Both the position numbers and the translations under genes were made by a program. Shown here one piece after another: positions 1 to 64,000 of a stretch of 64,000 nucleotides of DNA. The notes under the pieces are model-generated. The model made no database searches. It saw only the letters and a list, made by a program, of their open reading frames with translations, and was not told the origin of the DNA. Numbering within the stretch: the first letter of the stretch is position 1; every line of letters starts with the position of its first letter. This DNA comes from a virus: IMG/VR virus record IMGVR_UViG_3300047509_000177, positions 1 through 64,000 of that record; one strand, 5' to 3'.

Positions 1-229
1 CTGGTTCATCGGGGTCCGAATCATCGTCTTGGGGTACGGAGCAGCCGGTCTTGGGGTATCGTGCTGGACTATGCTCGTCAGAACAAGCCCATTTGCAGGG
101 CTTTTCCCTTTCGCCAAGCTCTCCTAGGCATGTCGCGGGGGTATCCGGGCCTGTGTAGTTCCCATCCAAGTACATTGAGACGGCCCAAGTCTGGAAGTTC
201 TTCCAACCGTTATATGTATCGTCAACCAT
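1..229 (-). CDS. Partial YNGWxN-type small phage protein (DUF7249-like)
   Basis: The gene runs off the left edge, so only the first 76 codons are visible. It starts with ATG at 229, preceded by a GGAAGG ribosome-binding site. The N-terminus reads MVDDTYNGWKNFQTWAVSMY, which matches the YNGWxNxxTW pattern of small phage proteins I know as DUF7249. Their function is unknown to me. After this it has several Cys residues and an acidic stretch. It is the most distal visible gene of the leftward operon. The family call rests on the motif alone. Confidence 0.7.
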   Translation of the reverse strand, partial: MVDDTYNGWKNFQTWAVSMYLDGNYTGPDTPATCLGELGEREKPCKWACSDEHSPARYPKTGCSVPQDDDSDPDEP

Positions 230-256
230 ATTCTTTTCCTTCCTAATCAAATCGTC

Positions 257-487
257 TCAGGAAATCCTTGGCACAAATGCTTTCAACCAATACGGCAATT
301 CTTCGCCTAGTTCATCGATGTGAGTCTCACGGCCCGTTAGTTCTGAGAGCTTGTACTCGCCCATATTACTGCCGCAAGCATCTCGTGCTTCTTTGCGACC
401 GTTGAAGTAGCCAAGTATTACTCTTCCCTTTTTGGTCGAACCGATTACAGCATATTTGGTTTTGCTTGTTCTTTGTTCTCTAATCAT
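257..487 (-). CDS. Hypothetical protein, 76 aa
   Basis: I do not recognise this protein. It is basic at the N-terminus (MIREQRTSKTKYAVIG) with no membrane segment. Its start overlaps the last bases of the upstream 59-codon gene by 8 nt, as expected in a compact leftward operon. Function unknown. Confidence 0.6.
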   Translation of the reverse strand: MIREQRTSKTKYAVIGSTKKGRVILGYFNGRKEARDACGSNMGEYKLSELTGRETHIDELGEELPYWLKAFVPRIS

Positions 488-659
488 CTAGATCAATCCC
501 TTCTAGATCTAGCCAGCTATTGAAAGCTTCTCTATAAGCAATAGGGTCCAGCTCACGCAAAATTCGCGCTGAATCAAACTCTAGCCCGTAAACTACAATT
601 GACTCGCTTGTATCTGCAAGCTCTTGGTGGAACCGGTTGAGAGCCTCGAACTCAGTCAT
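480..659 (-). CDS. Hypothetical acidic protein, 59 aa
   Basis: Small ORF from ATG at 659 to TAG at 480-482. It starts MTEFEALNRFHQELADTSES and ends in an acidic LDLEGIDLDD tail. Its ATG overlaps the TGA of the upstream gene (ATGA), a sign of translational coupling, and its end overlaps the next gene by 8 nt. The sequence is soluble, acidic and probably helical. I do not recognise the family. Confidence 0.65.
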   Translation of the reverse strand: MTEFEALNRFHQELADTSESIVVYGLEFDSARILRELDPIAYREAFNSWLDLEGIDLDD

Positions 660-880
660 TCTTTCATCACATCTTCTACTAGCTTGTCTGGGGTTGGACG
701 ATCGGCAATAATCTCCTCTGCTTCATTCTGAATAGTATCGGATACTACTATGGCCGCAATCTCCCGTGCGCGAGAAAGAAGCGGGATAACATAATCATGA
801 GATCCCTGGCGCAAGTTTTCTAGTGCTGCTCCGATATTCTCGTGCAGTTCTTGAGCTTCTTCTAGATTGATATATAGCAT
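656..880 (-). CDS. Hypothetical helical protein, 74 aa
   Basis: Acidic, probably all-helical small protein (starts MLYINLEEAQELHENIGAAL). It is coupled to the next leftward gene by an ATGA overlap. An A-rich run and a GGGAAAG site lie just upstream of its start on the minus strand. No family recognised. The roughly 190 bases upstream (881-1069) hold no ORF with a normal start, only an open minus-strand frame without an initiator and one copy of the dispersed GC-rich motif. Confidence 0.6.
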   Translation of the reverse strand: MLYINLEEAQELHENIGAALENLRQGSHDYVIPLLSRAREIAAIVVSDTIQNEAEEIIADRPTPDKLVEDVMKE

Positions 881-900
881 TGTTCTTTCCCTTTTTTTTT

Positions 901-919
901 AGCGCTAAATCGCGCCGAG
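901..919 (+). repeat. Dispersed GC-rich motif, representative copy
   Basis: This copy reads AGCGCTAAATCGCGCCGAG. Related semi-palindromic copies (GGCGC, two bases, AAATC, then G/C-rich GCCGAG) lie at 1355-1374, 3146-3164, 3606-3622, 5066-5086, 7282-7298, 16774-16793, 22531-22549, 39296-39313, 44306-44320, 50061-50082, 58854-58872, 60001-60020 and 60255-60273. All read this way on the plus strand, whichever way the local gene runs. Some form hairpins with an AGATC loop. Role unknown. Confidence 0.55.
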
Positions 920-1069
920 TATATCTAATGATCCAATATAGAGCTGATAGTAGCTGAAGCCCTTAGAATAGGCTATCGGGGAGAACTTCGACCATATGGC
1001 CAGAATCCCCTGCTGAGATTGAAGATTTGGGTGTTCTAGAGCTTGATGCTAGCTATTGATTTAGCGGTG

Positions 1070-1282
1070 CTATCCGTAGACTACTATTCCCCTGTCTGTG
1101 TTTATGCAGCGGGATAGTGGACCAAAGGAATCCTTCTCTCCTGTATACCAAGATCCTTCAAGCTCATATCCGGCAGCTTCTAGCGCGGGGGAGAGAGTAA
1201 TCTTCTCGCATTCATAATAACTCTCATAGTCGACAATGATGTCAGGACAAATATTGAGCAAATACAGATAGTTCTTAGTCAT
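1070..1282 (-). CDS. Hypothetical protein, 70 aa
   Basis: Unrecognised soluble protein with several Tyr and three Cys residues (starts MTKNYLYLLNICPDIIVDYE). It follows the 51-codon gene by 8 bases in the leftward operon. No membrane segment or known motif is visible. Confidence 0.55.
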   Translation of the reverse strand: MTKNYLYLLNICPDIIVDYESYYECEKITLSPALEAAGYELEGSWYTGEKDSFGPLSRCINTDRGIVVYG

Positions 1283-1290
1283 TACTCTTC

Positions 1291-1446
1291 CTAGTTATGT
1301 GGGCGAACGATATCTAGCTTCGGTGTAAAGCCTTCGATCTTTAGATGCTCCATTCGGCGCGAAATCCGGCCGAGAGAATGGCTCAGTAGATTCCTATCAG
1401 GATAGTAGTGGTTTCCACGATAGACGTATATTCGGTAGAGAGTCAT
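1291..1446 (-). CDS. Hypothetical basic protein, 51 aa
   Basis: Small ORF from ATG at 1446 to TAG at 1291-1293, with a strong GGAAAAGGGAAG ribosome-binding region just upstream. The product (starts MTLYRIYVYRGNHYYPDRNL) is basic and could bind nucleic acid, but no family is recognised. One copy of the dispersed GC-rich motif (1355-1374) lies inside it, so the motif is tolerated within coding sequence. Confidence 0.6.
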   Translation of the reverse strand: MTLYRIYVYRGNHYYPDRNLLSHSLGRISRRMEHLKIEGFTPKLDIVRPHN

Positions 1447-1502
1447 AGCTTCCCTTTTCCTTTAGCTTCTACTCTATAGTATATCTTGTCAGAAGTCAAT
1501 AG

Positions 1503-1937
1503 TTATTCTTGAATCTTTATGTTCTTGGGCCATATATAAGGAAGGTCATCTGGTATGTCAGGAAACAGCGGCCCATAATGCGCGGGATTCTTGCGGAGAA
1601 GATTGGATTGATGGCTTCGATGGAAGTCCTTATCGCCGAGCCACGGAACCGGCGCAACATTGCCGGTGGGCCAAGAAGAGAGGGCAATGATCTTTTCAAG
1701 GCACGTGTCTCGATAGCCTTGTTTGGCCCACTCGCCACAGACTGCTGACCCGTACAATGCGAGAGCAGCCTCATATCCTCGCCACATGCGTACGGCGGGA
1801 TGAGAAGCCCAACCAGATGTCTCGCCAGAGAGCGTGCGCAGAATCTGTAGGACCTCTACCCGCTGCTTGCCCAACCGCTGGCGATCGAGCACGGAGGCTG
1901 AACGAACAAAGCTGTCGTATGGGAGGAAGGTCTGCAA
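1503..1937 (-). CDS. MSMEG_6728-type pyrimidine dimer DNA glycosylase
   Basis: The 144-residue protein begins MQTFLPYDSFVRSASVLDRQ and contains RLGKQRVEVLQILR, HPAVRMWRGYEAALALY and HRSHQSNLLRKNP. These blocks are typical of the MSMEG_6728 family, annotated as pyrimidine dimer DNA glycosylase and common in actinobacteria and their phages. The expected role is base-excision repair of UV damage. Activity is inferred from family naming, not from a residue-by-residue comparison. The start is TTG at 1937, two bases after the stop of the upstream gene. Length matches the family, and GC is higher than in neighbouring genes. Confidence 0.88.
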   Translation of the reverse strand: MQTFLPYDSFVRSASVLDRQRLGKQRVEVLQILRTLSGETSGWASHPAVRMWRGYEAALALYGSAVCGEWAKQGYRDTCLEKIIALSSWPTGNVAPVPWLGDKDFHRSHQSNLLRKNPAHYGPLFPDIPDDLPYIWPKNIKIQE

Positions 1938-1939
1938 CG

Positions 1940-2197
1940 TTAGATCTTTCTCTGGCGCCTTGCGAGCCTTGCCAGACGTCTAGCACGATACTCAGGATCT
2001 ATGCTTTCGCAGGATATATCCTCGGCCATAGACTTAGCTTCGGCCAAAGTCGCGCCGTGGCATTCCACCATCGGAGGACGAATAACCTCCCATTGATTAC
2101 TAGCGGACTGGACTACGCGCAAGAGAGTGCCCTCGGAGTCGGTAGCCTCATACCATCCAGCTTTGATCTTATGCCAGTTGAGCTTATATTTAGCCAT
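1940..2197 (-). CDS. Hypothetical protein, 85 aa, basic C-terminus
   Basis: Starts MAKYKLNWHKIKAGWYEATD and ends in an arginine-rich helix (RARRLARLARRQRKI) that could contact nucleic acid. The middle part resembles small phage proteins with a W-Y-A-T-D motif, but I cannot name a family. It overlaps the upstream gene by one base (TAATG) and sits two bases before the glycosylase, so the three are probably co-translated. Confidence 0.6.
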   Translation of the reverse strand: MAKYKLNWHKIKAGWYEATDSEGTLLRVVQSASNQWEVIRPPMVECHGATLAEAKSMAEDISCESIDPEYRARRLARLARRQRKI

Positions 2198-2427
2198 TAT
2201 TCTTCCTTGGGCTTAGATTCCGCGCAAGGCATGATCTTGTAACTACCAAAGCCAAGCTCATGGTCTAGATCGTTGTACTCCTGCTCTATGAACTTCTCGG
2301 CGGCGGATCGCGCCGAAGTAGCCTCAACACAAGTTCCTTCTTTTCCCCACGTATCTTTACAGCCCACTCGGTGGACCTCAAAATCCCTGTCCTGTTTATT
2401 CAGTGTCTCTATGATTGAGTAAAGCAT
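2197..2427 (-). CDS. Hypothetical protein, 76 aa
   Basis: I place the start at ATG 2427 (MLYSIIETLNKQDRDFEVHR). The in-frame ATG at 2460 would put the tRNA-like hairpin at 2430-2480 inside the gene and has no ribosome-binding site. A GGAGG lies in that hairpin but far from the chosen start, so initiation is uncertain. The protein has two Cys residues in the first half and an acidic and lysine-rich end. No family recognised. Confidence 0.5.
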   Translation of the reverse strand: MLYSIIETLNKQDRDFEVHRVGCKDTWGKEGTCVEATSARSAAEKFIEQEYNDLDHELGFGSYKIMPCAESKPKEE

Positions 2428-2429
2428 AT

Positions 2430-2480
2430 TGGCCGCTAGAGGATTCGATCCTCCACCCATTTCAGGGCAGAAAAGCGGCC
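2430..2480 (-). other. tRNA-like hairpin (7-bp acceptor-type stem plus T-arm-like hairpin)
   Basis: On the minus strand GGCCGCT (2480-2474) pairs perfectly with AGCGGCC (2437-2431), followed by an A like a discriminator base. Inside, GGAGG-ATCGAAT-CCTCT forms a T-arm-like hairpin with the TCGA of a T-loop. Only 19 bases remain for D and anticodon arms, so it cannot be a normal tRNA. It may be a tRNA remnant, a processing signal or a control hairpin ahead of the next gene. Confidence 0.4.
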
Positions 2481-2490
2481 GGGTGATAGC

Positions 2491-2691
2491 TCAGTAAACA
2501 GTAGGTTCAATAAGCTCTGTTATGTCCCCAGTAAGATTATGCTGCTTAGTTGCTTCAGCGCGGACAGCGCGGTTGTGGGTCGTACTAGCAAGGACATTCC
2601 TATTATCCCTGTAGAGCTTGAGAGCTGCTAGCAGGATGGCTTCTTGTTCGGCAGTGATAGAGATTGTCTTTGTGAATTTAGAAGCAATCAT
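2491..2691 (-). CDS. Hypothetical helical protein, 66 aa
   Basis: Starts MIASKFTKTISITAEQEAIL with a good GGAAGG site upstream. It is probably helical (AILLAALKLYRDNR) and ends with ELIEPTVY. No family recognised. It lies between two structured elements (2430-2480 and 2713-2799), which may shape the leftward transcript. Confidence 0.6.
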   Translation of the reverse strand: MIASKFTKTISITAEQEAILLAALKLYRDNRNVLASTTHNRAVRAEATKQHNLTGDITELIEPTVY

Positions 2692-2712
2692 TAGAGCCTT
2701 CCCTTTGTAGAA

Positions 2713-2799
2713 CGATAGAATACTGCATACACCGCTGAGGTTTGACCCTCTGCGCGCTCTGCTCCGCTGGCAGAGCCGCGCGGTGTGGTGGTTCTATCG
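2713..2799 (-). other. Nested inverted repeats, structured element
   Basis: Outer stem CGATAGAA (2713-2720) with TTCTATCG (2792-2799), 8 bp perfect. Inner stem ACACCGC (2729-2735) with GCGGTGT (2780-2786), 7 bp perfect. Inside on the minus strand are GCTCTG...CAGAGC and GAGG-GTCAAA-CCTC hairpins. It lies in the leftward operon between the 47-codon gene and the 66-codon gene. It resembles the 2430-2480 element in layout. It could be a leader RNA, a tRNA relic or a processing site. Confidence 0.5.
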
Positions 2800-2809
2800 G
2801 GAAGTAGTT

Positions 2810-2953
2810 CTAACAGTGATCGTAGATAGACCCGCTTGCACGTAGGTCTGAGCGCTCTGGGCAGCCACAGTCGGAGATATCGTGCGCTGTTTGCTCGCCT
2901 TCGTATAGCTCCAGCTTATCAAGACTTGTTAGATGCTCTTGCTTATAGAACAT
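2810..2953 (-). CDS. Small hypothetical protein, 47 aa
   Basis: ORF from ATG at 2953 to TAG at 2810-2812, with a GGAGAG ribosome-binding site seven bases upstream. The product starts MFYKQEHLTSLDKLELYEGE and carries a Cys-x-Cys and a terminal Cys. It is the first gene after the leftward promoter at 3028-3057. No family recognised. Confidence 0.6.
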   Translation of the reverse strand: MFYKQEHLTSLDKLELYEGEQTAHDISDCGCPERSDLRASGSIYDHC

Positions 2954-3027
2954 TCTTCTCTCCTCGGTCTGTAGAACAGAATTGCTTGAAAAGCATACTA
3001 TCTATCTTCCAGCCCTCCTGCTCTCCT

Positions 3028-3057
3028 AATGTAGCACACTAGCCCATCCGAGTACAA
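3028..3057 (-). promoter_or_regulatory. Leftward promoter, sigma70-like
   Basis: On the minus strand: -35 TTGTAC (3057-3052), an 18-base spacer ending in TGTGC, then -10 TACATT (3033-3028). This nearly repeats the TGTGCTACAAT element of the rightward promoters at 3335, 3638 and 4099. It is well placed to drive the leftward operon that runs to the window edge. Confidence 0.65.
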
Positions 3058-3334
3058 CCCCCTTTGATAGAACATTGAGGCAAACTACTTATTTGCAACA
3101 TATTGATACAATACTTCCATTTTAGAAGATCCATCCAGCTCAGCAGGCGCCAGAATCGGCCGGGTAGAAGATCATTCTCAATCCCCTATAGTTACAAAGC
3201 ACCTTTCCTCCCGGCGAATTCCTGCTGCCCCAACCGAAGGTTCCGGTACCCCGGCCAGGGGGTGCTCGACTTCGGGCTTTTCTGCTGGCATACGGGGTCG
3301 ATCCTAAGTGGCCCACGCCATCACCAAATCGTGC
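3058..3334. other. Intergenic region without a recognised gene
   Basis: This stretch separates the leftward and rightward operons. The left part is AT-rich; 3190-3330 is GC-rich with a short CCCC/GGGG hairpin near 3249-3261. One copy of the dispersed motif is at 3146-3164. Open frames here give compositionally odd proteins without ribosome-binding sites, so I treat it as control or mosaic DNA. Confidence 0.5.
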
Positions 3335-3340
3335 TACAAT
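3335..3340 (+). promoter_or_regulatory. -10 element of a leaderless-type promoter
   Basis: GTGCTACAAT ends at 3340, and the next ATG is at 3348. A transcript starting the usual 6-8 bases after the -10 would begin at or next to that ATG, leaving no leader. No convincing -35 is visible 17-18 bases upstream. Confidence 0.5.
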
Positions 3341-3347
3341 GTAGAAC

Positions 3348-3440
3348 ATGGATATGCTAACTATAATTCAAATTCTTATGATTATATATTTGACTTTTCT
3401 TACAATACTTATTATATATATAATCAAAAGTAGGAAATGA
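3348..3440 (+). CDS. Single-pass membrane microprotein, 30 aa
   Basis: ORF starts MDMLTIIQILMIIYLTFLTI, continues hydrophobic, and ends in a basic IIKSRK tail. This is one membrane segment with a positive C-terminal end. It has no ribosome-binding site but sits 7 bases after a -10 box, consistent with leaderless translation. Function unknown; small membrane proteins of this kind can be holin-like or act on host membranes, but nothing here decides that. Confidence 0.5.
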   Translation: MDMLTIIQILMIIYLTFLTILIIYIIKSRK

Positions 3441-3484
3441 TCTCTAGAATTTGTTCTACAATGTGCTACAAGGAGTTGTTCTAC

Positions 3485-3529
3485 ATGAGAATTGATATAG
3501 ATGAAAAAATATATGAAGAATTGAGGTAG
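3485..3529 (+). pseudogene. Very short ORF, possible broken ribbon-helix-helix gene
   Basis: ATG at 3485 with AGGAG nine bases upstream opens MRIDIDEKIYEELR and stops at TAG. That start resembles the strand and first helix of ribbon-helix-helix proteins. A second short frame follows at once at 3530. Upstream, TTGTTCTACAAT (3451-3462) and TGTGCTACAAG repeat the local promoter motif. It may be a truncated antitoxin-like gene or a leader peptide. Low confidence. Confidence 0.25.
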
Positions 3530-3637
3530 ATGAACCTGATAGCCTCCTCGACCGAGCGGGACGTGAAGTTAGTCCTTATTGAAAACTGTATACTTTGAGC
3601 TACCACCGCGCAGATCGCGCGGGGAGACTACTTGTGC

Positions 3638-3643
3638 TACAAT
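3638..3643 (+). promoter_or_regulatory. -10 element of a leaderless-type promoter
   Basis: TGTGCTACAAT ends at 3643, six bases before ATG at 3650, so the transcript would start at the start codon. The hairpin CCGCGC-AGATC-GCGCGG at 3606-3622 lies just upstream and may end incoming transcripts or act as an operator. Confidence 0.55.
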
Positions 3644-3649
3644 ATCAGT

Positions 3650-4078
3650 ATGTGGATATCAAATAGAAAATTTAATGAACTGCACAAAGCTTATCTTGCA
3701 TTCAAGAAATTGTCAGAAGAGCAAACAGAAGATATAAGACGAATGACTAATCTTCTTAAAGAATCTGTCAAGATTATTGAGAAAGGAGATACAATAAATA
3801 GACAAATATATGAGATTAGAGATGCTATCAAAACTATAGAGAGATTTAATAATGAGAATGAAATAGAAAAGTATTTAAAAAATAAGAAATCCTCTTGGCC
3901 TGATCTTTGGATTGTCTCCAAGAGAGGCCGGGGAGGATTTTGGGCGATGAGCGCTAAGGACTATATGGACAGAAATTCTTTTTTCTTTATCCCGACCAAA
4001 ATCAGCCCAATTAAGCCAGTTTCTATGCCCGGTCCATCTAATTTGCCGCATGTTGGCCCTGGCGGTCCTATAACTTGA
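3650..4078 (+). CDS. Coiled-coil protein with proline-rich tail, 142 aa
   Basis: I choose ATG at 3650, seven bases after the -10 box, over an in-frame TTG at 3632 that lies inside the promoter. Residues about 5-85 are charged and helical, probably coiled coil. The C-terminal 30 residues are rich in Pro, Gly and Ser. No family recognised. Its TGA stop overlaps the TTGACA -35 box of the next promoter, showing how compact this cassette is. Expected to be cytoplasmic. Confidence 0.65.
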   Translation: MWISNRKFNELHKAYLAFKKLSEEQTEDIRRMTNLLKESVKIIEKGDTINRQIYEIRDAIKTIERFNNENEIEKYLKNKKSSWPDLWIVSKRGRGGFWAMSAKDYMDRNSFFFIPTKISPIKPVSMPGPSNLPHVGPGGPIT

Positions 4079-4104
4079 CAAGCCAAACTAAGTTGTGCTA
4101 CAAT
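4075..4104 (+). promoter_or_regulatory. Strong sigma70-like promoter, leaderless type
   Basis: TTGACA (4075-4080), 18-base spacer ending TGTGC, then TACAAT (4099-4104). The ATG of the next gene is at 4111, six bases later, so transcription should start at the ATG. This is the clearest of the repeated promoters in this region. Confidence 0.75.
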
Positions 4105-4110
4105 CTTCTT

Positions 4111-4323
4111 ATGCTAGAAAAAATAAATCAATATACTATTTCGTTCCAAAAGAATCATAAGACTATAACAGCAGCAATTACTATGATATTGTTTATTATG
4201 ATTGCTGCGATCTTTATACCGATAGCGATACTGTATATAATAGGATCTCTATTTCATAAAGTATTTTTTACAGGGCTAATATATAAGAAGGAAAACAATA
4301 GACCAAAACTGACGTGGATATAA
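4111..4323 (+). CDS. Small membrane protein, 70 aa
   Basis: Starts MLEKINQYTISFQKNHKTIT and has a long hydrophobic stretch at about residues 20-46 (ITMILFIMIAAIFIPIAILY), with polar ends. It predicts one or two membrane passes. There is no Shine-Dalgarno sequence; translation would be leaderless from the promoter at 4075-4104. It ends one base before the ATG of the HTH/HicA-like gene, so the two form a unit. Function unknown. Confidence 0.65.
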   Translation: MLEKINQYTISFQKNHKTITAAITMILFIMIAAIFIPIAILYIIGSLFHKVFFTGLIYKKENNRPKLTWI

Positions 4324-4324
4324 A

Positions 4325-5032
4325 ATGACATTTAATTATACGCAGCTGACACAAAATTATTTGGCAGAGCTTGAAAAAAGAAAGGTTCTGTGCCAAGAAG
4401 AAATAGAGGAACTGAATGTAGCTATTACCAGCGCAAGAAGTCTTCTCGGAGTTAAATTAGCCGAGAAGCCGAGAAATGTTCCTAAGGAGAGCAAGAAGAC
4501 AAAGAAGATTACAGAAAGAATGGTAAGAGATGCTGTAATCTATATATCAAAGAATCCTGTAGACCGCAAAAACAGATTCCCAGTTGAGGAGGGATTCTTT
4601 ACACAATCTCATATAAATGAGTTTATGGGGGTTTTTAGGTACAATCCTTCTGTTAAGGCTATTCTGGATAAAATGGTCTCTAAGGGAATTCTTGAGACAA
4701 GAAAATATAAGAATGGCCTACAATATAGGTATATCAAGCCGGATGCCGCTACCAGTGTTGCCGTAAAAGAAGTAAAAAAATATAAACAAGAAAACAGATC
4801 TCAGCCTATCCCAAGAACTGGGAACAACTATCATACAATCAGGAACAAGGATATAGAGAAGGCGATTAAATCTGCTGAATCTCAGGGGTTTATAATAAGC
4901 AGATTGGGTTCTGATCATATTCGTGTATCTAAGGAAGGGAAATTTACTACTATAAGTACAACTGGAGCTGATAAAGCGCGAGGCGTGGAGAACACCAGAG
5001 CTGCTTTAAAGAGAATTGGTGTTGAGCTGTAA
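4325..5032 (+). CDS. Winged-helix plus HicA-like domain protein, 235 aa
   Basis: N-terminal third is a charged helix. Residues about 60-140 look like a winged helix (KAILDKMVSKGILETRKYKN). The C-terminal 70 residues (SRLGSDHIRVSKEG...GADKARGVENTRAALKRIGV) resemble HicA-type mRNA interferase or dsRNA-binding folds, with a His after GSD where HicA has its catalytic His. HicA proteins are usually standalone toxins of about 60-80 residues, so fusion to a DNA-binding domain is unusual. No HicB antitoxin is next to it. It could be a regulator that borrowed the fold rather than a toxin. Confidence 0.6.
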   Translation: MTFNYTQLTQNYLAELEKRKVLCQEEIEELNVAITSARSLLGVKLAEKPRNVPKESKKTKKITERMVRDAVIYISKNPVDRKNRFPVEEGFFTQSHINEFMGVFRYNPSVKAILDKMVSKGILETRKYKNGLQYRYIKPDAATSVAVKEVKKYKQENRSQPIPRTGNNYHTIRNKDIEKAIKSAESQGFIISRLGSDHIRVSKEGKFTTISTTGADKARGVENTRAALKRIGVEL

Positions 5033-5075
5033 TGAATTTCTTAAGCATTAAAAAGGGGACTTTATGCGCTAAATC

Positions 5076-5258
5076 ATGCGGCAGAGAAGCTGGTGGTGGC
5101 GCTGCCTGCGCCTCGCCTTCGCAATCTGGCTCGCATTCGCGATCATGCGCGCCATGAAGCGGCCCACGATGCTGATCGTCGGGCTGTGCTTCGCGCCGCT
5201 GACATCAGCGCTGCCATTGAGGCCCGGTTATTGCCGACAGTATAGTTGGGCACCCTGA
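5076..5258 (+). CDS. Possible small membrane protein in GC-rich island, 60 aa
   Basis: Starts MRQRSWWWRCLRLAFAIWLA and has two hydrophobic segments separated by MRAMKRP. Codon use is strongly GC-rich, unlike the neighbouring AT-rich genes. A GGGGAC lies upstream, but the start sits inside a copy of the dispersed motif. It may be a transferred gene fragment. No family recognised. Confidence 0.35.
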   Translation: MRQRSWWWRCLRLAFAIWLAFAIMRAMKRPTMLIVGLCFAPLTSALPLRPGYCRQYSWAP

Positions 5259-5303
5259 CACGACGAGGCGCTGGGGTGGCTTCAGCCCGAAAGTGAGATA
5301 TCA

Positions 5304-5324
5304 GGTCGTCAAGACGTGACGACC
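5304..5324. repeat. Perfect 8-bp inverted repeat
   Basis: GGTCGTCA and TGACGACC separated by AGACG. It is intergenic and followed by ATTTTTGG at 5331-5338. It may be an operator for one of the nearby DNA-binding proteins or a weak terminator. Confidence 0.5.
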
Positions 5325-5555
5325 AGCACCATTTTTGGGCAGGCGAGGAGTAATCGCCGCAGGGGAGGGGGGTCCGTTGTGCTTCGGCCCACTTTCCGGG
5401 CAGCGCAGTCCCGATCCGATCTTGGGCCGCGCATGAACTGATGCGCTGCCGCTTCCCCGCGTATCAGGGTGATTGTCTCGGGCTGAGCCAGAGTATAAGG
5501 ACGCACCGGACGGCGCCGGGCGGGGTAAGTTCAGATCGAAAGCGAGGTACGATCG

Positions 5556-5717
5556 ATGCGAGCAGATCTACAACCCGCACCAACACTGGCACTACGAGTT
5601 TCGCTAGTGCCTCCTAGGCAACTGGAATATGCAGAGGAGCAATCTGATAGAATTCCAGTTCTAAAGAGGAAGATAGTAAGAATAGAGAAAAAAGAACATG
5701 GAAGAAGCAAAATATAA
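5556..5717 (+). CDS. Hypothetical basic protein, 53 aa, chimeric codon use
   Basis: ATG at 5556 with GAGG about eight bases upstream. The first 18 codons (MRADLQPAPTLALRVSLV) are GC-rich, and the remainder (starting PPRQLEYAEEQSD) is AT-rich and lysine-rich. The gene therefore straddles the edge of the GC-rich island and may have been created by a recombination join. Its TAA is followed directly by the ATG of the ribbon-helix-helix gene. Function unknown. Confidence 0.45.
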   Translation: MRADLQPAPTLALRVSLVPPRQLEYAEEQSDRIPVLKRKIVRIEKKEHGRSKI

Positions 5718-5897
5718 ATGGATGCGACTCTGCATATTCGCTTGGATTCAGCTCTAAAGAAAGAGCTTGAAGAGTGTGCCGTATTCTATAATATAAAGCT
5801 ATCTAATGTAATTCGTATTGCACTAGAAGAGTATGCATATAAAGATCATAGACAAACTACAAATACATTGTCAAAAGTAAATTTGGAGAACTTTTGA
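5718..5897 (+). CDS. Ribbon-helix-helix (CopG/Arc-like) DNA-binding protein, 59 aa
   Basis: Starts MDATLHIRLDSALKKELEEC. An HIRLD beta-strand is followed by two helices (LKKELEECAVFYNI and LSNVIRIALEEYA), the pattern of ribbon-helix-helix repressors that bind operators as dimers. A GGAAGAAG site precedes the ATG. It overlaps the next gene by one base (TGATG). It may repress its own operon, with the inverted repeat at 5304-5324 as a possible operator (inference). Confidence 0.7.
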   Translation: MDATLHIRLDSALKKELEECAVFYNIKLSNVIRIALEEYAYKDHRQTTNTLSKVNLENF

Positions 5898-6223
5898 TGG
5901 GTAAACCACAATATGATTTAGATAATCTGTTAGAAAGTGGGTTTGTAATGAAAGTTAATGTAGCAGACAAGATAAAGGCAGACACAGCGGCAGAGATCGC
6001 GCGAGTAGAGAAGTATTTAGTTTCTTTAAGAAAGTTACAAACGGCAATAGATTCTTCCCGGAAGAAGAGGAAAGTATCTTCTAAGAAGAAATCGAGCAGC
6101 CCAAAGATACTTAGTATTATTCCAGTAGAAGGATATGCAATGCCAGAAAGTTTACAAATAAGTGAATATATTGAGCCGTTGCAAAAGAAAAAGTCTGGTA
6201 GGCCGCGCAAGAAGGTTGTATAG
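5897..6223 (+). CDS. Basic protein with AT-hook-like C-terminus, 108 aa
   Basis: Start at ATG 5897 (MGKPQYDLDNLLESG), coupled to the gene before; a TTG one codon upstream is in frame but less likely. GGAGA lies about 9 bases upstream. The middle is lysine and serine rich (SSRKKRKVSSKKKSSS), and the end is SGRPRKKVV, which contains the GRP core of an AT-hook. This suggests a minor-groove DNA-binding protein working with the upstream ribbon-helix-helix protein. Name of family unknown. Confidence 0.6.
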   Translation: MGKPQYDLDNLLESGFVMKVNVADKIKADTAAEIARVEKYLVSLRKLQTAIDSSRKKRKVSSKKKSSSPKILSIIPVEGYAMPESLQISEYIEPLQKKKSGRPRKKVV

Positions 6224-6234
6224 AGTGATATTAT

Positions 6235-6360
6235 GTGGCCATCGAGATCAAGGGCGGCGAAGGCGCGCAGGAAATATACAAATGGTTTTTAATTCCCATT
6301 ATGGATATTGTTGGTGGGCTCGGAGGTATTCGGCGGGAGAATCGCGCGAGAGGAAATTAG
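6235..6360 (+). CDS. Possible 41-aa peptide
   Basis: GTG-started frame reading VAIEIKGGEGAQEIYKWFLI with a short hydrophobic stretch and a basic end. No ribosome-binding site is clear. An alternative frame starts MWPSRSRAAK and is shorter. Included only because the frame is open and membrane-like. Confidence 0.25.
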   Translation: MAIEIKGGEGAQEIYKWFLIPIMDIVGGLGGIRRENRARGN

Positions 6361-6406
6361 AAAACTACTTCACTCGATATTCTCTGTACGGGCATAGGAG
6401 GCCCGC

Positions 6407-6688
6407 GTGAGCGACGAACGGATAGACCCCCAGGTGATCGAGGCGGCAGCGAAGGCGATGTACGCGGCGCTGGGTACTGCGCGTCAGCGCTCTTGGGAGG
6501 TGCTGACAATCAGACAGCGCGAGCCGATGTTGCGGGAAGCTGAGGCTGCTATCCGTGCGGCTGACCGAGAGCGAGGTATTGAGAAGGAATCGCGTCCGAA
6601 CGGTCTTATGAGCCGTGGCACGGACGAACCGTTGGAGCGTTATATCTCGGATTGGCGTCCAGTGGAGCGAGGAAGCGAGGATGTCTGA
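6407..6688 (+). CDS. GC-rich small phage-type protein, 93 aa
   Basis: GTG start with a perfect AGGAGG six bases upstream. Sequence starts MSDERIDPQVIEAAAKAMYA and includes REPMLREAEAAIRAAD, a pattern common in small proteins of actinobacterial phages. Function unknown. Codon use is GC-rich, marking a second mosaic island (about 6.4-6.95 kb). Overlaps the next gene by 8 bases. Confidence 0.6.
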   Translation: MSDERIDPQVIEAAAKAMYAALGTARQRSWEVLTIRQREPMLREAEAAIRAADRERGIEKESRPNGLMSRGTDEPLERYISDWRPVERGSEDV

Positions 6689-6884
6689 CGAGCTATCTGA
6701 GGCCGAGTGCGAGGCGATGGAACGCGAGAGGGCGGTCGCCGTTCGGAGCGGGCGCGGTAGTCGTTTTCAGGATGGTTGGTTTGCTGCCCGCGGCTACTAC
6801 GAAAGTGAGCTTGTCCGGCATATCGGGGCTGCGGCCCAAGCGCGCGAGCAAGCATATGGGGTCGGGCCGGAGCAGTCCTCGTGA
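6681..6884 (+). CDS. GC-rich small phage-type protein, 67 aa
   Basis: Starts MSDELSEAECEAMERERAVA and contains FQDGWFAARGYYESE, a motif shape seen in small actinophage proteins of unknown role. I choose ATG 6681 because it shares the MSDE opening and the compact overlap of its neighbour, and GGAAG lies upstream. It overlaps the next gene's GTG (GTGA). Confidence 0.6.
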   Translation: MSDELSEAECEAMERERAVAVRSGRGSRFQDGWFAARGYYESELVRHIGAAAQAREQAYGVGPEQSS

Positions 6885-7054
6885 GCGCTGAGACGAGCAT
6901 CTGCGACTTCGCGGGCCACGATTTTCAGGACGCCGGAAAAAGAGAAAAGATATTCAAGAAAATCTTTCCAGTTGGGGAATGTAATGGTCGCGCAATATTC
7001 TTTGGAAGTACTAGCTCTAGTTTGAGTCTAGATTACCCAGTATGCTATTATTAG
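6881..7054 (+). CDS. Hypothetical protein, 57 aa, chimeric codon use
   Basis: GTG at 6881 overlaps the previous stop, with GGAG about nine bases upstream. It opens MSAETSICDFAGHDFQDAGK in GC-rich codons and ends in AT-rich codons (STSSSLSLDYPVCYY). As at 5556, the gene crosses the edge of a GC-rich island. It may be a fusion of an incoming gene start with resident sequence. Three Cys residues; no family recognised. Confidence 0.45.
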   Translation: MSAETSICDFAGHDFQDAGKREKIFKKIFPVGECNGRAIFFGSTSSSLSLDYPVCYY

Positions 7055-7209
7055 TTAGAAATTATAGATATATCAAAAATAGAAGATGTTTTATATCTTC
7101 TACAGATGAATATTTTCTGGAATCAGAACGGATAATGAAAAAGGGTAGAGTTAAACGTAATCCTGAATTGCTAGAAATTTTAGAGAAAGAGAAGAGAGAT
7201 GCTACGTAA
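7042..7209 (+). CDS. Hypothetical basic protein, 55 aa
   Basis: Frame from ATG 7042 starts MLLLVRNYRYIKNRRCFISS and ends EKEKRDAT. It overlaps the gene before by 13 bases and the gene after by 11. No good ribosome-binding site, so coupling is needed. Basic and possibly nucleic-acid binding; unrecognised. Confidence 0.4.
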   Translation: MLLLVRNYRYIKNRRCFISSTDEYFLESERIMKKGRVKRNPELLEILEKEKRDAT

Positions 7210-7387
7210 GCAAGCAAGCGTCGTAAAAGGAAAATATTTCGAGTGGGAAAGAGATGAAGGTTCAATGCATCCAGCTACTCAGGCGCAGAAATCGCGCGAA
7301 ATACAATCAGAGCTTTCTCCGATAGGTAAATTAGAGTCTAGATATAATTTACAGTTTATAAGATCTAGAGGATTTAAAGTAGCATGA
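7199..7387 (+). CDS. Hypothetical protein, 62 aa
   Basis: Starts MLRKQASVVKGKYFEWERDE with GAGAAGAG just upstream. Basic and polar. Ends overlapping the next ATG (ATGA). A copy of the dispersed motif lies inside at 7282-7298. No family recognised. Confidence 0.5.
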   Translation: MLRKQASVVKGKYFEWERDEGSMHPATQAQKSREIQSELSPIGKLESRYNLQFIRSRGFKVA

Positions 7388-7800
7388 TTGACATTTTAAT
7401 AAGAGGTGTGCCGGCACAATTTTTTTATGCAACTGATCCTGTGTCGGTATCAAGAATTGGCGATGTTGTACTTTTAACTAAGGAAAAGGAAAATAAGTTT
7501 CAGTGCAGAGTTCCTTGGGTTAACATTTTTGAGGCAAAAGAAATTGAAAGCATTGGAGGTTCGTTATTAGATAGAGGTTTTGATATAATCAGGACAAGAC
7601 TAAACAAATTTGATATTGAAACGTTTGATTCTATAATTGGGATATTTAAAGAAAAAAACATAACTCTATCAATTTTACAAGGTATTGATAAGCTATCTTT
7701 ATGCGTTGTAAACGGGAAGTTTTGTGGATATAAGATGGATTCAGAGGAAATAATTCTTGATTTTGATGTTTTAAAGAGCGAAATGATTTATAATCAGTGA
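7384..7800 (+). CDS. Hypothetical protein, 138 aa
   Basis: Starts MIDILIRGVPAQFFYATDPV. The sequence alternates beta-like and helical stretches and has three Cys residues (CRVPW, LCVVNGKFCGY). It is soluble, with no motif I can name. It is coupled on both sides (ATGA before, TGATG after), so it belongs to the same operon as the LuxR-type regulator. Confidence 0.6.
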   Translation: MIDILIRGVPAQFFYATDPVSVSRIGDVVLLTKEKENKFQCRVPWVNIFEAKEIESIGGSLLDRGFDIIRTRLNKFDIETFDSIIGIFKEKNITLSILQGIDKLSLCVVNGKFCGYKMDSEEIILDFDVLKSEMIYNQ

Positions 7801-8021
7801 TGCAGGACAGAGTTCTTATTATAAATGGTGTTGTATCAACCGATGAGCTATCTAAACTTGGTATAGAAGTAGCAAAAGAATTTTCAGAAGCTGATAAAGT
7901 ATTTATTATAGATATAAAAGGATTTGCTAGACAAGTTAAGTATAGTTGTAAAGAAAATCTATCTAGTGTAAAGTATATAGACGCGAGTGTTATGCGAAGA
8001 AAACAGACGAATCCTGTATAA
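7800..8021 (+). CDS. Hypothetical protein, 73 aa
   Basis: ATG 7800 (MQDRVLIINGVVSTDELSKL) overlaps the previous stop by one base; a GTG one codon earlier is possible. Looks like a small alpha/beta protein with two beta strands (RVLIING and KVFIIDIKG). Function unknown. Confidence 0.55.
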   Translation: MQDRVLIINGVVSTDELSKLGIEVAKEFSEADKVFIIDIKGFARQVKYSCKENLSSVKYIDASVMRRKQTNPV

Positions 8022-8028
8022 TTGAGAG

Positions 8029-8277
8029 GTGGATCAAAAAGCGCTAACAAAACGGCAGGTAGAATTTCTGGCGAAATCAGCGCGCGGGATGACTTATGAG
8101 GAGATAGCAGAAACTTCTTTTGTAACTAAAAATACTGTGATATCTACTTTTTCTTCTGCTAGAAAAAGATTAGGAGCAGAGACCAACACTAAATGTGTTG
8201 TCATGGCAATAGCTCGTGAGGAATTGGGGTTGAGCCATGACGGAATATGTTTCGTTCCGAATTATGAGGAGGAATAA
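8029..8277 (+). CDS. LuxR/GerE-type helix-turn-helix protein, 82 aa
   Basis: GTG start at 8029 is the first start after an in-frame stop. The sequence (starts MDQKALTKRQVEFLAKSARG, then MTYEEIAETSFVTKNTVIST) is a standalone GerE-type HTH: conserved LTxRQ, EIA and the TVxxxxxxARxRLG recognition region. It has no sensor domain, so it is probably a constitutive transcription regulator of phage genes, possibly late genes (inference). It ends at GAGGAGGAATAA, whose AGGAGG could serve the next short frame. Confidence 0.75.
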   Translation: MDQKALTKRQVEFLAKSARGMTYEEIAETSFVTKNTVISTFSSARKRLGAETNTKCVVMAIAREELGLSHDGICFVPNYEEE

Positions 8278-8355
8278 ATTTTAATATTATGTATATTGAT
8301 AATATGGTTAGTAATTCTAGTGTTTATAATTGCTCTTTGTCAAATGGCTAAATAA
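8278..8355 (+). CDS. Possible 25-aa membrane peptide with ATT start
   Basis: Right after the LuxR-type gene, AGGAGG (8267-8272) is five bases before ATT at 8278. This opens ILILCILIIWLVILVFIIAL and ends CQMAK, a perfect single membrane segment. The nearest ATG (8289) is too far from the ribosome-binding site and in another frame. A rare ATT start is needed, so confidence is low. Confidence 0.3.
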   Translation: MLILCILIIWLVILVFIIALCQMAK

Positions 8356-8357
8356 TA

Positions 8358-8393
8358 AAGCCGCCCCCAATTATGAGGGCGGCTTATTTTTTA
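8358..8393. terminator. Bidirectional rho-independent terminator
   Basis: AAGCCGCCC (8358-8366) pairs with GGGCGGCTT (8377-8385) around a 10-base loop, followed by ATTTTTTAT. The minus strand also has a T-rich tail. It lies between convergent genes and should stop transcription from both sides. Confidence 0.9.
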
Positions 8394-8403
8394 TCTATTT
8401 ATA

Positions 8404-8829
8404 CTATCTAAGATATAAGCACGGAGGTATTGTATTTGGCCATGCGCCGGGGTCGATCCGTGACCAAGTGTTGAATATAATTGCTTGCTGCTCGGGGGAA
8501 GCTTCATAGGCATGACGCGCAAATCTACTCCCGCCTTGAGACAGCCAGGTTGAGTTTAGCCAGCTGAAGCCTCCCTCGTATAATCCTTCATTTTGGGCGG
8601 GAGTATCGCGCCAGTGGATTGTGCCGAAGCTTTTGCTTCCGGGAGAACCAGTCTCGTTATTAGCAACACATAGATCAAATAAAGTAATTACTGATCTATG
8701 TCTCTTGTGATGATGATGCTTAACTATATGAATCTTAGGATTCTTTTTAATATATCTTACTGATCTGCTATGTGTAGGAACAGCTATTGAGAATATAGCT
8801 ATTGCTAGGCTGCTTATCAGTGAAACGAT
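8404..8829 (-). CDS. Rpf/transglycosylase-like secreted wall hydrolase, start uncertain
   Basis: A clear coding frame with a signal-peptide-like start (SLISSLAIAIFSIAVPTHS), a basic linker, then CVANNETGSPG...GLYEGGFSWLNSTWLSQGG...QQAIIFNTWSRIDPGAWPN. This matches the resuscitation-promoting-factor/transglycosylase fold, with the Glu of NNETG as likely catalytic acid. The role would be cutting peptidoglycan from outside the membrane. No ATG, GTG or TTG starts the frame. An AGGAGG (8844-8839) lies nine bases before ATC at 8829, my tentative start. An ATG at 8871 is in frame but blocked by TAG at 8859-8857. The SD is inside an ACAGGA/TCCTGT hairpin. Confidence 0.72.
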   Translation of the reverse strand: MVSLISSLAIAIFSIAVPTHSRSVRYIKKNPKIHIVKHHHHKRHRSVITLFDLCVANNETGSPGSKSFGTIHWRDTPAQNEGLYEGGFSWLNSTWLSQGGSRFARHAYEASPEQQAIIFNTWSRIDPGAWPNTIPPCLYLR

Positions 8830-8887
8830 ACAGGAAAACCTCCTGTTTGGTTTTGACTATGCGTTTGTCATAGCCCTAATAGAAAAC

Positions 8888-8925
8888 AAGCCTTCTAAAT
8901 GGGAGGCTTTGTTGTTCTTTTCAAG
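8888..8925 (-). terminator. Leader hairpin with T-rich tails (possible attenuator)
   Basis: AAGCCT (8888-8893) pairs with AGGCTT (8904-8909), with T-rich runs on both strands. On the minus strand it sits in the leader between the promoter at 8962-8990 and the hydrolase gene, followed by TTGTTTTCTATT. It could end leftward transcripts early (attenuation) or stop rightward read-through. Confidence 0.5.
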
Positions 8926-8961
8926 CTTTCAATATCTGAGAGCTTTATGACTGCACCCTAC

Positions 8962-8990
8962 ACAATATCGAACTAGGGGTGGAAAGTCAA
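8962..8990 (-). promoter_or_regulatory. Promoter of the hydrolase gene
   Basis: Minus strand: TTGACT (8990-8985), 17-base spacer, TATTGT (8967-8962). Transcription would start near 8955, giving a leader of about 125 bases with a hairpin and a four-codon leader frame (MTNA-stop at 8871-8857). Confidence 0.65.
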
Positions 8991-9091
8991 GGAATTAATT
9001 TTACGTTTTGGGCTCAAATAATCTAATGACTAAATTTCATACCTTGTTGCTATTGAGATGATCTTGTCTATAGAACATAATTTATAGGTAG

Positions 9092-9337
9092 ATGCCAGCG
9101 CTAGAAACGCCGAGAGGAGCTAGCAAAGCAATTCCGCTGTTTGAAGCGGGCAGATTACGCTGCCCCCATGATAAGCAACTCCATGATCTCTTGTCTTATA
9201 AGCGATTTGATTTGCCTTCGGAATTTGAAACTCAGTTGAATGTTGTTTTAAGATGTGCCTTTTGCAGCCATGTATTCTCTCCACATTTGGATGACGGAGA
9301 GATGAGGCTTATATGTGAGGCTTTTAATGTTAGCTGA
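9092..9337 (+). CDS. Putative zinc-binding protein, 81 aa
   Basis: Starts MPALETPRGASKAIPLFEAG and has LRCPHD near residue 23 and LRCAFCSHVFSPH near 57, a possible C/H...CxxC zinc site. First gene of the rightward head block, overlapping the next by 11 bases. The ribosome-binding site is weak. The upstream 150 bases hold TTGCTA-16-TATAGA-like boxes that could be a promoter. Function unknown. Confidence 0.55.
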   Translation: MPALETPRGASKAIPLFEAGRLRCPHDKQLHDLLSYKRFDLPSEFETQLNVVLRCAFCSHVFSPHLDDGEMRLICEAFNVS

Positions 9338-9842
9338 TATTAAAAAAGCTTCAAACAGAAGAGAAGAAGAAGTTTTTCTTGAAGAGATAGATAAAAGATT
9401 AGATCTTTTGTTAGCTAATTACCAAAGAGTTACTGCGAATCCTAGGTCAATGGGATATTTGAGGTTCTTGCTTCGGCATTATGCCAAATCCCCGACTCCT
9501 TGGAGAGATTGCTACAAAGATAATCTTAAGAGATTCGGGCCAGATAAAACAAAAGGAATATGCTCGGTTCTCAAGGACACACTTAGGCAGAGTACACATT
9601 GGAGGGGCCATCCTGCGGCGGATATAGGTTCGCCAGGAGTTGCAATTGCCGATGCAGATGCGAAAGCTGCTCCTCCTTGGGGAGGTCACCATCACATGTC
9701 TGAGAATAATTTAGATATGGGGCAAATGGCGATGCCTGAAGATATAGCTTTGGTACTAGAAGATCTTGGATCTAAGTGCGATGTATATCGTGTATTAATA
9801 GGGCTCGATGAGCCGCCTTCAGAACTTGGAATAGCGGTATGA
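9327..9842 (+). CDS. Conserved phage head-region protein, 171 aa
   Basis: ATG 9327 (MLADIKKASNRREEEVFLEE) is preferred to GTG 9315 because GTGAGG lies six bases upstream. Residues about 40-95 (RFLLRHYAKSPTPWRDCYKD...ICSVLKDTLRQSTHWRG) match a block I have seen in phage head-region proteins, often next to the prohead protease. The exact function is unknown to me. It ends in an ATGA overlap with the protease gene, supporting a role in head assembly. Confidence 0.6.
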   Translation: MLADIKKASNRREEEVFLEEIDKRLDLLLANYQRVTANPRSMGYLRFLLRHYAKSPTPWRDCYKDNLKRFGPDKTKGICSVLKDTLRQSTHWRGHPAADIGSPGVAIADADAKAAPPWGGHHHMSENNLDMGQMAMPEDIALVLEDLGSKCDVYRVLIGLDEPPSELGIAV

Positions 9843-12076
9843 GGAATAAACCTACGGTGGCGATGAAAGCTGCTAGCAAAAAGGGAATTGAACTTATTAA
9901 TTCCGGCGCGTTCCCTGTGACGGCTAGGGCTGAAGAAGTTGGCCGGAAAATAGCTTCAGACCAAGATTTAGATGAAAATCATCTTGTTGATATGGCTCAT
10001 TTTCATGCTGCCCACGGCGGAAATTGCCCTGATGACGATGCTGAGGATCTCCTTTGGGGCGGTCCTGCGGGCGGCGATTGGGCGCGGAAAAAGATGATGC
10101 AAAATATGAGAACTGGGTTGGCAGAGGAAGAATTAGATTTTAATAAAATTATATCTGATAAAGATTTAAATCTTAGCTTAGAGATTTATTCTGATATCCA
10201 ATTAGATGAGCCTACTGAAGAGACTGATGATGGGCTTATTTGGGCTCCAATTGCGCGGAGTGGAATGTTAGCTACTCGCCCCGGTCCTAATGGAGAGAAG
10301 CTAGACCAACCGCTCATTTTTGTTCCTGGTCGTTCAGAAGATCAGCGTAAAGAGATTGGTTTACAAGATATATACGATTCTTTTAAGGATAAAGCAATTG
10401 AGTATGTGACTCTTCCTCTGTCACATGAAAATAAAGTATTAGAGAACACTGGATACATCAAAGATCTTAAAATTATAGATTCTGCTAAATCTCCCGGGGA
10501 GAAAGTTCTTATGGGAGGGCATCAGTTTACGGAGCCCGACGTAAAAGGTAAAGTAGAAAGAGGAACTATTCCTTCGAGATCATCTGGCCTTCTTTATGAC
10601 TATAAGAATACTACTACTGGGAAAGTATATCCTATCGCGTTAGACCATGTATGCTTAACTCCTAAACCTTGGATGGGGGGGATGGAGCCATATGGTTCTG
10701 CTGATTTAGGAGATAGAACTATTATCCCTATGATGTTATCAGAGAAACCTTTTACGGCAAAACCTGTTGAGAAAACTTTGCCGACAAAACTTACGCAAGA
10801 AAAAAACACCATATCTCATCGAGAAATTAAAAAAGAAGAGATTCAGAGTGAGTTTCTTGCGGATATTGTATGGGGTGAAAAACCCTCATTTAGTAATATA
10901 GAAAAACAGGTAGAAGATATTTTGGATCATATGGGCGGTGGCGATATGGACGATTATCCAAAGTATTTTCTATTGGATTGCACTGATGATAAAGTACTTA
11001 TAAAGGTGAATTATGGAGTTGGACCGGACGAAGATGCTTGGGTGGTTCCATATAATGTTGATAAAGATGGAAATCTTCATTTAGCGCCGTTTAATGAATG
11101 GGTTGATTCTACAAAGAAATGGGTAACAGATACTTTAGATCCAGATAAAGATAAATCTGAATTAGATAGGTTGGGCATGAATGAGAAAGATAAGTTAATA
11201 GCTAGTTTATATCTAGATGTTACCCAAGCTGAGAGAGATAAGGCTAAATCTAATAATAATTCATTACCTGATGGTTCTTATCCAATAAATAATGTAAAAC
11301 AGCTTAATTCGGCAGCTATTCTTGCTGCTTCTAAACATGGGGATTACGAAGCTGCTAAAAGGCTTATTAGACGCAGAGCAAAAGAGTTGGGTGTAGACGT
11401 AACTACATTGAGTGGATTTGGAAAGAAAAAAGAATCATCTTCAAATATGGCTGATCCACTTAAAGTGGCTTCAGCAAATAGGCTCGGTTTATCCGAGGCA
11501 AATAACAGCCCCCTAGGAGGATCAATGACACTCCTTGCAATGTCGGAGGAGCAAATGGAGCTGCTTGGCCTTTCTGAGGAGGCCAAAGAGTTTCAGCGTA
11601 ATCAGAATAAAGAGATTCAGAAAATTAGTTTAGAGTTAGCTGAGTCTAAGAAAGTAGAGAAGGAAACTAAAACTGCAAATAAGATTGCAGAGTATAAAGC
11701 GGAAGGATTCGATACTTTTCCAGGTTTATTGATGGAGTACGAGACTACTGCTCTTAGTGACGATGGTGATATTGCTGTAAAACTTTGTCTTTCTGAGAAT
11801 GGACACGAAACTACTAAAGTTGAGACCGCTACTCAGATTGCTGAAAGGTTTATGGCGGCTATACCGCGCAAAGATAATAAAATTGATTTTAGCGAGATGC
11901 CTAATAAATTAGAATCTCCTATAAACGAAAGGCCAGATCTTAAACCAGAAGATCCTAATGCCGAGAATAAAATTATGACTGGGGATGATCTTCTTGAAAG
12001 AATGTTGTCCGAAAATCCAAACTTAGCAAAGGACCCTGAATTCCTTGCGTTGAGTGAGAACGGAAAAGGAAAGTAA
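9839..12076 (+). CDS. Prohead protease fused to scaffold-like region, 745 aa
   Basis: Residues about 120-300 look like a phage head-maturation protease: YVTLPLSHENKVLENTGYIK (candidate catalytic His in SHEN) and GTIPSRSSGLLYDY (candidate Ser), then YPIALDHVCLTPKP, which resembles the end of the S78/U35-type protease core. Near residues 470-520, SLPDGSYPINNVKQLNSAAI and RLIRRRAKELGV are typical of actinophage head proteases. The C-terminal part is charged and helical like a scaffold that the protease would remove. N-terminal HFHAAHGGNCPDDDAEDLLW is unassigned. It lies directly upstream of decoration and capsid genes. Catalytic residues are inferred by eye. Confidence 0.75.
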   Translation: MRNKPTVAMKAASKKGIELINSGAFPVTARAEEVGRKIASDQDLDENHLVDMAHFHAAHGGNCPDDDAEDLLWGGPAGGDWARKKMMQNMRTGLAEEELDFNKIISDKDLNLSLEIYSDIQLDEPTEETDDGLIWAPIARSGMLATRPGPNGEKLDQPLIFVPGRSEDQRKEIGLQDIYDSFKDKAIEYVTLPLSHENKVLENTGYIKDLKIIDSAKSPGEKVLMGGHQFTEPDVKGKVERGTIPSRSSGLLYDYKNTTTGKVYPIALDHVCLTPKPWMGGMEPYGSADLGDRTIIPMMLSEKPFTAKPVEKTLPTKLTQEKNTISHREIKKEEIQSEFLADIVWGEKPSFSNIEKQVEDILDHMGGGDMDDYPKYFLLDCTDDKVLIKVNYGVGPDEDAWVVPYNVDKDGNLHLAPFNEWVDSTKKWVTDTLDPDKDKSELDRLGMNEKDKLIASLYLDVTQAERDKAKSNNNSLPDGSYPINNVKQLNSAAILAASKHGDYEAAKRLIRRRAKELGVDVTTLSGFGKKKESSSNMADPLKVASANRLGLSEANNSPLGGSMTLLAMSEEQMELLGLSEEAKEFQRNQNKEIQKISLELAESKKVEKETKTANKIAEYKAEGFDTFPGLLMEYETTALSDDGDIAVKLCLSENGHETTKVETATQIAERFMAAIPRKDNKIDFSEMPNKLESPINERPDLKPEDPNAENKIMTGDDLLERMLSENPNLAKDPEFLALSENGKGK

Positions 12077-12078
12077 AA

Positions 12079-12858
12079 ATGCCTTGGAATCAATTCCGAA
12101 ATCGAGAAATTCAGCGCAAGACATGCTTAAGAGGATTTGCTGGTAGGGATTCAATTAAATCTTGTTTCTTCGCTGCTGAGACTCTAAAAGAAAATAGTCA
12201 GAATTTTGAAGCCGGGAAGTGGACAGTTCCTATTGGATCTTTTCTTACTTATTTCGTTGCCAAATCAGGAGAAATTGAATCCGATCCCACGAAGGTTAAG
12301 ATTTTTGAAAAGCTTGGCACTAATGCCAATGCTGTTCAGACTCTGACTCTTACTGGAGAAGAAATAGGTGGTACATTCACCTTAACTTATGGTGGGCAAA
12401 CTACAGCTGCGATTTCAGCTAAAGAACCTACTGGAACTAAAATTATTGAAGAATTAGTTAAATTAAGTACGATAGCTACTTCGGAAAACATTAAATCGAC
12501 TAATGCAGCTAAAAAACTTTCTGAAGAAGCTATTAAAATTGAATTTATTGGAGAGCTTGGGAATCAGGCTCAGCCATTGCTGGTAGTCAATAATGCGGGA
12601 GTAACCTCTAAAGAATCTAAAGGCAAAATTACTGCGACTACGACAACTCCTGGTACGGCGGCTGAGAAGATTATGGGCGTTTATGACGGTCCGGATCAAG
12701 ATTTCTGGGGAAATACTGCGGGCTCTGAAACTGAAAACTTTGATGAGCCTATTCCTGTGTATTTTCATTCTTGTTCTTTCAATATCGCATTTCTTCCTGA
12801 ATTCAGGAAATATGGATTATTAGCGGAAGAAGCTTTAAAAAATTGTACGTTTTATTAG
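12079..12858 (+). CDS. Head decoration protein with inserted Ig-like module, 259 aa
   Basis: Lies immediately before the major capsid gene, the usual place of a lambda-D-like decoration protein. Residues about 46-75 (KWTVPIGSFLTYFVAKSG) and the C-terminal 60 (AEKIMGVYDGPDQDF..., PVYFHSCSFNIAFL) look like one small beta domain split by a module at about 85-185. That module (VQTLTLTGEEIGGTFTLTYG...AQPLLVV...ITATTTTPG) is a repeat-type beta-sandwich seen in phage and bacterial surface proteins. The same module occurs in the tail tube (16872) with near-identical DNA. It probably binds the capsid surface as accessory density (inference). Confidence 0.65.
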   Translation: MPWNQFRNREIQRKTCLRGFAGRDSIKSCFFAAETLKENSQNFEAGKWTVPIGSFLTYFVAKSGEIESDPTKVKIFEKLGTNANAVQTLTLTGEEIGGTFTLTYGGQTTAAISAKEPTGTKIIEELVKLSTIATSENIKSTNAAKKLSEEAIKIEFIGELGNQAQPLLVVNNAGVTSKESKGKITATTTTPGTAAEKIMGVYDGPDQDFWGNTAGSETENFDEPIPVYFHSCSFNIAFLPEFRKYGLLAEEALKNCTFY

Positions 12859-12889
12859 GCTAAGGTCAGAAAGGATAAAGGAGAATAAA

Positions 12890-14155
12890 ATGGCCAAGGC
12901 CAAAAAAACACAGTTAGAACGTCTTAAAAAGTATTGGAGTGAAAATAATATACCTGTCAATCCGATTACTGGGCTGGCAGAGATGTCGGGAGGAGCAGGA
13001 GTAAACGCTGAAATTTTTACTCCTGGGCCTGGAACTGTGGGGAATAACGTATTCGACATCTGGCCGCAGGCGGCGCTTACGGATATTTCTCTTCGTGCGC
13101 TGGAGACGGCTTGGGAGTCAATTGCATATATTGGGGCTAATATTGCGCCGTTGAAGCCTGTTTATGATCGTAAAATTCGTAGGGATATTGCTGAAGTGGC
13201 ACCGTTTGGTATCGGGCAGTTTCGGGCTCCGGATGCTACGCCGCAGATCTACAATCCTACGATCAATTATGTTGAGGAAGTCCAGGAGCTTTTGATTCTG
13301 GATGAGATGACGGAGATCAAGGAAGATCTTTGGATTCGTATGACTTCTGATGATCCGGTAATTAGAGCGCGCGCAGGAATTGATCTTGCGACATTAGGCA
13401 AGGTTCTTCAGCTTCGCCATGAGCGCCTTACTGAAGTAATGCGTTGGAAAGTATTTAAGGGCGAAGAACTGGTTGTTAAATTCTCTGGTAACCAGGAAAT
13501 CAAAATCAAGCCAAGTTATTTGGAAACTCACAAGGTTTCTGCAACTGTTCCTTGGACTGATCGTCTGAATTCTACGCCTATTGATGATATGCGTGGATGG
13601 CAGAAGATTATAGGTAATGATGCGGGAGTTTATGGGTCTCGGTTCCATATGAATTCGCAGACTTATCAGTATCTTCAGCGTTCGAACCAGGCGCGTGGTT
13701 ATTTGACTCAGACAGATAGAAATGTATTTCTTCCGAAGCCAGAAGATATTAAGACTTTGCTTTGGGGTTCTACTGAGTCTGATGCACAGGGCGGAGTTGC
13801 GGCTGAGGAACCGATGATTATTGTCACCGATTCTGGTTATCGTGAAGAAACTGGAAAAGCTGCTGGCACGGGGCTTACTGGTTATGAACGTGGGCAGGCT
13901 GCGATTACTAATTTCCTTAAAAATGGGGAAATTCTTGTTACTACAAGTTATGTATTCGAGGGTGAGAATATTGCGGATACTCTTGATGGGCCAGTTCTTG
14001 TATCGGACAGCTGGAACTCCCTGCGTAAAGAGATTGGTGCTCAGTCTGAGTTAATTATTAATCGTAATAATTACAATCAGTATATGCGCCAAGGTTGTTC
14101 AAGATTTGTTCGTATGCGGCGTCCGCAATGTTTTTTGTTAGCAAAGTGTTTTTAA
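12890..14155 (+). CDS. Major capsid protein, lambda gpE-like
   Basis: 421 residues, preceded by AAAGGAGA. The region starting IAPLKPVYDRKIRRDIAEVA and running to IGQFRAPDATPQIYNP, then RLTEVMRWKVFKGEELVV, VPWTDRLNSTPIDDM and GSRFHMNSQTYQYLQ, follow the order seen in lambda E-type capsid proteins (HK97 fold). It forms the icosahedral shell. Codon use is less AT-rich than in neighbours, as expected for the most expressed gene. The last residues (RRPQCFLLAKCF) are basic and Cys-containing, and the sequence FLLAKCF is repeated in frame after the stop (see 14126-14215). Confidence 0.88.
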   Translation: MAKAKKTQLERLKKYWSENNIPVNPITGLAEMSGGAGVNAEIFTPGPGTVGNNVFDIWPQAALTDISLRALETAWESIAYIGANIAPLKPVYDRKIRRDIAEVAPFGIGQFRAPDATPQIYNPTINYVEEVQELLILDEMTEIKEDLWIRMTSDDPVIRARAGIDLATLGKVLQLRHERLTEVMRWKVFKGEELVVKFSGNQEIKIKPSYLETHKVSATVPWTDRLNSTPIDDMRGWQKIIGNDAGVYGSRFHMNSQTYQYLQRSNQARGYLTQTDRNVFLPKPEDIKTLLWGSTESDAQGGVAAEEPMIIVTDSGYREETGKAAGTGLTGYERGQAAITNFLKNGEILVTTSYVFEGENIADTLDGPVLVSDSWNSLRKEIGAQSELIINRNNYNQYMRQGCSRFVRMRRPQCFLLAKCF

Positions 14156-14215
14156 ACCTATAGATCTAAGAGTCTCCCCAAGCAAGAACGCTTTTTGCTC
14201 GCGAAATGTTTTTAA
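14126..14215 (+). repeat. Duplicated capsid C-terminal codons spanning the stop
   Basis: The capsid gene ends FLLAKCF-stop at 14155. The same frame continues for 19 codons, ending FLLAKCF-stop at 14215. The two copies differ only at synonymous positions within FLLAKCF (for example TTA/CTC, GCA/GCG, AAG/AAA). This suggests an old tandem duplication kept under protein-level constraint, or occasional stop read-through. Confidence 0.65.
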
Positions 14216-14256
14216 TTAATAAAGATAATAATTAAATTAGGAGAAAAGAACCTAAA

Positions 14257-14898
14257 ATGTCGGACGAGAAGTTTTCATACTTAGTAAAGAAGAATGTAAC
14301 AAACTCTAACGAGGATAATGAGGGAATTATCCATTTTGCTGGAGAAGTTCTGTCTGATTGGGAGTTAAAAGACCATGTAAAACAAAAAATTAAAGATGGA
14401 CATTCATGGTATACACAGAATTATGAAATTTTAACTCCAAAAGAGGCAGAGCTTTATAGAAAGAAAGCTACCGAGGCGGTGGGTAAAAGAACTGATTCAG
14501 AAGGCCAGTTTGTAGACCCTCCTTGGGATGATTATGTAGGACTTCATCCAAGAGATGTAGTAGACCGAATGAAGGACCTTAGTTACCATGATGTTGAGAA
14601 AGTAAGACAGTATGAGCGAGCAGGGTTAAATAGACCAACTATTATGGATTATGTTGCTCCTTCTGAGAGAGAGCCTTGGTATGAATATAATAATTGGGGT
14701 GCTCGTGAAATCTTAGAGAAGATGGAACTTCTCGATCCGCAAACAGTTCAAGATGTGATTGTTTACGAGATGAATCATAAAAAACGGCCTGCAATTCTGA
14801 CGTATGAATCTGAGCCCGATGGTGATGTAGAGGCTCCTCATTCTAACGGCGAAAAAGAGATGGTTTCTGTAGGTTCTGGCGGCGGGGAAGTTACGTAG
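14257..14898 (+). CDS. Conserved head-region protein with helical repeat, 213 aa
   Basis: Starts MSDEKFSYLVKKNVTNSNED, preceded by AGGAGAAAAG. Two copies of a helical unit can be seen: LHPRDVVDRMKDL...KVRQYERAGLNRPTIMDYV, and WGAREILEKMELL...VIVYEMNHKKRPAIL. The shape Y-E-x-x-x-x-N/K-R-x-x-I-L occurs in phage and actinobacterial proteins as a small interaction module. Position right after the capsid suggests a head or connector accessory protein. Exact function unknown. Confidence 0.55.
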   Translation: MSDEKFSYLVKKNVTNSNEDNEGIIHFAGEVLSDWELKDHVKQKIKDGHSWYTQNYEILTPKEAELYRKKATEAVGKRTDSEGQFVDPPWDDYVGLHPRDVVDRMKDLSYHDVEKVRQYERAGLNRPTIMDYVAPSEREPWYEYNNWGAREILEKMELLDPQTVQDVIVYEMNHKKRPAILTYESEPDGDVEAPHSNGEKEMVSVGSGGGEVT

Positions 14899-14907
14899 GA
14901 TTAAATA

Positions 14908-15846
14908 ATGACTACTGTAGTTGACTCTTCTATAAAAACTCCGATTATTCTTCCTATAGGAGTAGCTTATAGGTTTACTGATCGTATTATAAAAAATAAT
15001 AACGAAGAAGTGAAAATAGAATCTGCAAAATTTTATATGAGGCCGTATTTATCCAGAATACCTAGTATTAATGGCGCTACTGGAGAAGTTATTGGCGATG
15101 AACTAGGTGATAATGTAGCAGTTAAATTAACAGCAGAAGAGTTAGCATTCGAGGGGGAATATTTCGCTTGGTGGTCTTTTAAATCTGGCGGAGAAGAATT
15201 TCAAACCCCCGAGTTTCCTGTTGTGGTCACAGATCATGGCCCCGGAACAGGAGTAGAGACGGGCGCGATAGTAGATGGTGTATCGGATCATATGCCAACT
15301 ACTGTGGATGCTTTGAAGAAATCTCCTAATTTTGGGGAACGCAGAATACAGAAGATAGCTACTCTTATTCAGATAAGAGTGTTAAAGTCTTATGTTCAAC
15401 CAGATGAAGAGTTAACTGCTTATGAATTACCTCTTTTAGATTATTTTTCTAAGAGAGTAGCTTTAGAGTTGTGCAGACCTGGAATTGACTATTGGGCAAG
15501 ACAACTTAGAACGGCTACTAAGGTAGGCCCTACTGAGATATCTTCTTACCCAGATATGATTCAATCTCTAGAGAAGCTAAGAGATCATCTTGTAATAGAA
15601 CTTGAAGAAAATTGGAGAGAACTTAGTTTCTTAGTTCCTGAATTGAAACAAAGAAAAGCAGTTCCTATGCCTGCTTCATCTTTAGAGTTTCATGAGACTC
15701 CTGAACAAAACGGAACCCTACGACGTAGGATTGAACCAGTGCGATTTTTGACAAAGAATCCTAACGAGTGGCAGCGGCTGGCGACAGGGTGGAGAGGTAA
15801 TTATGATTTATTCTCTCCGCTCGGATTCTGGCCTTCGTTCCCATGA
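14908..15846 (+). CDS. Head-tail connector (adaptor) protein, 312 aa
   Basis: N-terminal about 125 residues are beta-rich (LTAEELAFEGEYFAWWSFKS...EFPVVVTDHGPG), like Ig-like domains at the front of some adaptor proteins. Residues 130-250 are helical (LLDYFSKRVALELCRPGIDY), as in head-tail adaptors that close the portal. It sits between capsid and tail genes and overlaps the next by ATGA. The call is by position and fold pattern. Confidence 0.55.
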   Translation: MTTVVDSSIKTPIILPIGVAYRFTDRIIKNNNEEVKIESAKFYMRPYLSRIPSINGATGEVIGDELGDNVAVKLTAEELAFEGEYFAWWSFKSGGEEFQTPEFPVVVTDHGPGTGVETGAIVDGVSDHMPTTVDALKKSPNFGERRIQKIATLIQIRVLKSYVQPDEELTAYELPLLDYFSKRVALELCRPGIDYWARQLRTATKVGPTEISSYPDMIQSLEKLRDHLVIELEENWRELSFLVPELKQRKAVPMPASSLEFHETPEQNGTLRRRIEPVRFLTKNPNEWQRLATGWRGNYDLFSPLGFWPSFP

Positions 15847-16514
15847 GCGTATTTTTTGCAGAAGCGGAGGAGGCGGTATTAGACGGTAATTACAGCCGGC
15901 CGTTTGGGGTGGGGTTTGAGTGCGAGTTGATTCAGCGAGCAGCGAAGGCACAAATAATTAAATTTCTTCCGGATATACAGGAAAATATTCAAGAAATCTG
16001 GGATAGAAGAGATCAAGAATTTTGCGAAAAGTTTAATTTATCATACAAAAAATTGAAAGTTCCTAGGGTATCTACTGAAAATATTTATTCGGGTATAGAG
16101 AATATTTCATTAATAGAAGCCCCGCTTGAAAGATGGCCTAACATTTTAATTTATGCAAGAAATGGAAATTCTTATCAATATCAAGAGGATCAATTTGATA
16201 CAAGTTCTATTACTTTATGTATAGAGGTTTTGTGCAGCGAAGGGCCAATAAAAGCAGAAGAATTACATAATAAAGAAGGTTTAGAAGCGATGGAATCTCT
16301 TGATAGTAAACTTCATAGACTTTCAGATTCTATTTATATGTGTATTCAAAAAGATAAGACTTTAAGTGGTTCGATAGGACAATTTGAAAAACCACCAAAA
16401 GTTACTACTTCTTTACCTTGGAGCAGAAAAGAATCTACCGATGCTACTGGAGAAATCTATTTTATTTTTCAAGGTAAACAATTTGAGTTTTCAACTCAGA
16501 AAATAACGTTGTGA
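15843..16514 (+). CDS. Head-tail joining or tail-terminator-like protein, 223 aa
   Basis: Starts MSVFFAEAEEAVLDGNYSRP and is coupled to the connector gene by ATGA. The middle (EAPLERWPNILIYARNGNSY, then ITLCIEVLCSEG) resembles tail-terminator and minor tail proteins that assess tail length and join head to tail. It precedes the tail tube gene by one small gene. Assignment by context; no catalytic motif is expected. Confidence 0.5.
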   Translation: MSVFFAEAEEAVLDGNYSRPFGVGFECELIQRAAKAQIIKFLPDIQENIQEIWDRRDQEFCEKFNLSYKKLKVPRVSTENIYSGIENISLIEAPLERWPNILIYARNGNSYQYQEDQFDTSSITLCIEVLCSEGPIKAEELHNKEGLEAMESLDSKLHRLSDSIYMCIQKDKTLSGSIGQFEKPPKVTTSLPWSRKESTDATGEIYFIFQGKQFEFSTQKITL

Positions 16515-16529
16515 AGAAAGGATTGAATA

Positions 16530-16850
16530 ATGCCCGACGTTACTAGCACAGTAAAGGTCGATGGCGTCGAGCCTACGATCTTAGTTAGACTGACTGATGA
16601 AGTTGATACTCCAGAGAGAGTGAGGATTTTTACATCTGATGATGGAACCAAAAGATTTTTAATTAAGGGGTCAGACCCAGTATTAGTTACTAATAAAGAT
16701 CTTTCTGTCCTTGGTGGGGTTCCTGTAGAGATACTTGATTATGCTGGAACTTCTAAAGCTTCTCTCGATGCTTCGGCGCGAAATCAGCCGGAGGTAGTAG
16801 TAACACCTTCTCCGGTAAATAACCCTACACCCGGACAAACGGGTCAGTAA
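16530..16850 (+). CDS. Hypothetical structural-region protein, 106 aa
   Basis: Starts MPDVTSTVKVDGVEPTILVR. A compact beta-rich domain is followed by a proline-rich tail (VVVTPSPVNNPTPGQTGQ). A copy of the dispersed motif encodes the SARNQPEV stretch (16774-16793). GAAAGGA precedes the ATG. No family recognised; probably a minor head-tail component. Confidence 0.5.
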   Translation: MPDVTSTVKVDGVEPTILVRLTDEVDTPERVRIFTSDDGTKRFLIKGSDPVLVTNKDLSVLGGVPVEILDYAGTSKASLDASARNQPEVVVTPSPVNNPTPGQTGQ

Positions 16851-16871
16851 TAACAAGAAAGGATAACCCTA

Positions 16872-17858
16872 ATGTCCAAAGGTGGATTCCAAAGAGTAAA
16901 CCCGCTGGGGCCTGGCTTTACGCGTGGCCCGGCTAGAATTTTGATTGCTCCATATACTTATTTATGGCCAACTCATATTGGTTCGATTATTAATCTAGAA
17001 GAAGAAGCAAATTGGAAAAACGAGAAACAGGAAATCTCAAAATTTGCTGAAGCTCCGTCTACCGGTACTTTTTATCTTGGCTTTGCGTCCTATCCGACTA
17101 CTGCTCTTACTGGTACTACCGTCACTGGGGAACAGATAGCTACTGCTTTAGAAGCTTTGCCGACGATTGGTACTGGTGGCATTACAATTACTAGCACTAA
17201 ATCTAAAAAACTTTCTGAAGAAGCTTTTAAATTTGAATTTGCTGGAGAACTTAAAAATCATGCTCAGCCTTTAGTTCAAGTTCTTAGAAATACTGTTAAA
17301 AAAGAATCTACTCCACTTGCTCTTACCGTCACGCGTACTCAGGCAGGATTTGGCGAATATGATCCGGTAGGGGAATGGACCGATCTTGGTGCTACTAAAG
17401 GTGGAATCAAAATCACCCGGAATAACACCGAGAGCTTGCAGGATATAGATCAGATTCAGGCTGCTGTGGCGGTGCTTCCTGACGAGTGGGAGATGTCCAT
17501 AGAGGCTCCTATTGCGGAAACTAATGAGGAAAATCTATCGGTGGCTTGGGAAGGCTCTGGCGTGACCGTGGATGCAACTCAGACTCCGACTGAGAATCAT
17601 ATAGGTTATGGAAATCCGCTTTCTTATGAAGAACGTCGTTTGGCGATTATCCATAAAATTACTCTTGGTTCCAACAAGAATAAACTGAAAGCGTTTGTTT
17701 TTCGTAAAGCAATGCGTTCTGCGACTGCGAGTACGATTGACTTTATGAAGACTGGCAATATGGCAACAGTTAATACTACATTTAGAGCATTCGCTGATGC
17801 TACTGTTGCTAATCCTCTTTATTCAATGGGTGAACTCATAGAAATGAATTATTTTTAG
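16872..17858 (+). CDS. Major tail tube protein with inserted Ig-like module, 328 aa
   Basis: The C-terminal two thirds (WTDLGATKGGIKITRNNTES, DQIQAAVAVLPDEWEMSIEA, NLSVAWEG) match actinophage major tail proteins that stack into the tail tube. Residues about 65-160 are an inserted module (ALTGTTVTGEQIATALEALP, KKLSEEAFKFEFAGELKNHA) closely related to that in the decoration protein at 12079. The module is probably displayed on the outside of the tail. A GAAAGGA site precedes ATG. Confidence 0.78.
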   Translation: MSKGGFQRVNPLGPGFTRGPARILIAPYTYLWPTHIGSIINLEEEANWKNEKQEISKFAEAPSTGTFYLGFASYPTTALTGTTVTGEQIATALEALPTIGTGGITITSTKSKKLSEEAFKFEFAGELKNHAQPLVQVLRNTVKKESTPLALTVTRTQAGFGEYDPVGEWTDLGATKGGIKITRNNTESLQDIDQIQAAVAVLPDEWEMSIEAPIAETNEENLSVAWEGSGVTVDATQTPTENHIGYGNPLSYEERRLAIIHKITLGSNKNKLKAFVFRKAMRSATASTIDFMKTGNMATVNTTFRAFADATVANPLYSMGELIEMNYF

Positions 17859-17880
17859 TATATAGAAAGAAGAAGATATT

Positions 17881-18201
17881 ATGGGAGCCACCGCTTATAT
17901 CATCCCTACTAGTTCTGGTCTGATTGAAGGTACAGCAGTATCGGATGAAAGTTCTTTGGGAGGGTTGTATAAAGGTGGCTCTCTTTTAGGTTGGAATTTG
18001 TATGGGAAAATTAAATCAAAGATAATATTTTACGATAATTCTACCGAAGCAAAAGGAACCAATTATGGGCCTATAACTTTAAACGAACATGAATCAATCA
18101 GAGATTGGTTTGGTTCAAATGGAATAAAGTTTAAAGAAGCTTTATATATGAAAGTAGTAGAAGGAGAAGTTGAAGGTGTAGTATTTGCTGCCGTAGAATG
18201 A
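17881..18201 (+). CDS. Small conserved tail-region protein, 106 aa
   Basis: Starts MGATAYIIPTSSGLIEGTAV. The part KIIFYDNSTEAKGTNYGPIT...ESIRDWFGSNGIKFKEALYM resembles a beta-rich small phage protein I have seen next to receptor-binding fibres. It ends ten bases before the first tailspike gene. Possibly a fibre attachment or assembly protein. Confidence 0.5.
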   Translation: MGATAYIIPTSSGLIEGTAVSDESSLGGLYKGGSLLGWNLYGKIKSKIIFYDNSTEAKGTNYGPITLNEHESIRDWFGSNGIKFKEALYMKVVEGEVEGVVFAAVE

Positions 18202-18211
18202 AAGTAATTAT

Positions 18212-19879
18212 ATGTCTAACAGCGGTGCAAATTTTGAATCTTTAATACCGACAGAAATAGCAAATGGTAAAACCAATATCGATGTTCGGGCTTATGGAGC
18301 TGTTGCTGGAACAGATTGCAGCGCAGCCATTTTATCTGCTATAAAAGCTGCTGAGGAATCCGGATTAAAGGCATTTTCTCTTTATTTCGCAGCTAATAAA
18401 GTCTCTTATATGATGGCACTTGGTATACTCGGAGAAGCTGGTTCTGGAAAGGGTATTAGTATCAAGTTGTCTGGTGATGGATTGCGTGCTTCTAAAATAG
18501 CTCCTATAAACGCGTCTGAATCCATTCTAACTATTGAAGGGCCGAGCGATGAAACAAACCAGGGTTTTTCTATTGTTGATCTAGGTATAGAAATTCCTGA
18601 ACATCGCCGTTATGATAAACCTTTGTTTCAAATAAATCTTGCTAGAAGTTATCACCTTGAGAGAGTGCTATTGGACGGTGGTAACCACACTGGTACATTC
18701 TTTTCTCATGAGTCTTCTTATGCTGGTAGCTGGCGGGATGTACAGACGCAGCGTGGAGCATATTGTTTACCGTTTATTCATACAAACACGGTTAAACCAT
18801 TACAGCAATGTGATAATTTTGTCTTTGACAGGTGTGACTTTAGAGTAAACGGTCCGATTTTCCGCAATGCTTCTGACGAGGTGCATAGTGTAGTTATGGT
18901 TACTCCTAAGGCTGTGCAAACTGGAGAGTACCCTGAAGGTTCTAAGCTTTTAACAACTCTTTCTTCTGAAGCTTCTGCTGGAGCTACTTCATTGCATTTA
19001 ACATCAGTTACAGGATTGAAAGTAGGAGATCTTCTTAGAGTTGGCCATGATGCCAACGGGAATTCGTCAGATTATTGTCGTGTTACTGAAATTATTGGGA
19101 CCGAAGTTAAGGTAGCAGCGGAAACACCTTTATTATTCACCCATGCTACGGCAGCGGCGGTTCAACAGGGTGGTATACCTTTGACGCTGGGCGATGGTGT
19201 TCATGCCTGCACAATTATTCGTCCTCATTTTGAGCGGCATATGGCCGGTGTAGCGCTTGGCAATACCGCAGATGTGGAGATTTTTGGTTATTATGGAACA
19301 GTTGCTTATGGAGTGCTTGTTTGCGGTCCTACGATGCAGAAGGTTAAGATATCGGGGGCTGCGATGGGTGGTACAACAGTTGCTAATGAAATGTTTCATA
19401 CTTCTTCGGATAATCCTGCATCAGGATTGGGAGAATATATTTTTGAAGGACCATTATATACTATAACTGGAGCGACATTCACAGCAACCGCTAATGCTCC
19501 GTCATCGGTGAAGTATAAGACAGATATTCTTGATACCTCTTTATCGACTAATACCAGAAAGAACGTTGGTGGATCTTCAGCTTATAAGGATCGCGCTTGG
19601 GAGATAACTTCGGCCAATGTAACTAAGTTTAAGGTTCAATATAGTGGGAGAGGATTTTTTAATGATGGTATGTGCTTAGGTGACCTGGGATCGATTACTG
19701 GCAAAACAAGCGCTGAAATCGATACTCTTGTTGAAGAACGTGGTATTGCCCCCGGTGATGCTACAACTTTGGGTATTTTGCACTATACTGGCGAACGAGA
19801 AGGCGCGCGTGTATTGTTAGCTCGTAAAGCTGGCGCTGGTAATAAATGGCGTTATGTTGCTATGACGGAAATTTCATAG
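18212..19879 (+). CDS. Tail spike or fibre, beta-helix type, 555 aa
   Basis: N-terminus MSNSGANFESLIPTEIANGK is a short anchor shared with the fibre at 20239. Then IDVRAYGAVAGTDCSAAILSAI starts a pectate-lyase-like right-handed beta-helix, the fold of many spikes that bind or cut surface polysaccharide. Residues about 245-310 (LLTTLSSEASAGATSLHLTS...VGDLLRVGHD) are an inserted small beta module. The C-terminus (TTLGILHYTGEREGARVLLA) is probably a trimer tip. Substrate unknown; enzymatic activity not shown by sequence. Confidence 0.72.
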   Translation: MSNSGANFESLIPTEIANGKTNIDVRAYGAVAGTDCSAAILSAIKAAEESGLKAFSLYFAANKVSYMMALGILGEAGSGKGISIKLSGDGLRASKIAPINASESILTIEGPSDETNQGFSIVDLGIEIPEHRRYDKPLFQINLARSYHLERVLLDGGNHTGTFFSHESSYAGSWRDVQTQRGAYCLPFIHTNTVKPLQQCDNFVFDRCDFRVNGPIFRNASDEVHSVVMVTPKAVQTGEYPEGSKLLTTLSSEASAGATSLHLTSVTGLKVGDLLRVGHDANGNSSDYCRVTEIIGTEVKVAAETPLLFTHATAAAVQQGGIPLTLGDGVHACTIIRPHFERHMAGVALGNTADVEIFGYYGTVAYGVLVCGPTMQKVKISGAAMGGTTVANEMFHTSSDNPASGLGEYIFEGPLYTITGATFTATANAPSSVKYKTDILDTSLSTNTRKNVGGSSAYKDRAWEITSANVTKFKVQYSGRGFFNDGMCLGDLGSITGKTSAEIDTLVEERGIAPGDATTLGILHYTGEREGARVLLARKAGAGNKWRYVAMTEIS

Positions 19880-19896
19880 TGACTGGATAAAATAGA

Positions 19897-20229
19897 ATGG
19901 CTAACTGGACTTATACTGAAAATGCAGAAAAGAAGAATATAAGTATTCTACTTAGGAATGGACAACTTATATTAAGAATAGGAACTTACGCTAACTTAAC
20001 TTCTGAAGAGGTAACACAGGTATTAGATAGCGGTGTGGGAGTAGTATTGAAAGAAGGGATTGTATCACCTGCAACTCCCGCTACTGGAGGAAGTTCATCT
20101 TCTTCAGCAACAGTTTTCGTATGGAAACCAAAAACTTATTTAACAGAAAATAGTTTAGTTGTTAGCCCTGAAGGAGAACTCCTAAGAACACTTAGGAATT
20201 TTGAAACTGGAGAAACCTATGTGTTTTAA
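19897..20229 (+). CDS. Small fibre-associated protein, 110 aa
   Basis: Starts MANWTYTENAEKKNISILLR. Residues 15-60 are beta-rich, followed by a PATGGSSSSS linker and a short beta domain (VFVWKPKTYLTENSLVVSPE). It lies between the two receptor-binding genes and could be a chaperone or linker between them. No family recognised. Confidence 0.5.
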   Translation: MANWTYTENAEKKNISILLRNGQLILRIGTYANLTSEEVTQVLDSGVGVVLKEGIVSPATPATGGSSSSSATVFVWKPKTYLTENSLVVSPEGELLRTLRNFETGETYVF

Positions 20230-20238
20230 GGAGATGCA

Positions 20239-22458
20239 ATGAGTAATAGTGGAGCTAATTTTGAATCTCTTTTGCCAACTACAGTAGTAAACAGTAGTTC
20301 TACAGGTGGGATTGAAACATGGAAAGCTCATACTACTTATTCACTTAATAGACTTGTTCAAGAAGCTGGTATAGTTTATATTTGTAAGGAAACTCATGAA
20401 TCGGGAGAAACTTTCAGCGGTGTCGGCGCTCACTGGGAAATTGTTGCTGGTCTTGGGGCGGTATTTGCTTGTGTACCGCCCACTGGCGTAGCAGCTACGG
20501 ATACGAAAAATGTGGAAGCGACGTTTACGGCTGCTAGTGCATCTAATGGTGCAGCTTTTTTCTTACATGCTGGCGCATACAACATTAATGTTAAAGAACT
20601 TGTACGACCGCATAATATCTCGATAGTTGGTACGGCAGATACGATCTTTCGGGCTCAAGCTGGATGCGAAATTCTACTTTCCGACTCTCTTACTGAAAAG
20701 ACTGAATATAAGTCGATAGTCGGCGGTTTGCGGCTGGATGCGAACAACATCGCTAAGCACGCCCTATGGTGCAGGTTCTTCAACCACATGGTGTTTGGCG
20801 TCAAGCCCTACAACTCTCTCGAAGACGATTGGATACTCGGCGACAGTAACGCGGCAGCGGCAAGCGCCGAACCTGTGTTTACTGATGAGTGTCTCGTTCA
20901 GCGCACAACTGGGAGTGTTCCGGTCGGGCATTACTGCATCTGGGCACAGAACGCATCAGATGGCAGAATGCCCGGAACCGTAATGACCGGCCAGGAAACC
21001 GGGCTCAGGGTCGATAACGGCGGCTGGCGTGGTTTCGGTGTGCACCCCGTCGGTGCTGGGTTCCCGATGCAGGTCGGCATAGATGACCATTCGGGTGGTA
21101 ATGAGTGGCACGGTACCAACCTCGACACGATGACTGGTAAAGAACATGCTGGAGCTACGGGTGAAGCTGCAAGCTCTACGATCACAGATGCGGAAATTCT
21201 TGCGCAACATCTAAATAGACCAGTGAGCGGAGTAAATATACCGGCTGGTTCTTTTGTGGGTACTGTTACACCTGGTGTAAGTTTTAATCTTGTAAATGCT
21301 AAAAATGTAGCGGTTAAACCAACGGGAGTAGTAACAGGTATTAGATTGAATGGTGTTGGTTGCTTGATGCGTTTTACTGGCGGCGGACTGGTAGGAGGGC
21401 TGGGATTAGTCAATACTACTTATGGCAATGATAACGATATGTACGGCATGATTATTGGACCGCAATCGACGGGTAATTACGCGCTTGGCTTCCGTGCGAG
21501 AGGAGGCAATGCAGAACATAGGTTGATTCAAGCTTTTGCGGGGAATACTTCTGTTCTCACATGGGTGGGGTTGATGCAGCAGGAAAACTGTGTAAATACA
21601 CAGGTCGTCACTCAGTTGACTGGAACAGCAACAGGGACGACGGCTGCGGAAAAAGATAACTCGGCCACGCTTGCTACTACTGCTTATGCCGACAGAGCTG
21701 CTGCTGCTGGTGGAACTCCTCTTGAACCATCGATCATTCTTGCGAACACTACATACAATATTCCGACAGGTGCTAAATATCTACAAGCTGTAGCTGTGGG
21801 CGGAGGTGGTGGAGGCGCGGGAGCTGGATCGGCCGCAGCGGCTCAGTTACAAACTGGTGGTGGCGGGGGCGCTGCTGGTGTTTCTGCTCGACGGATGCTT
21901 AAAGTGGGAGAATCGACTACGGCAGAAGTAGTAGTTGGTGCAGGAGGTGCAGGAGGTAATGGAGGGGCGGCGGGTGGCACAGAAGGTGTGGGGGGTACGC
22001 AAGGCAGCGAATCAAGAGTCAAAGTAGGGGCGACGACGGTAAAGGGGCTTGGCGGCGCGCCAGGTGCAAAATCTACAGCTTCATCGACAACTATTGCTGG
22101 TGGTGGAGTTTATGGCGGCAATGGTGCTGCAACTGGCGTGGCAGTTGGAGGCTCGGGTGGCGGAAGCGCTCTTGGCGGTGGCAAGAACATAGATGCTACA
22201 GGTGGCGGAGGAGCTGGTGGTGGCACCGCTACGGCCACTAATGGCGGCTCAGGCGGTGGTGCTGGTACTGAAATCGCTGGTGGTACGGCAGGTACATCAG
22301 GTGGCAGCGGTACGTCGGCTGGTGGTGAAGGCGCTACTGCGGCGGCGAATACCGCAGCAGGCGGTGGAGGCGGAGGTGGTGGTGCGGCGGGGACCGGAGC
22401 TGGCGGGAAAGGCGGCGAAGGTGGCAGCGGCTATGTAGTTATCCAGCCCATTGCTTAA
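20239..22458 (+). CDS. Receptor-binding tail fibre with glycine-rich tip, 739 aa
   Basis: The anchor MSNSGANFESLLPTTVVNSS is almost identical to the spike at 18212. The middle is a beta-helix-like region whose DNA (about 20.7-21.15 kb) is clearly GC-richer, a sign of exchange. The last 230 residues are a glycine-rich domain (AVGGGGGGAGAGS, VVVGAGGAGGNGG, YVVIQPIA), like the poly-glycine tips of adhesins at the end of phage fibres. That tip likely contacts the host receptor. SD GGAG lies upstream. Confidence 0.75.
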   Translation: MSNSGANFESLLPTTVVNSSSTGGIETWKAHTTYSLNRLVQEAGIVYICKETHESGETFSGVGAHWEIVAGLGAVFACVPPTGVAATDTKNVEATFTAASASNGAAFFLHAGAYNINVKELVRPHNISIVGTADTIFRAQAGCEILLSDSLTEKTEYKSIVGGLRLDANNIAKHALWCRFFNHMVFGVKPYNSLEDDWILGDSNAAAASAEPVFTDECLVQRTTGSVPVGHYCIWAQNASDGRMPGTVMTGQETGLRVDNGGWRGFGVHPVGAGFPMQVGIDDHSGGNEWHGTNLDTMTGKEHAGATGEAASSTITDAEILAQHLNRPVSGVNIPAGSFVGTVTPGVSFNLVNAKNVAVKPTGVVTGIRLNGVGCLMRFTGGGLVGGLGLVNTTYGNDNDMYGMIIGPQSTGNYALGFRARGGNAEHRLIQAFAGNTSVLTWVGLMQQENCVNTQVVTQLTGTATGTTAAEKDNSATLATTAYADRAAAAGGTPLEPSIILANTTYNIPTGAKYLQAVAVGGGGGGAGAGSAAAAQLQTGGGGGAAGVSARRMLKVGESTTAEVVVGAGGAGGNGGAAGGTEGVGGTQGSESRVKVGATTVKGLGGAPGAKSTASSTTIAGGGVYGGNGAATGVAVGGSGGGSALGGGKNIDATGGGGAGGGTATATNGGSGGGAGTEIAGGTAGTSGGSGTSAGGEGATAAANTAAGGGGGGGGAAGTGAGGKGGEGGSGYVVIQPIA

Positions 22459-22463
22459 AAAAG

Positions 22464-22472
22464 TGATATAAT
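22464..22472 (+). promoter_or_regulatory. Extended -10 promoter-like site
   Basis: TGATATAAT is an extended -10 (TGnTATAAT) just after the glycine-rich fibre gene. No -35 is visible at normal spacing. It could boost transcription of the RNA element and the tail genes that follow. Confidence 0.4.
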
Positions 22473-22512
22473 AGAAGTACAGCAGTAGAGCGTAATAGGG
22501 CGAGGCCGCGCT

Positions 22513-22568
22513 CGTGCTACTGGACCAGATCCGGCGCAGATCGTGCCGGGAGGGTCTGGGCAAGCACG
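22513..22568 (+). ncRNA. Nested stem-loop RNA element
   Basis: Three stacked stems: CGTGCT/AGCACG (22513-22518 with 22563-22568), CCAGA/TCTGG (22525-22529 with 22555-22559) and CCGGCGC-AGATC-GTGCCGG (22531-22549). It lies in the 145-base gap between fibre and tail-completion genes, after a promoter-like site. No T-run follows, so it is not a simple terminator. It may be an mRNA-processing or stability element or a small RNA. Confidence 0.55.
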
Positions 22569-22603
22569 AAGCCAAATAAGGTCCGACTAGTAGGAATACG
22601 CTC

Positions 22604-23128
22604 ATGGCGAATCAGCCAGAAGTAATATTAGAAGTTAAATCTAATACGCAGAAATTAAGTGATCGTGCTTTGCATGATGTTTTAGTTAGCTTTATGCGTC
22701 ATGAGGCTCTTATGGGTGAGGTAGCCTTGAAGGCTCTCGTTCCAAAGGGCGAGACATTCTCTCTGGCGCGCGAGGCTGGGCATAAGGGACCCTTTGATGA
22801 GGGCGCAGAGATTACGGCTTCTGTAGGCATTCCTGAGATTCATAAGCCCGGGGAGACTGATCCTTTATCGGCTAAATACCCTATTTTTGTGGATAAGGGA
22901 ACGGGAATATTTGGAGATACAGATTCTAAAATATTTCCAAAGACTAGAAAGTTTATGAAGCTGCCGCCAAAAGATGATTTCTCTATCTTCCATAGATCTA
23001 TTAAAGGGCAAAAAGGTCAAGAGTTTATGCTCGCAACATTCTCAATTATGGTAGGAATGTTGAGAATAAATGGAGAGACTTTTAAAGCAGAATTATCAGA
23101 GAAGTTAAAATCAGATAAGTTATTATAA
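22604..23128 (+). CDS. HK97 gp10-like tail completion protein, 174 aa
   Basis: Starts MANQPEVILEVKSNTQKLSD. The motif order KYPIFVDKGTGIFGDTDSKI...FMKLPP...FHRSIKGQKGQEFMLATF is that of HK97 gp10-like proteins, with the typical surface G-Q-x-x-x-F end. These proteins act at the head-tail junction or tail completion. It is placed just before the tail chaperones, as in many siphoviruses. Confidence 0.72.
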   Translation: MANQPEVILEVKSNTQKLSDRALHDVLVSFMRHEALMGEVALKALVPKGETFSLAREAGHKGPFDEGAEITASVGIPEIHKPGETDPLSAKYPIFVDKGTGIFGDTDSKIFPKTRKFMKLPPKDDFSIFHRSIKGQKGQEFMLATFSIMVGMLRINGETFKAELSEKLKSDKLL

Positions 23129-23157
23129 TCTATTAGAATAGATGTAGAAAGGAAAAG

Positions 23158-23844
23158 ATGTCAGCAAATGATACAACTGTAGAGGATGAGCAAGATCAGG
23201 CTTCAAAAATATTGCAGGAAAAATTAGGTGAGCCTGTAGTAAAAGATGATGCACCTATTGCCGTAGAGGAAGATATTGAAAAGCCTGTTACTCATAAAGA
23301 ATGGATATTCGAGGCTGAGTATGATCTCATTATGAAAGGTCAGCCGGAGAAGCAAGTTTTCAAAAGAGCTTACATTCAGAAACCTCTTTCTTATCATGCC
23401 TTCGGGGAATTCACGGGGCTTATCGGCCGGAAGTTGGCCGAGGCGATGAGAGGTCCAGATGGATTATCTCTAGATCGTCTTACTCCCGGTGAGGCATCTA
23501 TTCCTCTTGAATTTAATGATGGGCAGATAAGTCTCGCGGGAGAGGGAGATAATGTAGTAGATCCAATAATTCAAGGAATAGCCAAATTAGCCTCCTATGT
23601 TCCGGATCTGATGGGAGAAGCACAGTGTATCTGGCTTCGTGTTCCGCGCTCAGAGCGGCCTCTGTTGATGGATATTTGGTCTCGGCCTGTTGATGAGGGC
23701 GGTATGTCTATGGACCAGGGCGAGGAAATGTTGAATATATTCATTGAACAGAATTATGATGAGTTGAATGCTTTTTTAAAGCGATACGCGAGAGTCAAAA
23801 ACACAGTTCAGAAGATGAGGAGCAGAGCTACCAAAGGAGAATGA
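23158..23844 (+). CDS. Tail assembly chaperone, short form (gpG-like), 228 aa
   Basis: Located between tail tube genes and the tape measure, the usual place of tail assembly chaperones that coat the tape measure. Residues 50-110 (EWIFEAEYDLIMKGQPEKQV, LSYHAFGEFTGLIGRKL) fit gpG-like proteins. It has the frameshift heptamer T TTT TTA near codon 206 and overlaps the next ORF by four bases in the -1 frame. A GAAAGGAAAAG site lies upstream. Confidence 0.72.
   Translation: MSANDTTVEDEQDQASKILQEKLGEPVVKDDAPIAVEEDIEKPVTHKEWIFEAEYDLIMKGQPEKQVFKRAYIQKPLSYHAFGEFTGLIGRKLAEAMRGPDGLSLDRLTPGEASIPLEFNDGQISLAGEGDNVVDPIIQGIAKLASYVPDLMGEAQCIWLRVPRSERPLLMDIWSRPVDEGGMSMDQGEEMLNIFIEQNYDELNAFLKRYARVKNTVQKMRSRATKGE
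23772..23778 (+). promoter_or_regulatory. Slippery heptamer for -1 ribosomal frameshift
   Basis: The zero frame reads GC[T TTT TTA] AAG, the canonical X XXY YYZ type. From 23778 the -1 frame is open (AAA GCG ATA CGC GAG...) through the ATG at 23841 to the stop at 24251. A fused G-T type protein of about 364 residues would result. Confidence 0.8.
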
Positions 23845-24251
23845 CATCGCTAGAGGCCCTGGAGACCTACTCATGTCATCACAGCGAGACATTTGAGGAA
23901 TTACTTGAGTGGCCGTATAGGAGATTCATAAAGGCGTTCTCAGCTTGGCAAAGAAGGAATGCTGTAGATGAAATAGAGCATCGAAAGAATCTCCATGTGC
24001 AAGCGATGTGGCAAATAGTAGAGTGGAAAGAGCAAGGGGACCAGCAAAAAGCAATTGAGGATATTGAGAAGTATTATGAGTTATTAAAGGATCATATATG
24101 GAACCCAAACAAAGCTATCGAAGAGAATCAAGAGATGCAAGAACTTGAGGAAACCGACAATTTCCTCAAAGCAGGGAAACGTAACCTTAAGAAGGTCCTG
24201 GAGCCATATATGCCCAATCAAGAGAAAATAGAAGAGATTCTAGACGAATGA
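23841..24251 (+). CDS. Tail assembly chaperone, frameshift (T) part, 136 aa
   Basis: Helical, charged protein (MTSLEALETYSCHHSETFEE...VEWKEQGDQQKAIEDIEKYY). Its frame is open upstream of the ATG back to the slippery site, so it is probably made mainly as the C-terminal part of the frameshifted chaperone, as lambda gpGT. The ATGA overlap would also allow independent translation. It bridges the tape measure and tube subunits in assembly. Confidence 0.7.
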   Translation: MTSLEALETYSCHHSETFEELLEWPYRRFIKAFSAWQRRNAVDEIEHRKNLHVQAMWQIVEWKEQGDQQKAIEDIEKYYELLKDHIWNPNKAIEENQEMQELEETDNFLKAGKRNLKKVLEPYMPNQEKIEEILDE

Positions 24252-24273
24252 TAATATTAGAAAGGTTTACTTA

Positions 24274-24741
24274 ATGTTGAAATCTCATCTGCATATGGCG
24301 CATGCTTCACACTTGAATTTAAACGATGCTCGGAAATTTGCTAAAGAGGTAGATGGGATCAACCGAAAGACAGCAATCATTGTTCCTGCAATACTTGGCT
24401 CGATGCCTTTCTTTTGGTTCTGCGTTGTTTTAGCATTGTGCAGTCTTCCAGCGGTGTTAACTGCCTTTGATACAGAAGTGATAAAGGGAGCGCTTGGTTT
24501 GTCTAATATTTTTCCACAGATTATCATTAAAGTGAGCTTGATTGCGCTTGTTGCATGGATTGCGCAGACATTTATACAGCTCGTAGCATTGCCTATATTA
24601 CAAGTTTCTTCTAATGCATCACAAGCAATGGCCGAAGCTCACACGGAGACGATTCTCGATCGTTTGGACCTTGATACTGCTGGAGGCTTGCCTCAAGTTC
24701 GTGATGAACTTCTTGCCGCAATAAAAGATATAAAACAATAA
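24274..24741 (+). CDS. Two-pass membrane protein, DUF1003-like, 155 aa
   Basis: Two hydrophobic segments at about residues 34-62 (IIVPAILGSMPFFWFCVVLA) and 80-110 (IIIKVSLIALVAWIAQTFIQ), then LPILQVSSNASQAMAEAHTE and a helical tail. The second membrane segment followed by N-x-S-x-A and a charged helix resembles DUF1003-type small membrane proteins that some actinophages carry. A role in the membrane during infection or lysis is possible; none is proven. GAAAGG lies upstream. Confidence 0.55.
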   Translation: MLKSHLHMAHASHLNLNDARKFAKEVDGINRKTAIIVPAILGSMPFFWFCVVLALCSLPAVLTAFDTEVIKGALGLSNIFPQIIIKVSLIALVAWIAQTFIQLVALPILQVSSNASQAMAEAHTETILDRLDLDTAGGLPQVRDELLAAIKDIKQ

Positions 24742-24793
24742 AAAATATCAGAAGATTAAACCAAAGTCAAGAATAGAAAGGAAATAGTTTTTA

Positions 24794-24985
24794 GTGAATG
24801 AAAATTATGATAAGTATAGGAATAAAGTATATGATTTTTTATCAAATGAATTAGATAAGATTTTATCAAAAAGTAATATAGATGATAGAGATAGATTTAT
24901 AATATATTTATATCATTTAGATATCCAAATTAAAACTATAAAATTAGATTTAGAACATATTATAATAACAAATGGTTTAAGATAA
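24794..24985 (+). CDS. AT-rich hypothetical protein, 63 aa
   Basis: GTG-started, very AT-rich gene (MNENYDKYRNKVYDFLSNEL) with AGAAAGGAAA upstream. Helical and charged, unrecognised. It converges with a frameshifted minus-strand gene that ends two bases later. Together they look like a small inserted (moron-like) unit between tail genes. Confidence 0.5.
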   Translation: MNENYDKYRNKVYDFLSNELDKILSKSNIDDRDRFIIYLYHLDIQIKTIKLDLEHIIITNGLR

Positions 24986-24986
24986 T

Positions 24987-25221
24987 TTATTTATATATAT
25001 TAGAAATTTGATCTACTAAATCGGTATTAAATAAAATATCATTGTTAGTTGTTGAAAGTTCAACAAATTTATCCTTATTAAAATAGATATTATTAACGAT
25101 GAAAAATGAAATCCAAACTGTTTATGATATTATCTGTAAAATCTTTTAATTCTTTTGACTTTGCTTCTTTTCTCGTTACATTTAAGACTCTTGCTATTTG
25201 ATAATAATCACTTTGTAGCAT
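24987..25221 (-). pseudogene. Frameshifted AT-rich minus-strand gene
   Basis: ATG at 25221 with AAAGG upstream opens MLQSDYYQIARVLNVTRKEA and would stop at 25093 (42 aa). Around 25100 a run of five T (minus strand) shifts the frame. In the -1 frame coding continues (FIVNNIYFNKDKFVELSTTN...DQISNIYK) to a stop at 24987. Removing one T would give a single 77-codon gene. It may be an indel, a sequencing error or programmed slippage. Confidence 0.5.
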
Positions 25222-25312
25222 GAAATACCTTTCTATTGTTAATGAAGAAAGAAATTTTATCAGGAATTGAAATCGAAGCCAAGGGCATTACGAAAGGAGG
25301 TGAAAATAGAAT

Positions 25313-28300
25313 ATGGCCGACGCGGACTTCTTGATAGAGATATTGGCGAGATTAAGAGATGAGGCTTCTCCTGGATTAGCAAAACTCAAGGCAGAGATAA
25401 ATAGTATCAAGGGAACTCAAGACGCTGAGAATGCAGAGAAGGATCTTGGCAATGCAATAAAGGGTACTGGCGAAGAGGCTGATCGCTCGAAGAGAAAGCA
25501 TGAAGGTCTAAGAACAGAGCATGAAAAGTCTCGTCGTGCGGCGGATGACGCCGGGAGAGGAGTTAGATCTCTTAGTGAAGATCTAGAGAGAGGAAGAAAG
25601 AGTGTTGATGCTCACGCTGAGTCGATGAGCGCTGCTGCAAGTGATCAGGAAAGATTTGCTAAGTCGTCAGAAGAGGTATTGAAGGGGGCGAAGGAGGCTG
25701 GAGACGGTGTAGAAGATCTACATTTGAGGATGTCGAAATTAAAAACTTCTTGGTCTAACTTTGATAATTTACTTAGAAACGGAGAGTTAACAAAGGGACA
25801 AGCTAAAAGAGGTTTACAAGAATATTCATCTGAGTTTTCTTCCCTTATGAAAAAGATTGAGACCGGAAGCCAAGAATGGAAACATCTAGAGGCTATTCTA
25901 GACAATGTAAATAGAAAACTCAGGAACCCTACTTCTGGAAAATCTTTTGAATCTTTAAATGATTCTTTATCTGGTGCTGGATCCGGTCTACGAATAACTG
26001 GAGTTGCATCTTTCTTACAAGGCTTGAAAGATCTATCTCTTATAGCTATTTCTCCACAGCTTATTACTGGAGTGGCTTCGTTAGCAGGGGGATTATTTTC
26101 GGTTGCTTCTGCTGCTGTCCAAGCGGGATCAGCGCTGGCGGGAGCTTTTGTTTCTGGTCTAGGCCAAGCAATACCGATGCTTTCGATTGTTGCTGCTTCT
26201 ATAGAGAGATTTAAAAATATTCTTCAGGCAGTTTCTGTTGCCGGGCAAGCAGAACAACAGCATTTCTATGATCCTACTGAAAAACAGGTTCTTCAGCTAC
26301 AACAAAGTAGCCAATTAATTAGTTCTAATCAACAACTTTCTAACTCTTATATTCAATTATTCGAGGCTCAACAAAGAGTTAGAGACTCTCAAATAGCTCT
26401 TACTGAAGCTAGATATACAGCTCAAAGGCAGATAACTGAGCTTGCTTTGGCAGAAAAAAATGCACGCCTTCAAGCAGAAGGCGCGAATATATCCCTTACT
26501 GAATCTAAAAGGCAACTTCAAATTGCGATTCAGAGAGGAGATGTTGCTGGGCTTCAGCAGGCAGAATTGGCGGTAAGAGAGGCTGAATTAAATAAGAAAA
26601 AAGCAGACTTTGAAATTCCTAAAACAGAACGTGAAGCACGCCTAGCCCGAGAGAGAGGCGTAAGCGGTGCGCCGTCTGTTATTAGCGCTGTACGTGGGCT
26701 AGAAGGCTCTCGTCTTGCTGTAGTTCAGGCACAGCAGAGCGCAGAAGCGGCGCAGAGACAAAAACAAATAATAGATCTTCAGCGTCAAGCTAGATCATCT
26801 AAAGAAACTCAGTTTGAAGCTCAGCTTAAATTCTTTGAGAAAGGAATGTCTCCTACAGAGCTTGGGTTGACAAATGCTCTGATAGGTATTGAGAAGGAAC
26901 TTAAATCTCCTAATTCTCCTTTGAAGAGAATAACTAATTATTTTGTAGAACCTTTTACCAATGCTATCGAGAGAATCAGATCTCTTCTTAAGAATTCGTC
27001 TTTTCTTAGGCCGCTAGATGAACTAGCAAAGTCGATGGGCGCTGGTCTTGGTCGTCTTGAGAAAGCTGCGTTTGGCAAGGAAGGAACTTCTTTCTTTGAG
27101 CAGATGGCTAGAGATGCTAAAGAAAATATACCTATTGTATCTCAGTCTATTGAAAGGATAATGAAAGTTTTTGAGGATATAGCTAAGGCTGCTGGGCCTG
27201 CTTTTCATAAATTAAGTGAAGATTGGGATAAATTCTGGGGTAAACTAGATATAAAATATGGTACTCCTATAGGCTTCTCTCTACTTGAAAAATTCTTTAA
27301 TAAATCAGTTGAATATGCAGAAGCTTTTGGGAAACTAGGAAAAGCTTTATATGGTCTTTTTATATCTATTGGTCATGATGCTGCTCCACAAGGTTTGTCT
27401 ACTGTAACTGGGTTTACCGGGGCAGTAAAAAGCGCTACCGAATGGGTCAAATCTCATGGACCAGAGGTAACTAAATTTTTCAAGGAAGCGCGTGAAGGTT
27501 TAGAGACTATAGGAGGTCTATTATTTACTATAGGGAAGGATTTTCTTGAAGCTTTCAGTTTAAGTTCTTTAAGAGCTTTAAGCGGATTTCTTTCTCAATT
27601 CCTTTTGCCAGGTCTTAGAGATGTTATAAATATAATAGGCAAAATAACTACAGCAGTTCTTGATTTCTTTAATCTATTCGGTTCTGCTGGTAGAAAGGCT
27701 TTAGAGGTTCTTGCTGCTTTTGTGTTGGGGACTTTGGGTTTAATCAAAGTTATTGCTTTTATAAATGAGCTTCGAAAAGCTATTATTGAGTTATGGGCTA
27801 CGATTGTTGCTTTAGAGGGATTAGCTTTTTGGACAGCTATTGGTGCAGGGATAGTTGCTGCCGCCGCAGCTTTAGGATTGTTTGATAGTGCTCAGAAGAA
27901 GACTAAAATTACCACTGAAGAAATTAACAATGCTCTTGAAAGGCAAGCTGAAGCTTTAAGAACTATAAAGAGTTTAAATGATGAATATGCGAGTTCTAAG
28001 CTTTCAGTAGAAGAAGCCAACCTAAGAGTAACGCAGTCAGAACAAACTTTGGCTAGGGCAAAGCACAGTTTAGCCCATCCTGAAAGACCTTTATCGCGCG
28101 AAGAGCGCGCTGAAGCTGTTATAGGAATTAAGCAAGACGAACAATCTGTTACTAGAGCTAGATTAAGCGCAAGAGAAGCACAAGAAAATTTTGAAAAGCT
28201 TCCAGAACAACAAAGAGAAACAGCAAAGAAGGAAACTTCTGTTGCGCGTAAGAGCGCCGCTGAAGCTCGTGCCCTGAATAAGCAAAACACTGAAGAACTT

Positions 28301-31300
28301 AGGTCTCTTGAAAAGGAAAGAACTGAAGCAGAGCAGAAGATTAGTAAGGGTAGGGAAGTAGGAGGGTCAATAGGACATGAAATTGAAGTAAATGCAAAGT
28401 CTGAAGTAGTAAAGATAAATGAAAAGATTGTGTCTAGCAACAAGAAGTTAAAGGAATCACAAGAATCTCTTGGAACAGCAGTTCTTAGAGAAAATGAAGC
28501 AATAAACTCCTCTAATGCCTTAACTTCTCAAGGTGCTTCAAAGTATAGTACTGCGTTTGCAGAAGCATTCTCTAAGTTTGAAGAGTCTGTTAGAAAGGGC
28601 GCTTCTTCTGCGCATGATGGAATGGGCAAGATAAGAAAGCTTGTCGATGATGCTTTAAAGAAGTATGGAGTTACTCCTGCCGAAATAGCTAGTGGCTCTT
28701 CTGCAATAGGCAAGGTATCTAGCGGAATTAGTTCGGCTGGTAGGGCTGTGTCTAAGGGGCTAGAAGGGTTTGCTTCTGGCGGATATATACCTGCTAAATC
28801 AGGGGGGCAGATTGCGCGGGTAGGAGAGGGTGGTCATGATGAGGTAGTTCTTTCTACAGATCCTAAATATGCGGGGAGAAGTAGAGCTCTTCTCGGCCAA
28901 TATTTCTCCCGAGCGCCGCATATGGCCGCTGGTGGGTATATATACCCGTTCCACGGTGGAGCGACCAAAGGTAGAACAGATCAGGGTATAGATTATGATC
29001 TTACTCCAGGTTCACCAATTACTTCGATTGGTGATGCTAAAATAAAGGGTATAATATCTAATTGGTTTAAAGGTCAGTCTTTCCTTTGGTATGAACTTTT
29101 AAGCGGGTTAGATAAAGGGAAAAATGTATATATAGCTGAGCAAATAAATCGTTTATCTCAAGTTGGGTCAACTGTAAGAGCAGGACAACCTATTGCTTAC
29201 TATGCTCCTTCTGGAACTGGTTTGGAGATTGGTTGGGCTACTTCTTCCGGGCAAACTCTCGCTCAAGCTACTACCGGATATAGAGAGGGGCAAGTAACTC
29301 CTGCTGGAGCTTCTTTTGGAGCTTTTATCTCGGGTCTGCAACAAGGAAAAGTAGTTGGAGGACTTCAAGCTTTTAAGGAAATTATTGCTCCGAAAGTAAA
29401 AGGTGGAGGCATTATTGGGCAAATAAGTCAAAGAGCTTTGAATTTGGCTGCAAAAGCTGCGAATATATATCTTGAAAAACATATTTCTTCGGGGGGAGAA
29501 GCTAATTTCGCTGGGGTAAGTGGGCATGGTGGTGCGCCGAGTGCCAATGAAGCTTTAGGGAAGCGCATGATGGTTGCTGCTGGCTGGCCTGTAGGTATGT
29601 GGCCTTCTTTGCAAGCTTTGTGGACGCAGGAGTCGGGATGGAACGCGAATAGCGTGAATTCATCCAGTGGCGCTTACGGTATTCCCCAATCGCTCGGGCA
29701 CGGTCATCCCTATAACCTTGGCGATGCTCGTGCGCAGATAGCTTGGGGGCTTAATTATATTCGTGAACGATATGGCTCTCCTGTCGCTGCTGAGGCTCAT
29801 GAGCGAGCTTTTAATTGGTATGCCAAAGGTGGTGTAATCCAAGCTGTTAGAGAATTTGCAGCGGGCGGTAGAGCGCCGTGGGGCGGTAGACCAGTACCAA
29901 TAATCGCTCACGAGGGCGAGCGCATTATGAATCCTGCTCAATACAATGCTACGGCCAGTTTGGCGGGAATTTCGCCGAGAGGTTTAGATAAGTATCTTGG
30001 TTATGATGGCTCTCCCCGGCAGAACTTCGCTGCTGGTGGTGGCCCTATAGCTATTGGTCAACGTTCTCAGCCTATGAGTGAATTTGAACCTAATTTGATA
30101 AGCCAGTTTACGAATATAATTTTTGAAATTGGTAATATAAGCAATATTTTAAAATCTTTCAATAAAGTTAAAAAAGCTTTCTCGAAACTTAAAAAATCTA
30201 GTGGAGAGAATTTTGTAAAGAATCTTGAAAAGATTATAAATGAAATTGTCATAGAAACAAATGGAGTTTTGGCTAGATTGCAAGAAGGAAGAGAATTCTT
30301 TAAAGCTCGCTTGGAAAGAAAATCAGTAGAGAAAGAGTATACTGCTAAAGGTGGGAAAATACAATTAGGATCAAAAGGGCAGATTGGTATAGCTGAATTT
30401 TCTGAAAAAAATCTCGCTGAAGAATCGAAATATCTTCAAACCGAACAAAAAATAATTGATAAAGCTATATCTGAAACTAGAAAAATAAAACCAAAAAATC
30501 AGAAGCAAGCGCAAGCAAAGTCTACCGCATTGAAAACTTTAGCTGTAAAACAAAAAGAACTTCTTGAAACTATAGATCAAAATGTAGAAGCTAGATACCA
30601 GGCTGAGGCTCAAACTATCCAGGCTAAAATAACTGAAGCTAATAATCAATATCAAGTTTCTTCCCAAGAACAACAAACTAAAATTTCTAAAGCTCAGGCT
30701 TTTGGTAATCTTGGAGAAGTAGGAAAGTTGGAGGAACAAACTGCTACTTCTGCTCAAGCTCAGATTTCTAGGCTAACCCCTATGCTGGAACAAGCTCAGA
30801 AAATTGGTAATAAGGAACTTGAATCTAGTATAAAACAAGAAATTATTGGTTTACAGCAAACTATAAATACTACAGTAATAGAAAGAATCTCTAATGCACA
30901 GACTTTGATACAGAGAGAATCGGCGCAAGCTGAATCAAAAGTTGGTAGAAGGCTTGGGATTGCAAAGGTATTATCTGCTGAAGGAAGATATAGTGCTGCA
31001 AACGCTGAAGAAGAAGTAGGATTAAAAGAAAAAGGAACCAATTTACTCAATACCAGAGCGGTAGAGGAAAAACTAAAAGAACAAGCTTTGCGGGAAGGCG
31101 ATACTGCTGCTGCTATAACTTTGGGCGAGGAATTGGAAAAGAACAGTGTAGAAATAGCTGAAAATAATCTTGCTCTAAAAAACAATGCTGCTGTGACAAG
31201 GGAATTAGTTCTTAGTCAAATAGGAAGAGAAACAGGAGTTGGAACAGGTATTTATGGGGCGCTTCGATCCGGGATCGAAACAATAGGAAAGACAACTGGA

Positions 31301-31876
31301 TTTACAAATGTTGCTGCTTTGATAACTACTGCAAAGGGCGAAGGCGCTGTGCTTGGGGCGGGCGAGAAAAAATATGAGGAAACAGGAACTGAAATGGGAT
31401 TTCAGACTGTTGGTATGACTGCTCAGCAGGTTCTTCAATATCTTACTTCTCCTGAAGCACAGTCTATAATCTCTAGAATAGAGACTACGGGCACAGAAGC
31501 AGAAAAAGCTGATCTTGAAAAGTGGCTTTTTGGGATAGAGGGCAACTCTGTTGCTATTTTGAAGAATACAGAAGAACTTGCGAGGTTGAATGGGCAGCTA
31601 AATCAACCGCAAAGCTTTTCTACTGCTGCTTTCAATGCCTTCAGGACTTCTTTCTTTACTGGCATGGGAGGGCTATTAGAACCTTATTCGGCGGCGCTTC
31701 CGCCGGGATCTCGCCCAGAAGGTCTTCCTGTATATGGTTCTGGGCAAGTTGGAGCGCCTATGAGTTCAACTCATATTGAGAATATCAATCTTACTCATCC
31801 TGTAGAGAAGCTTCATCCGGGTCTGTTGGGAGAAGAATTGTCCTACCATATTTCAGTGACACCGCCTACTTCATGA
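25313..31876 (+). CDS. Tape measure protein with peptidase-like and SLT lysozyme domains, 2187 aa
   Basis: Long helical coiled-coil protein. Hydrophobic segments lie near residues 250-300 and 800-860. From about residue 1203 a degenerate M23-type domain begins (RTDQGIDYDLTPGSPITSIG, VRAGQPIAYYAPSGTGLEIG); the usual first His of M23 is Arg/Thr here, so zinc catalysis is doubtful. Around residue 1440 an SLT-type transglycosylase (LQALWTQESGW, then SVNSSSGAYGIPQSLGHGHP) keeps the catalytic Glu. The protein sets tail length and may cut peptidoglycan during DNA entry. By the usual length rule the tail would be about 300 nm. Preceded by AAAGGAGGTGA. Confidence 0.92.
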   Translation: MADADFLIEILARLRDEASPGLAKLKAEINSIKGTQDAENAEKDLGNAIKGTGEEADRSKRKHEGLRTEHEKSRRAADDAGRGVRSLSEDLERGRKSVDAHAESMSAAASDQERFAKSSEEVLKGAKEAGDGVEDLHLRMSKLKTSWSNFDNLLRNGELTKGQAKRGLQEYSSEFSSLMKKIETGSQEWKHLEAILDNVNRKLRNPTSGKSFESLNDSLSGAGSGLRITGVASFLQGLKDLSLIAISPQLITGVASLAGGLFSVASAAVQAGSALAGAFVSGLGQAIPMLSIVAASIERFKNILQAVSVAGQAEQQHFYDPTEKQVLQLQQSSQLISSNQQLSNSYIQLFEAQQRVRDSQIALTEARYTAQRQITELALAEKNARLQAEGANISLTESKRQLQIAIQRGDVAGLQQAELAVREAELNKKKADFEIPKTEREARLARERGVSGAPSVISAVRGLEGSRLAVVQAQQSAEAAQRQKQIIDLQRQARSSKETQFEAQLKFFEKGMSPTELGLTNALIGIEKELKSPNSPLKRITNYFVEPFTNAIERIRSLLKNSSFLRPLDELAKSMGAGLGRLEKAAFGKEGTSFFEQMARDAKENIPIVSQSIERIMKVFEDIAKAAGPAFHKLSEDWDKFWGKLDIKYGTPIGFSLLEKFFNKSVEYAEAFGKLGKALYGLFISIGHDAAPQGLSTVTGFTGAVKSATEWVKSHGPEVTKFFKEAREGLETIGGLLFTIGKDFLEAFSLSSLRALSGFLSQFLLPGLRDVINIIGKITTAVLDFFNLFGSAGRKALEVLAAFVLGTLGLIKVIAFINELRKAIIELWATIVALEGLAFWTAIGAGIVAAAAALGLFDSAQKKTKITTEEINNALERQAEALRTIKSLNDEYASSKLSVEEANLRVTQSEQTLARAKHSLAHPERPLSREERAEAVIGIKQDEQSVTRARLSAREAQENFEKLPEQQRETAKKETSVARKSAAEARALNKQNTEELRSLEKERTEAEQKISKGREVGGSIGHEIEVNAKSEVVKINEKIVSSNKKLKESQESLGTAVLRENEAINSSNALTSQGASKYSTAFAEAFSKFEESVRKGASSAHDGMGKIRKLVDDALKKYGVTPAEIASGSSAIGKVSSGISSAGRAVSKGLEGFASGGYIPAKSGGQIARVGEGGHDEVVLSTDPKYAGRSRALLGQYFSRAPHMAAGGYIYPFHGGATKGRTDQGIDYDLTPGSPITSIGDAKIKGIISNWFKGQSFLWYELLSGLDKGKNVYIAEQINRLSQVGSTVRAGQPIAYYAPSGTGLEIGWATSSGQTLAQATTGYREGQVTPAGASFGAFISGLQQGKVVGGLQAFKEIIAPKVKGGGIIGQISQRALNLAAKAANIYLEKHISSGGEANFAGVSGHGGAPSANEALGKRMMVAAGWPVGMWPSLQALWTQESGWNANSVNSSSGAYGIPQSLGHGHPYNLGDARAQIAWGLNYIRERYGSPVAAEAHERAFNWYAKGGVIQAVREFAAGGRAPWGGRPVPIIAHEGERIMNPAQYNATASLAGISPRGLDKYLGYDGSPRQNFAAGGGPIAIGQRSQPMSEFEPNLISQFTNIIFEIGNISNILKSFNKVKKAFSKLKKSSGENFVKNLEKIINEIVIETNGVLARLQEGREFFKARLERKSVEKEYTAKGGKIQLGSKGQIGIAEFSEKNLAEESKYLQTEQKIIDKAISETRKIKPKNQKQAQAKSTALKTLAVKQKELLETIDQNVEARYQAEAQTIQAKITEANNQYQVSSQEQQTKISKAQAFGNLGEVGKLEEQTATSAQAQISRLTPMLEQAQKIGNKELESSIKQEIIGLQQTINTTVIERISNAQTLIQRESAQAESKVGRRLGIAKVLSAEGRYSAANAEEEVGLKEKGTNLLNTRAVEEKLKEQALREGDTAAAITLGEELEKNSVEIAENNLALKNNAAVTRELVLSQIGRETGVGTGIYGALRSGIETIGKTTGFTNVAALITTAKGEGAVLGAGEKKYEETGTEMGFQTVGMTAQQVLQYLTSPEAQSIISRIETTGTEAEKADLEKWLFGIEGNSVAILKNTEELARLNGQLNQPQSFSTAAFNAFRTSFFTGMGGLLEPYSAALPPGSRPEGLPVYGSGQVGAPMSSTHIENINLTHPVEKLHPGLLGEELSYHISVTPPTS

Positions 31877-31883
31877 GGTAATA

Positions 31884-33521
31884 ATGGCACGAGTTCAATA
31901 TATAGATGTAATAATAAATAATTTAGGTGTGCCGCAGAAAAATGTGATTCTTACTGTAGTTCCTATTGCTGGTACGTCTGCTACAAACAAATTATGGAAA
32001 GAAGAAACTGGTCCTACGGAACTGGCAAATGTTATTACTAATTCTAATGGAGTCTTCTCGGTATGGCTGGATGAAGGAAGATATGAAATAAAATTAGAAG
32101 GTACTGTTGTTAGAAAAATTGAGTTAATAAATCAATCGTCAGTTATAGTTTCTTCTCATTATGTAAAAGAAGAAAATAATAATCTATCATTTGGATCTTC
32201 TTTATCAGGTTTGACTACTGGCAAAAATAATACATCTTTTGGAATTGGGGCGCTAGCAGGTGTTACTACTGGAGAATATAATGTAGCTATTGGGAGTAAA
32301 TCTCTTGTATCTATGGCAACTAGTGCTGGATTAGTTGGAATAGGATATAAAGCTTTAGAAGTAAACACTACTGGTATTGAAAACACAGCAGTTGGATATG
32401 AAACATTAGCAAAAAATATTAGTGGTAACTATAACGTTGCTGTAGGTTATATGGCTCTTTCCAAGGCAACTGGCCAAGGTTTTAATACGGCAGTTGGTAA
32501 GAGGGCATTGGAAAGATCTACAAGCGGATCGGGGAATGTTGCTGTAGGTAGTAATGCTTTGAATGCTTTAACAACGGGAGAAGAACATGTAGCTGTAGGT
32601 TGTGAAGCTATGCAAAATCAAACTGAAGGAATTGGTAATGTTGCTGTAGGATTTCAGGCTCTATTATCTTGTACAACTGGCGCCCCAAATGTAGCTATTG
32701 GATATCAATCTGCTCATCTTATTACTACTGGGACTGCAAATATTTCTATAGGCCGCGAATCTCTTAATAAAAATGTAAGTGGGGAAAAGAATATAGCGAT
32801 AGGAAGCGAAGCTTTATTTGTATCTACTTCGTCTAATAATATTTGTATTGGCCAGGGGTCAGGAAAGGCTCTCACTACTGGTAATGAAAATATAGCTATA
32901 GGAACTGCTTCATTATTTACTTCTGCTACGAATTCTAGAAATATTATAATAGGTAGAAGTGCTGGGAGAGAAATTACCGGAGGTGGTAATGTTGCTATAG
33001 GAGTAGAAGCTTTATTTAAGACCTCTGGAGAAAAAAATACTGCTATAGGAACTGAAGCTCTAGAAAAACTTCAAACTGCTGGAGAAAATGTTGCTTTAGG
33101 GTATAAGGCTGGAAAGTTCCTCAATGCAGGATCAAAAGGCAATGTATATATTGGGAATGAAGTTGGTCCTACTTCTGAAAAAGAAGAATCTAATAAGCTT
33201 ATTATCCATAACAAAGGTGTTACTACACCGACTACAGAATCTCTTATTGTTGGAGATTTTTCGGCGAAAACTGTTACAATAAACGGGCATTTAACTACTA
33301 GCCAAAATACTGTTCCGAGTGAAGTAGGACGGAGCGCTGAAATGGTTGGTGGTGAAATTACTATAGCTGCTCCTGCTGTTACTGCTACAGGAGTGATTAA
33401 TTTGTCTGAGGAGGGAACAGTAGCGGCTGGTTTGGCTTTTACTAGGGAAGTTGGTGTTGGATTTAAAATAAAATCTACAATAACTAATACAAATCGAGTG
33501 AATTGGGCTGTTTATAATTAA
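31884..33521 (+). CDS. Tail fibre with YadA-like (beta-roll) repeats, 545 aa
   Basis: Residues 1-95 are a beta-sandwich-like N-terminal domain (RVQYIDVIINNLGVPQKNVI). From about 100 to 420 come many 22-26-residue repeats of the type NVAIGxxAL...TTG, the left-handed beta-roll of trimeric autotransporter heads and of some phage fibres. A short stalk follows (SAKTVTINGHLTTSQNTVPS). Likely a trimeric fibre or adhesin at the tail tip. The repeated DNA is coding, not CRISPR. Confidence 0.75.
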   Translation: MARVQYIDVIINNLGVPQKNVILTVVPIAGTSATNKLWKEETGPTELANVITNSNGVFSVWLDEGRYEIKLEGTVVRKIELINQSSVIVSSHYVKEENNNLSFGSSLSGLTTGKNNTSFGIGALAGVTTGEYNVAIGSKSLVSMATSAGLVGIGYKALEVNTTGIENTAVGYETLAKNISGNYNVAVGYMALSKATGQGFNTAVGKRALERSTSGSGNVAVGSNALNALTTGEEHVAVGCEAMQNQTEGIGNVAVGFQALLSCTTGAPNVAIGYQSAHLITTGTANISIGRESLNKNVSGEKNIAIGSEALFVSTSSNNICIGQGSGKALTTGNENIAIGTASLFTSATNSRNIIIGRSAGREITGGGNVAIGVEALFKTSGEKNTAIGTEALEKLQTAGENVALGYKAGKFLNAGSKGNVYIGNEVGPTSEKEESNKLIIHNKGVTTPTTESLIVGDFSAKTVTINGHLTTSQNTVPSEVGRSAEMVGGEITIAAPAVTATGVINLSEEGTVAAGLAFTREVGVGFKIKSTITNTNRVNWAVYN

Positions 33522-33522
33522 A

Positions 33523-33795
33523 ATGAGTAAAGATAATATTAAAAAATTACGCCTTGTTAAAGTGGCTGTACAGCCTTTTTTTGTTCTGGACGATGGAGAG
33601 AATATAAAAGAGATAGAGCATGGAGTTACTATAATTCCTGCTAGTGAGTGGTCTGCTTATTCTTCTGAGAGATTTCCGCGAGAGGTAAAAGAGTGGCAAA
33701 AACAAATTGATGAAGAAAGCATAATTACTCTTCAATCGGATTTTGGTCGTCCAAATCCATCCGAAATAGTTTATGATGAGTTATCGAGATACTAA
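33523..33795 (+). CDS. Small conserved tail protein, 90 aa
   Basis: Starts MSKDNIKKLRLVKVAVQPFF and includes VTIIPASEWSAYSSERFPRE and EWQKQIDEESI. A small beta-rich protein with a helical end that I associate with tail regions of actinophages. Follows the fibre gene by one base. Function unknown. Confidence 0.55.
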   Translation: MSKDNIKKLRLVKVAVQPFFVLDDGENIKEIEHGVTIIPASEWSAYSSERFPREVKEWQKQIDEESIITLQSDFGRPNPSEIVYDELSRY

Positions 33796-33808
33796 TTAGT
33801 AAAAATAA

Positions 33809-35452
33809 ATGACATTTGTAATTGAACCAGCAGAAGTTTTATCTCCAGAATTAAAAGAAGAAAAAAATGTTCTGGGTACAGTAGCTAATGTTAAATACTA
33901 CCATCAAGCTGCTGCATGGGATTCGCCGCTTTCTTTTGGGGTTCAAGCTTTTATTGAATATAATGGATTAGTTCTAAATGATCGTCATCAGGCTGATCTA
34001 ATTAGAGTCAACCATGTTGGGGGGCTGGATGACGCGGAAGTGAGAGACAGTAGAGAGCCTCGCCCAGGAGAATCAGGGGAATACGCATACGACGCCTTCT
34101 ATGGAGGACGTAATTTAGTTCTAAGCGGCTTTGTTGAAGCCGGCTCTCTGGCGGCTTTGGGCACTCTTTCCCGGAATTTAAAAGCCGCTTTTGCGTCGCT
34201 TAATGAGTCATATCTGAAGTTTAGGTGGTTTGATGTATATGATCCGTTTGATGATCCTAATACTATTTTAGAATATAATCCGAACGCTAGCTTAGTTGGG
34301 GCGCCTAGTGGGAACTATTCTCCAATTATAGGTTCTTTGAATAACTTGAAGATAGAAAATGGTTTGTTATTGTGGTCTAAAGCTGGGAAAGTTGCTTTTG
34401 TAAGATCGTCTGATAAAAGAACTTTTTGCGACACTCAGATGACTATAAAGTGCATTGTTGGAGAAAAAGATTCTTCATATATAGGATTTATTTTGTGTGC
34501 TAAAAATTCTGAAAATTACTTAGCCGCTGTGTATGAAGAGAATTCTGGATCGCCTACTTTGAAAATAGTATCTGTAATAAATAATGAAGAACATAAATTA
34601 GTATCTAAAGAAATTACTTCTAGTTTGCGCCCTGTTGTAGGGCAGCCTATATGGATAAGAGGTCGTAAGGAAGGAAATAATATTTATTGTGAGTTTTATA
34701 ATGCGATTCCTACCGATAATTCTCTTCCAAATTTTTCTGTGAATACAAATCTTTTTGGTGAAGATGAAGAAATATATGGTGATGGTATCTTATCCGAGGT
34801 AGGTATTATAGGAAACCAAGTAAACACTAATTGGGCTTTTGATGAATATAGAATTGAATCTATTTATCCTGGTGATATTCAATTTAAAGCCAGAAAGATC
34901 AATTTCTCTATGGCTGATGAGCAGACCAGTTTAACAAAGTTTAAAAGGCCATTCCAAATAACTATGAAGACTTCTGATTTCAGAGCTTTCTCTTCTGTAA
35001 AATTATCTAAATCTATTTATCCTACAAACGCGACTTCTGCTCCTGCGTTGGGGCGTTCTTATCCAAGAAAATATCCTTTAAGTTATAGAGTTTTTACTTC
35101 GTCAACTTTCCCTGCTCAATCTAATTTGCTGAGTATAAATAATAGAGGGTCTGTCTACGTAGAACCAATTTTATATTTATATGGTCCTGGAGAAAATATT
35201 CTTATTGAGAATTTAGCCAATGGCCAGTCTCTAGAATGGCTCGGTGCTATTTCCGAAGGTGACTATATAGAAATTGATTGTAGAGAAAAAACGATTGTAA
35301 ATTCAATAAAATCTAATTTTTTGGAACCGCTTGTTCCTACCACTGAATGGATACGAATAGAGCCTATGTGGAACGATATATATATACAAGGTTCTGGATT
35401 TAAAGAAGAAGTTACTAAATTTATTGCGAAATTACGCCATGGATATATGTAG
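33809..35452 (+). CDS. Distal tail (Dit-like) protein with inserted jelly-roll domain, 547 aa
   Basis: The start (LVLNDRHQADLIRVNHVGGL...YGGRNLVLSGFVEAGSLAAL) and end (ITMKTSDFRAFSSVKL, VYVEPILYLYGPGENILIEN) match the split halves of siphovirus distal tail proteins that form the ring at the tail end. Between residues about 150 and 355 is a carbohydrate-binding-like jelly-roll (YIGFILCAKNSENYLAAVYE...NNIYCEFYNA). It may help adsorption. It follows the tape measure block, as expected. Confidence 0.7.
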   Translation: MTFVIEPAEVLSPELKEEKNVLGTVANVKYYHQAAAWDSPLSFGVQAFIEYNGLVLNDRHQADLIRVNHVGGLDDAEVRDSREPRPGESGEYAYDAFYGGRNLVLSGFVEAGSLAALGTLSRNLKAAFASLNESYLKFRWFDVYDPFDDPNTILEYNPNASLVGAPSGNYSPIIGSLNNLKIENGLLLWSKAGKVAFVRSSDKRTFCDTQMTIKCIVGEKDSSYIGFILCAKNSENYLAAVYEENSGSPTLKIVSVINNEEHKLVSKEITSSLRPVVGQPIWIRGRKEGNNIYCEFYNAIPTDNSLPNFSVNTNLFGEDEEIYGDGILSEVGIIGNQVNTNWAFDEYRIESIYPGDIQFKARKINFSMADEQTSLTKFKRPFQITMKTSDFRAFSSVKLSKSIYPTNATSAPALGRSYPRKYPLSYRVFTSSTFPAQSNLLSINNRGSVYVEPILYLYGPGENILIENLANGQSLEWLGAISEGDYIEIDCREKTIVNSIKSNFLEPLVPTTEWIRIEPMWNDIYIQGSGFKEEVTKFIAKLRHGYM

Positions 35453-35461
35453 AGATATATT

Positions 35462-36199
35462 ATGATTCCTACTGAATATTACAAAGTAATACGTAGAGAG
35501 TCTTCGCTTGTATGTTATTGGAGGCTCAATGATTCGGCTGGGACCAGGGCGATAGACTGGGCTGGGAAATATAATTTAAACGGTATATATGATGGCTCTC
35601 CTTCTTCCGATCAACCGCTTATCAGCAATGATGTGGCTGCGGGGTCTAAATTATTTGGATCGGAAAATCAGAATATGGAAGTGCCGAATGCTGTGCCTTT
35701 GCAAATAGTGTCTGGGATAGGGGTTGAGTTTTGGATTTTGCCGCTTGCTGCTACTCAAACTTGCTCGTTGATAGGAAAGATGAATGCGGCTTTTACTTTT
35801 CCAAATCCATATAGAGTGGGATTAGAAAATGGAAAAGTAATTTTTTCTTTGGGAAATGGGATAAATAAAACTTCAGTTTCTTCTAGCTATGTATTGCCTA
35901 TTTCTATTCCTTCTCATATAATGGTTACTTCTTATAGAAATAAGTTAAGAATTTTTATTAATGGGGTAGAAAATATTTCAGCTAGTTTAGGTACACAGGA
36001 AATAAAAGATGGTGGGCAGCCTGTTTACACGGGCGAACTAGGAAATAATTCTTCTAGGTTCAATGGGATGCTAGGAGAGTTGGCATTATACTCTGAAGCA
36101 ATTGGATCTACCGAAATAAAGAATCATTTTAGTATTGGAAGAAATATAATATATAAAAAGCCATATTATACTAATTTTGATAGACCTTCTTATTCATAA
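35462..36199 (+). CDS. LamG/concanavalin-like domain protein, 245 aa
   Basis: The whole protein is one LamG-type jelly-roll: VCYWRLNDSAGTRAIDWAGK, VEFWILPLAATQTCSLIGKM, RVGLENGKVIFSLGNG, HIMVTSYRNKLRIFINGVEN, GELALYSEAI. Such domains bind sugars and are common in tail-tip proteins. It overlaps the next gene by one base. Likely an accessory adhesin bound to the baseplate. Confidence 0.75.
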   Translation: MIPTEYYKVIRRESSLVCYWRLNDSAGTRAIDWAGKYNLNGIYDGSPSSDQPLISNDVAAGSKLFGSENQNMEVPNAVPLQIVSGIGVEFWILPLAATQTCSLIGKMNAAFTFPNPYRVGLENGKVIFSLGNGINKTSVSSSYVLPISIPSHIMVTSYRNKLRIFINGVENISASLGTQEIKDGGQPVYTGELGNNSSRFNGMLGELALYSEAIGSTEIKNHFSIGRNIIYKKPYYTNFDRPSYS

Positions 36200-37440
36200 T
36201 GTCAGAACCGAATGTGAGATGGTCTTGGTGGCTTTGCAAATCTTCTAATTTAGCTCAGATTGCAGATCTGACAAGTGCCCATAGTAAACATCTTCAGTTA
36301 TTTCTCAATCAACCAGGGAGTGCTACGTTTTGGCTTCATTTGGAAGATGAAAGAACTAAATATATAGAGGAACATAAGACTTGTATTGTGTGCTATAGGA
36401 ATGGAAAGGCTGTCTGGTCTGGGCCTATTTTTAAGTGTGTTGAGAACGCAGATAATACTTCTAATGCTACTTTACAAGTAACTGTTCTTGGATGGTTTGA
36501 GTTATTGAATCGTAGAATAGTTCATACTGGCAGAGAGTGGGAAGAAATGGCTGTGCGATATTCTGGCAAAACTCCCTCCTCTGAAGAAAAAGCTCTAAAG
36601 GAACAGTATGAAATAGTTTTATCAGAAAAACTATATACTCCTGCTTCCACTGAATCAGCTTTGCAATTATATTATGGAAAAACTTCGGAACCATTTGGAA
36701 TTCCTAGAAATGAAATTGCAGTTGATTTAATAAATAGAGCGAACATAGATGTACCTACTGGAATCACTATTGGCCTAAATCCAGAAGTCTCATCGCTGAA
36801 TTATACTGTGCCCCAATTTCATCCTGTAGGCGAATTAATTACTCAGCTTACTTCTATTGAAAATAGTTTTGATTTTAATATAGACCCTATTACTAGAAAG
36901 TTTAATATATATTATAACCAGATTAAAGCAAATACTACTATGTATGGGCTGGGGCAGGATCGCGGCCAAGGTGTTAGATTTACTTATCCCGGCAACTGTG
37001 TACTGGTTAATAGAGCAGCAGACGGAACGAAAACTCAGAATCGTACTGAGGCTCAGGGCCAATTTGGAGTTGGGAAAGCAGAATCGCTATCTAGTATCTC
37101 AGAAAATGGTCTTTTTGAGAAAAGTGAAAGTTTAACGGATGTAGTTAATATAGATATTTTGATAGCCTACGCAAACATACAAGTAGCCACTTTAGAACAA
37201 CCATTCAAAATTCTTACTTTCAATCCAAGGCCAGTAAATAACTCAGAATCTTATGGAGTACCTAGACCGTTTGAAGATTATGAAATAGGGGATATTTGCT
37301 ATGCTACAGTTTCTAAAGGTCCACGATTTAAAGTAGGATATCCTAATCCACAGCCTGTCAGAATCTTTGGTATGTCGGTGGACATTGGAGATGATGGCGT
37401 GGAGCGCGTTAGCCAGATTCAGACTGTATATTCCCAATGA
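36199..37440 (+). CDS. Tail-tip hub (minor tail) protein, 413 aa
   Basis: Starts MSEPNVRWSWWLCKSSNLAQ. It follows the distal tail protein, and its pattern (NQPGSATFWLHLEDERTKYI, TLQVTVLGWFELLNRR, then IEDIC-like C-terminal strands) fits phage minor tail proteins that form the central hub. It overlaps both neighbours, indicating coupled translation. No lysin domain is visible. Confidence 0.62.
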   Translation: MSEPNVRWSWWLCKSSNLAQIADLTSAHSKHLQLFLNQPGSATFWLHLEDERTKYIEEHKTCIVCYRNGKAVWSGPIFKCVENADNTSNATLQVTVLGWFELLNRRIVHTGREWEEMAVRYSGKTPSSEEKALKEQYEIVLSEKLYTPASTESALQLYYGKTSEPFGIPRNEIAVDLINRANIDVPTGITIGLNPEVSSLNYTVPQFHPVGELITQLTSIENSFDFNIDPITRKFNIYYNQIKANTTMYGLGQDRGQGVRFTYPGNCVLVNRAADGTKTQNRTEAQGQFGVGKAESLSSISENGLFEKSESLTDVVNIDILIAYANIQVATLEQPFKILTFNPRPVNNSESYGVPRPFEDYEIGDICYATVSKGPRFKVGYPNPQPVRIFGMSVDIGDDGVERVSQIQTVYSQ

Positions 37441-37700
37441 CCAAACCACTTTTGAAACCTAATTTCCCGGCCGAATATGGAGCGCTGAGAAGGAAAATAG
37501 AAACGTTAGAAAGAGCTTCTCTACAATCTTCAATTCTATTAGAAGTAAATACTACTGGATTGAGCAATGAAGAAATAGATAAGATAGTGATTGGCGGTGG
37601 AGGAGGAGAACCGCCAAATGCAAAGTTAATATCAGATCCTACAAATAAACTATTATTAGTGCGTCAGGCTGGCGTTTGGAGAAAGGTTTCGGTGACTTAA
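37437..37700 (+). CDS. Small tail-tip protein, 87 aa
   Basis: Starts MTKPLLKPNFPAEYGALRRK, with a helix (RRKIETLERASLQ) and a glycine linker (IGGGGGEPPNAK), then a short beta part. ATGA overlap with the hub gene. Proteins of this shape are common after the hub and may connect fibres. Function not known. Confidence 0.5.
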   Translation: MTKPLLKPNFPAEYGALRRKIETLERASLQSSILLEVNTTGLSNEEIDKIVIGGGGGEPPNAKLISDPTNKLLLVRQAGVWRKVSVT

Positions 37701-37701
37701 A

Positions 37702-38832
37702 ATGGCTGTAGGTTCTGGTTTAATATTACAAGCTTCATATACTGAAGATGTTAAGTTCCCTGCATACCAAGATAGGCTTTTAATGAAGTCTTTAGGTATT
37801 CAGGCCGGTGTTGTAGAACCAGAAGATTTCAAAGTATCTGCTGGAACTGGTTTGCAAATTAATGTAAAGAAAGGGAAGTCTTTTGTAGAACAGACAAAAG
37901 CGATAGAGGAATCTAGTAATACATTTTATAATGGATTGTATAACGTTTTAAATCCTATTGAACAAAACCCATATAATAATGTAGAAGTAAGCGCTGTAAA
38001 TCCTCAAATCGCTCAGATAATTATTCGAGTATATGACGTTGGGGAGCTGAAAATCGGCGGAGAATCTTATGCCCGGTTAGAGTGGTTAAACGGTTCTCCT
38101 AATGCTTTAGCAACAGAAGCAAAAATGAAAGAAGGCGTATATGAAGGTGCTGCGGCGTTGCCGCAGAGCAGCTTTAGAATAGCGTATGTGTTAGTTCCTA
38201 AAAATGCTACGAAATCTTCTGAATATTATATAGAAGACACTAGAAAATTATCATCTAAATCTTTTTTGCAGTGTAGAGAAGTGACAGGAAATTATACAGT
38301 TTCTAATGGAGAACTTGTTCAAGCTGAAACAGAAAATGCAACTATCACAGCTCCGAAGAATGCACCTGTAAATACTATTGTTGGAATTTTTGCGGGAGCG
38401 AATAATATAAAAATTTCAGCTTTTAATGGTATTATATGGAAAGGGGAATCATTTTCTAGTATAAAATTATCTATAAATCAATGCATCATAATGCAAGTGT
38501 TATCGTTGGGATCATGGGCTATTATTGCCGGAGAACCTAAGAGGGAAAATAAATATACTAGTACAAGTTATTCAGTCGCCGAAGCCGAAGTAGGCATAAC
38601 CCCCAGTGCTGCACGCCCTGCTACTGTAAATCTCGTAGTAACAAGCAAAACCGGAGAAAGTGGATCTGCATCAATTAGTGTTGGGGGAGAAAATGCTGGG
38701 TTTGTTCATTCGCTTTCTGCAACGAGTGAACCTGGGATTCCGTTGACGGTTTGGACCAACCCCGGCGAGAAATGGAATCTAAGTGCGGCTAGTCACATTG
38801 AACGAATTTTTGCTTACACAAAGATACTTTGA
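37702..38832 (+). CDS. Tail-tip upper fibre or baseplate protein, 376 aa
   Basis: Starts MAVGSGLILQASYTEDVKFP. Residues 30-180 (GTGLQINVKKGKSFVEQTKA, IAQIIIRVYDVGELKIGG, SFRIAYVLVPKNATKSSEYY) resemble a common baseplate or fibre N-terminal domain. The C-terminal 150 residues are beta-rich and variable, like a receptor-binding head. It ends the rightward tail block before a leftward gene. Confidence 0.6.
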   Translation: MAVGSGLILQASYTEDVKFPAYQDRLLMKSLGIQAGVVEPEDFKVSAGTGLQINVKKGKSFVEQTKAIEESSNTFYNGLYNVLNPIEQNPYNNVEVSAVNPQIAQIIIRVYDVGELKIGGESYARLEWLNGSPNALATEAKMKEGVYEGAAALPQSSFRIAYVLVPKNATKSSEYYIEDTRKLSSKSFLQCREVTGNYTVSNGELVQAETENATITAPKNAPVNTIVGIFAGANNIKISAFNGIIWKGESFSSIKLSINQCIIMQVLSLGSWAIIAGEPKRENKYTSTSYSVAEAEVGITPSAARPATVNLVVTSKTGESGSASISVGGENAGFVHSLSATSEPGIPLTVWTNPGEKWNLSAASHIERIFAYTKIL

Positions 38833-38843
38833 GGCGCGCCGGC

Positions 38844-39182
38844 CTAACTTATTATTACTTGATTATGAACAAGCCGCGCAGTAGCAATATAAGTGAGGTT
38901 TCCAATAATGGCTTTGCTGTTATCATAGATTAGTGTGTGCGCTCCAATCTCTGCAACGTGGCAGACGATGGTAACTAATGAGTGTCGGTAACATAATGTC
39001 AGTACGACTGATATTGGTTCATCTAGTTCTGCATTAGCACGGATATCCGTCTTGGCTCGGGCCATCGCCAAGCCAACTACTGGCTTATGTTGAAGCTGTC
39101 TTTTGCGAATAGTTCGAGAATGAGCCGATGCTGGCACAGCAAATACAAGTGATACAAATATAGACAGCATTATCCTCTTCAT
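38844..39182 (-). CDS. Secreted small protein with signal peptide, 112 aa
   Basis: Starts MKRIMLSIFVSLVFAVPASA, a clear signal peptide with AxA cleavage, then a basic stretch and a beta-rich domain with two Cys residues (LTLCYRHSLVTIVCHVAEIG). It would act outside the membrane, perhaps disulphide-linked. It is the only leftward gene among the fibre genes and so has its own control. Phage-encoded secreted proteins can block superinfection, but this is only a possibility. No family name known. Confidence 0.65.
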   Translation of the reverse strand: MKRIMLSIFVSLVFAVPASAHSRTIRKRQLQHKPVVGLAMARAKTDIRANAELDEPISVVLTLCYRHSLVTIVCHVAEIGAHTLIYDNSKAIIGNLTYIATARLVHNQVIIS

Positions 39183-39340
39183 TATATATCCTTAATTAAG
39201 TAAGATTTATTGAGAGTATATAAGCTATAAAACAACTAAGTATTATAGCAAATATAGAAAATATTATGTATATAGTAGTATAGTTCATAGCTTTCAGCGC
39301 AAAACGCGCCGAGAAGAAGATATTATCATAAAGCTCTTAG

Positions 39341-39369
39341 TTGCGTCAAGCTTCTTCCTATGCTAGACT
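39341..39369 (+). promoter_or_regulatory. Promoter-like site before collagen-like fibre
   Basis: TTGCGT (39341-39346), 17-base spacer ending TGC, TAGACT (39364-39369). It lies in the 296-base gap between the leftward secreted-protein gene and the collagen-like fibre, which needs its own promoter. The same gap has a dispersed-motif copy at 39296-39313. Confidence 0.4.
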
Positions 39370-39478
39370 TCATATGCTCCAGATGGAGTCCGAGTTCTCC
39401 CTTTCCCTCGCTCTGTCTGAGGCTCTTTTACTGCTACGCTATGTCTAGCGGTAGAAGTTGCACATAAAGGGTTTCTAA

Positions 39479-40471
39479 ATGAGTAGTTCTGGCGCGAAAC
39501 AAACGGGCGGGGAACCTGGTGAAAAGGGAGAAAAGGGTTCTTCTATTATTACAGAAGAAGGTATCCCTAAAGAAAGTACAGGGAACATAGGAGATTGGTA
39601 TATTGATAAATCTACTATGCATATGTATGGTCCTAAGTCTAAAACTGGTTGGACTTTTTATGGAAGCATAGTTGGCCCTAAAGGAGAACGGGGAGAAATT
39701 GGACCTACTGGTCTTGTAGGCTCTCAGGGGGAAAAAGGTGCTGCTGGTTCTGAAGGTCCTCGTGGCCTTGTTGGAGAAAAAGGCGTAAAAGGAGATACCG
39801 GCGCGACTGGCGCGCAAGGCGCTCAGGGCCTGCAAGGAATTCAAGGAGCTAAAGGAGAAGTTGGTTCCCAAGGAGAACGTGGGCTAGCTGGAGAAAAAGG
39901 CTCTACGGGGCTGACAGGGACTACAGGGACTACAGGTGCGAAAGGGGAAGCAGGTTCGGTTGGTGCTACGGGACCAGCGGGGGAAAAAGGAGCTGTTGGT
40001 TCGCAGGGGACTCAGGGAATTGAAGGGCCGAAAGGAGCAACGGGAACTACAGGTCTAACAGGATCGGAAGGTCCTAAAGGTTCTACAGGCTCTACGGGAG
40101 CGGAAGGGCTGAAAGGATCAACAGGCAATACAGGTTCAGCAGCTACTTTGGGAGAATGGAAATCTCTTTCTTTAGAAACTGGTATTACAAATAAAGGCGA
40201 ACCTTATAGCAATGCCGAATGTTCAAAAGATTCTTTGGGAATTGTATACCTTCGCGGTGTTGTAAAAAGTTCTGGGTTATTGTCAAAAGAAGCTACTTTA
40301 GCAACTTTGCCAGAAGGATATAGACCAGCTAAGCAACAATCTATTACATCTAATTTGGGTGGAACTTTAGGGAATTTATTTATACTCACAAATGGGAAAA
40401 TTCAAATAAGTTTGGGAGTAAGCTTAGAAACACCTTTTTATTTTGATGGTGTGGTGTTTCCGCTAGTTTGA
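39479..40471 (+). CDS. Collagen-like tail fibre, 330 aa
   Basis: About residues 64-222 are Gly-X-Y repeats (GPKGERGEIGPTGLVGSQGE and so on), forming a collagen-type triple helix shaft. The N-terminal 60 residues (NIGDWYIDKSTMHMYGPKSK) hold a W-Y-I-D motif common at the head of such fibres. The C-terminal 100 residues (TLPEGYRPAKQQSITSNLGG...PFYFDGVVFPLV) are a compact tip. Likely a flexible host-contact fibre. Confidence 0.82.
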   Translation: MSSSGAKQTGGEPGEKGEKGSSIITEEGIPKESTGNIGDWYIDKSTMHMYGPKSKTGWTFYGSIVGPKGERGEIGPTGLVGSQGEKGAAGSEGPRGLVGEKGVKGDTGATGAQGAQGLQGIQGAKGEVGSQGERGLAGEKGSTGLTGTTGTTGAKGEAGSVGATGPAGEKGAVGSQGTQGIEGPKGATGTTGLTGSEGPKGSTGSTGAEGLKGSTGNTGSAATLGEWKSLSLETGITNKGEPYSNAECSKDSLGIVYLRGVVKSSGLLSKEATLATLPEGYRPAKQQSITSNLGGTLGNLFILTNGKIQISLGVSLETPFYFDGVVFPLV

Positions 40472-40550
40472 AATTACACAATGGACTTGACATTAGCGTG
40501 GTTCTCGATTTTCTAGTAAAATCTTCCTTAGAAGGCTAAAGGCCAGTAAA

Positions 40551-40730
40551 ATGTACGCAGAGCAAGCCGAGCGGGTGCTCCTGGACAAAAGGACGGCTGC
40601 TAATGGGGTTATCGAATGGTATTTGCTCAGATGTTTTTCTGGATCTCTCCGCACGAGGCTTAGCGCCCGATGGAGAGAGCCACATCAGCTTGGAATGATG
40701 CCAGGCTTGATGACCTTGCGCGGGAAGTAG
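40551..40730 (+). CDS. Possible 59-aa protein upstream of membrane genes
   Basis: ATG 40551 with AAAGG nine bases upstream opens MYAEQAERVLLDKRTAANGV. Its second half overlaps the next gene in another frame. A TTGACA at 40487-40492 upstream could be a -35 box, but no good -10 follows at normal spacing. Unrecognised; only moderately likely to be real. Confidence 0.35.
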   Translation: MYAEQAERVLLDKRTAANGVIEWYLLRCFSGSLRTRLSARWREPHQLGMMPGLMTLRGK

Positions 40731-40978
40731 ATCGCTTGCGACCTCTAGCTGTTGAGTTCGAGCGCTTATCAGGGAATATTCATGGGCTTAAATCTGAATT
40801 AGGTTCGACGCGGTATGAGATGGAAGGTCTTAGAAAAGATATTAGATCTTTTATTGGTAATCCCATTGCGGAAAAGAGACAGAGAAATTCAGCATTATAT
40901 GTAAGTTTAGTGGCGGCTATTGGCGGTGGCGCTTTTGTCTATGTTCTTTCGCTGCTTACAGGAGCGCCGGTACATTGA
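40670..40978 (+). CDS. Coiled-coil protein with C-terminal membrane anchor, 102 aa
   Basis: Residues 15-70 form a coiled coil (LAREVDRLRPLAVEFERLSG), and residues 78-98 a membrane helix (ALYVSLVAAIGGGAFVYVLS). This build is frequent in actinophage lysis cassettes and resembles class II/III holin-like proteins, but the pore role is inferred. It overlaps the next gene (TTGA). Confidence 0.55.
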   Translation: MERATSAWNDARLDDLAREVDRLRPLAVEFERLSGNIHGLKSELGSTRYEMEGLRKDIRSFIGNPIAEKRQRNSALYVSLVAAIGGGAFVYVLSLLTGAPVH

Positions 40979-41790
40979 TACGAACAGTCCTTACAAATTC
41001 TTCTGCTACTGCTTACGCTTTAACTAAATCTGGTTTGGCGATCGGGGCGGCATTTTTGGGCGGTGTAGTAGTATCTATTGCTATAGGATGGTCAGCTTTA
41101 AATAACACTCATTCTCTTAATAGCGAAAATAGGCGGTTGGTTTCTAGGTTAGAAAATGTAGTAATGTATCAAAAAACTCAGATTAGTGAAGCTAGAGAAG
41201 CAAATTGTAAGCTAAAGTTATATGATGTTTTGAGTGGGAGAGCAGGAACAATATTATTTAAAAAGGCTAAGGTTATTAACAAGACTTTTGAAGAGGGAAT
41301 TAATCATACTTTGGAAGTTGTGGAATCTATTCCGGCAAAGAAAAATTGTACAGCAATTTTTATTGAATCAAAAGGAAAAAAGAAAAAGCAAATAGGTGGT
41401 TTAACTCCTTCTGATATTAAAAATGCTAATATAGTATTGGGAGAAATTTTAGAAGAACCGCGAGCGCAGAGACATAACGAAAGTAAAGCTCAGAAAAAAT
41501 TCGAACATAAGAAATTTACAAATCATAATGCTTTTCGACTTCATAGAGGAGCGCATAAGAAAAAAGTTCCTTCTGTGATTACTTCTCCGCCTGCTCCAAT
41601 TGTTATTTCTGCGCCTACTCAAACTGCTTCATCGCCAGTTACTGCCGAAAGTAGTAAGCACGAAAAGCGTGAAGAAAAGAAGGAAGAACGCGAAAATATA
41701 AAGCAAGAAAAGAAAAACGAAAAGTGTGCCGCAGAAGTAAGTGTGGGGAATAGAATTGGCTTAGAACAAGAATTGAAAATATGCTATTGA
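40975..41790 (+). CDS. Membrane-anchored protein with long charged exterior, 271 aa
   Basis: TTG start with AGGAG upstream, overlapping the previous stop. An N-terminal membrane helix at about residues 19-42 (GLAIGAAFLGGVVVSIAIGW) is followed by a coiled coil, a domain with Cys residues, and a low-complexity Lys/Glu/Pro tail (KHEKREEKKEERENIKQEKK). Could span from membrane into the wall, like a spanin-type or lysis accessory protein. Unproven. Confidence 0.5.
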   Translation: MIRTVLTNSSATAYALTKSGLAIGAAFLGGVVVSIAIGWSALNNTHSLNSENRRLVSRLENVVMYQKTQISEAREANCKLKLYDVLSGRAGTILFKKAKVINKTFEEGINHTLEVVESIPAKKNCTAIFIESKGKKKKQIGGLTPSDIKNANIVLGEILEEPRAQRHNESKAQKKFEHKKFTNHNAFRLHRGAHKKKVPSVITSPPAPIVISAPTQTASSPVTAESSKHEKREEKKEERENIKQEKKNEKCAAEVSVGNRIGLEQELKICY

Positions 41791-41817
41791 GCGTTTTCAA
41801 TAGAATGTAGTGAGATA

Positions 41818-42357
41818 ATGGCTAAATCTACATGGACGCTTGAATCGCTTAAGGAGATGCATGATCATGATTTAGCCGCAAAAGAGAAATTATTCCTAGC
41901 TGAAATTCATAGATTAGATGAGGGAGTAAAAGCGGCTCAGGTAGCGCTTGAATTATTAGCTGATGAGCGTCGTAGAGCACAAGATAAGTTTGAAGATACA
42001 GTTACGGCTAGATTTGTGCAAATTAATGAGTTTCGCGGCGCTCTCGATGATCTTGGAAAAGATATGGCTACACGGCGTGAACTCGAAGCGTCAATGGAAG
42101 CTGTAAGAACTGAGCGTGCATCTTTGGTCACAGCAAATGATGCTAGATTGTCTGAACATAGCAAACAAATAATTGATTTAAGAAGTAGGCTAGATGTTGG
42201 CCCTATAGAGCTACGAACTTTACAAGATAGATCTAACCAATCTATCGGTGCAGAAAGAAAGGAGAGGAACGTAGGTCTGGATATTAGATCCAATATCGGA
42301 TTGATTATAGCTTTATTGACTTTAGCATATTTAGTAGCTAGCGGTCACTTGCATTAA
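41818..42357 (+). CDS. Coiled-coil protein with C-terminal membrane anchor, 179 aa
   Basis: Starts MAKSTWTLESLKEMHDHDLA; nearly all coiled coil to residue 150, then one membrane helix (NIGLIIALLTLAYLVASGHL). Together with 40670 and 40975 it makes a three-gene membrane cassette after the tail fibres, a typical location for lysis genes. Similar coiled-coil/anchor proteins are widespread in actinophages with unknown function. Confidence 0.55.
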   Translation: MAKSTWTLESLKEMHDHDLAAKEKLFLAEIHRLDEGVKAAQVALELLADERRRAQDKFEDTVTARFVQINEFRGALDDLGKDMATRRELEASMEAVRTERASLVTANDARLSEHSKQIIDLRSRLDVGPIELRTLQDRSNQSIGAERKERNVGLDIRSNIGLIIALLTLAYLVASGHLH

Positions 42358-42388
42358 GGCGTCGAGCGGTAGCAGGCTGTGGGCCAAC

Positions 42389-42418
42389 TTGACAGAATGT
42401 AGTTTTGTGTGGTATGAT
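42389..42418 (+). promoter_or_regulatory. Strong sigma70-like promoter, leaderless type
   Basis: TTGACA (42389-42394), 18-base spacer, TATGAT (42413-42418). The helicase gene starts with GTG at 42425, six bases later, so its mRNA should be leaderless. It marks the start of the replication block. Confidence 0.8.
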
Positions 42419-42424
42419 ATCTAA

Positions 42425-43858
42425 GTGGAGTCTATAAATATAATTATTGATAGTTCGATAAGATTTAATCCACAAGATCTTCCAAAGCAAGTTTTAGACG
42501 AGATCTTTAATCAATTAAGAGTTCCTAATCCGCAGAAGTCAATTGCGGAACGAGAGATGTTATGGAATGCTGATGATATTCCTGAGTATCTTGAGATATG
42601 GAAGTATAATGGGCATAATGAATTGATATTACCTAGAGGATTTTTATTTGATCTAGATGAAATATTTAAAAATGAAGATATAAAATACAACAATATAGAT
42701 AAAACTTTATCTAATAATACGAATTATGAAGTTTCTCAAATTGATTTGAGAGATTATCAATGGAAGGCTTTCCACCAATTGATGATGTATGGGTGTGGTA
42801 TTTACAAGGCTCCAACCGGAGCAGGTAAGTCTCATGTGATGTTGGAGGTTATAAGACAAGCTAAACAAAAATCCTTGATTATATGTGAAAAGAGAGATAT
42901 AGCTCAGCAATGGTATAGAACTGCTAATATGTTGGGGTTTAATTCAAGTCTTGCTAGTGGGCATCACTTTAATGATAACTGTGATTTAGTTATAGTTCTT
43001 AGACAAACACTTTGGCATAAAGAATTAGATCAAGAATGGTATAACCAATGGGGACTAATTGTGTGGGATGAGATGCATCATCTCCAGAGCGCGGAGACGG
43101 CTTTCGAGCTGATCCAGCGATTCCCTGCATATTATCGTTATGGCTGCTCAGCGACGCCAGATAGCGATCGTGAGTTATTTCCAATTGCTCGGGCGGTAAT
43201 CGGCCCGGTGGTCCATGAGACTAAATTAGAGGAAATAGGAGACCATTTAGTAATTCCCTCCGTGAAAGTGGTGAAGACGGATTTTGAGTTTCCCTACCGG
43301 CCGACTGTGCGTGCCGGTAGGAAGGTAGTTCGTAATAACTACAATGATATGATGCAAGCCTTGGAAGAAGATAAAAATCGTAATATAGAAATAATGTCTA
43401 AAGCTCATGTATCGGCTCAGGCACAAAGATCGTGTTTAGTAGTTTCTAAAAGAAAGAAACATTTAAATAATTTATATAATATTTGGAAAAGCGTAATGGA
43501 GCATGCTGCGCCACCTAACTATGGAATCTATTTTCTTACTGGAGATAATTCAAAAGAATTTAATAAAATAAAAGAAGAAATAGAGAATAGTTATGGTTGT
43601 ATTGTATTTTCTACTTTAGCTGACGAGGGTACTGATATTCCTAGATTAGATAGAATATTCCTAGCTTATCCTGGAAGAAAGCTAAGAGGGTTTGAGCAAA
43701 CTATTGGCCGCATCATGAGACCGCATCCAAAGAAGAAGGATGCTATAGTATACGACTTTAGAGATTACAAAGTACCAATCTTAAATAGTCAATATAGATT
43801 TAGAGCCCAAAACATATACAATAAAAAGGGATATAAAGTAGAAACTATAAATGGCTAA
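42425..43858 (+). CDS. SF2 DNA helicase, UvsW-like, 477 aa
   Basis: Motif I APTGAGKS near residue 130, motif II DEMH near 215, motif III SATP near 240, and motifs V-VI (TLADEGTDIPRLDR...QTIGRIMRP) show a complete superfamily 2 helicase. The layout resembles UvsW/RAD25-type helicases that reset forks or recombination intermediates. Translation starts at GTG without a leader. The gene heads the replication block and overlaps the next by 8 bases. Confidence 0.88.
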   Translation: MESINIIIDSSIRFNPQDLPKQVLDEIFNQLRVPNPQKSIAEREMLWNADDIPEYLEIWKYNGHNELILPRGFLFDLDEIFKNEDIKYNNIDKTLSNNTNYEVSQIDLRDYQWKAFHQLMMYGCGIYKAPTGAGKSHVMLEVIRQAKQKSLIICEKRDIAQQWYRTANMLGFNSSLASGHHFNDNCDLVIVLRQTLWHKELDQEWYNQWGLIVWDEMHHLQSAETAFELIQRFPAYYRYGCSATPDSDRELFPIARAVIGPVVHETKLEEIGDHLVIPSVKVVKTDFEFPYRPTVRAGRKVVRNNYNDMMQALEEDKNRNIEIMSKAHVSAQAQRSCLVVSKRKKHLNNLYNIWKSVMEHAAPPNYGIYFLTGDNSKEFNKIKEEIENSYGCIVFSTLADEGTDIPRLDRIFLAYPGRKLRGFEQTIGRIMRPHPKKKDAIVYDFRDYKVPILNSQYRFRAQNIYNKKGYKVETING

Positions 43859-44120
43859 AAAGGGAAAGCATTCAGGATATACAGAGCTAGGAGCAATCCA
43901 ATTTAGAAGACTTAGGAAAGGAGATATTGAGTGGTGTTCTAACGAACATTATATTCCTAAGCATAAAGATAAGAGAAGTCCTAATGCAGGATCAGGATCA
44001 AGAAAAAATGCTACTCATACAGTATTTATATTAGGACTACATTCTGCTTATGTATGCGCTAAGTGTAGAAAAGAATGGATAGATACTTGGAAAAAATATT
44101 CACCAATAGAGTATGCATAG
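43851..44120 (+). CDS. Small CxxC protein, 89 aa
   Basis: Starts MAKKGKHSGYTELGAIQFRR, basic, with WCSNEHYIPKH and a C-terminal YVCAKCRKEWIDTW zinc-ribbon-like half. It may bind DNA or RNA. It overlaps the helicase gene and converges with the tRNA operon, whose tRNA-Glu ends one base away. Confidence 0.6.
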   Translation: MAKKGKHSGYTELGAIQFRRLRKGDIEWCSNEHYIPKHKDKRSPNAGSGSRKNATHTVFILGLHSAYVCAKCRKEWIDTWKKYSPIEYA

Positions 44121-44216
44121 TGCGCCTGGGGAGAATTGAACTCCCGACCTCCTGTTTGAAAGACAGGCGCTCTTTGAGACCCCGAAGGTTCTCGTTTACC
44201 ACTGAGCTACAGGCGC
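44121..44216 (-). tRNA. tRNA-Glu(UUC) with hairpin insertion in the D-loop
   Basis: Acceptor GCGCCTG/CAGGCGC, T-arm GGGAG-TTCAATT-CTCCC, and anticodon arm CCTGT-CTTTCAA-ACAGG give anticodon TTC (Glu). The D-stem GCTC/GAGC encloses AGTGGTA plus 24 extra bases (44173-44196). These contain GAGAACC-TTCG-GGGTCTC, a near-perfect stem capped by a UUCG tetraloop. Without the insert it would be a normal tRNA of about 72 nt. CCA is not encoded. It lies 6 bases after tRNA-Leu in the same leftward operon. Confidence 0.88.
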
Positions 44217-44222
44217 ATGAAG

Positions 44223-44305
44223 TGCGGGAGACAGGATTCGAACCTGCAAGCCCTTTCGGACAGACCCTCTTAAGGGGTCCGCGTCGCCAATTGCGCCACT
44301 CCCGC
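44223..44305 (-). tRNA. tRNA-Leu(UAA)
   Basis: Acceptor GCGGGAG/CTCCCGC, D-arm with AATTGGCGA, anticodon arm GACCC-CTTAAGA-GGGTC (anticodon TAA), long variable arm with GTCC-GAAA-GGGC, T-arm GCAGG-TTCGAAT-CCTGT. It reads TTA, abundant in this phage but rare in high-GC actinobacteria. CCA not encoded. Confidence 0.95.
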
Positions 44306-44333
44306 AAGAAATCGGCCGAGAAGAATATCATAA

Positions 44334-44360
44334 TAGATTCTCCCCGGCCGAGTAAATCTA
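44334..44360 (-). other. Hairpin between HTH gene and tRNAs
   Basis: TAGATT (44334-44339) pairs with AATCTA (44355-44360), with an inner CTCC/GAG part around GGCCG. There is no T-run after it on the minus strand. It probably separates or processes the mRNA and tRNA parts of one leftward transcript. Confidence 0.45.
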
Positions 44361-44364
44361 CTTA

Positions 44365-44715
44365 TTAACCGCTATAGCCATCATCCTTGTTACCAGAAAT
44401 GACGCCAGTACCAGCCAGCTTAGACAGCTTACGAGCCACGTTACGAGCATCGACACCAAGAGCCTTGGCGATGTCCGTGGTCTTCACGGCGGCAGAACCT
44501 GGCGCAGAGGTAAGCTTACCAACAGTCTCTATAACCTGCTCATCAGTAACAACAGAAGTTGACACTCCCTTGCCGCTTTTCTTGAGCTTCTTGAGAAGTG
44601 CGGCAAGTTCATCGCGCTCATCAACTAGGCCAGCAACCTTCGACTTGATCTCATCTTCAACCTTCTGAAGCTTGCCCTCAATTTCTTGGGCTAGCTTATC
44701 TGCAACTGCGCTCAC
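44365..44715 (-). CDS. Coiled-coil plus winged-helix DNA-binding protein, 116 aa
   Basis: GTG start with GAGGAGA upstream. Residues 1-48 form a coiled coil (KLAQEIEGKLQKVEDEIKSK). Residues 75-116 form a helix-turn-helix (AVKTTDIAKALGVDARNVAR, KLSKLAGTGVIS). Codons are GC-rich and regular, unlike flanking genes, and it has a strong promoter, so it may be made in large amounts. It could be a nucleoid-like or regulatory protein (inference). It leads the tRNA operon. Confidence 0.68.
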   Translation of the reverse strand: MSAVADKLAQEIEGKLQKVEDEIKSKVAGLVDERDELAALLKKLKKSGKGVSTSVVTDEQVIETVGKLTSAPGSAAVKTTDIAKALGVDARNVARKLSKLAGTGVISGNKDDGYSG

Positions 44716-44760
44716 GATATTCTCCTCTGATTAGATTTGGGGTATAAAGAACGTAAGAAC

Positions 44761-44790
44761 ACAATAGCATACATAGAAAGTGAATGTCAA
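44761..44790 (-). promoter_or_regulatory. Strong leftward promoter of HTH-tRNA operon
   Basis: Minus strand: TTGACA (44790-44785), 18-base spacer ending TGC, TATTGT (44766-44761). Divergent from the promoter at 44866-44895. Confidence 0.8.
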
Positions 44791-44865
44791 GGACTTTCTG
44801 AAAGAAGTTCTAGATTCTAGTTCTTAGGGGGCGTTTTTGGCTTGGATGCTAGAATATACGGCGGT

Positions 44866-44895
44866 TTGTGTGGACTGAAACAAACAATTTAGAAT
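44866..44895 (+). promoter_or_regulatory. Rightward promoter of replication operon
   Basis: TTGTGT (44866-44871), 18-base spacer, TAGAAT (44890-44895), then AAAGGAG and ATG at 44925. Starts the long operon through PrmC, DnaB-like helicase, primase and polymerase. Confidence 0.6.
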
Positions 44896-44924
44896 ATGAA
44901 TCTAAAAGGAGATTATAAAAAAGA

Positions 44925-45143
44925 ATGTCTTTAGTAGTGGATAATAGAAATAGATTACATGCTGTTGAGCAATTGAAAAAGGGACTTAAGAATAAGGATA
45001 ACCTAGATGAGGGCGTTGAGGAGCTGAGGATGCTTGCAGCAATAGCCAACTCTTTAATATATGTAGGGGATACTTTGAAAGAATTAAATGATAATATGAA
45101 AGAAGAAGATTGGTCTAATTCAGATAATAGAATAGGAGCCTAA
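44925..45143 (+). CDS. Small helical protein, 72 aa
   Basis: Starts MSLVVDNRNRLHAVEQLKKG; helical and acidic at the end. AAAGGAG lies upstream. It overlaps the next gene by one base (TAATG). First gene of the operon and therefore probably early-expressed. Function unknown. Confidence 0.6.
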   Translation: MSLVVDNRNRLHAVEQLKKGLKNKDNLDEGVEELRMLAAIANSLIYVGDTLKELNDNMKEEDWSNSDNRIGA

Positions 45144-45487
45144 TGGCTGCGGAGACTCCCCAATTAAAATTAGCAAGAGAAGAGGGAGAGAAGAACTTAG
45201 TAGAACAAGATATTCCTCTAGATCCTAATGGAAGACCATTCATTAGAATATCTTGTTCGGCAGCAGAGTTGATTCCTACAGTCCAATATGGAAATGTTAC
45301 GGTGGGACCTACAAGTGTTGTTGTATGGGTTCCATTTGGTTTTAAAGGTTTTAATGATGAAGAAACAAATAGTATAAAGATTGCTATTAGAGCTACTCAA
45401 ACTCTTTGTGAGGAAGCTATAGCAGAAGATCGTCAGTCAGTTCATGCTTTAACACGCCAATCTACAGAAGGAAGATACCAAGATTAA
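45143..45487 (+). CDS. Conserved phage protein, 114 aa
   Basis: Contains RPFIRISCSAAELIPTVQYG and NVTVGPTSVVVWVPFGFKG, a beta-rich block that I recall from actinophage early regions where its function is not assigned. The C-terminus is helical. Coupled to the previous gene. It may be a replication accessory protein given its neighbours. Confidence 0.55.
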   Translation: MAAETPQLKLAREEGEKNLVEQDIPLDPNGRPFIRISCSAAELIPTVQYGNVTVGPTSVVVWVPFGFKGFNDEETNSIKIAIRATQTLCEEAIAEDRQSVHALTRQSTEGRYQD

Positions 45488-45488
45488 T

Positions 45489-46280
45489 ATGAGCGCTATA
45501 GAAGATCTACAGACATTTCCTATAGATAAGGCAGCAGAACTAATTTCAGAAATCAATGGCAGAAATTCTTATTATGAAGCAAAGCAATTATATGAATATG
45601 CAAAGAGTTCTGAATGCAGCTTTAGTGAACTAGTAGATAGAAGAATCAATCATGAGCCTGTAGCATATATTACTAACCATTGCAAGTTTAGGGGATTAGA
45701 TTTATTTATCGATAACAGAGTTTTAGTCCCTCGTAGTGAGACTGAACCTTTGGTCGAAGTTGCCGTGGAGTCTCTTCCAAAAAATTCAAGTGTTATCGAT
45801 GTGGGAACTGGAAGCGGCGAGGTAGCGCTTGCAGTAAAGAATGAGCGTCCTGATTTAACTGTTCTTGGAACTGATATTAGTAAAGATGCTCTCGATGTTG
45901 CTTCTATCAATTCAACTACTCTTGAGCTTGATGTTGATTGGCATGAAGCCGATTTGCTGGAAGGAATTAAGGGAGAATATAACGCAGTATTAGCCAATTT
46001 GCCTTATTTGCCTACGACTAAGCGCGATTCGTATGAGCCTGAGATGGTGGATTATGAGCCGCAGGTGGCGCTGTGGGGCGGGAAGGATGGCTACGATCTC
46101 ATCCGGCGGCTTCTCGTTGGCGTGGCTAAGCGTTCTGCTGTATCATTTGTAGCCTTAGAGATAGGGCTCACGCAAGAGAAGGATGTGGCGGAGTTTGTAC
46201 GCAAAGCAGGTTTCCCCACAGTCTTTTGTACAACTGATAAGAAATCTCAAATAAGATGCGTAGTCGGTAAAAGATTTTAA
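45489..46280 (+). CDS. prmC: PrmC/HemK-like N5-glutamine methyltransferase, 263 aa
   Basis: N-terminal helical part with RRINHEPVAYITNHCKFRGL, then LVPRSETEPLVE, SAM motif VIDVGTGSGEVALAV, acidic GTDIS, and NLPYLP near residue 170 where PrmC has NPPY. The enzyme methylates the Gln of GGQ in release factors and improves termination. The NPPY-to-NLPY change touches the Gln-binding loop, so substrate may differ (for example, another protein Gln). Phage copies are uncommon. Length is near that of bacterial PrmC. Confidence 0.82.
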   Translation: MSAIEDLQTFPIDKAAELISEINGRNSYYEAKQLYEYAKSSECSFSELVDRRINHEPVAYITNHCKFRGLDLFIDNRVLVPRSETEPLVEVAVESLPKNSSVIDVGTGSGEVALAVKNERPDLTVLGTDISKDALDVASINSTTLELDVDWHEADLLEGIKGEYNAVLANLPYLPTTKRDSYEPEMVDYEPQVALWGGKDGYDLIRRLLVGVAKRSAVSFVALEIGLTQEKDVAEFVRKAGFPTVFCTTDKKSQIRCVVGKRF

Positions 46281-46293
46281 TTAAGGAGATAAG

Positions 46294-47541
46294 GTGGATC
46301 ATGAGCGCGCCGTTCTTTCAAGTGCCTTGCAAACAGGTAATATATCCACTTTATTAGCGAAAGGTATCGAAAGTCGGCATTTCACTTCTACTAAATCTGG
46401 AGAAGAAGTAAAAGATGTTTTTGAGTTTTCCACTCATCATGCACGAAAATATGGTGTCTCGCCTAGTTTGCAGATAGTTAAAAGTAATTTTCCTAATTGG
46501 CGCGGAGAACCTTCGTCAGATCCGTTAGAAGCTTTAGCAGATCAGTTTTTAAATGATGTACGTAGAAGATTTTTTGCAGCGAAGGTATTGGAGTTAGCCC
46601 AAGCAGAAAGCAATCCAGCTAACTGGTCTAAATTAGATGAGATTATGCTTGATGCGGCACGGGATTTGGCGGGAGTAATTCCTTCCGGTCAAGTTTCTCG
46701 TGTAAGAGCAGAAATGCAAGAACGTATCGACCAGTATGAAATTGATAAGGCGGAAGGTAAAATCGCAGGAATAAAATGCGGTATCCCTCTATTTGATGAT
46801 TTGACTGATGGTTTCCAACAGGGAGATATCGTCACTGTGGCGGGGTATTCAGGTCGCGGGAAGTCTTTTACTTCCCAGAGTTTCCTTGCTAATGCTATAG
46901 ACCAAGGTAAAAATGCCTTACTTATGTCTCTTGAGATGAGCACAAAACAGATAATGGATCGTTTTGATACTATGACTATGAACTTTAGCCATAGAGATTT
47001 ACGAAAGCGACAATTGCCAGACAGTGAGATTGAGAACTGGCGACGAGCGGCACAGAAATTTAAAGATGCTAAAAATGATTTAGTTGTGGTTGATAAATTA
47101 GGAAACTGTACTGTAGATAGGGTATATGCTGAGATTAATCGTTATAAACCAGATATCACTTGTGTGGATTATGTGCAATTGATGAAGGGGTCTAAATCAT
47201 CTATGTCGAAGTGGGAGGGGCTTGTAGAGATAACGAATGAATTGAAGTCTGTCGCTCTTGCTACTGACTCAACAATAATTATGGTTAGTCAAGATCAGAG
47301 AAATTCGGCGCAGGAGGGATCAACAGAAAGCAATATGGGAGGATCAATCTCAGTTCTTCAGGCTGCTGATATTTATATTGGAATGATGCAAGATGAAGAA
47401 ATGCGTCAGCAGAAGAAAATTCTGATGAGACTTATTAAGAATCGTAATGGATCTCCTGGCGAGTCGGATGTACTTTGCGACCCTGAATTCGGAAAGTTCC
47501 AACCTTGGGAACGTCAAAGCGAGTTCTTCGATAAAGGATAA
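46294..47541 (+). CDS. DnaB-like replicative helicase, 415 aa
   Basis: GTG start with AAGGAG upstream. The N-terminal domain (VLSSALQTGNISTLLAKGIE) is followed by Walker A GYSGRGKS at about 185-192, LLMSLEMS, Walker B-like ITCVDYVQLMKG and a RecA-fold C-terminus ending in NRNGSPGESD, the typical order of DnaB family helicases. It would unwind DNA at the fork with the phage primase at 48637. Confidence 0.88.
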   Translation: MDHERAVLSSALQTGNISTLLAKGIESRHFTSTKSGEEVKDVFEFSTHHARKYGVSPSLQIVKSNFPNWRGEPSSDPLEALADQFLNDVRRRFFAAKVLELAQAESNPANWSKLDEIMLDAARDLAGVIPSGQVSRVRAEMQERIDQYEIDKAEGKIAGIKCGIPLFDDLTDGFQQGDIVTVAGYSGRGKSFTSQSFLANAIDQGKNALLMSLEMSTKQIMDRFDTMTMNFSHRDLRKRQLPDSEIENWRRAAQKFKDAKNDLVVVDKLGNCTVDRVYAEINRYKPDITCVDYVQLMKGSKSSMSKWEGLVEITNELKSVALATDSTIIMVSQDQRNSAQEGSTESNMGGSISVLQAADIYIGMMQDEEMRQQKKILMRLIKNRNGSPGESDVLCDPEFGKFQPWERQSEFFDKG

Positions 47542-47543
47542 AT

Positions 47544-47624
47544 ATGAGTTGGGAATTGGTTTTACAGATTATTGTAATTCTATTTACGGTTAGAATATTC
47601 TTTCCGATTACTGGCAGGTCTTAA
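47544..47624 (+). CDS. Single-pass membrane microprotein, 26 aa
   Basis: Starts MSWELVLQIIVILFTVRIFF and ends PITGRS. One membrane segment with basic residues after it. Fits exactly between the helicase stop and the next ATG (one base apart), with AAAGGATAA upstream. Function unknown. Confidence 0.5.
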   Translation: MSWELVLQIIVILFTVRIFFPITGRS

Positions 47625-47625
47625 T

Positions 47626-47838
47626 ATGCAACTTGACGAGCAAATTGAGCTTGCTTTTAAAGCAGGAGTGTCGTGGGCTATGGAGAATGCTTATTGTCGT
47701 GATATGACAGGAGTTAGTTATGCAGATGTGGATTTAGATAGGAATATAGAGGAAGGTATACAGGAATATATAAATGGAAATTCAAAACCCAGCAAGAGTG
47801 CTTCGATTTTGGACCAAAGTCATGGCGGGTCTATCTGA
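47626..47838 (+). CDS. Hypothetical protein, 70 aa
   Basis: Starts MQLDEQIELAFKAGVSWAME; acidic and helical. Its 3' end overlaps the HNH gene by 65 bases, which suggests that the HNH gene was inserted near its end. No family recognised. Confidence 0.5.
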   Translation: MQLDEQIELAFKAGVSWAMENAYCRDMTGVSYADVDLDRNIEEGIQEYINGNSKPSKSASILDQSHGGSI

Positions 47839-48184
47839 TGAATGTTGGAACTGGATAGGTGCTAAGGATACAGAAGGATACGGAAATCTATATATAGGAA
47901 AGAGCAAATATAGTAAGGCCCATATCTTCTCTTATATATATCATTACGGATCAATTCCTGCTGATATGCAAGTTCATCACAAATGTGTAAATACTAGCTG
48001 CGTTAATCCAAATCATCTACAGTTGTTAACTGGGTCTGAGAATAATGAAAAATCTAATTCTCCTTCTGCTATAAATAAAAGAAAAACGTATTGCAAATAT
48101 TTTCATCCTTTCGATGAGGAGAACACAATCAGAAAAAATGGTAGACGCATATGTATTGCTTGTGAGAAAGAAAGAAAGAGGTAG
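47774..48184 (+). CDS. HNH endonuclease (homing-type), 136 aa
   Basis: RFWTKV and CWNWIG blocks, then HHKCVNTSCVNPNHLQLLTG at residues 68-87, the HNH core with two Cys, and a C-terminal zinc-binding part (KYFHPFDEEN...ICIACEKERKR). Such free-standing HNH nucleases cut DNA and spread as selfish genes in phages. Start at ATG 47774 keeps the family-typical RFWxKV near the N-terminus. Confidence 0.85.
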   Translation: MEIQNPARVLRFWTKVMAGLSDECWNWIGAKDTEGYGNLYIGKSKYSKAHIFSYIYHYGSIPADMQVHHKCVNTSCVNPNHLQLLTGSENNEKSNSPSAINKRKTYCKYFHPFDEENTIRKNGRRICIACEKERKR

Positions 48185-48190
48185 GTTAAT

Positions 48191-48634
48191 ATGACAAGAA
48201 TTAATTCTCAAAAAGCTCCATTCCCAGACGAGCTTGATGATCTAGTAAAGAATATGAATTATCGCCCAGGATGGAAATTTGAATTAGAACATATGGATCG
48301 TGGACAAGGTAGCGAGGGTCTGACTTTTAAAATTCTCTCGCTTGGATATGATTCTTATCATCCAGATCGTGGTGAAACATATCGTGTATGGCATTATATG
48401 CTTGTTCCTCCTGCCGCGTTTGATCGCCGTGCTTGGCAGCGATGGATATTGGAGCAACTTCTATTGGTAGAGCAGCATGAGGCATGCGAGTTTTTTCAAA
48501 TTGGTGATAAACGTCCCTTCGCGCCAAATCATGGGCCAGGAAGAGATCCATATACAGTTCTTGAGTTAGGCACAGTCGATGATGCTGAGACTAGATTCAC
48601 TGGTGAGCATAAAGCTGGTACTCAAAGTTCATAA
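48191..48634 (+). CDS. Conserved phage protein, 147 aa
   Basis: Contains GWKFELEHMDRGQGSEGLTF, ILSLGYDSYHPD, VPPAAFDRRAWQRWILEQLL and LLVEQHEACEFFQIGDKRPF. I recall this block as a widely conserved early protein of actinophages without known function. Found in the replication operon before primase. Confidence 0.6.
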   Translation: MTRINSQKAPFPDELDDLVKNMNYRPGWKFELEHMDRGQGSEGLTFKILSLGYDSYHPDRGETYRVWHYMLVPPAAFDRRAWQRWILEQLLLVEQHEACEFFQIGDKRPFAPNHGPGRDPYTVLELGTVDDAETRFTGEHKAGTQSS

Positions 48635-48636
48635 AA

Positions 48637-49749
48637 ATGCTTGAGGATCTTTCTTATATTAAGTGTAGAGACTTATTAGAGTCTACGGGCATCAAAAATA
48701 TCTCTGAAAGTTCTGGCGAGATTTCCTTCTCGTGCCCTAGCTCGGATCACTTTCATGGGGATACTTCTCCTTCTGCGCGAATGAATGCTCGTACTTCAGC
48801 GTTCCTATGCCATTCTTGCGGGGTTAGAGGTAATGGAATTACTTTTCTTTCTTGGCATAAATCAATTCCAGAGACTGTAGCTAGGCGTTTGATAGAAGAA
48901 AGATATGGCGGAGGCAGAATCTCGGCCGGAGTAGGAAGCTTAGAACAGGAAGTGAAAAGAATTATGAATCCAGAGATTATAGAAGAGGAGAAGAGAATTC
49001 CTCCCGTTGAGTCTTGGCTCGAAGCGTTTTATCTCGACTGGGAAAATAAGAATTGGTGCCAGGGCTGTTCACCTGACCCTGAGAATAAAAACGAGCATGC
49101 TTGTAGTGGTTGTGCTCAACCTCCTCCTTATAAGCAATATATGTATGATAGAGGTTTTAATCCTAGTATTTTAAATATGTGGGAAATAGGATATGACCAA
49201 ATTTCAGATCGTATTACTATTCCTATTAGGGACCATGAAGGAAGGCTTGTAGGGTTTAAGGGACGCGCTTGGCGAGAGAATACGGTTCCTAAGTACATGA
49301 TACTTGGAGATTATGGGAATCAGAAAAGATATGGATTTCAACCATATAAGAAGTCTCATTATGTGTTTGGTTTAGATAGATTCATTAAAGAGTATAGCTG
49401 GCGAGAAGATAATGTAAGTGCAGTCATAGTTGAGGGAGAGCTAAATGCTATAGCTATGGATCAACATGGGTACGGTTATCATGCTATCGCTATTGCTGGT
49501 AGCGAGTTTTCTGATAAACAAAGAGACTTGATTGTAAGAAATTGTAGCTCAGCTGTTATATTCTTGGATAAAGGCAGAGCGGGGGAAAATGGAACTAAAA
49601 AAGTTGTAGATATGCTGGCATCTTATATGGGATTAAGAGTTATTTTAAATCCTCCAGGAGATGCAGCAGATTTAGATGCTTCAACAGTAAAAGATCTTAT
49701 TGACAATGCGCAACCTTATTTGTCTTTGCAGGTTGAAGGCAGACTATGA
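48637..49749 (+). CDS. DNA primase, DnaG-type, 370 aa
   Basis: N-terminal zinc finger (ISFSCPSSDHFHGDTSPSAR...FLCHSCGVRGN) like CHC2 domains. A second Cys cluster (NWCQGCSPDPENKNEHACSG) is extra. The TOPRIM core has VEGELNAIA (Glu) and FLDKGRAG, where the usual DxD is DKG, so one metal-binding Asp is missing or replaced. It would make RNA primers with the DnaB-like helicase. It overlaps the next gene (ATGA). Confidence 0.82.
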   Translation: MLEDLSYIKCRDLLESTGIKNISESSGEISFSCPSSDHFHGDTSPSARMNARTSAFLCHSCGVRGNGITFLSWHKSIPETVARRLIEERYGGGRISAGVGSLEQEVKRIMNPEIIEEEKRIPPVESWLEAFYLDWENKNWCQGCSPDPENKNEHACSGCAQPPPYKQYMYDRGFNPSILNMWEIGYDQISDRITIPIRDHEGRLVGFKGRAWRENTVPKYMILGDYGNQKRYGFQPYKKSHYVFGLDRFIKEYSWREDNVSAVIVEGELNAIAMDQHGYGYHAIAIAGSEFSDKQRDLIVRNCSSAVIFLDKGRAGENGTKKVVDMLASYMGLRVILNPPGDAADLDASTVKDLIDNAQPYLSLQVEGRL

Positions 49750-50024
49750 ACTTCAGATGTGGATATTGCGGATCTCCTGGTGAGAATGGCAGATGCAAGG
49801 TGTGTGGGTCTGCTATGGAGAAGGAGTATAAATCTTTAGAAGGTGCTAAATATCCAAGTTTAATAAGGAGATGGTTAAAAAGTAGAGATAGAGGATGGGA
49901 ACTAGTTGATTCTATGAGGAGTGAGCTTAAGCTCAGACAATATGAGGATTATAAAGAAGGTAGAAATTGGAAAAGATTTGATGGAGTAATATTTGAGTAT
50001 GAGGAAGATTGTGATAAGATGTAG
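49746..50024 (+). CDS. Zinc-ribbon protein, 92 aa
   Basis: Two CxxC pairs near the start (FRCGYCGSPGENGRCKVCGS) form a zinc ribbon, followed by a basic helical part and an acidic end. Coupled to primase by ATGA. May be a primase accessory or DNA-binding protein. Confidence 0.6.
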   Translation: MNFRCGYCGSPGENGRCKVCGSAMEKEYKSLEGAKYPSLIRRWLKSRDRGWELVDSMRSELKLRQYEDYKEGRNWKRFDGVIFEYEEDCDKM

Positions 50025-50113
50025 GGGTTGATTCGCGCGGCAACTAGGCTAGAGCACTCGGATCGCGCACAGAATCGGCACGTAAATTAAAACGAATTAG
50101 AAAGTAGGGCATA

Positions 50114-50920
50114 ATGGCCCCATCGGGTTTAGACGCATTTCAGCGTCATTCAGATGTCATATCAGCACGACGTAGCGGAGGGGAATTTCAGCGGATCGAT
50201 TATTTCCGTCTCAATGACGGGGAATCGGCGCGGGTTAGGTTCCTAGAGCAAGGAGAGAATCTTACTTGGGCTACTTCTCATCGTATTAAAACTCCTGGCC
50301 TGACTTTCCCCCAGGATGTTCTTTGTTTAGATCAGGAAGATGACGGTACTCCTTGTCCAGCATGCATGTCAGATAATAGAGAAGTAAAGTCTCGTTCTAC
50401 TAAGGGTTATCTAAATATTATTTGGAGAGGTACCGAGGAGTCTGATCTTTCTCGTGCTCCTATTTATAAAAGAAATGATAAAGGATCTCCTGAGAAATCC
50501 CCCAATGGGCAGAAGATAGTTACTGGTTTTGAAGATTCTACTTGGCTTTGGAAGTGTTCTAAGACTGTATTTGAACAGATCTTAGCTAAGGACAAAGCTT
50601 ATAAAGGTCTCATGTCGCGCGATTTCCTCGTGAGCAGAAAAGGCGCGGGGTTGGAGAATACTACTTATTTCATTGAGCCAGCAATAGTGGACGGTGGGCC
50701 GGAACCCCTTACTGTTGCGGATCAGAATCTCGCGCAGGGAAAGTTAGATGTAGTATCAGTTACTACTCCAGGATCATTCTCCGAGATGCAAGCTCTAATT
50801 GCTGGTCTCCCTGTTCCCGGAAAAGAAGGACCACAACCGACTTTCTCCCGTGGTGGAGAGCCGAATGCTGAAGATGTTTTCTCTGGAACTCCCATGCGCT
50901 CGTCTGCTTTCCAGAAATAA
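50114..50920 (+). CDS. gp32-like single-stranded DNA-binding protein, 268 aa
   Basis: FQRIDYFRLNDGESARVRFL followed by WATSHRI, then CLDQEDDGTPCPACMSDNRE (zinc site), NIIWRG, WLWKCSKTVFEQI and GAGLENTTYFIEPA resemble the core of T4 gp32-like ssDNA-binding proteins in actinophages. The C-terminus is Gly/Pro rich. It lies between primase and polymerase. The name follows pattern and context; gene-specific residues were not aligned. Confidence 0.65.
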   Translation: MAPSGLDAFQRHSDVISARRSGGEFQRIDYFRLNDGESARVRFLEQGENLTWATSHRIKTPGLTFPQDVLCLDQEDDGTPCPACMSDNREVKSRSTKGYLNIIWRGTEESDLSRAPIYKRNDKGSPEKSPNGQKIVTGFEDSTWLWKCSKTVFEQILAKDKAYKGLMSRDFLVSRKGAGLENTTYFIEPAIVDGGPEPLTVADQNLAQGKLDVVSVTTPGSFSEMQALIAGLPVPGKEGPQPTFSRGGEPNAEDVFSGTPMRSSAFQK

Positions 50921-50921
50921 A

Positions 50922-51155
50922 ATGTACGAGTACAGAATACGTTGGAAAAGAAAAGGTTTAAAAAGTAGATTAAAGATATATCAAAATATAGGCAATGCAG
51001 AAAAATTTATAGAGACTTTGAAAGGAAATTATTATAGAGATGATCCAAATTATGACGGCGAGAATGGAATTGATTATTATGAGAAAGTTCCTGAGCTAGA
51101 AAATGATCCTGTTATAGAAAAAAGATCAGTAGGTACATGGTCTAGATATAGATGA
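50922..51155 (+). CDS. Small basic protein, 77 aa
   Basis: ATG 50922 is two bases after the SSB stop (starts MYEYRIRW). Basic first half, acidic second. Overlaps the polymerase start by ATGA. No family recognised. Confidence 0.55.
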   Translation: MYEYRIRWKRKGLKSRLKIYQNIGNAEKFIETLKGNYYRDDPNYDGENGIDYYEKVPELENDPVIEKRSVGTWSRYR

Positions 51156-54100
51156 TACATTTACATCATCATGACAGCGATTCTATTTTAGATGGTTTAG
51201 GAACTCCACTTCAATGTGCAGAAATTGCTGCCGAATTAGGTCAGACATCTTTAGCTCAATCAAATCATGCAACTTTAAGCGGGTCACTGAAGCATATAAA
51301 GGCTTGTAATAAAGTAGGAATACAACCCATATGTTCCGTGGAGGGATATTTTCGCCCAAATCGCCTCGTAAGAGATAAAGATTGGAGATTCCGTAAGTGG
51401 CATTATCTTCTTCATGCTAAAAACCTCAAGGGCTGGCATAACTTAATTAAGATCACCAGTGCCGCTTTTGCAGATGGAATGTATCAATTCCCATGCTTTG
51501 ACTGGGAGTTATTAGAAAAGCACCACGAGGGCCTAATCGCCAGCACGGCTTGCATATTAGGCCCGCTACCATTTCTAATTGAGAATGGTTCTGAAAAAGA
51601 AGTAGATGATTTTGTTGTAAGAACTAAGAAGATATTTGGTGAGGATTTCTATATAGCGATCATGCCTCACGATTTTGACCGTCAGAGAGCAGTAAATTTA
51701 GAGCTAATATCGATAGCAAATAAACACGGAGTTCCAATTGTATATGAGGGTGACTCACATTACCCTAAAAAAGGTTGGGTAGATACTCAAAAGATAGCCA
51801 TTCTCATTGGAACTAATTCTACAGTCGCAGATGCAGATGCGCAGAATAAAGAGAGACTAGAAAATAATGAAGAGATTTATGAGCTTTGGCACGATGGTCT
51901 TCATATTATGGGAGAGGGCGAGGTAAGAGAAACCTTTGCGCGAAATCATCCCGACATTCCTAGCAATATAATTGACGAATCTATCTCGAATACTGATTAC
52001 ATTGGATCAAAAATTGAACCCTTTCTCATGAATAGGTCAGTCAAGATGCCACGGGCAGGAAAATCGCCGAGAGAAGCTGAGGATAAAGTAATTCAATGGT
52101 GCTGGGCAGGAATGGAGGATAAAGGATTAAGAGGAAATAAAGTATATGAGGATAGGTTGAAGTATGAGCTAGAAGTAATTAGAACAAGAGGCAATTTCGA
52201 TTATTTCTTCATTACGATTGATTGGGTAAAGTGGGCTCGTAGCGCTGATCCTCTCCCTGGCGATTCTGCGCCGAAGAAACCTATGCGTATTGGATCAGGG
52301 CGTGGATCAGTAGCTGGGTCTCTTGTTTCATATCTTTGTGGTATTACTACGCTAGATCCTATCGCTTATAAGCTGAAGTTTGAGAGATTTCTGAACCCTG
52401 AAAGAAAGGGGCTGCCAGATATAGATGTAGATTTTCCTAGTAAAAGAAGAAACGAAGCAAAGGAATATCTTGCTAGGAAATATGGGGAGAAAAATATTGC
52501 CGATGTAATAGCTCAGCAGCATTTCCAGCCGAGAGCTGCTCTGAAGAATGTTACTAAGGTAATAAATGGTTTTGATAGCGAAGCATACAATGAAATTGCT
52601 GATATATGCCATGAAAAATCAGGTCTGATAGATCCTGTTCATGATACTAATTTGGAAGTTATGAGAGGAAGAATTGCTGAGCTAGACCAATGGGCTGGAA
52701 AATGGCCCGAGGAGTGGAAACAAGCTGTCAGATTAGAGAACGGTGGAGACCCATTCTGCCTGCGTATCAGTAAGCACGCGGCGGGAGTGGTTATTACCCC
52801 CGGAGAAATAACAGATTTTATGCCTACGCTTCGTTCCGATGAGAAGGAGGTAGGAGCTAGAACAGCTTGGTCAGAGACTCCAAAGATCTCTATCGTTGAG
52901 GATTTCGGATTTGTGAAGTGGGACGCGCTTGGCCTTACTGGCATGGATCAGCAGCAGATGATAGTAGATCAGATTTATGATAGAAGCGAAGAATATATTG
53001 ATTTAGATAATCTACCTATATTAATTGATCCTATGAAAGTAGATTCTAAAGTTATGCAAGCTTTTCAAGATAAAAGGACACTAGGAACAAACCAGTTCCC
53101 AGGAAATGGTGTGACTTCTTTTATGGCTAGGGCTAAACCTGAAAATGTTATTGATCTTGCTGCTGTTAATGCCTTGTATCGTCCTGGTCCTATGGGGAAA
53201 CAAGGACATTTTCATTATGCAGATAGAAAGAATGGTAGAAAAGAATATAATATACCTGATATTTTAAAACCATATCTTTCTGATACTTATGGATCTTTAT
53301 GTTTTCAAGAGTCTGTAACCGATCTTTTTGAGATTTTGGCAGATTATACTCCTGGTCAATCAGATGGTATTAGAAAGATCATCGCTAAGTTATATCGCGA
53401 GAAGGGGCCGGTAGCTGAGGAAGAGCTTGATAAACATAAAGAAAAATTTATTCAGAAAGCTTCTGAAAAGATAGGGCTAGAAGAATCTGAAAGATATTGG
53501 GAGGAAATACTTCCTTACACTGATTATTCATTCAACAAGGCACATTCTTCTGGGTATGCAGTTCAAGCTTATCAAGATCAATGGTTGAAGGTGAATTATC
53601 CTCTTGATTTCTATTCAGTTATTATGACTTTAGACCCGAAGATTTCTTTACAAGCTATAAAGGAGGCTAGATATTTTAACATAAAAGTTCTTCCTCCTGA
53701 TGTAAATATTTCTAATTCAGATTATACTCCTGACTTTGAAAATAATGCTTTACGTTATGGTCTTTGTGGCATTAAAGGAATTGCGCAAACGTCAGCGGAT
53801 CAAGTAATGAAACTCCGGCCATATTTCTCCCTGGAAGACTTCAATAAAAAGCATGAATTTAAATACTCTAAAGTTAATAAAGGCCACCGAGACAAGCTAC
53901 TTAGAGTTGGTGCTTTGGATTCATTGGGTGGCAGAAAAGACTGGTCGGACAGTGAAAAATCGGCGGAGGAGATTGAGTTGTTAGGCATAAGTCTCTCTGA
54001 TGGAGGAACATTTGGTGATGATGAGAAGTATATAAGAGAAAAAGTTCATTCTGAAGAAGAATATAATAATCTTAATGTGGGTGATAAGGTAGTTGCGGCA

Positions 54101-54445
54101 GGACAACTTGTAGAGATAAAGAAAATAAAAACTAAGAAAGGAAAGAATCCCGGACAAGATATGGCATTTGCGAAAATATCTTTTGGTTTAGATTCTTTTT
54201 CTTGTACTGTATTCCCAAATGTATTTTCTTCTTATAAGGATTTGTTATCTAGCGGCAACAAGGTTGTTATAAGCGGCAATAAGGACGAAAGAGGAATCAT
54301 TGTAAATGATATAATTGCAGTTGATGATTTTGATCATTGGACAATTTGTCCTCACGATAGATTTAAAGCTTCTCAGTCTGTAAAAGAAATGCAGGATAGA
54401 GGAGAACTTCGACAGGATTCTGGCCCAGAGGGAGACCCGCATTGA
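51152..54445 (+). CDS. dnaE: DNA polymerase III alpha subunit (DnaE-type), 1097 aa
   Basis: N-terminal PHP domain (MIHLHHHDSDSILDGLGTPL, TSLAQSNHATLSGSLKHIKA), then GRGSVAGSLVSYLCGIT and PDIDVDF (about residues 422-428) of the C-family palm. LAAVNALYRPGPMGKQ and FNKAHSSGYAVQAYQDQWLK follow in the usual order, and an OB-like part lies near the end (VGDKVVAAGQLVEI). It is the main replicative polymerase. Nearly full DnaE length; the PHP His residues appear kept. Confidence 0.93.
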   Translation: MIHLHHHDSDSILDGLGTPLQCAEIAAELGQTSLAQSNHATLSGSLKHIKACNKVGIQPICSVEGYFRPNRLVRDKDWRFRKWHYLLHAKNLKGWHNLIKITSAAFADGMYQFPCFDWELLEKHHEGLIASTACILGPLPFLIENGSEKEVDDFVVRTKKIFGEDFYIAIMPHDFDRQRAVNLELISIANKHGVPIVYEGDSHYPKKGWVDTQKIAILIGTNSTVADADAQNKERLENNEEIYELWHDGLHIMGEGEVRETFARNHPDIPSNIIDESISNTDYIGSKIEPFLMNRSVKMPRAGKSPREAEDKVIQWCWAGMEDKGLRGNKVYEDRLKYELEVIRTRGNFDYFFITIDWVKWARSADPLPGDSAPKKPMRIGSGRGSVAGSLVSYLCGITTLDPIAYKLKFERFLNPERKGLPDIDVDFPSKRRNEAKEYLARKYGEKNIADVIAQQHFQPRAALKNVTKVINGFDSEAYNEIADICHEKSGLIDPVHDTNLEVMRGRIAELDQWAGKWPEEWKQAVRLENGGDPFCLRISKHAAGVVITPGEITDFMPTLRSDEKEVGARTAWSETPKISIVEDFGFVKWDALGLTGMDQQQMIVDQIYDRSEEYIDLDNLPILIDPMKVDSKVMQAFQDKRTLGTNQFPGNGVTSFMARAKPENVIDLAAVNALYRPGPMGKQGHFHYADRKNGRKEYNIPDILKPYLSDTYGSLCFQESVTDLFEILADYTPGQSDGIRKIIAKLYREKGPVAEEELDKHKEKFIQKASEKIGLEESERYWEEILPYTDYSFNKAHSSGYAVQAYQDQWLKVNYPLDFYSVIMTLDPKISLQAIKEARYFNIKVLPPDVNISNSDYTPDFENNALRYGLCGIKGIAQTSADQVMKLRPYFSLEDFNKKHEFKYSKVNKGHRDKLLRVGALDSLGGRKDWSDSEKSAEEIELLGISLSDGGTFGDDEKYIREKVHSEEEYNNLNVGDKVVAAGQLVEIKKIKTKKGKNPGQDMAFAKISFGLDSFSCTVFPNVFSSYKDLLSSGNKVVISGNKDERGIIVNDIIAVDDFDHWTICPHDRFKASQSVKEMQDRGELRQDSGPEGDPH

Positions 54446-54669
54446 GTGAGTATTTAAATTTTGAAGAGGATGACCATTATGATGGGAAGACTAAAAGAAT
54501 TATAGTAGTTAGTAAGAGACATCTAAACATCTTAGGTGCGATAAAGTGGTATGGAGCTTGGAGACAATATACATTCTATCCAGAATCTGACACTATATGG
54601 AATAAACAATGTTTGAATGATATTCTAGACTATATAAATAATTTAATGCAGGAAAGAAAGAAATCTTAA
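54442..54669 (+). CDS. Conserved small phage protein, 75 aa
   Basis: TTG start overlaps the polymerase stop (TTGA), with GGGAG upstream. The block RIIVVSKRHLNILGAIKWYG, AWRQYTFYPES and CLNDILDYINNLM is familiar from phage genomes but without function. Coupled to the RecA-like gene by TAATG. Confidence 0.6.
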   Translation: MSEYLNFEEDDHYDGKTKRIIVVSKRHLNILGAIKWYGAWRQYTFYPESDTIWNKQCLNDILDYINNLMQERKKS

Positions 54670-55754
54670 TGTCTCCAGTTATGACCGAGAATCTTGAGCG
54701 CGACATTGAGATAATAAGGAAAAAGCGTGGTCCAAAGGCTATATACACAACGTATGAAGAACCTCCTATATATCGTATCCCATTTGATTCTCCTGGACTA
54801 AATAGAATTACTTCGGGAGGGATACCCTTGGGTCGGATTACTCGTTTTTGGGGAGGTCCGATGAGTTCCAAGAGTCTTTTGGCATGGCAAATTGTTCGTA
54901 AAGCTAGAGAGATGGACCTTGCTGCTACTTGGTGGGATATTGAGCGGCAAGTATCAAAAGAATTTGCGGAGAAAATGGGATGTAAAGGAATTCATATAGA
55001 GACAGCTAGGATTATTGAGGATATAACTAGAGAGTTACAGCTGTTACTAGGATCGGTGCATCTCCATGTTCTGGACTCATGCTCGGAGGCTATACCCCAG
55101 GATAGATGCAATAAGGACCCTGCTGATTGGCATATAGGGTTAGACATTCGTGTATGGAATAAGTGTTGGGAATATATAATGAGTGCTATGGATAAGAATG
55201 AAAATTCTATTATTGCGATAGACCACGCAAAGAGTACTTTTTCTCCAAGCTCGCCAGGCGGGCGTATATCAGAAAAACCCTTGGGAGGGAAGGAGATTGA
55301 GCATCATTCATCGCTTTCCCTACATATGAAAAATACTAAGTGGTTATATTATGATGAAGAAGGGATGCTTCAGACTGAGGATAAGTTAAAAGATAAAGGA
55401 ATAATTGGTTTTGCTGGGAAGCCTGAGCCTGATGGAATGGAAGTAGTAGTTAGAACTTCTAAGAGTAGGGTTTGCACACCTTTTAAAATTGCTAATCTTA
55501 GGCTTGATTTTAAAGATCTAGAATTCGATCATACTTTTGAGCTTATGCAAGGTGCAGAATATTTTGATAAAATGGGTGGATTAGCACATAGGTCTGGGCA
55601 ACCTGCAATTGCTCATCGGGCAGCAAAGCAGGGCGGATGGGTTTCCCTTCCATCCGGCGAGAAAATTCAGGGAGAAAGAGCATTAAGACAGAGAATAGAG
55701 CAGGATATAGACCTTCAGCGCCTTATCCGCCGTGCAATGCTTCAAGGTAATTAA
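54669..55754 (+). CDS. RecA/Sak-like recombinase ATPase, 361 aa
   Basis: FDSPGLNRITSGGIPLGRIT leads into a P-loop GGPMSSKS near residues 62-69 (RecA has GPESSGKT), then WWDIERQ and LHVLDSCSEAIPQ as Walker B, and HAKSTF/GGKEIEHHSSLSLHM as later RecA motifs. The order fits RecA-fold recombinases of phages. The P-loop lacks the middle Gly of GxxxxGKT, so ATP binding may be altered. It lies in a recombination set with Cas4-like nuclease and RuvC. Confidence 0.75.
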   Translation: MSPVMTENLERDIEIIRKKRGPKAIYTTYEEPPIYRIPFDSPGLNRITSGGIPLGRITRFWGGPMSSKSLLAWQIVRKAREMDLAATWWDIERQVSKEFAEKMGCKGIHIETARIIEDITRELQLLLGSVHLHVLDSCSEAIPQDRCNKDPADWHIGLDIRVWNKCWEYIMSAMDKNENSIIAIDHAKSTFSPSSPGGRISEKPLGGKEIEHHSSLSLHMKNTKWLYYDEEGMLQTEDKLKDKGIIGFAGKPEPDGMEVVVRTSKSRVCTPFKIANLRLDFKDLEFDHTFELMQGAEYFDKMGGLAHRSGQPAIAHRAAKQGGWVSLPSGEKIQGERALRQRIEQDIDLQRLIRRAMLQGN

Positions 55755-55916
55755 ATGGGATATGATTCTATAAAATTATTTGAGATCTACGTTCAGGTTT
55801 CTAGACATAATAGCGATAGAGATAAAGAAGACGATATGCTGGTTAGGAATTTAGAAATAGAAATAAAAAAAATACTTGAAAGCAAGAAATATGAACAAAT
55901 AATGGTTAGTTGGTGA
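55755..55916 (+). CDS. Small hypothetical protein, 53 aa
   Basis: ORF from ATG directly after the RecA-like stop to TGA at 55914-55916 (starts MGYDSIKLFEIYVQVSRHNS). Charged, helical. AAGG upstream within the previous gene. Unrecognised but well packed between genes. Confidence 0.55.
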   Translation: MGYDSIKLFEIYVQVSRHNSDRDKEDDMLVRNLEIEIKKILESKKYEQIMVSW

Positions 55917-55921
55917 TATAA

Positions 55922-56995
55922 GTGGGGCTTACACGCCAACAACTTTGGGGTTTGCTCTCGAACATCACTCCTGTAGAGGCAACTCTTTTATCTGCATATG
56001 AAAACGAAGAGGAGAAGATTTGGCGGGAAGGTTTAGGAGATTCTCCTCATGGTCATAAGTGGGCAAGCTCCTTCCACGGCTCAAGCTTCCCCGGGGATGA
56101 TGATTCTGTATGTGGTAGAGCTTTAGTATATGGGTTGACTGATCCTGCGCCGGAATCTCCGCTGGCTCCTAAAACTAGAGCTATATTCGATGTAGGAACA
56201 CAGCACGAGCATAATTGGGTAAAGAGACTATCTAACTACGGAGTACTTCTTTCTGCCGATGTAACAGGAAAAGATGAATATCAAACTAATTTTTCTGATT
56301 CTGAAGTATGGTTGTCTGGTAGCCCTGACGTAATTATGCTCCCTCCCTTCTGGAATAAAAGTCATGTAGCTGAGATAAAGACTACTAAGCATGAAAATGT
56401 AATTAAGATGCAGCAAAATCCAGAGGATACGCCTTATTCGCATTCAAAGTACGTTAGACAGACTAAACTATATATTGGAGAAGCACGAGATAACAATTTT
56501 TCTCCTACAGTAGTAGTTTGTGAACTAGGCGGTGTATTGATAAAGAATGGGAAAGATAAATGTTCTATGCCGCATTCTGGTTCTTGCATTCCTAAGCTTC
56601 TAAAAGTACTGCCTCCCGATGATGGAACTCTAATTTATTCTTCTCGCGAAGAACCATTTTGTATTGCTAGTTATTACATACCTTATGATAGAGAATTTAT
56701 GATAAAAGGAAAGAAAAAGCTTAAAGAATTAAGAGGATACTTTGAAAGGGGTGAGATCCCGCCTCATGTTAGAGAGGGCGAGAGCGCGAAGTGGAGCGTT
56801 GGTCAATGCCAGTATTGTTCTGAAAAGAAAAGATGTAAAGTTGACTATAAAGAGAAAAGAAAACACCTTTCTGAATCTGAGGTAGTAAATTTTACAAAGA
56901 CCATACGACCCTGGTATAATTATCAAGACGCTCGAGCGGCGGTATTCAACAGATGGGGAGTTAAAGATCCTCTTAAAGAGAAAGAATTAGTATGA
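55922..56995 (+). CDS. Cas4-like PD-(D/E)XK nuclease, 357 aa
   Basis: GTG start. The nuclease core has WLSGSPDVIMLPPF (Asp) and HVAEIKTTKHEN (ExK), and a C-terminal Cys cluster VGQCQYCSEKKRCKVD that, with an earlier Cys, could hold an iron-sulphur cluster as in Cas4/AddB-type exonucleases. It likely processes DNA ends for recombination next to the RecA-like protein. No CRISPR is present, so a defence role is not implied. Confidence 0.78.
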   Translation: MGLTRQQLWGLLSNITPVEATLLSAYENEEEKIWREGLGDSPHGHKWASSFHGSSFPGDDDSVCGRALVYGLTDPAPESPLAPKTRAIFDVGTQHEHNWVKRLSNYGVLLSADVTGKDEYQTNFSDSEVWLSGSPDVIMLPPFWNKSHVAEIKTTKHENVIKMQQNPEDTPYSHSKYVRQTKLYIGEARDNNFSPTVVVCELGGVLIKNGKDKCSMPHSGSCIPKLLKVLPPDDGTLIYSSREEPFCIASYYIPYDREFMIKGKKKLKELRGYFERGEIPPHVREGESAKWSVGQCQYCSEKKRCKVDYKEKRKHLSESEVVNFTKTIRPWYNYQDARAAVFNRWGVKDPLKEKELV

Positions 56996-57384
56996 GTATA
57001 ATTGGAGAATGTAGGATAGAAGAAAATAAGATTTATCTTGATAAAGATTATGATGACGAAACTAAAATAAGATTATATATAATTCCTAATTGTTCCATGC
57101 GTAGTGAGCTTAGAGACGGAGATAAAATAGAATTAAGAGTTCATAGAGATTTCAAGAAAGATTCTTCAGTTTTATTTGATGGTAAGCTAACTAATCTTGA
57201 TAAGGGAAAATATGGATGGATATATGAGCTAGAACAACCAGTTAGAGAACGCTTGGATCACAGAGGATCTTACAATTTTTGGCAAACTTTTGAGGACGGA
57301 GAAGGAAAAGGAGATCTAACTCCAGATCCAATTTTGGGCGAGTGGTTAGAGGTAAGGGTTCATGTAATAGAAAGAGCACAATGA
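56992..57384 (+). CDS. Hypothetical protein, 130 aa
   Basis: Starts MSIIGECRIEENKIYLDKDY; beta-rich first half (IRLYIIPNCSMRSEL, KIELRVHRDF) then an acidic stretch. ATGA overlap with the nuclease and overlap with the next ATG. It may be a small OB-like fold, but I cannot name it. Confidence 0.5.
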   Translation: MSIIGECRIEENKIYLDKDYDDETKIRLYIIPNCSMRSELRDGDKIELRVHRDFKKDSSVLFDGKLTNLDKGKYGWIYELEQPVRERLDHRGSYNFWQTFEDGEGKGDLTPDPILGEWLEVRVHVIERAQ

Positions 57385-59324
57385 CAGATATCAGTTTAAA
57401 CGACGATCAAGCGACGGCCATCTTAACTGAGGGTCTGAATAGAAATTTATATGAGGGGCCTATTCCCTCTGATTCAGCAGATAAGATGAAAGATGCTGAA
57501 GATCTTACAAAAGCTGCACAGTTAGCATTCAATAATGGGAACCGCAGCGATAACGTTCAAACTATCTTATTCATATCTCAAGTCGATCAAAAACCTCCGC
57601 TGCCTGAAGAACAAGTTTCTGAAGCACCTATGGCGGAAACCGCGCCGGAAGTTACAAATAATATTCACAACGGTATAGATCTATCTACTCTTTCAGATGG
57701 GGTTATTGATGGATTAATCGTTGGGCTTGATAAATATCCTAATTCTGAGCAGGTAGAAGAAGACCGTAAAGCCTATCTAGCAGAGAAAGAGAGGCGTAAT
57801 GAAAAAGCCGGTAAAAGCCAAGATGAGCCACAGGGCACGACGGCGCAGGCGCCTGAAGAAAAAGCCGGAGAAGCTGCGCCAGAGGACTCTCCTGCACAGA
57901 CTGAAGTGGGAAGCCAATTACCTGGAGAAGCTGGAGACCAAGAGCGAGCCGGAGGAGAAGGAACGGCTAGTGGGCCTGGAGACGTTGAGCAGCAGAATTC
58001 CGCGCAAGGAGAAGATGCCGGAGCTTTTGCAAGAGCACAAACTCCAGAGACGAGCCCAGAAGGGAAACAAATTAAAGCCAAAGCGCCAAAAGAAGATGGA
58101 AGCCGCCTTGAGCTAGAAGAACAGCTTACTTTTGATATTCTAAAAGCTCATGAAGCTGATATAACTAAAATTAATAATCTGACTGTAGATCAGATAAAGT
58201 TTATGCTTGAAAATCCTGATGGTTCTGGAGATAAAAAAGTGCCAATTACAGACGGAGAGGCAGAAGCAGCGGCGGTAACAAATGCGGAAGTAAAAGCTGT
58301 AACAGGGATTTCTGCGCAGGAGTCTTCCCCGGAAAGAGTAGTGTCTAAAGAAGATTTAGGTATAAAAGTAGAGGAGATTCCAGCGCAAAAAGCCGCCGAA
58401 GAAATAGACAGAGAGTCTCTAGAAGCACAACTAACTGGTCCTACTTTAAAAGCTTATGGCCAGGGTAGAAAAAGCGTTCCTGGTCTTGGGATCAATGAGC
58501 TTCGCTTTATGGTTGAGCATCCTGACGGGAAGGTATATCCGGCGGAATTGGAAGCTGCTCGCGCCTTAGATAATTTAGATAGCGAGTCTCCTGCTGATAG
58601 ATTAAAAGCAGTTGAGAAAATAAATGATTTAAAAAAATATGCAGAAGGGGGTTTAGTAGAAAATCCTAATATTAAATTAAATAATTCTGAGACTTTATTT
58701 CTTGTCGAATCAGAAACTATAATTAAAGGTCCTCCTATTGAAGAAGTAAACAGATCAGAAATATCTGATATTGAGGATGCAGAAGAAGTTAATAAGAGGG
58801 ACAATATTCAAAGAGCTGATAAGGTTTTTTCTGAAATAGACGCGGAGGAATCTCGGCGGCGAAATCGCGCGATGGAGATCGTTGCTCAAGAGGGGATGCC
58901 TATTCCTCCTGCATATTCAGATGAGCAAGCGCCTGTATTTCCAGTAGATGTTTCTAAGTGCTCTCGTGAGGAGCTTTATTCTTTCCACGCCGAATATCAT
59001 GCCTACGAGACAAGAATAAATTATGTTTTGATTGAACATGAAGACAGATTAAATGATTGTATTCATTATAAAAACTATAGAGAAAACGTAGTAGCTAAAG
59101 AAGTTCCATTTATGGGAGAGGATGGTAAGCGTAATACCAATGAGTTTCGAGAGGCTCAAGTTAAAGGAGATCCAGAAGTTCTTGAGTTAAGCAATAAAGA
59201 GCATGAAGCTAGAAAAATAGTTAGTGGTTTAAAGGCTTTTCAGAAGAATTTTCATCTTTCTTGCGAGAGATTGTCTAGACAAATTAGCAAATATGAAACT
59301 GAGAGGCAAGATGCGCCGAGATAA
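57381..59324 (+). CDS. Large acidic low-complexity protein with repeats, 647 aa
   Basis: Start ATG 57381 (MTDISLNDDQATAILTEGLN), overlapping the previous stop. Residues about 135-245 are Glu/Gly/Ala/Pro rich and disordered. Two related units follow: LEEQLTFDILKAHEADITKI...IKFMLENPDG and LEAQLTGPTLKAYGQG...ELRFMVEHPDG. The C-terminus is coiled coil. The same shape (LSTLSDGVID) recurs at the start of the large terminase (LSTLSDKEKR). Function unknown; could be a structural, scaffold or internal head protein. Confidence 0.5.
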   Translation: MTDISLNDDQATAILTEGLNRNLYEGPIPSDSADKMKDAEDLTKAAQLAFNNGNRSDNVQTILFISQVDQKPPLPEEQVSEAPMAETAPEVTNNIHNGIDLSTLSDGVIDGLIVGLDKYPNSEQVEEDRKAYLAEKERRNEKAGKSQDEPQGTTAQAPEEKAGEAAPEDSPAQTEVGSQLPGEAGDQERAGGEGTASGPGDVEQQNSAQGEDAGAFARAQTPETSPEGKQIKAKAPKEDGSRLELEEQLTFDILKAHEADITKINNLTVDQIKFMLENPDGSGDKKVPITDGEAEAAAVTNAEVKAVTGISAQESSPERVVSKEDLGIKVEEIPAQKAAEEIDRESLEAQLTGPTLKAYGQGRKSVPGLGINELRFMVEHPDGKVYPAELEAARALDNLDSESPADRLKAVEKINDLKKYAEGGLVENPNIKLNNSETLFLVESETIIKGPPIEEVNRSEISDIEDAEEVNKRDNIQRADKVFSEIDAEESRRRNRAMEIVAQEGMPIPPAYSDEQAPVFPVDVSKCSREELYSFHAEYHAYETRINYVLIEHEDRLNDCIHYKNYRENVVAKEVPFMGEDGKRNTNEFREAQVKGDPEVLELSNKEHEARKIVSGLKAFQKNFHLSCERLSRQISKYETERQDAPR

Positions 59325-59700
59325 TTTAAAGATATCTGTTAAGGTAGATGATTTTATTGATGCTTTAGCAGCTAAGAGAGACAAAGAAATAAAAGATTTT
59401 GAGAGATATAAGAAAAAGTATAAAAATGAATCTTCGAAACATTATAAGATAACGGCCGATAAGATAAGAAGGTTAGCAGATAAAATAGAATCAGGAATAA
59501 TTCCTCAAGGAGTAGATAGAAATTCTTATCGTGAAAAGGAAACTCTAGTTATCCCAGTCAATCTTATGAAGCTACCTCATGAACCGGATACGAATTCTAT
59601 TAATAGTTTGATAAAGGCTTTAAAGATTTCGTCTTCTAAAACTATATCTCTAGAAAAATGGGAATATGAAAACTATTTTTCTGACAATTTAGATGAATGA
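59311..59700 (+). CDS. Basic helical protein, 129 aa
   Basis: ATG 59311 (MRRDNLKISVKVDDFIDALA) has GAGAGG four bases upstream; the in-frame ATG at 59293 is less well placed. Lys-rich helices, then EKETLVIPVNLMKLPHEPDT. Coupled to RuvC by ATGA. Unrecognised; a DNA-binding partner of RuvC is possible. Confidence 0.5.
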   Translation: MRRDNLKISVKVDDFIDALAAKRDKEIKDFERYKKKYKNESSKHYKITADKIRRLADKIESGIIPQGVDRNSYREKETLVIPVNLMKLPHEPDTNSINSLIKALKISSSKTISLEKWEYENYFSDNLDE

Positions 59701-60170
59701 AAATAGCAGGAATTGATCCGTCGTCTTCTATAACAGGTGTTGCGTTAGTAGAAAATAATAATCTTCTTTTGACCGATGCTTGGTATAAACCTAAAAATGG
59801 ATCTTCTTCTGATCGTCTTGTAGATTATTTCTTATGGCTACAATCATGGTTGTCAGCTAATAAACCAGATATAGTTGTTATTGAGTTTCTCAGTGTGGTT
59901 AGAAACGCAGAAGCTGTGAGAGTTATATCACATTACCAGGCAGCTTCTGCATTAGTATGTAAGCTTAGAGGATTATTAATTATAGAAGGAAGAGTTACTT
60001 CGGCGCGAAAAGCGGCGCTGGGAAAGGGGAATATGTCTAAGGAGGAAGCTTATAAGAAAGTCAAAGCCATGTATCCTTCTCATAACTGGGGCCGTATAAA
60101 CGACGGGGGAGCAGATCGCGCGGATGCTTTAGTTCTTGCTCTTGCAGGACCAGCGATAGCTGAAAGATAG
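59697..60170 (+). CDS. ruvC: RuvC-like Holliday junction resolvase, 157 aa
   Basis: RNase-H fold: GIDPSSSITGVALV with Asp7, VVIEFL with Glu63 and GGADRADALVLA with Asp140/Asp143, the acidic set of RuvC resolvases. Length matches phage RuvC proteins. It cuts branched DNA made by recombination, needed before packaging; it sits shortly before the terminase genes. Confidence 0.85.
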   Translation: MKIAGIDPSSSITGVALVENNNLLLTDAWYKPKNGSSSDRLVDYFLWLQSWLSANKPDIVVIEFLSVVRNAEAVRVISHYQAASALVCKLRGLLIIEGRVTSARKAALGKGNMSKEEAYKKVKAMYPSHNWGRINDGGADRADALVLALAGPAIAER

Positions 60171-60182
60171 GAGGTGATGCCA

Positions 60183-60239
60183 ATGCTGAATTTCAAAGAG
60201 GCTTTTGAAAAAGATCTTGAGAGATTAGGCGGGAAATAG
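60183..60239 (+). CDS. Tiny ORF, 18 aa
   Basis: ATG 60183 is eight bases after a perfect AGGAGG and opens MLNFKEAFEKDLERLGGK. Short charged helix. The strong ribosome-binding site argues that it is translated, but function is unknown. A terminator-like hairpin follows at once. Confidence 0.4.
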   Translation: MLNFKEAFEKDLERLGGK

Positions 60240-60243
60240 ATAG

Positions 60244-60286
60244 GGCCATCTTTTGCGCGAGATTTGCGCCGAGGGTGGCCTTATTT
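60244..60286 (+). terminator. Rho-independent terminator-like hairpin
   Basis: GGCCATC (60244-60250) pairs with GGTGGCC (60274-60280, one G-T pair), with an inner GCGC/GCGC stem that is a dispersed-motif copy, followed by TTATTT. It ends the replication operon before the terminase operon. Confidence 0.7.
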
Positions 60287-60290
60287 CATG

Positions 60291-60296
60291 TATAAT
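60291..60296 (+). promoter_or_regulatory. -10 box of terminase operon, leaderless type
   Basis: TATAAT at 60291-60296, eight bases before ATG 60305, so the transcript should begin at or near the start codon. No clear -35; an activator may be needed. Confidence 0.5.
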
Positions 60297-60304
60297 TTAA
60301 TGGT

Positions 60305-60541
60305 ATGGAGGGATTTCAACCTATTCTGGTCTTTGACTCCAATTCGGCGGATTTCGCGCGTGGGGTAGAGGTTGGACGTTTATGGGAGCAGATAAAAGAT
60401 CCAGAGCCATTTGAGCAGACTATTCATTCTTCTAATATTGAGATGGTAATGAGAATGATAGAAGCAACGGGACGAGAAATGCGCGTAGAAGATTCTTCAG
60501 ATGATAATTGGTGCTATTTATATGTAGGTTCTGAAGTATGA
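60305..60541 (+). CDS. Small conserved phage protein, 78 aa
   Basis: Starts MEGFQPILVFDSNSADFARG and contains GVEVGRLWEQI, IHSSNIEMVMRMIEATGREM and WCYLYVGS, a block I recall from small phage proteins of unknown role. No ribosome-binding site; leaderless start after TATAAT. Coupled to the small terminase by ATGA. Confidence 0.6.
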   Translation: MEGFQPILVFDSNSADFARGVEVGRLWEQIKDPEPFEQTIHSSNIEMVMRMIEATGREMRVEDSSDDNWCYLYVGSEV

Positions 60542-61029
60542 GCGAGCAGGAAAACGGCGCGGGTAGTAATGGAAATCTTCCTTCCCGGAGAAGATCTGGA
60601 TTCGGTGATCCCTCCTGGTGGAATACTACGGGGCCTCAAGGGCTAACTCGGCGCGAGGAAAAAAGCATTGAAGCTAAACGAATGGTCGCCGAAGGCAGGA
60701 TCGGAGGGGCTAGACCCGGCGCAGGGAGACCCCGTAAAAACAAACCAGTAGCAGAGATAGTAACTGAGAAAGCTTCTGAGAAAGGCGAGAGGATCGCCAG
60801 TAAGCTATTAGACCTTGCTTTGAATCATAAGGCTCCTTCTGTGAACCTCGGTGCGATTGATCGCCTGAATAAGTACGAACAAGACTATGAGAAAAATCTT
60901 CGCGATGACGAGAAAGAGTTGAGAAAACTTTCTAGTCCAGATCTTGAAAAAGTTCTTAAAGAAGAATTATCGAATCATCTTGGATACGATTATGAGATAC
61001 CTCCAGAAGATATAGAAGATGATGACTGA
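60538..61029 (+). CDS. terS: Terminase small subunit-like protein, 163 aa
   Basis: Contains RIGGARPGAGRPRKNKPVAE (an AT-hook-like GRPRK often found in small terminases), a helical middle (EKGERIASKLLDLALNHKAP) and an acidic tail. Position a short way upstream of the large terminase supports the role of DNA recognition in packaging. Similarity is by pattern only. Confidence 0.6.
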   Translation: MSEQENGAGSNGNLPSRRRSGFGDPSWWNTTGPQGLTRREEKSIEAKRMVAEGRIGGARPGAGRPRKNKPVAEIVTEKASEKGERIASKLLDLALNHKAPSVNLGAIDRLNKYEQDYEKNLRDDEKELRKLSSPDLEKVLKEELSNHLGYDYEIPPEDIEDDD

Positions 61030-61264
61030 TTTACCTCCTATGGAAATTAGCGATGACGGGTGGGAGCTAATGCAGGATCTTGCGCGCCGTTCGGAGTCTG
61101 GGCGAGCGCAGATCAATGATAATTGGCTTCCTCATACGCCGTCATATAAGCCACTTGTATGGCTGAAACTGATTGAGGAGCGAGAGCGCGCGGGTGGTGG
61201 AATTGAGATTCGTCTTACAGACTTTGGTTGGAAAATGTTGATTGATGGTATGGAGCGTGTATAA
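61022..61264 (+). CDS. Small hypothetical protein, 80 aa
   Basis: Starts at ATG 61022 (MTDLPPMEISDDGWELMQDL; the ATG three bases earlier is equally possible), inside the end of the small terminase gene. The pattern GWELMQDLARR...LTDFGWKMLIDGM looks like a winged-helix-type protein. Function unknown. Confidence 0.55.
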   Translation: MTDLPPMEISDDGWELMQDLARRSESGRAQINDNWLPHTPSYKPLVWLKLIEERERAGGGIEIRLTDFGWKMLIDGMERV

Positions 61265-61267
61265 AAG

Positions 61268-61384
61268 ATGAGACGTAAATATAGAAATTGGCGAAAGAGG
61301 TGGGCTTGCAGATTGCAGGGATGTTTGCGGGAGGTTGCATATATGTACGATGGCAGATGCCCTAGATGTGGTAAAGATGTATAA
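61268..61384 (+). CDS. Zinc-finger microprotein, 38 aa
   Basis: ORF from ATG 61268 starts MRRKYRNWRKRWACRLQGCL and ends GRCPRCGKDV. Highly basic start, two single Cys and a CxxC, suggesting a nucleic-acid-binding zinc knuckle. Overlaps the next gene. Similar tiny basic CxxC proteins occur near phage terminases; role not known. Confidence 0.5.
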   Translation: MRRKYRNWRKRWACRLQGCLREVAYMYDGRCPRCGKDV

Positions 61385-61754
61385 AGTCAATGAAGAAAAG
61401 TTGAAATCTGATTGGGATGCAGAAAGAAAACCAATTGTAAATTGGGAAATTAAATCTACCAGCTCTCCTGTGAAGGATTTAAGAAGTTGGCAAACATCTC
61501 TTGGCTATTTATGCGGCACTTATGGAAATTTGATAGAATTTAATTATAAGACTTTTATTTCTATCCAAGAATCATTTGAGTATAGAACTCTTGGTTATGA
61601 CAGGATAGTAACTATATCAGATTTAATAAATTTGTTATGGGGAGTGGATACAAAAATTATTATAAATGATATGCGTGATGGCAAGGTTGTAATGAAATCA
61701 GTGAGTGGATGGCTCCCTGATTATTATAGTGATTTAGAAGCTACTGTATATTAG
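61377..61754 (+). CDS. Hypothetical protein, 125 aa
   Basis: Start uncertain: ATG 61377 (MYKVNEEKLKSDWDAERKPI) overlaps the zinc-finger stop; ATG 61350 is in frame and would add nine residues. Contains IEFNYKTFISIQESFEYRTL and WGVDTKIIINDMRDGKVVMK. Mixed alpha/beta, unrecognised. Precedes large terminase by seven bases. Confidence 0.5.
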   Translation: MYKVNEEKLKSDWDAERKPIVNWEIKSTSSPVKDLRSWQTSLGYLCGTYGNLIEFNYKTFISIQESFEYRTLGYDRIVTISDLINLLWGVDTKIIINDMRDGKVVMKSVSGWLPDYYSDLEATVY

Positions 61755-61761
61755 GCAGGAA

Positions 61762-63648
61762 ATGGCGCAAGAAGAGAAAAATAAATTAGAAAATGTAGAT
61801 CTTTCTACTCTCTCTGATAAGGAGAAAAGAGATCTAATTCTCTCTATGCGCAGATTAGGCGGCAAAAGGGGGTCTCAAAAGAGGGCTATTCCTACTACTG
61901 ATGATGAGTTGTGGTGGTTAATTAAAGAAGAGATCGGGGATGAGATCCCGCGAGTTTCTGTCTGCGACGATCATAATGCACCTTTTGATTTTGTTTCTGA
62001 TTATTATTTTGAAAGAAAAAGAGCTATTCTTGTCATGGCTAACAGAGAAGGCGGCAAGACGAGATCTGTAAATATAGCTAATTATTTAAATTGTGAGTAT
62101 AAGCCTGGCTGTGAGGTTTGTGTCTTCGCGGATATCGAAGCTCAATCAAACAAGTCTTATAACTATATTAAATCTTTTGTTTATGCTAAAGATGATACTG
62201 GGAAGAAAATCCCTAAACCCAGTATTGAAGGAGACCCTTTAAGAAAAGAAACTAGATGGAAGAATGGCTCTAAACTAGAAGTAATTATCGCATCCCCCTC
62301 TGGCGTAAACTCCCCTCATCCTCACAAGGTTCACGCTGATGAGATCGACTTGATGGAGCGTCCGATCTGGGCCGAGAGTCGGTCGATGGCGTCGTCAGGT
62401 AAAGGTTCTGACGGTAATATGATTAAATCGCAAGATATAGCTACTTCTACTAGGAAGTCGGCTAAAGGTTTAATGCAAGAGATAATAGATGAATCAGACA
62501 AAGCTATAAAACTTGGAGTAGAACCTCCTTGGCATGTATTTAAATTTTGTTTGTTTGAGTGTGCAAAAGAGGTTCCTACTTGCGAATCAGTTCCGGCAGA
62601 CAAACGAGAAGCAAGATTAATTGAGCTTGGTAAAGATCCTAAAGAATTATGCGGATGTAAAAAAATTATTAAAGGTGAGTGGGCCGAGGGGTCTCCTAGA
62701 ACATTAGAGTCTGTTTGTAAAGGAAAGCTTTTTAAATCAAGAGGATGGATGGAATATGATGATATAAAGCATAAATTTACTCAGAACTCTCCCAATGTAT
62801 GGGTAGCTCAGCACGAATGTAGAAGACCAATGGCCGATGGTCTTTATCTTCCTACATGGTCTAGAGAAAGATATGTAATTAAGGATTATGAACCAAGACC
62901 AGAGTTTGGATATATTTGGCAAGGTATTGATTGGGGGGGCAGTAGTAACTCGACTTCGGCAGTTTTATGGATACAAGGTCCTTTACATCAACCTATTCAA
63001 GTAAATAATTTTCAAGGAACTAAAACTGTTATACCTCAAGGTGCTTATGTAATCTTTAAAGAGATATATGAGGTTGCTATTGGCGCGACTCGCCTTGCAG
63101 ATAAAGTAGTTAGAGTAGAGATCCAATATAAGAATAGATACGGAGCAGCTTGGAGAGTAAAAGGAAGGTTTGCTGATAAGGCTGGGGCTCAACAGCGCGC
63201 AGATTGGCGCGAACATAATCCTCCATTAAGAACTCATTGGTATCTATCAGGAAAATATTTTGATCCAACAGTAGAATGTGTACAGTCTTTAGTAGCTGAT
63301 AGTTTATTATATGCTGATGGAACTAGCGCCCCTGGAATCTGCGATGATTTTGAGAGTTGGAGATCCGAGAATGGGAAAGAAATTCATGACGAATCATCTC
63401 ACGGACCTTCTGGAGTTAGATATTGTTTAAAGAACGTTCAGGGTATTGTGAAGAGATATAGGAACCCTCGGCCGACTTTGCAGCCGATGGTGGCGGCGCG
63501 AGATTCGGCGGTGGGTCCTACAGCAGCTCTGGTTGGTGTAAGCTCCCCTTCCTCTGCCGACTATACAAGCGAAAAATGGCGTGAGGCTATGGGCCAAGAA
63601 ATCGGCGGAAATAATGGAAGAGGAGGGCGTGAACCTTGGATGCCATAG
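61762..63648 (+). CDS. terL: Terminase large subunit, 628 aa
   Basis: ATPase: VMANREGGKTRS (Walker A, residues about 94-100), VHADEIDLMERP (Walker B), SMASSGKGSDGN. Nuclease: QGIDWGGSSNS from about residue 387 with an RNase-H-like core and later acidic residues (CDDFESWRSE). It packages DNA into the prohead through the portal and cuts it. Cys-rich insert near residues 250-320. AGGAA lies upstream; its end overlaps the next gene by 13 bases. Confidence 0.92.
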   Translation: MAQEEKNKLENVDLSTLSDKEKRDLILSMRRLGGKRGSQKRAIPTTDDELWWLIKEEIGDEIPRVSVCDDHNAPFDFVSDYYFERKRAILVMANREGGKTRSVNIANYLNCEYKPGCEVCVFADIEAQSNKSYNYIKSFVYAKDDTGKKIPKPSIEGDPLRKETRWKNGSKLEVIIASPSGVNSPHPHKVHADEIDLMERPIWAESRSMASSGKGSDGNMIKSQDIATSTRKSAKGLMQEIIDESDKAIKLGVEPPWHVFKFCLFECAKEVPTCESVPADKREARLIELGKDPKELCGCKKIIKGEWAEGSPRTLESVCKGKLFKSRGWMEYDDIKHKFTQNSPNVWVAQHECRRPMADGLYLPTWSRERYVIKDYEPRPEFGYIWQGIDWGGSSNSTSAVLWIQGPLHQPIQVNNFQGTKTVIPQGAYVIFKEIYEVAIGATRLADKVVRVEIQYKNRYGAAWRVKGRFADKAGAQQRADWREHNPPLRTHWYLSGKYFDPTVECVQSLVADSLLYADGTSAPGICDDFESWRSENGKEIHDESSHGPSGVRYCLKNVQGIVKRYRNPRPTLQPMVAARDSAVGPTAALVGVSSPSSADYTSEKWREAMGQEIGGNNGRGGREPWMP

Positions 63649-63851
63649 AAAAGAAATCAGTATCAGATCAGAGCAGTTTTTGCCCGGTAGTTCCTCGCTG
63701 GAATGGTGATCGTCTTGAGCTTCATTGGTATGGTTGGGGAGGGCCAATAGATGAGCTTGAGCCTTTATGCGATTTAACCAAAGCTCAGGGAATAGCATTG
63801 ATACAGATGTTAAATTCAGCTATATATAAAAAAGATAGTTATAATGTATAG
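63636..63851 (+). CDS. Small hypothetical protein, 71 aa
   Basis: TTG start with AGGAGG nine bases upstream, overlapping the terminase end. Contains VVPRWNGDRLELHWYGWGGP and DLTKAQGIALIQML. A short beta-plus-helix protein. Unrecognised; likely a head-assembly or packaging accessory given its place between terminase and portal. Confidence 0.55.
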   Translation: MDAIEKKSVSDQSSFCPVVPRWNGDRLELHWYGWGGPIDELEPLCDLTKAQGIALIQMLNSAIYKKDSYNV

Positions 63852-63969
63852 CGATAGAGAGATAAAAATTATTATAGATACAATGAAAAATCTTAGTGAA
63901 TATATTTCCAAGAAAAAAAAAGAAGAGTATGATAAAAGTATTGAATCCATAATACAGGCTAGAAGATGA
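63844..63969 (+). CDS. Small helical protein, 41 aa
   Basis: ATG 63844 to TGA 63967-63969 (starts MYSDREIKIIIDTMKNLSEY). Lys-rich helix. Overlaps the previous gene by 8 bases and the next by ATGA, so it is well integrated in the operon. Function unknown. Confidence 0.5.
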   Translation: MYSDREIKIIIDTMKNLSEYISKKKKEEYDKSIESIIQARR

Positions 63970-64000
63970 GCAATTGGTCTGATAATTCTACTGCGAACCC
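63966..64000 (+). CDS. Partial gene, probably portal protein
   Basis: Only MSNWSDNSTANP is visible before the window ends. It starts in ATGA overlap with the gene before. After a large terminase the next long gene is usually the portal, and no portal is found elsewhere in the window, so that is my inference from position. Confidence 0.4.
   Translation, partial: MSNWSDNSTAN

Follow-up and report, generated by a model that had tools for sequence, protein, structure and literature searches.

Initiation at codons other than ATG, GTG and TTG and a transcriptional attenuator in front of an rpf gene are both already known, each having been described separately. The infC gene, which starts with ATT in E. 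coli and with ATC in Streptomyces, is controlled by IF3, and the Streptomyces sigR gene, which has a GTC start behind AGGAGGTG, is repressed by IF3 (PMC5472188). In Listeria, ATA and ATT starts give less translation than ATG (PMC13068326). For mobile elements, AUU initiation is attributed to orfB of IS911 by the work cited in PMC4066793 (Polard et al. 1991; Prere et al. 2011). Rpf enzymes are described as potentially lethal and tightly regulated, and the terminator in the leader of M. tuberculosis rpfB is functional in reporter fusions as well as in vitro (PMC6009663). In a non-exhaustive search of the open-access literature, no report turned up in which a family of phage genes retains an AUC, AUU or AUA start, and neither did the combination of such starts across distant phage members with a leader hairpin conserved in one clade.

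The window analysed here, the whole stretch of 64,000 nucleotides, corresponds to bases 1-64000 of a 91,381-base viral contig, on which head, tail and replication genes are mostly on the + strand. The locus of interest is on the minus strand, immediately left of the head-gene block. The first-pass annotation, made from the sequence alone, described an intact Rpf/transglycosylase-like frame without a canonical start, and this was borne out: the minus-strand frame 8404-8856 runs through 150 codons without a stop and has no ATG, GTG or TTG. From an ATC at 8829 to the TAG at 8406-8404 there are 141 codons, again with no in-frame ATG, GTG or TTG, and the predicted product (8404..8829, minus strand, 141 aa) is a secreted wall hydrolase with a short signal peptide, a His-rich linker and an Rpf-like domain. 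The terminator scan placed a 12-bp terminator-like hairpin (8358..8385, minus strand) between this gene and the convergent + strand genes.

Three relatives with the same gene order were available: G001 (91,255 bases; locus L004), G002 (93,609 bases; loci L010 and L022) and G003 (21,148 bases; loci L012 and L021), whose head-region proteins were 60-78% identical to those of the window over their best-matching segments. The Rpf type of the enzyme, together with weak matches to Mycobacterium and Rhodococcus phage proteins, does no more than suggest an actinobacterial host. The homolog set consisted of seven copies from one viral contig apiece: the window copy, the syntenic genes in L021 and L022, and those on four further contigs (L023, L025, L030 and L031). 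Database scans using the window hydrolase protein alone, or the terminase, returned no relatives, and two scans of 84,980 bacterial and archaeal species genomes with the hydrolase profiles A5 and A6 found no true one; a match from the genome scans to L037, taken to be an archaeon, was false.

All seven hydrolase frames are intact over 136-163 codons. The six copies outside the window are 38-50% identical to the window copy, and the alignment of the seven has invariant residues at D52 L53 C54 V55 A56 N57, E59, W95, G99, G100 and C137. The window copy matched PF06737 at E 4.2e-5 and 24.6 bits, under the curated cut-off of 27 bits, which was exceeded in four homologs (L025, L023, L021 and L022). 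With hmmsearch, the five-homolog profile A6 matched solved structures of RpfB (E 3.6e-9) and RpfE (6e-5). The intact, conserved frames, the PF06737 matches over the cut-off and the RpfB profile match therefore support a real, functional phage gene for a small exported enzyme, whose muralytic activity would be of the Rpf type. An AlphaFold2 model, as a check on a lysozyme-like fold, was too poor for use (pLDDT 51.9), as was a second AlphaFold model. The codon-usage model gave the window frame a poor score of -12.3, which could reflect recent arrival of the gene.

The start of this gene was placed by reference to a Shine-Dalgarno sequence (SD). As had been noted from the sequence, an AGGAGG (8844-8839) lies within an ACAGGA/TCCTGT hairpin (8846-8830) and is followed by ATC: the spacer is TTTTCCTGT, and the ATC (8827..8829, minus strand) stands 9 nt past the AGGAGG. 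With start codons picked by eye at SD distance, an in-frame isoleucine codon (ATC, ATT or ATA, hereafter ATH) was found 7-10 nt past a strong SD in 7/7 homologs: ATC in the window, L021, L023 and L031 (four copies), ATT in L025 and L030 (two) and ATA in L022 (one). An ATC, again at 7-10 nt, is also present in the non-homologous secreted frame that occupies the hydrolase locus in the sister phage G001 (L004). By a naive estimate, all 8 loci would have an in-frame ATH at this distance from the SD with a probability of about 6e-8, and the five mutually distant loci with one of 3e-5; both figures ignore part of the shared ancestry. The nearest upstream in-frame stop is 1 codon before the ATT in L030, 4 before the ATA in L022 and 9 before the ATC in the window, which excludes a start much further upstream in these three. 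The only upstream ATG in the window (8871-8869) is, as first described, soon stopped, with ACA AAC GCA and then TAG (8859-8857) following it. From the ATH codon onward, the residues of the window, L021 and L022 copies can be lined up without gaps (IVSLISSLAIAIFSI, IGLVFVSLTLTALNI and IGLLLVSLTLTAFNI, respectively), and no likeness was seen when the same three were compared upstream of it. In the window, L021 and L004, a canonical codon is absent until codon 96 or later, or altogether.

The SD and ATH motif taken by itself is not rarer than chance, with AGGAGG, 8 nt and ATH expected 2.3 times in the 64-kb window by shuffling; the weight therefore rests on the relatives and not on motif counts. 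An SD-spaced canonical start was present in 42 of the 109 confident genes of two phages; in 2 of the 109 the sole SD-spaced candidate was an ATH, and each of these has an ATG called as its start. In the more distant Rpf-like genes of phages (L032-L035), the start codon is ATG. The ATH-started signal peptides of the window, L021, L022, L004, L025 and L030 copies are without the usual positive charge ahead of the hydrophobic stretch. Frameshifting from out-of-frame ATGs near the SD (seen in L004, L023 and L030) was considered and rejected, as their offsets differ and the other members have no such ATG. By comparison across the family, AUH initiation is a well-supported prediction.

The alternative that survives best is that the true start is a downstream TTG or GTG, or else CTG or GTT, with the ATH an ordinary isoleucine codon. 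Four members (L022, L023, L025 and L030) do have TTG or GTG among their first 9 codons, at codons 4-9; however, these are at least 18 nt from the SD and would shorten the signal peptide, no such codon occurs within the N-terminal 25 codons of the window, L021, L004 and L031 frames, and the ATH alone is common to all at 7-10 nt. We therefore regard a downstream start as unlikely.

Upstream of the gene, the promoter scan found a sigma70-like promoter, TTGACT-17-TATTGT (8962..8990, minus strand; score 9/12). Equivalents were found by scan in L022 and L004, and by eye in L021 (TTGACA-17-TAGTGT, whose weak second hexamer left it under the scan threshold); none was found by scan at the L025 locus. 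Between promoter and gene is the terminator-like leader hairpin that the first-pass annotation had pointed out (8888..8909, minus strand), with AAGCCT/AGGCTT arms and a U-rich tail. The scan scored this hairpin as a terminator on the + strand only, because the sense loop was too long for it; the sense tail is GTTTTCTATT. In the equivalent position, sense-strand terminators were found in L021, L022, L004 and L025, the last having a 10-bp terminator stem immediately ahead of the SD. The order of promoter, intrinsic terminator and gene is thus seen, as consensus matches and not as transcripts, in the window, L021, L022 and L004. The recurrence of both elements in these four relatives makes attenuation plausible.

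A second leader hairpin is found between the terminator and the SD, at 8855..8875 (minus strand), where GGCTATG-ACAAACG-CATAGTC forms a stem whose arms hold the ATG (8871) and the TAG (8859). The window, L021, L022 and L004 have in common the order TTAGK, a 7-bp stem with the loop ACANNCG, an A-rich stretch, the SD and the ATH. In this set of four related sequences, which is small and has strongly divergent arms, 27/28 cells are paired (96.4%) and 5/7 pairs show changes on both sides; none of 500 shuffles attained the covariation score, and the signal was lost when the partner was slid. Since the arms differ so strongly in sequence among the four phages, the element is better explained as an RNA hairpin than as a DNA operator. 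The pattern occurs once per locus examined in these four phages, and a scan of IMG/VR, with the window record left out, gave 29 matches, among which pairing of 6-7 bp was found only in the three known relatives. No such hairpin was seen in the distant hydrolase homologs.

The SD itself (8839..8844, minus strand) is predicted to be partly paired, with a mean unpaired probability of 0.28, in the hairpin covering it that was found by scan and by folding (ACAGGA/TCCTGT; 8830..8846, minus strand). This exact hairpin is not conserved, and the relatives are predicted to have other SD-pairing structures. Predicted accessibility of the SD and start is suggestive and non-uniform. The leader folds of the window, L021, L022, L004 and L025 gave z-scores of -3.0 to -5.1.

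Another possibility is that what is conserved is chiefly a short leader RNA of about 60-80 nt, running from promoter to terminator, and that the hydrolase is made by leak only. This would agree with a promoter and terminator that recur around a leader of varying sequence, but the interval between them is unconserved by eye and the protein is conserved. No Rfam family was found above threshold either, Rfam 15 giving only tRNAs in the relatives' loci at the gathering threshold and, by E-value, nothing near the gathering score for the window leader. We consider this explanation quite improbable.

The comparison also bears on whether the gene is simply damaged, its normal start having been lost by mutation or assembly error. 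The absence of a canonical start and the poor codon-usage score of the window copy are what such decay could leave. However, no canonical start stands at the SD in eight contigs, and at 38-50% identity no frame is broken and certain Glu, Cys and Trp residues never vary. The missing start is therefore common to separate contigs with conserved frames, and mutation as its cause, one of the options first raised, finds no support. With an SD and isoleucine codon in seven homologs, and ATC in the non-homologous L004 frame, mutation and sequencing error become very unlikely, as does amber read-through. The last of these, translation from the ATG at 8871 through the TAG at 8859 into the hydrolase frame, is hardly credible, for although the ATG is in frame, the TAG is the lone stop between it and the hydrolase frame, and the downstream SKPNRRFSC would supply a positively charged n-region, the two codons are arms of the covarying hairpin and neither is found at that place in the relatives (which have GCGCTG/CAGCGC, TACTGTG/CACAGTA or GGTCACG/CGCGGCC instead), no SD stands at the usual distance from the ATG, and TAG is the stop of 4/26 long genes in the same genome.

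The most probable explanation, in which we have fairly good confidence, is that a phage muralytic enzyme is held down by transcription attenuation together with an AUH start against which IF3 discriminates. Transcription would begin at the promoter, roughly 100-160 nt upstream of the hydrolase gene, and some transcripts would end at the terminator-like hairpin, about 50 nt past the promoter, unless read-through is permitted. The read-through RNA would bear the conserved hairpin with the ACANNCG loop, a candidate binding site for a regulator, and the strong SD of the hydrolase would be partly folded away. Initiation would then take place at AUC (AUU or AUA in the relatives), which belongs to a class of codons that IF3 disfavours. 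The likeliest purpose would be to limit a wall enzyme that is harmful to the cell when made early, and the AUH codon shared by all compared homologs suggests that the output of a dangerous enzyme is curbed on purpose and that the codon is not the product of mutation. The conserved coding frame, the AUH at the SD-defined start, the covarying hairpin and the recurring promoter and terminator are supported by sequence comparison; attenuation in vivo, IF3 control and the avoidance of premature wall damage are what we infer from them. Attenuation plus a rare start, as the first-pass annotation had proposed, is thus the option favoured by the AUH codons in 7/7 homologs and by a promoter-terminator arrangement recurring in four close relatives. 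A more elaborate and rather doubtful possibility is a two-level lock, in which a phage factor bound to the ACANNCG hairpin would control read-through or ribosome access, while the AUH start would be opened when infection lowers IF3 discrimination. If so, the fidelity of translation initiation would be a timing signal in the phage cycle.

In the sister phage G001, the frame at the hydrolase locus (L004 5537-5974, minus strand) is unrelated and secreted, with the same type of leader hairpin and an ATC start. Its protein showed no homology to the hydrolase by Pfam, PHROG or window-protein search, and had a weak match to PHROG 33758, of unknown function. Reading it as a 3D/Sps protein would mirror the displacement between Rpf and Sps described in PMC1084345, but this likeness, by eye only, was rejected, with PF06725 unmatched in G001 at E 10 and in the Pfam scan. 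L004 also contains, at 6361-7998, a homolog of the window protein at 9315-9842 that is split by an intein (PF14890, E 6.8e-21), whereas the window copy has none, and, at 2225-3514, a class II aminoacyl-tRNA synthetase (PF00152, E 3.8e-69), lysyl type by eye.

A second rare start had been suspected next to the hydrolase, where a + strand frame (8278..8355) seemed to need an ATT behind AGGAGG. This frame is present and encodes a 25-aa single-span membrane peptide, with the AGGAGG at 8267-8272 and a 5-nt spacing. Its peptide ILILCILIIWLVILVFIIALCQMAK aligns without gaps to MIIHIAVTIWIIIVFFVFALCKMADKP from L022 (40% identity), the ATT lying opposite the ATG (6437) of the ortholog, whose syntenic place was recovered independently by search (E 0.002). 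Because of this alignment and the independent match, the window probably has a second rare start, at this ATT; confidence is moderate, given that the conclusion is drawn from one pair of short hydrophobic sequences. The micro-protein, which adjoins the hydrolase and has a conserved counterpart in G002, may be a holin-like or toxin-like peptide.

Other frames of this kind were observed. An 88-aa HTH-like frame (L002 3823-4089; G000 67823-68089, + strand) scores well on codon usage and has its first canonical start codon no earlier than codon 65; its ATA, 10 nt behind AGGAG, is a possible further AUH start. In G001, a 76-aa frame without a canonical start (L041, G001:C1:82482-82709, + strand) has an ATT that abuts the preceding TGA, with the SD AAGGAG at 10 nt. 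Homologs of both were absent in the relatives searched. A lone minus-strand gene (38844-39182) in the + strand tail region of the window starts at ATG, encodes a protein whose beginning resembles a signal peptide, and had no Pfam match.

If this explanation is correct, ORF callers restricted to ATG, GTG and TTG will miss or shorten such genes, and the hydrolase family would let the role of IF3 fidelity as a regulatory input be tested in natural phages; it would also provide a phage counterpart of the attenuator in the mycobacterial rpfB leader. The enzyme resembles Rpf proteins with PF06737 in its catalytic domain, its secretion and its conserved Glu and C-terminal Cys, but forms a small phage subfamily with a His-rich linker. 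Like M. tuberculosis rpfB (PMC6009663), it would be an Rpf gene behind a promoter, a structured leader and an intrinsic terminator; however, rpfB is a cellular gene with a TTG start, and the likeness of the leaders noted here is one of arrangement. IS911 orfB, as cited in PMC4066793, is likewise a mobile-element gene with an AUU start, but belongs to a frameshifting transposase cassette. In sigR, too, the start is non-canonical, lies behind a very strong SD, is conserved in related genomes and keeps the product low (PMC5472188), whereas that start is GTC and sigR is a cellular sigma factor gene for which an attenuator has not been described. The infC gene is comparable in that its AUH start is kept in relatives and the start codon is the regulatory element (PMC5472188); there, IF3 acts in cellular autoregulation, whereas the phage hydrolase has no known feedback on IF3. 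As in infC and sigR, a codon other than ATG, GTG or TTG is conserved at the SD-defined start, here AUH in 7/7 homologs.
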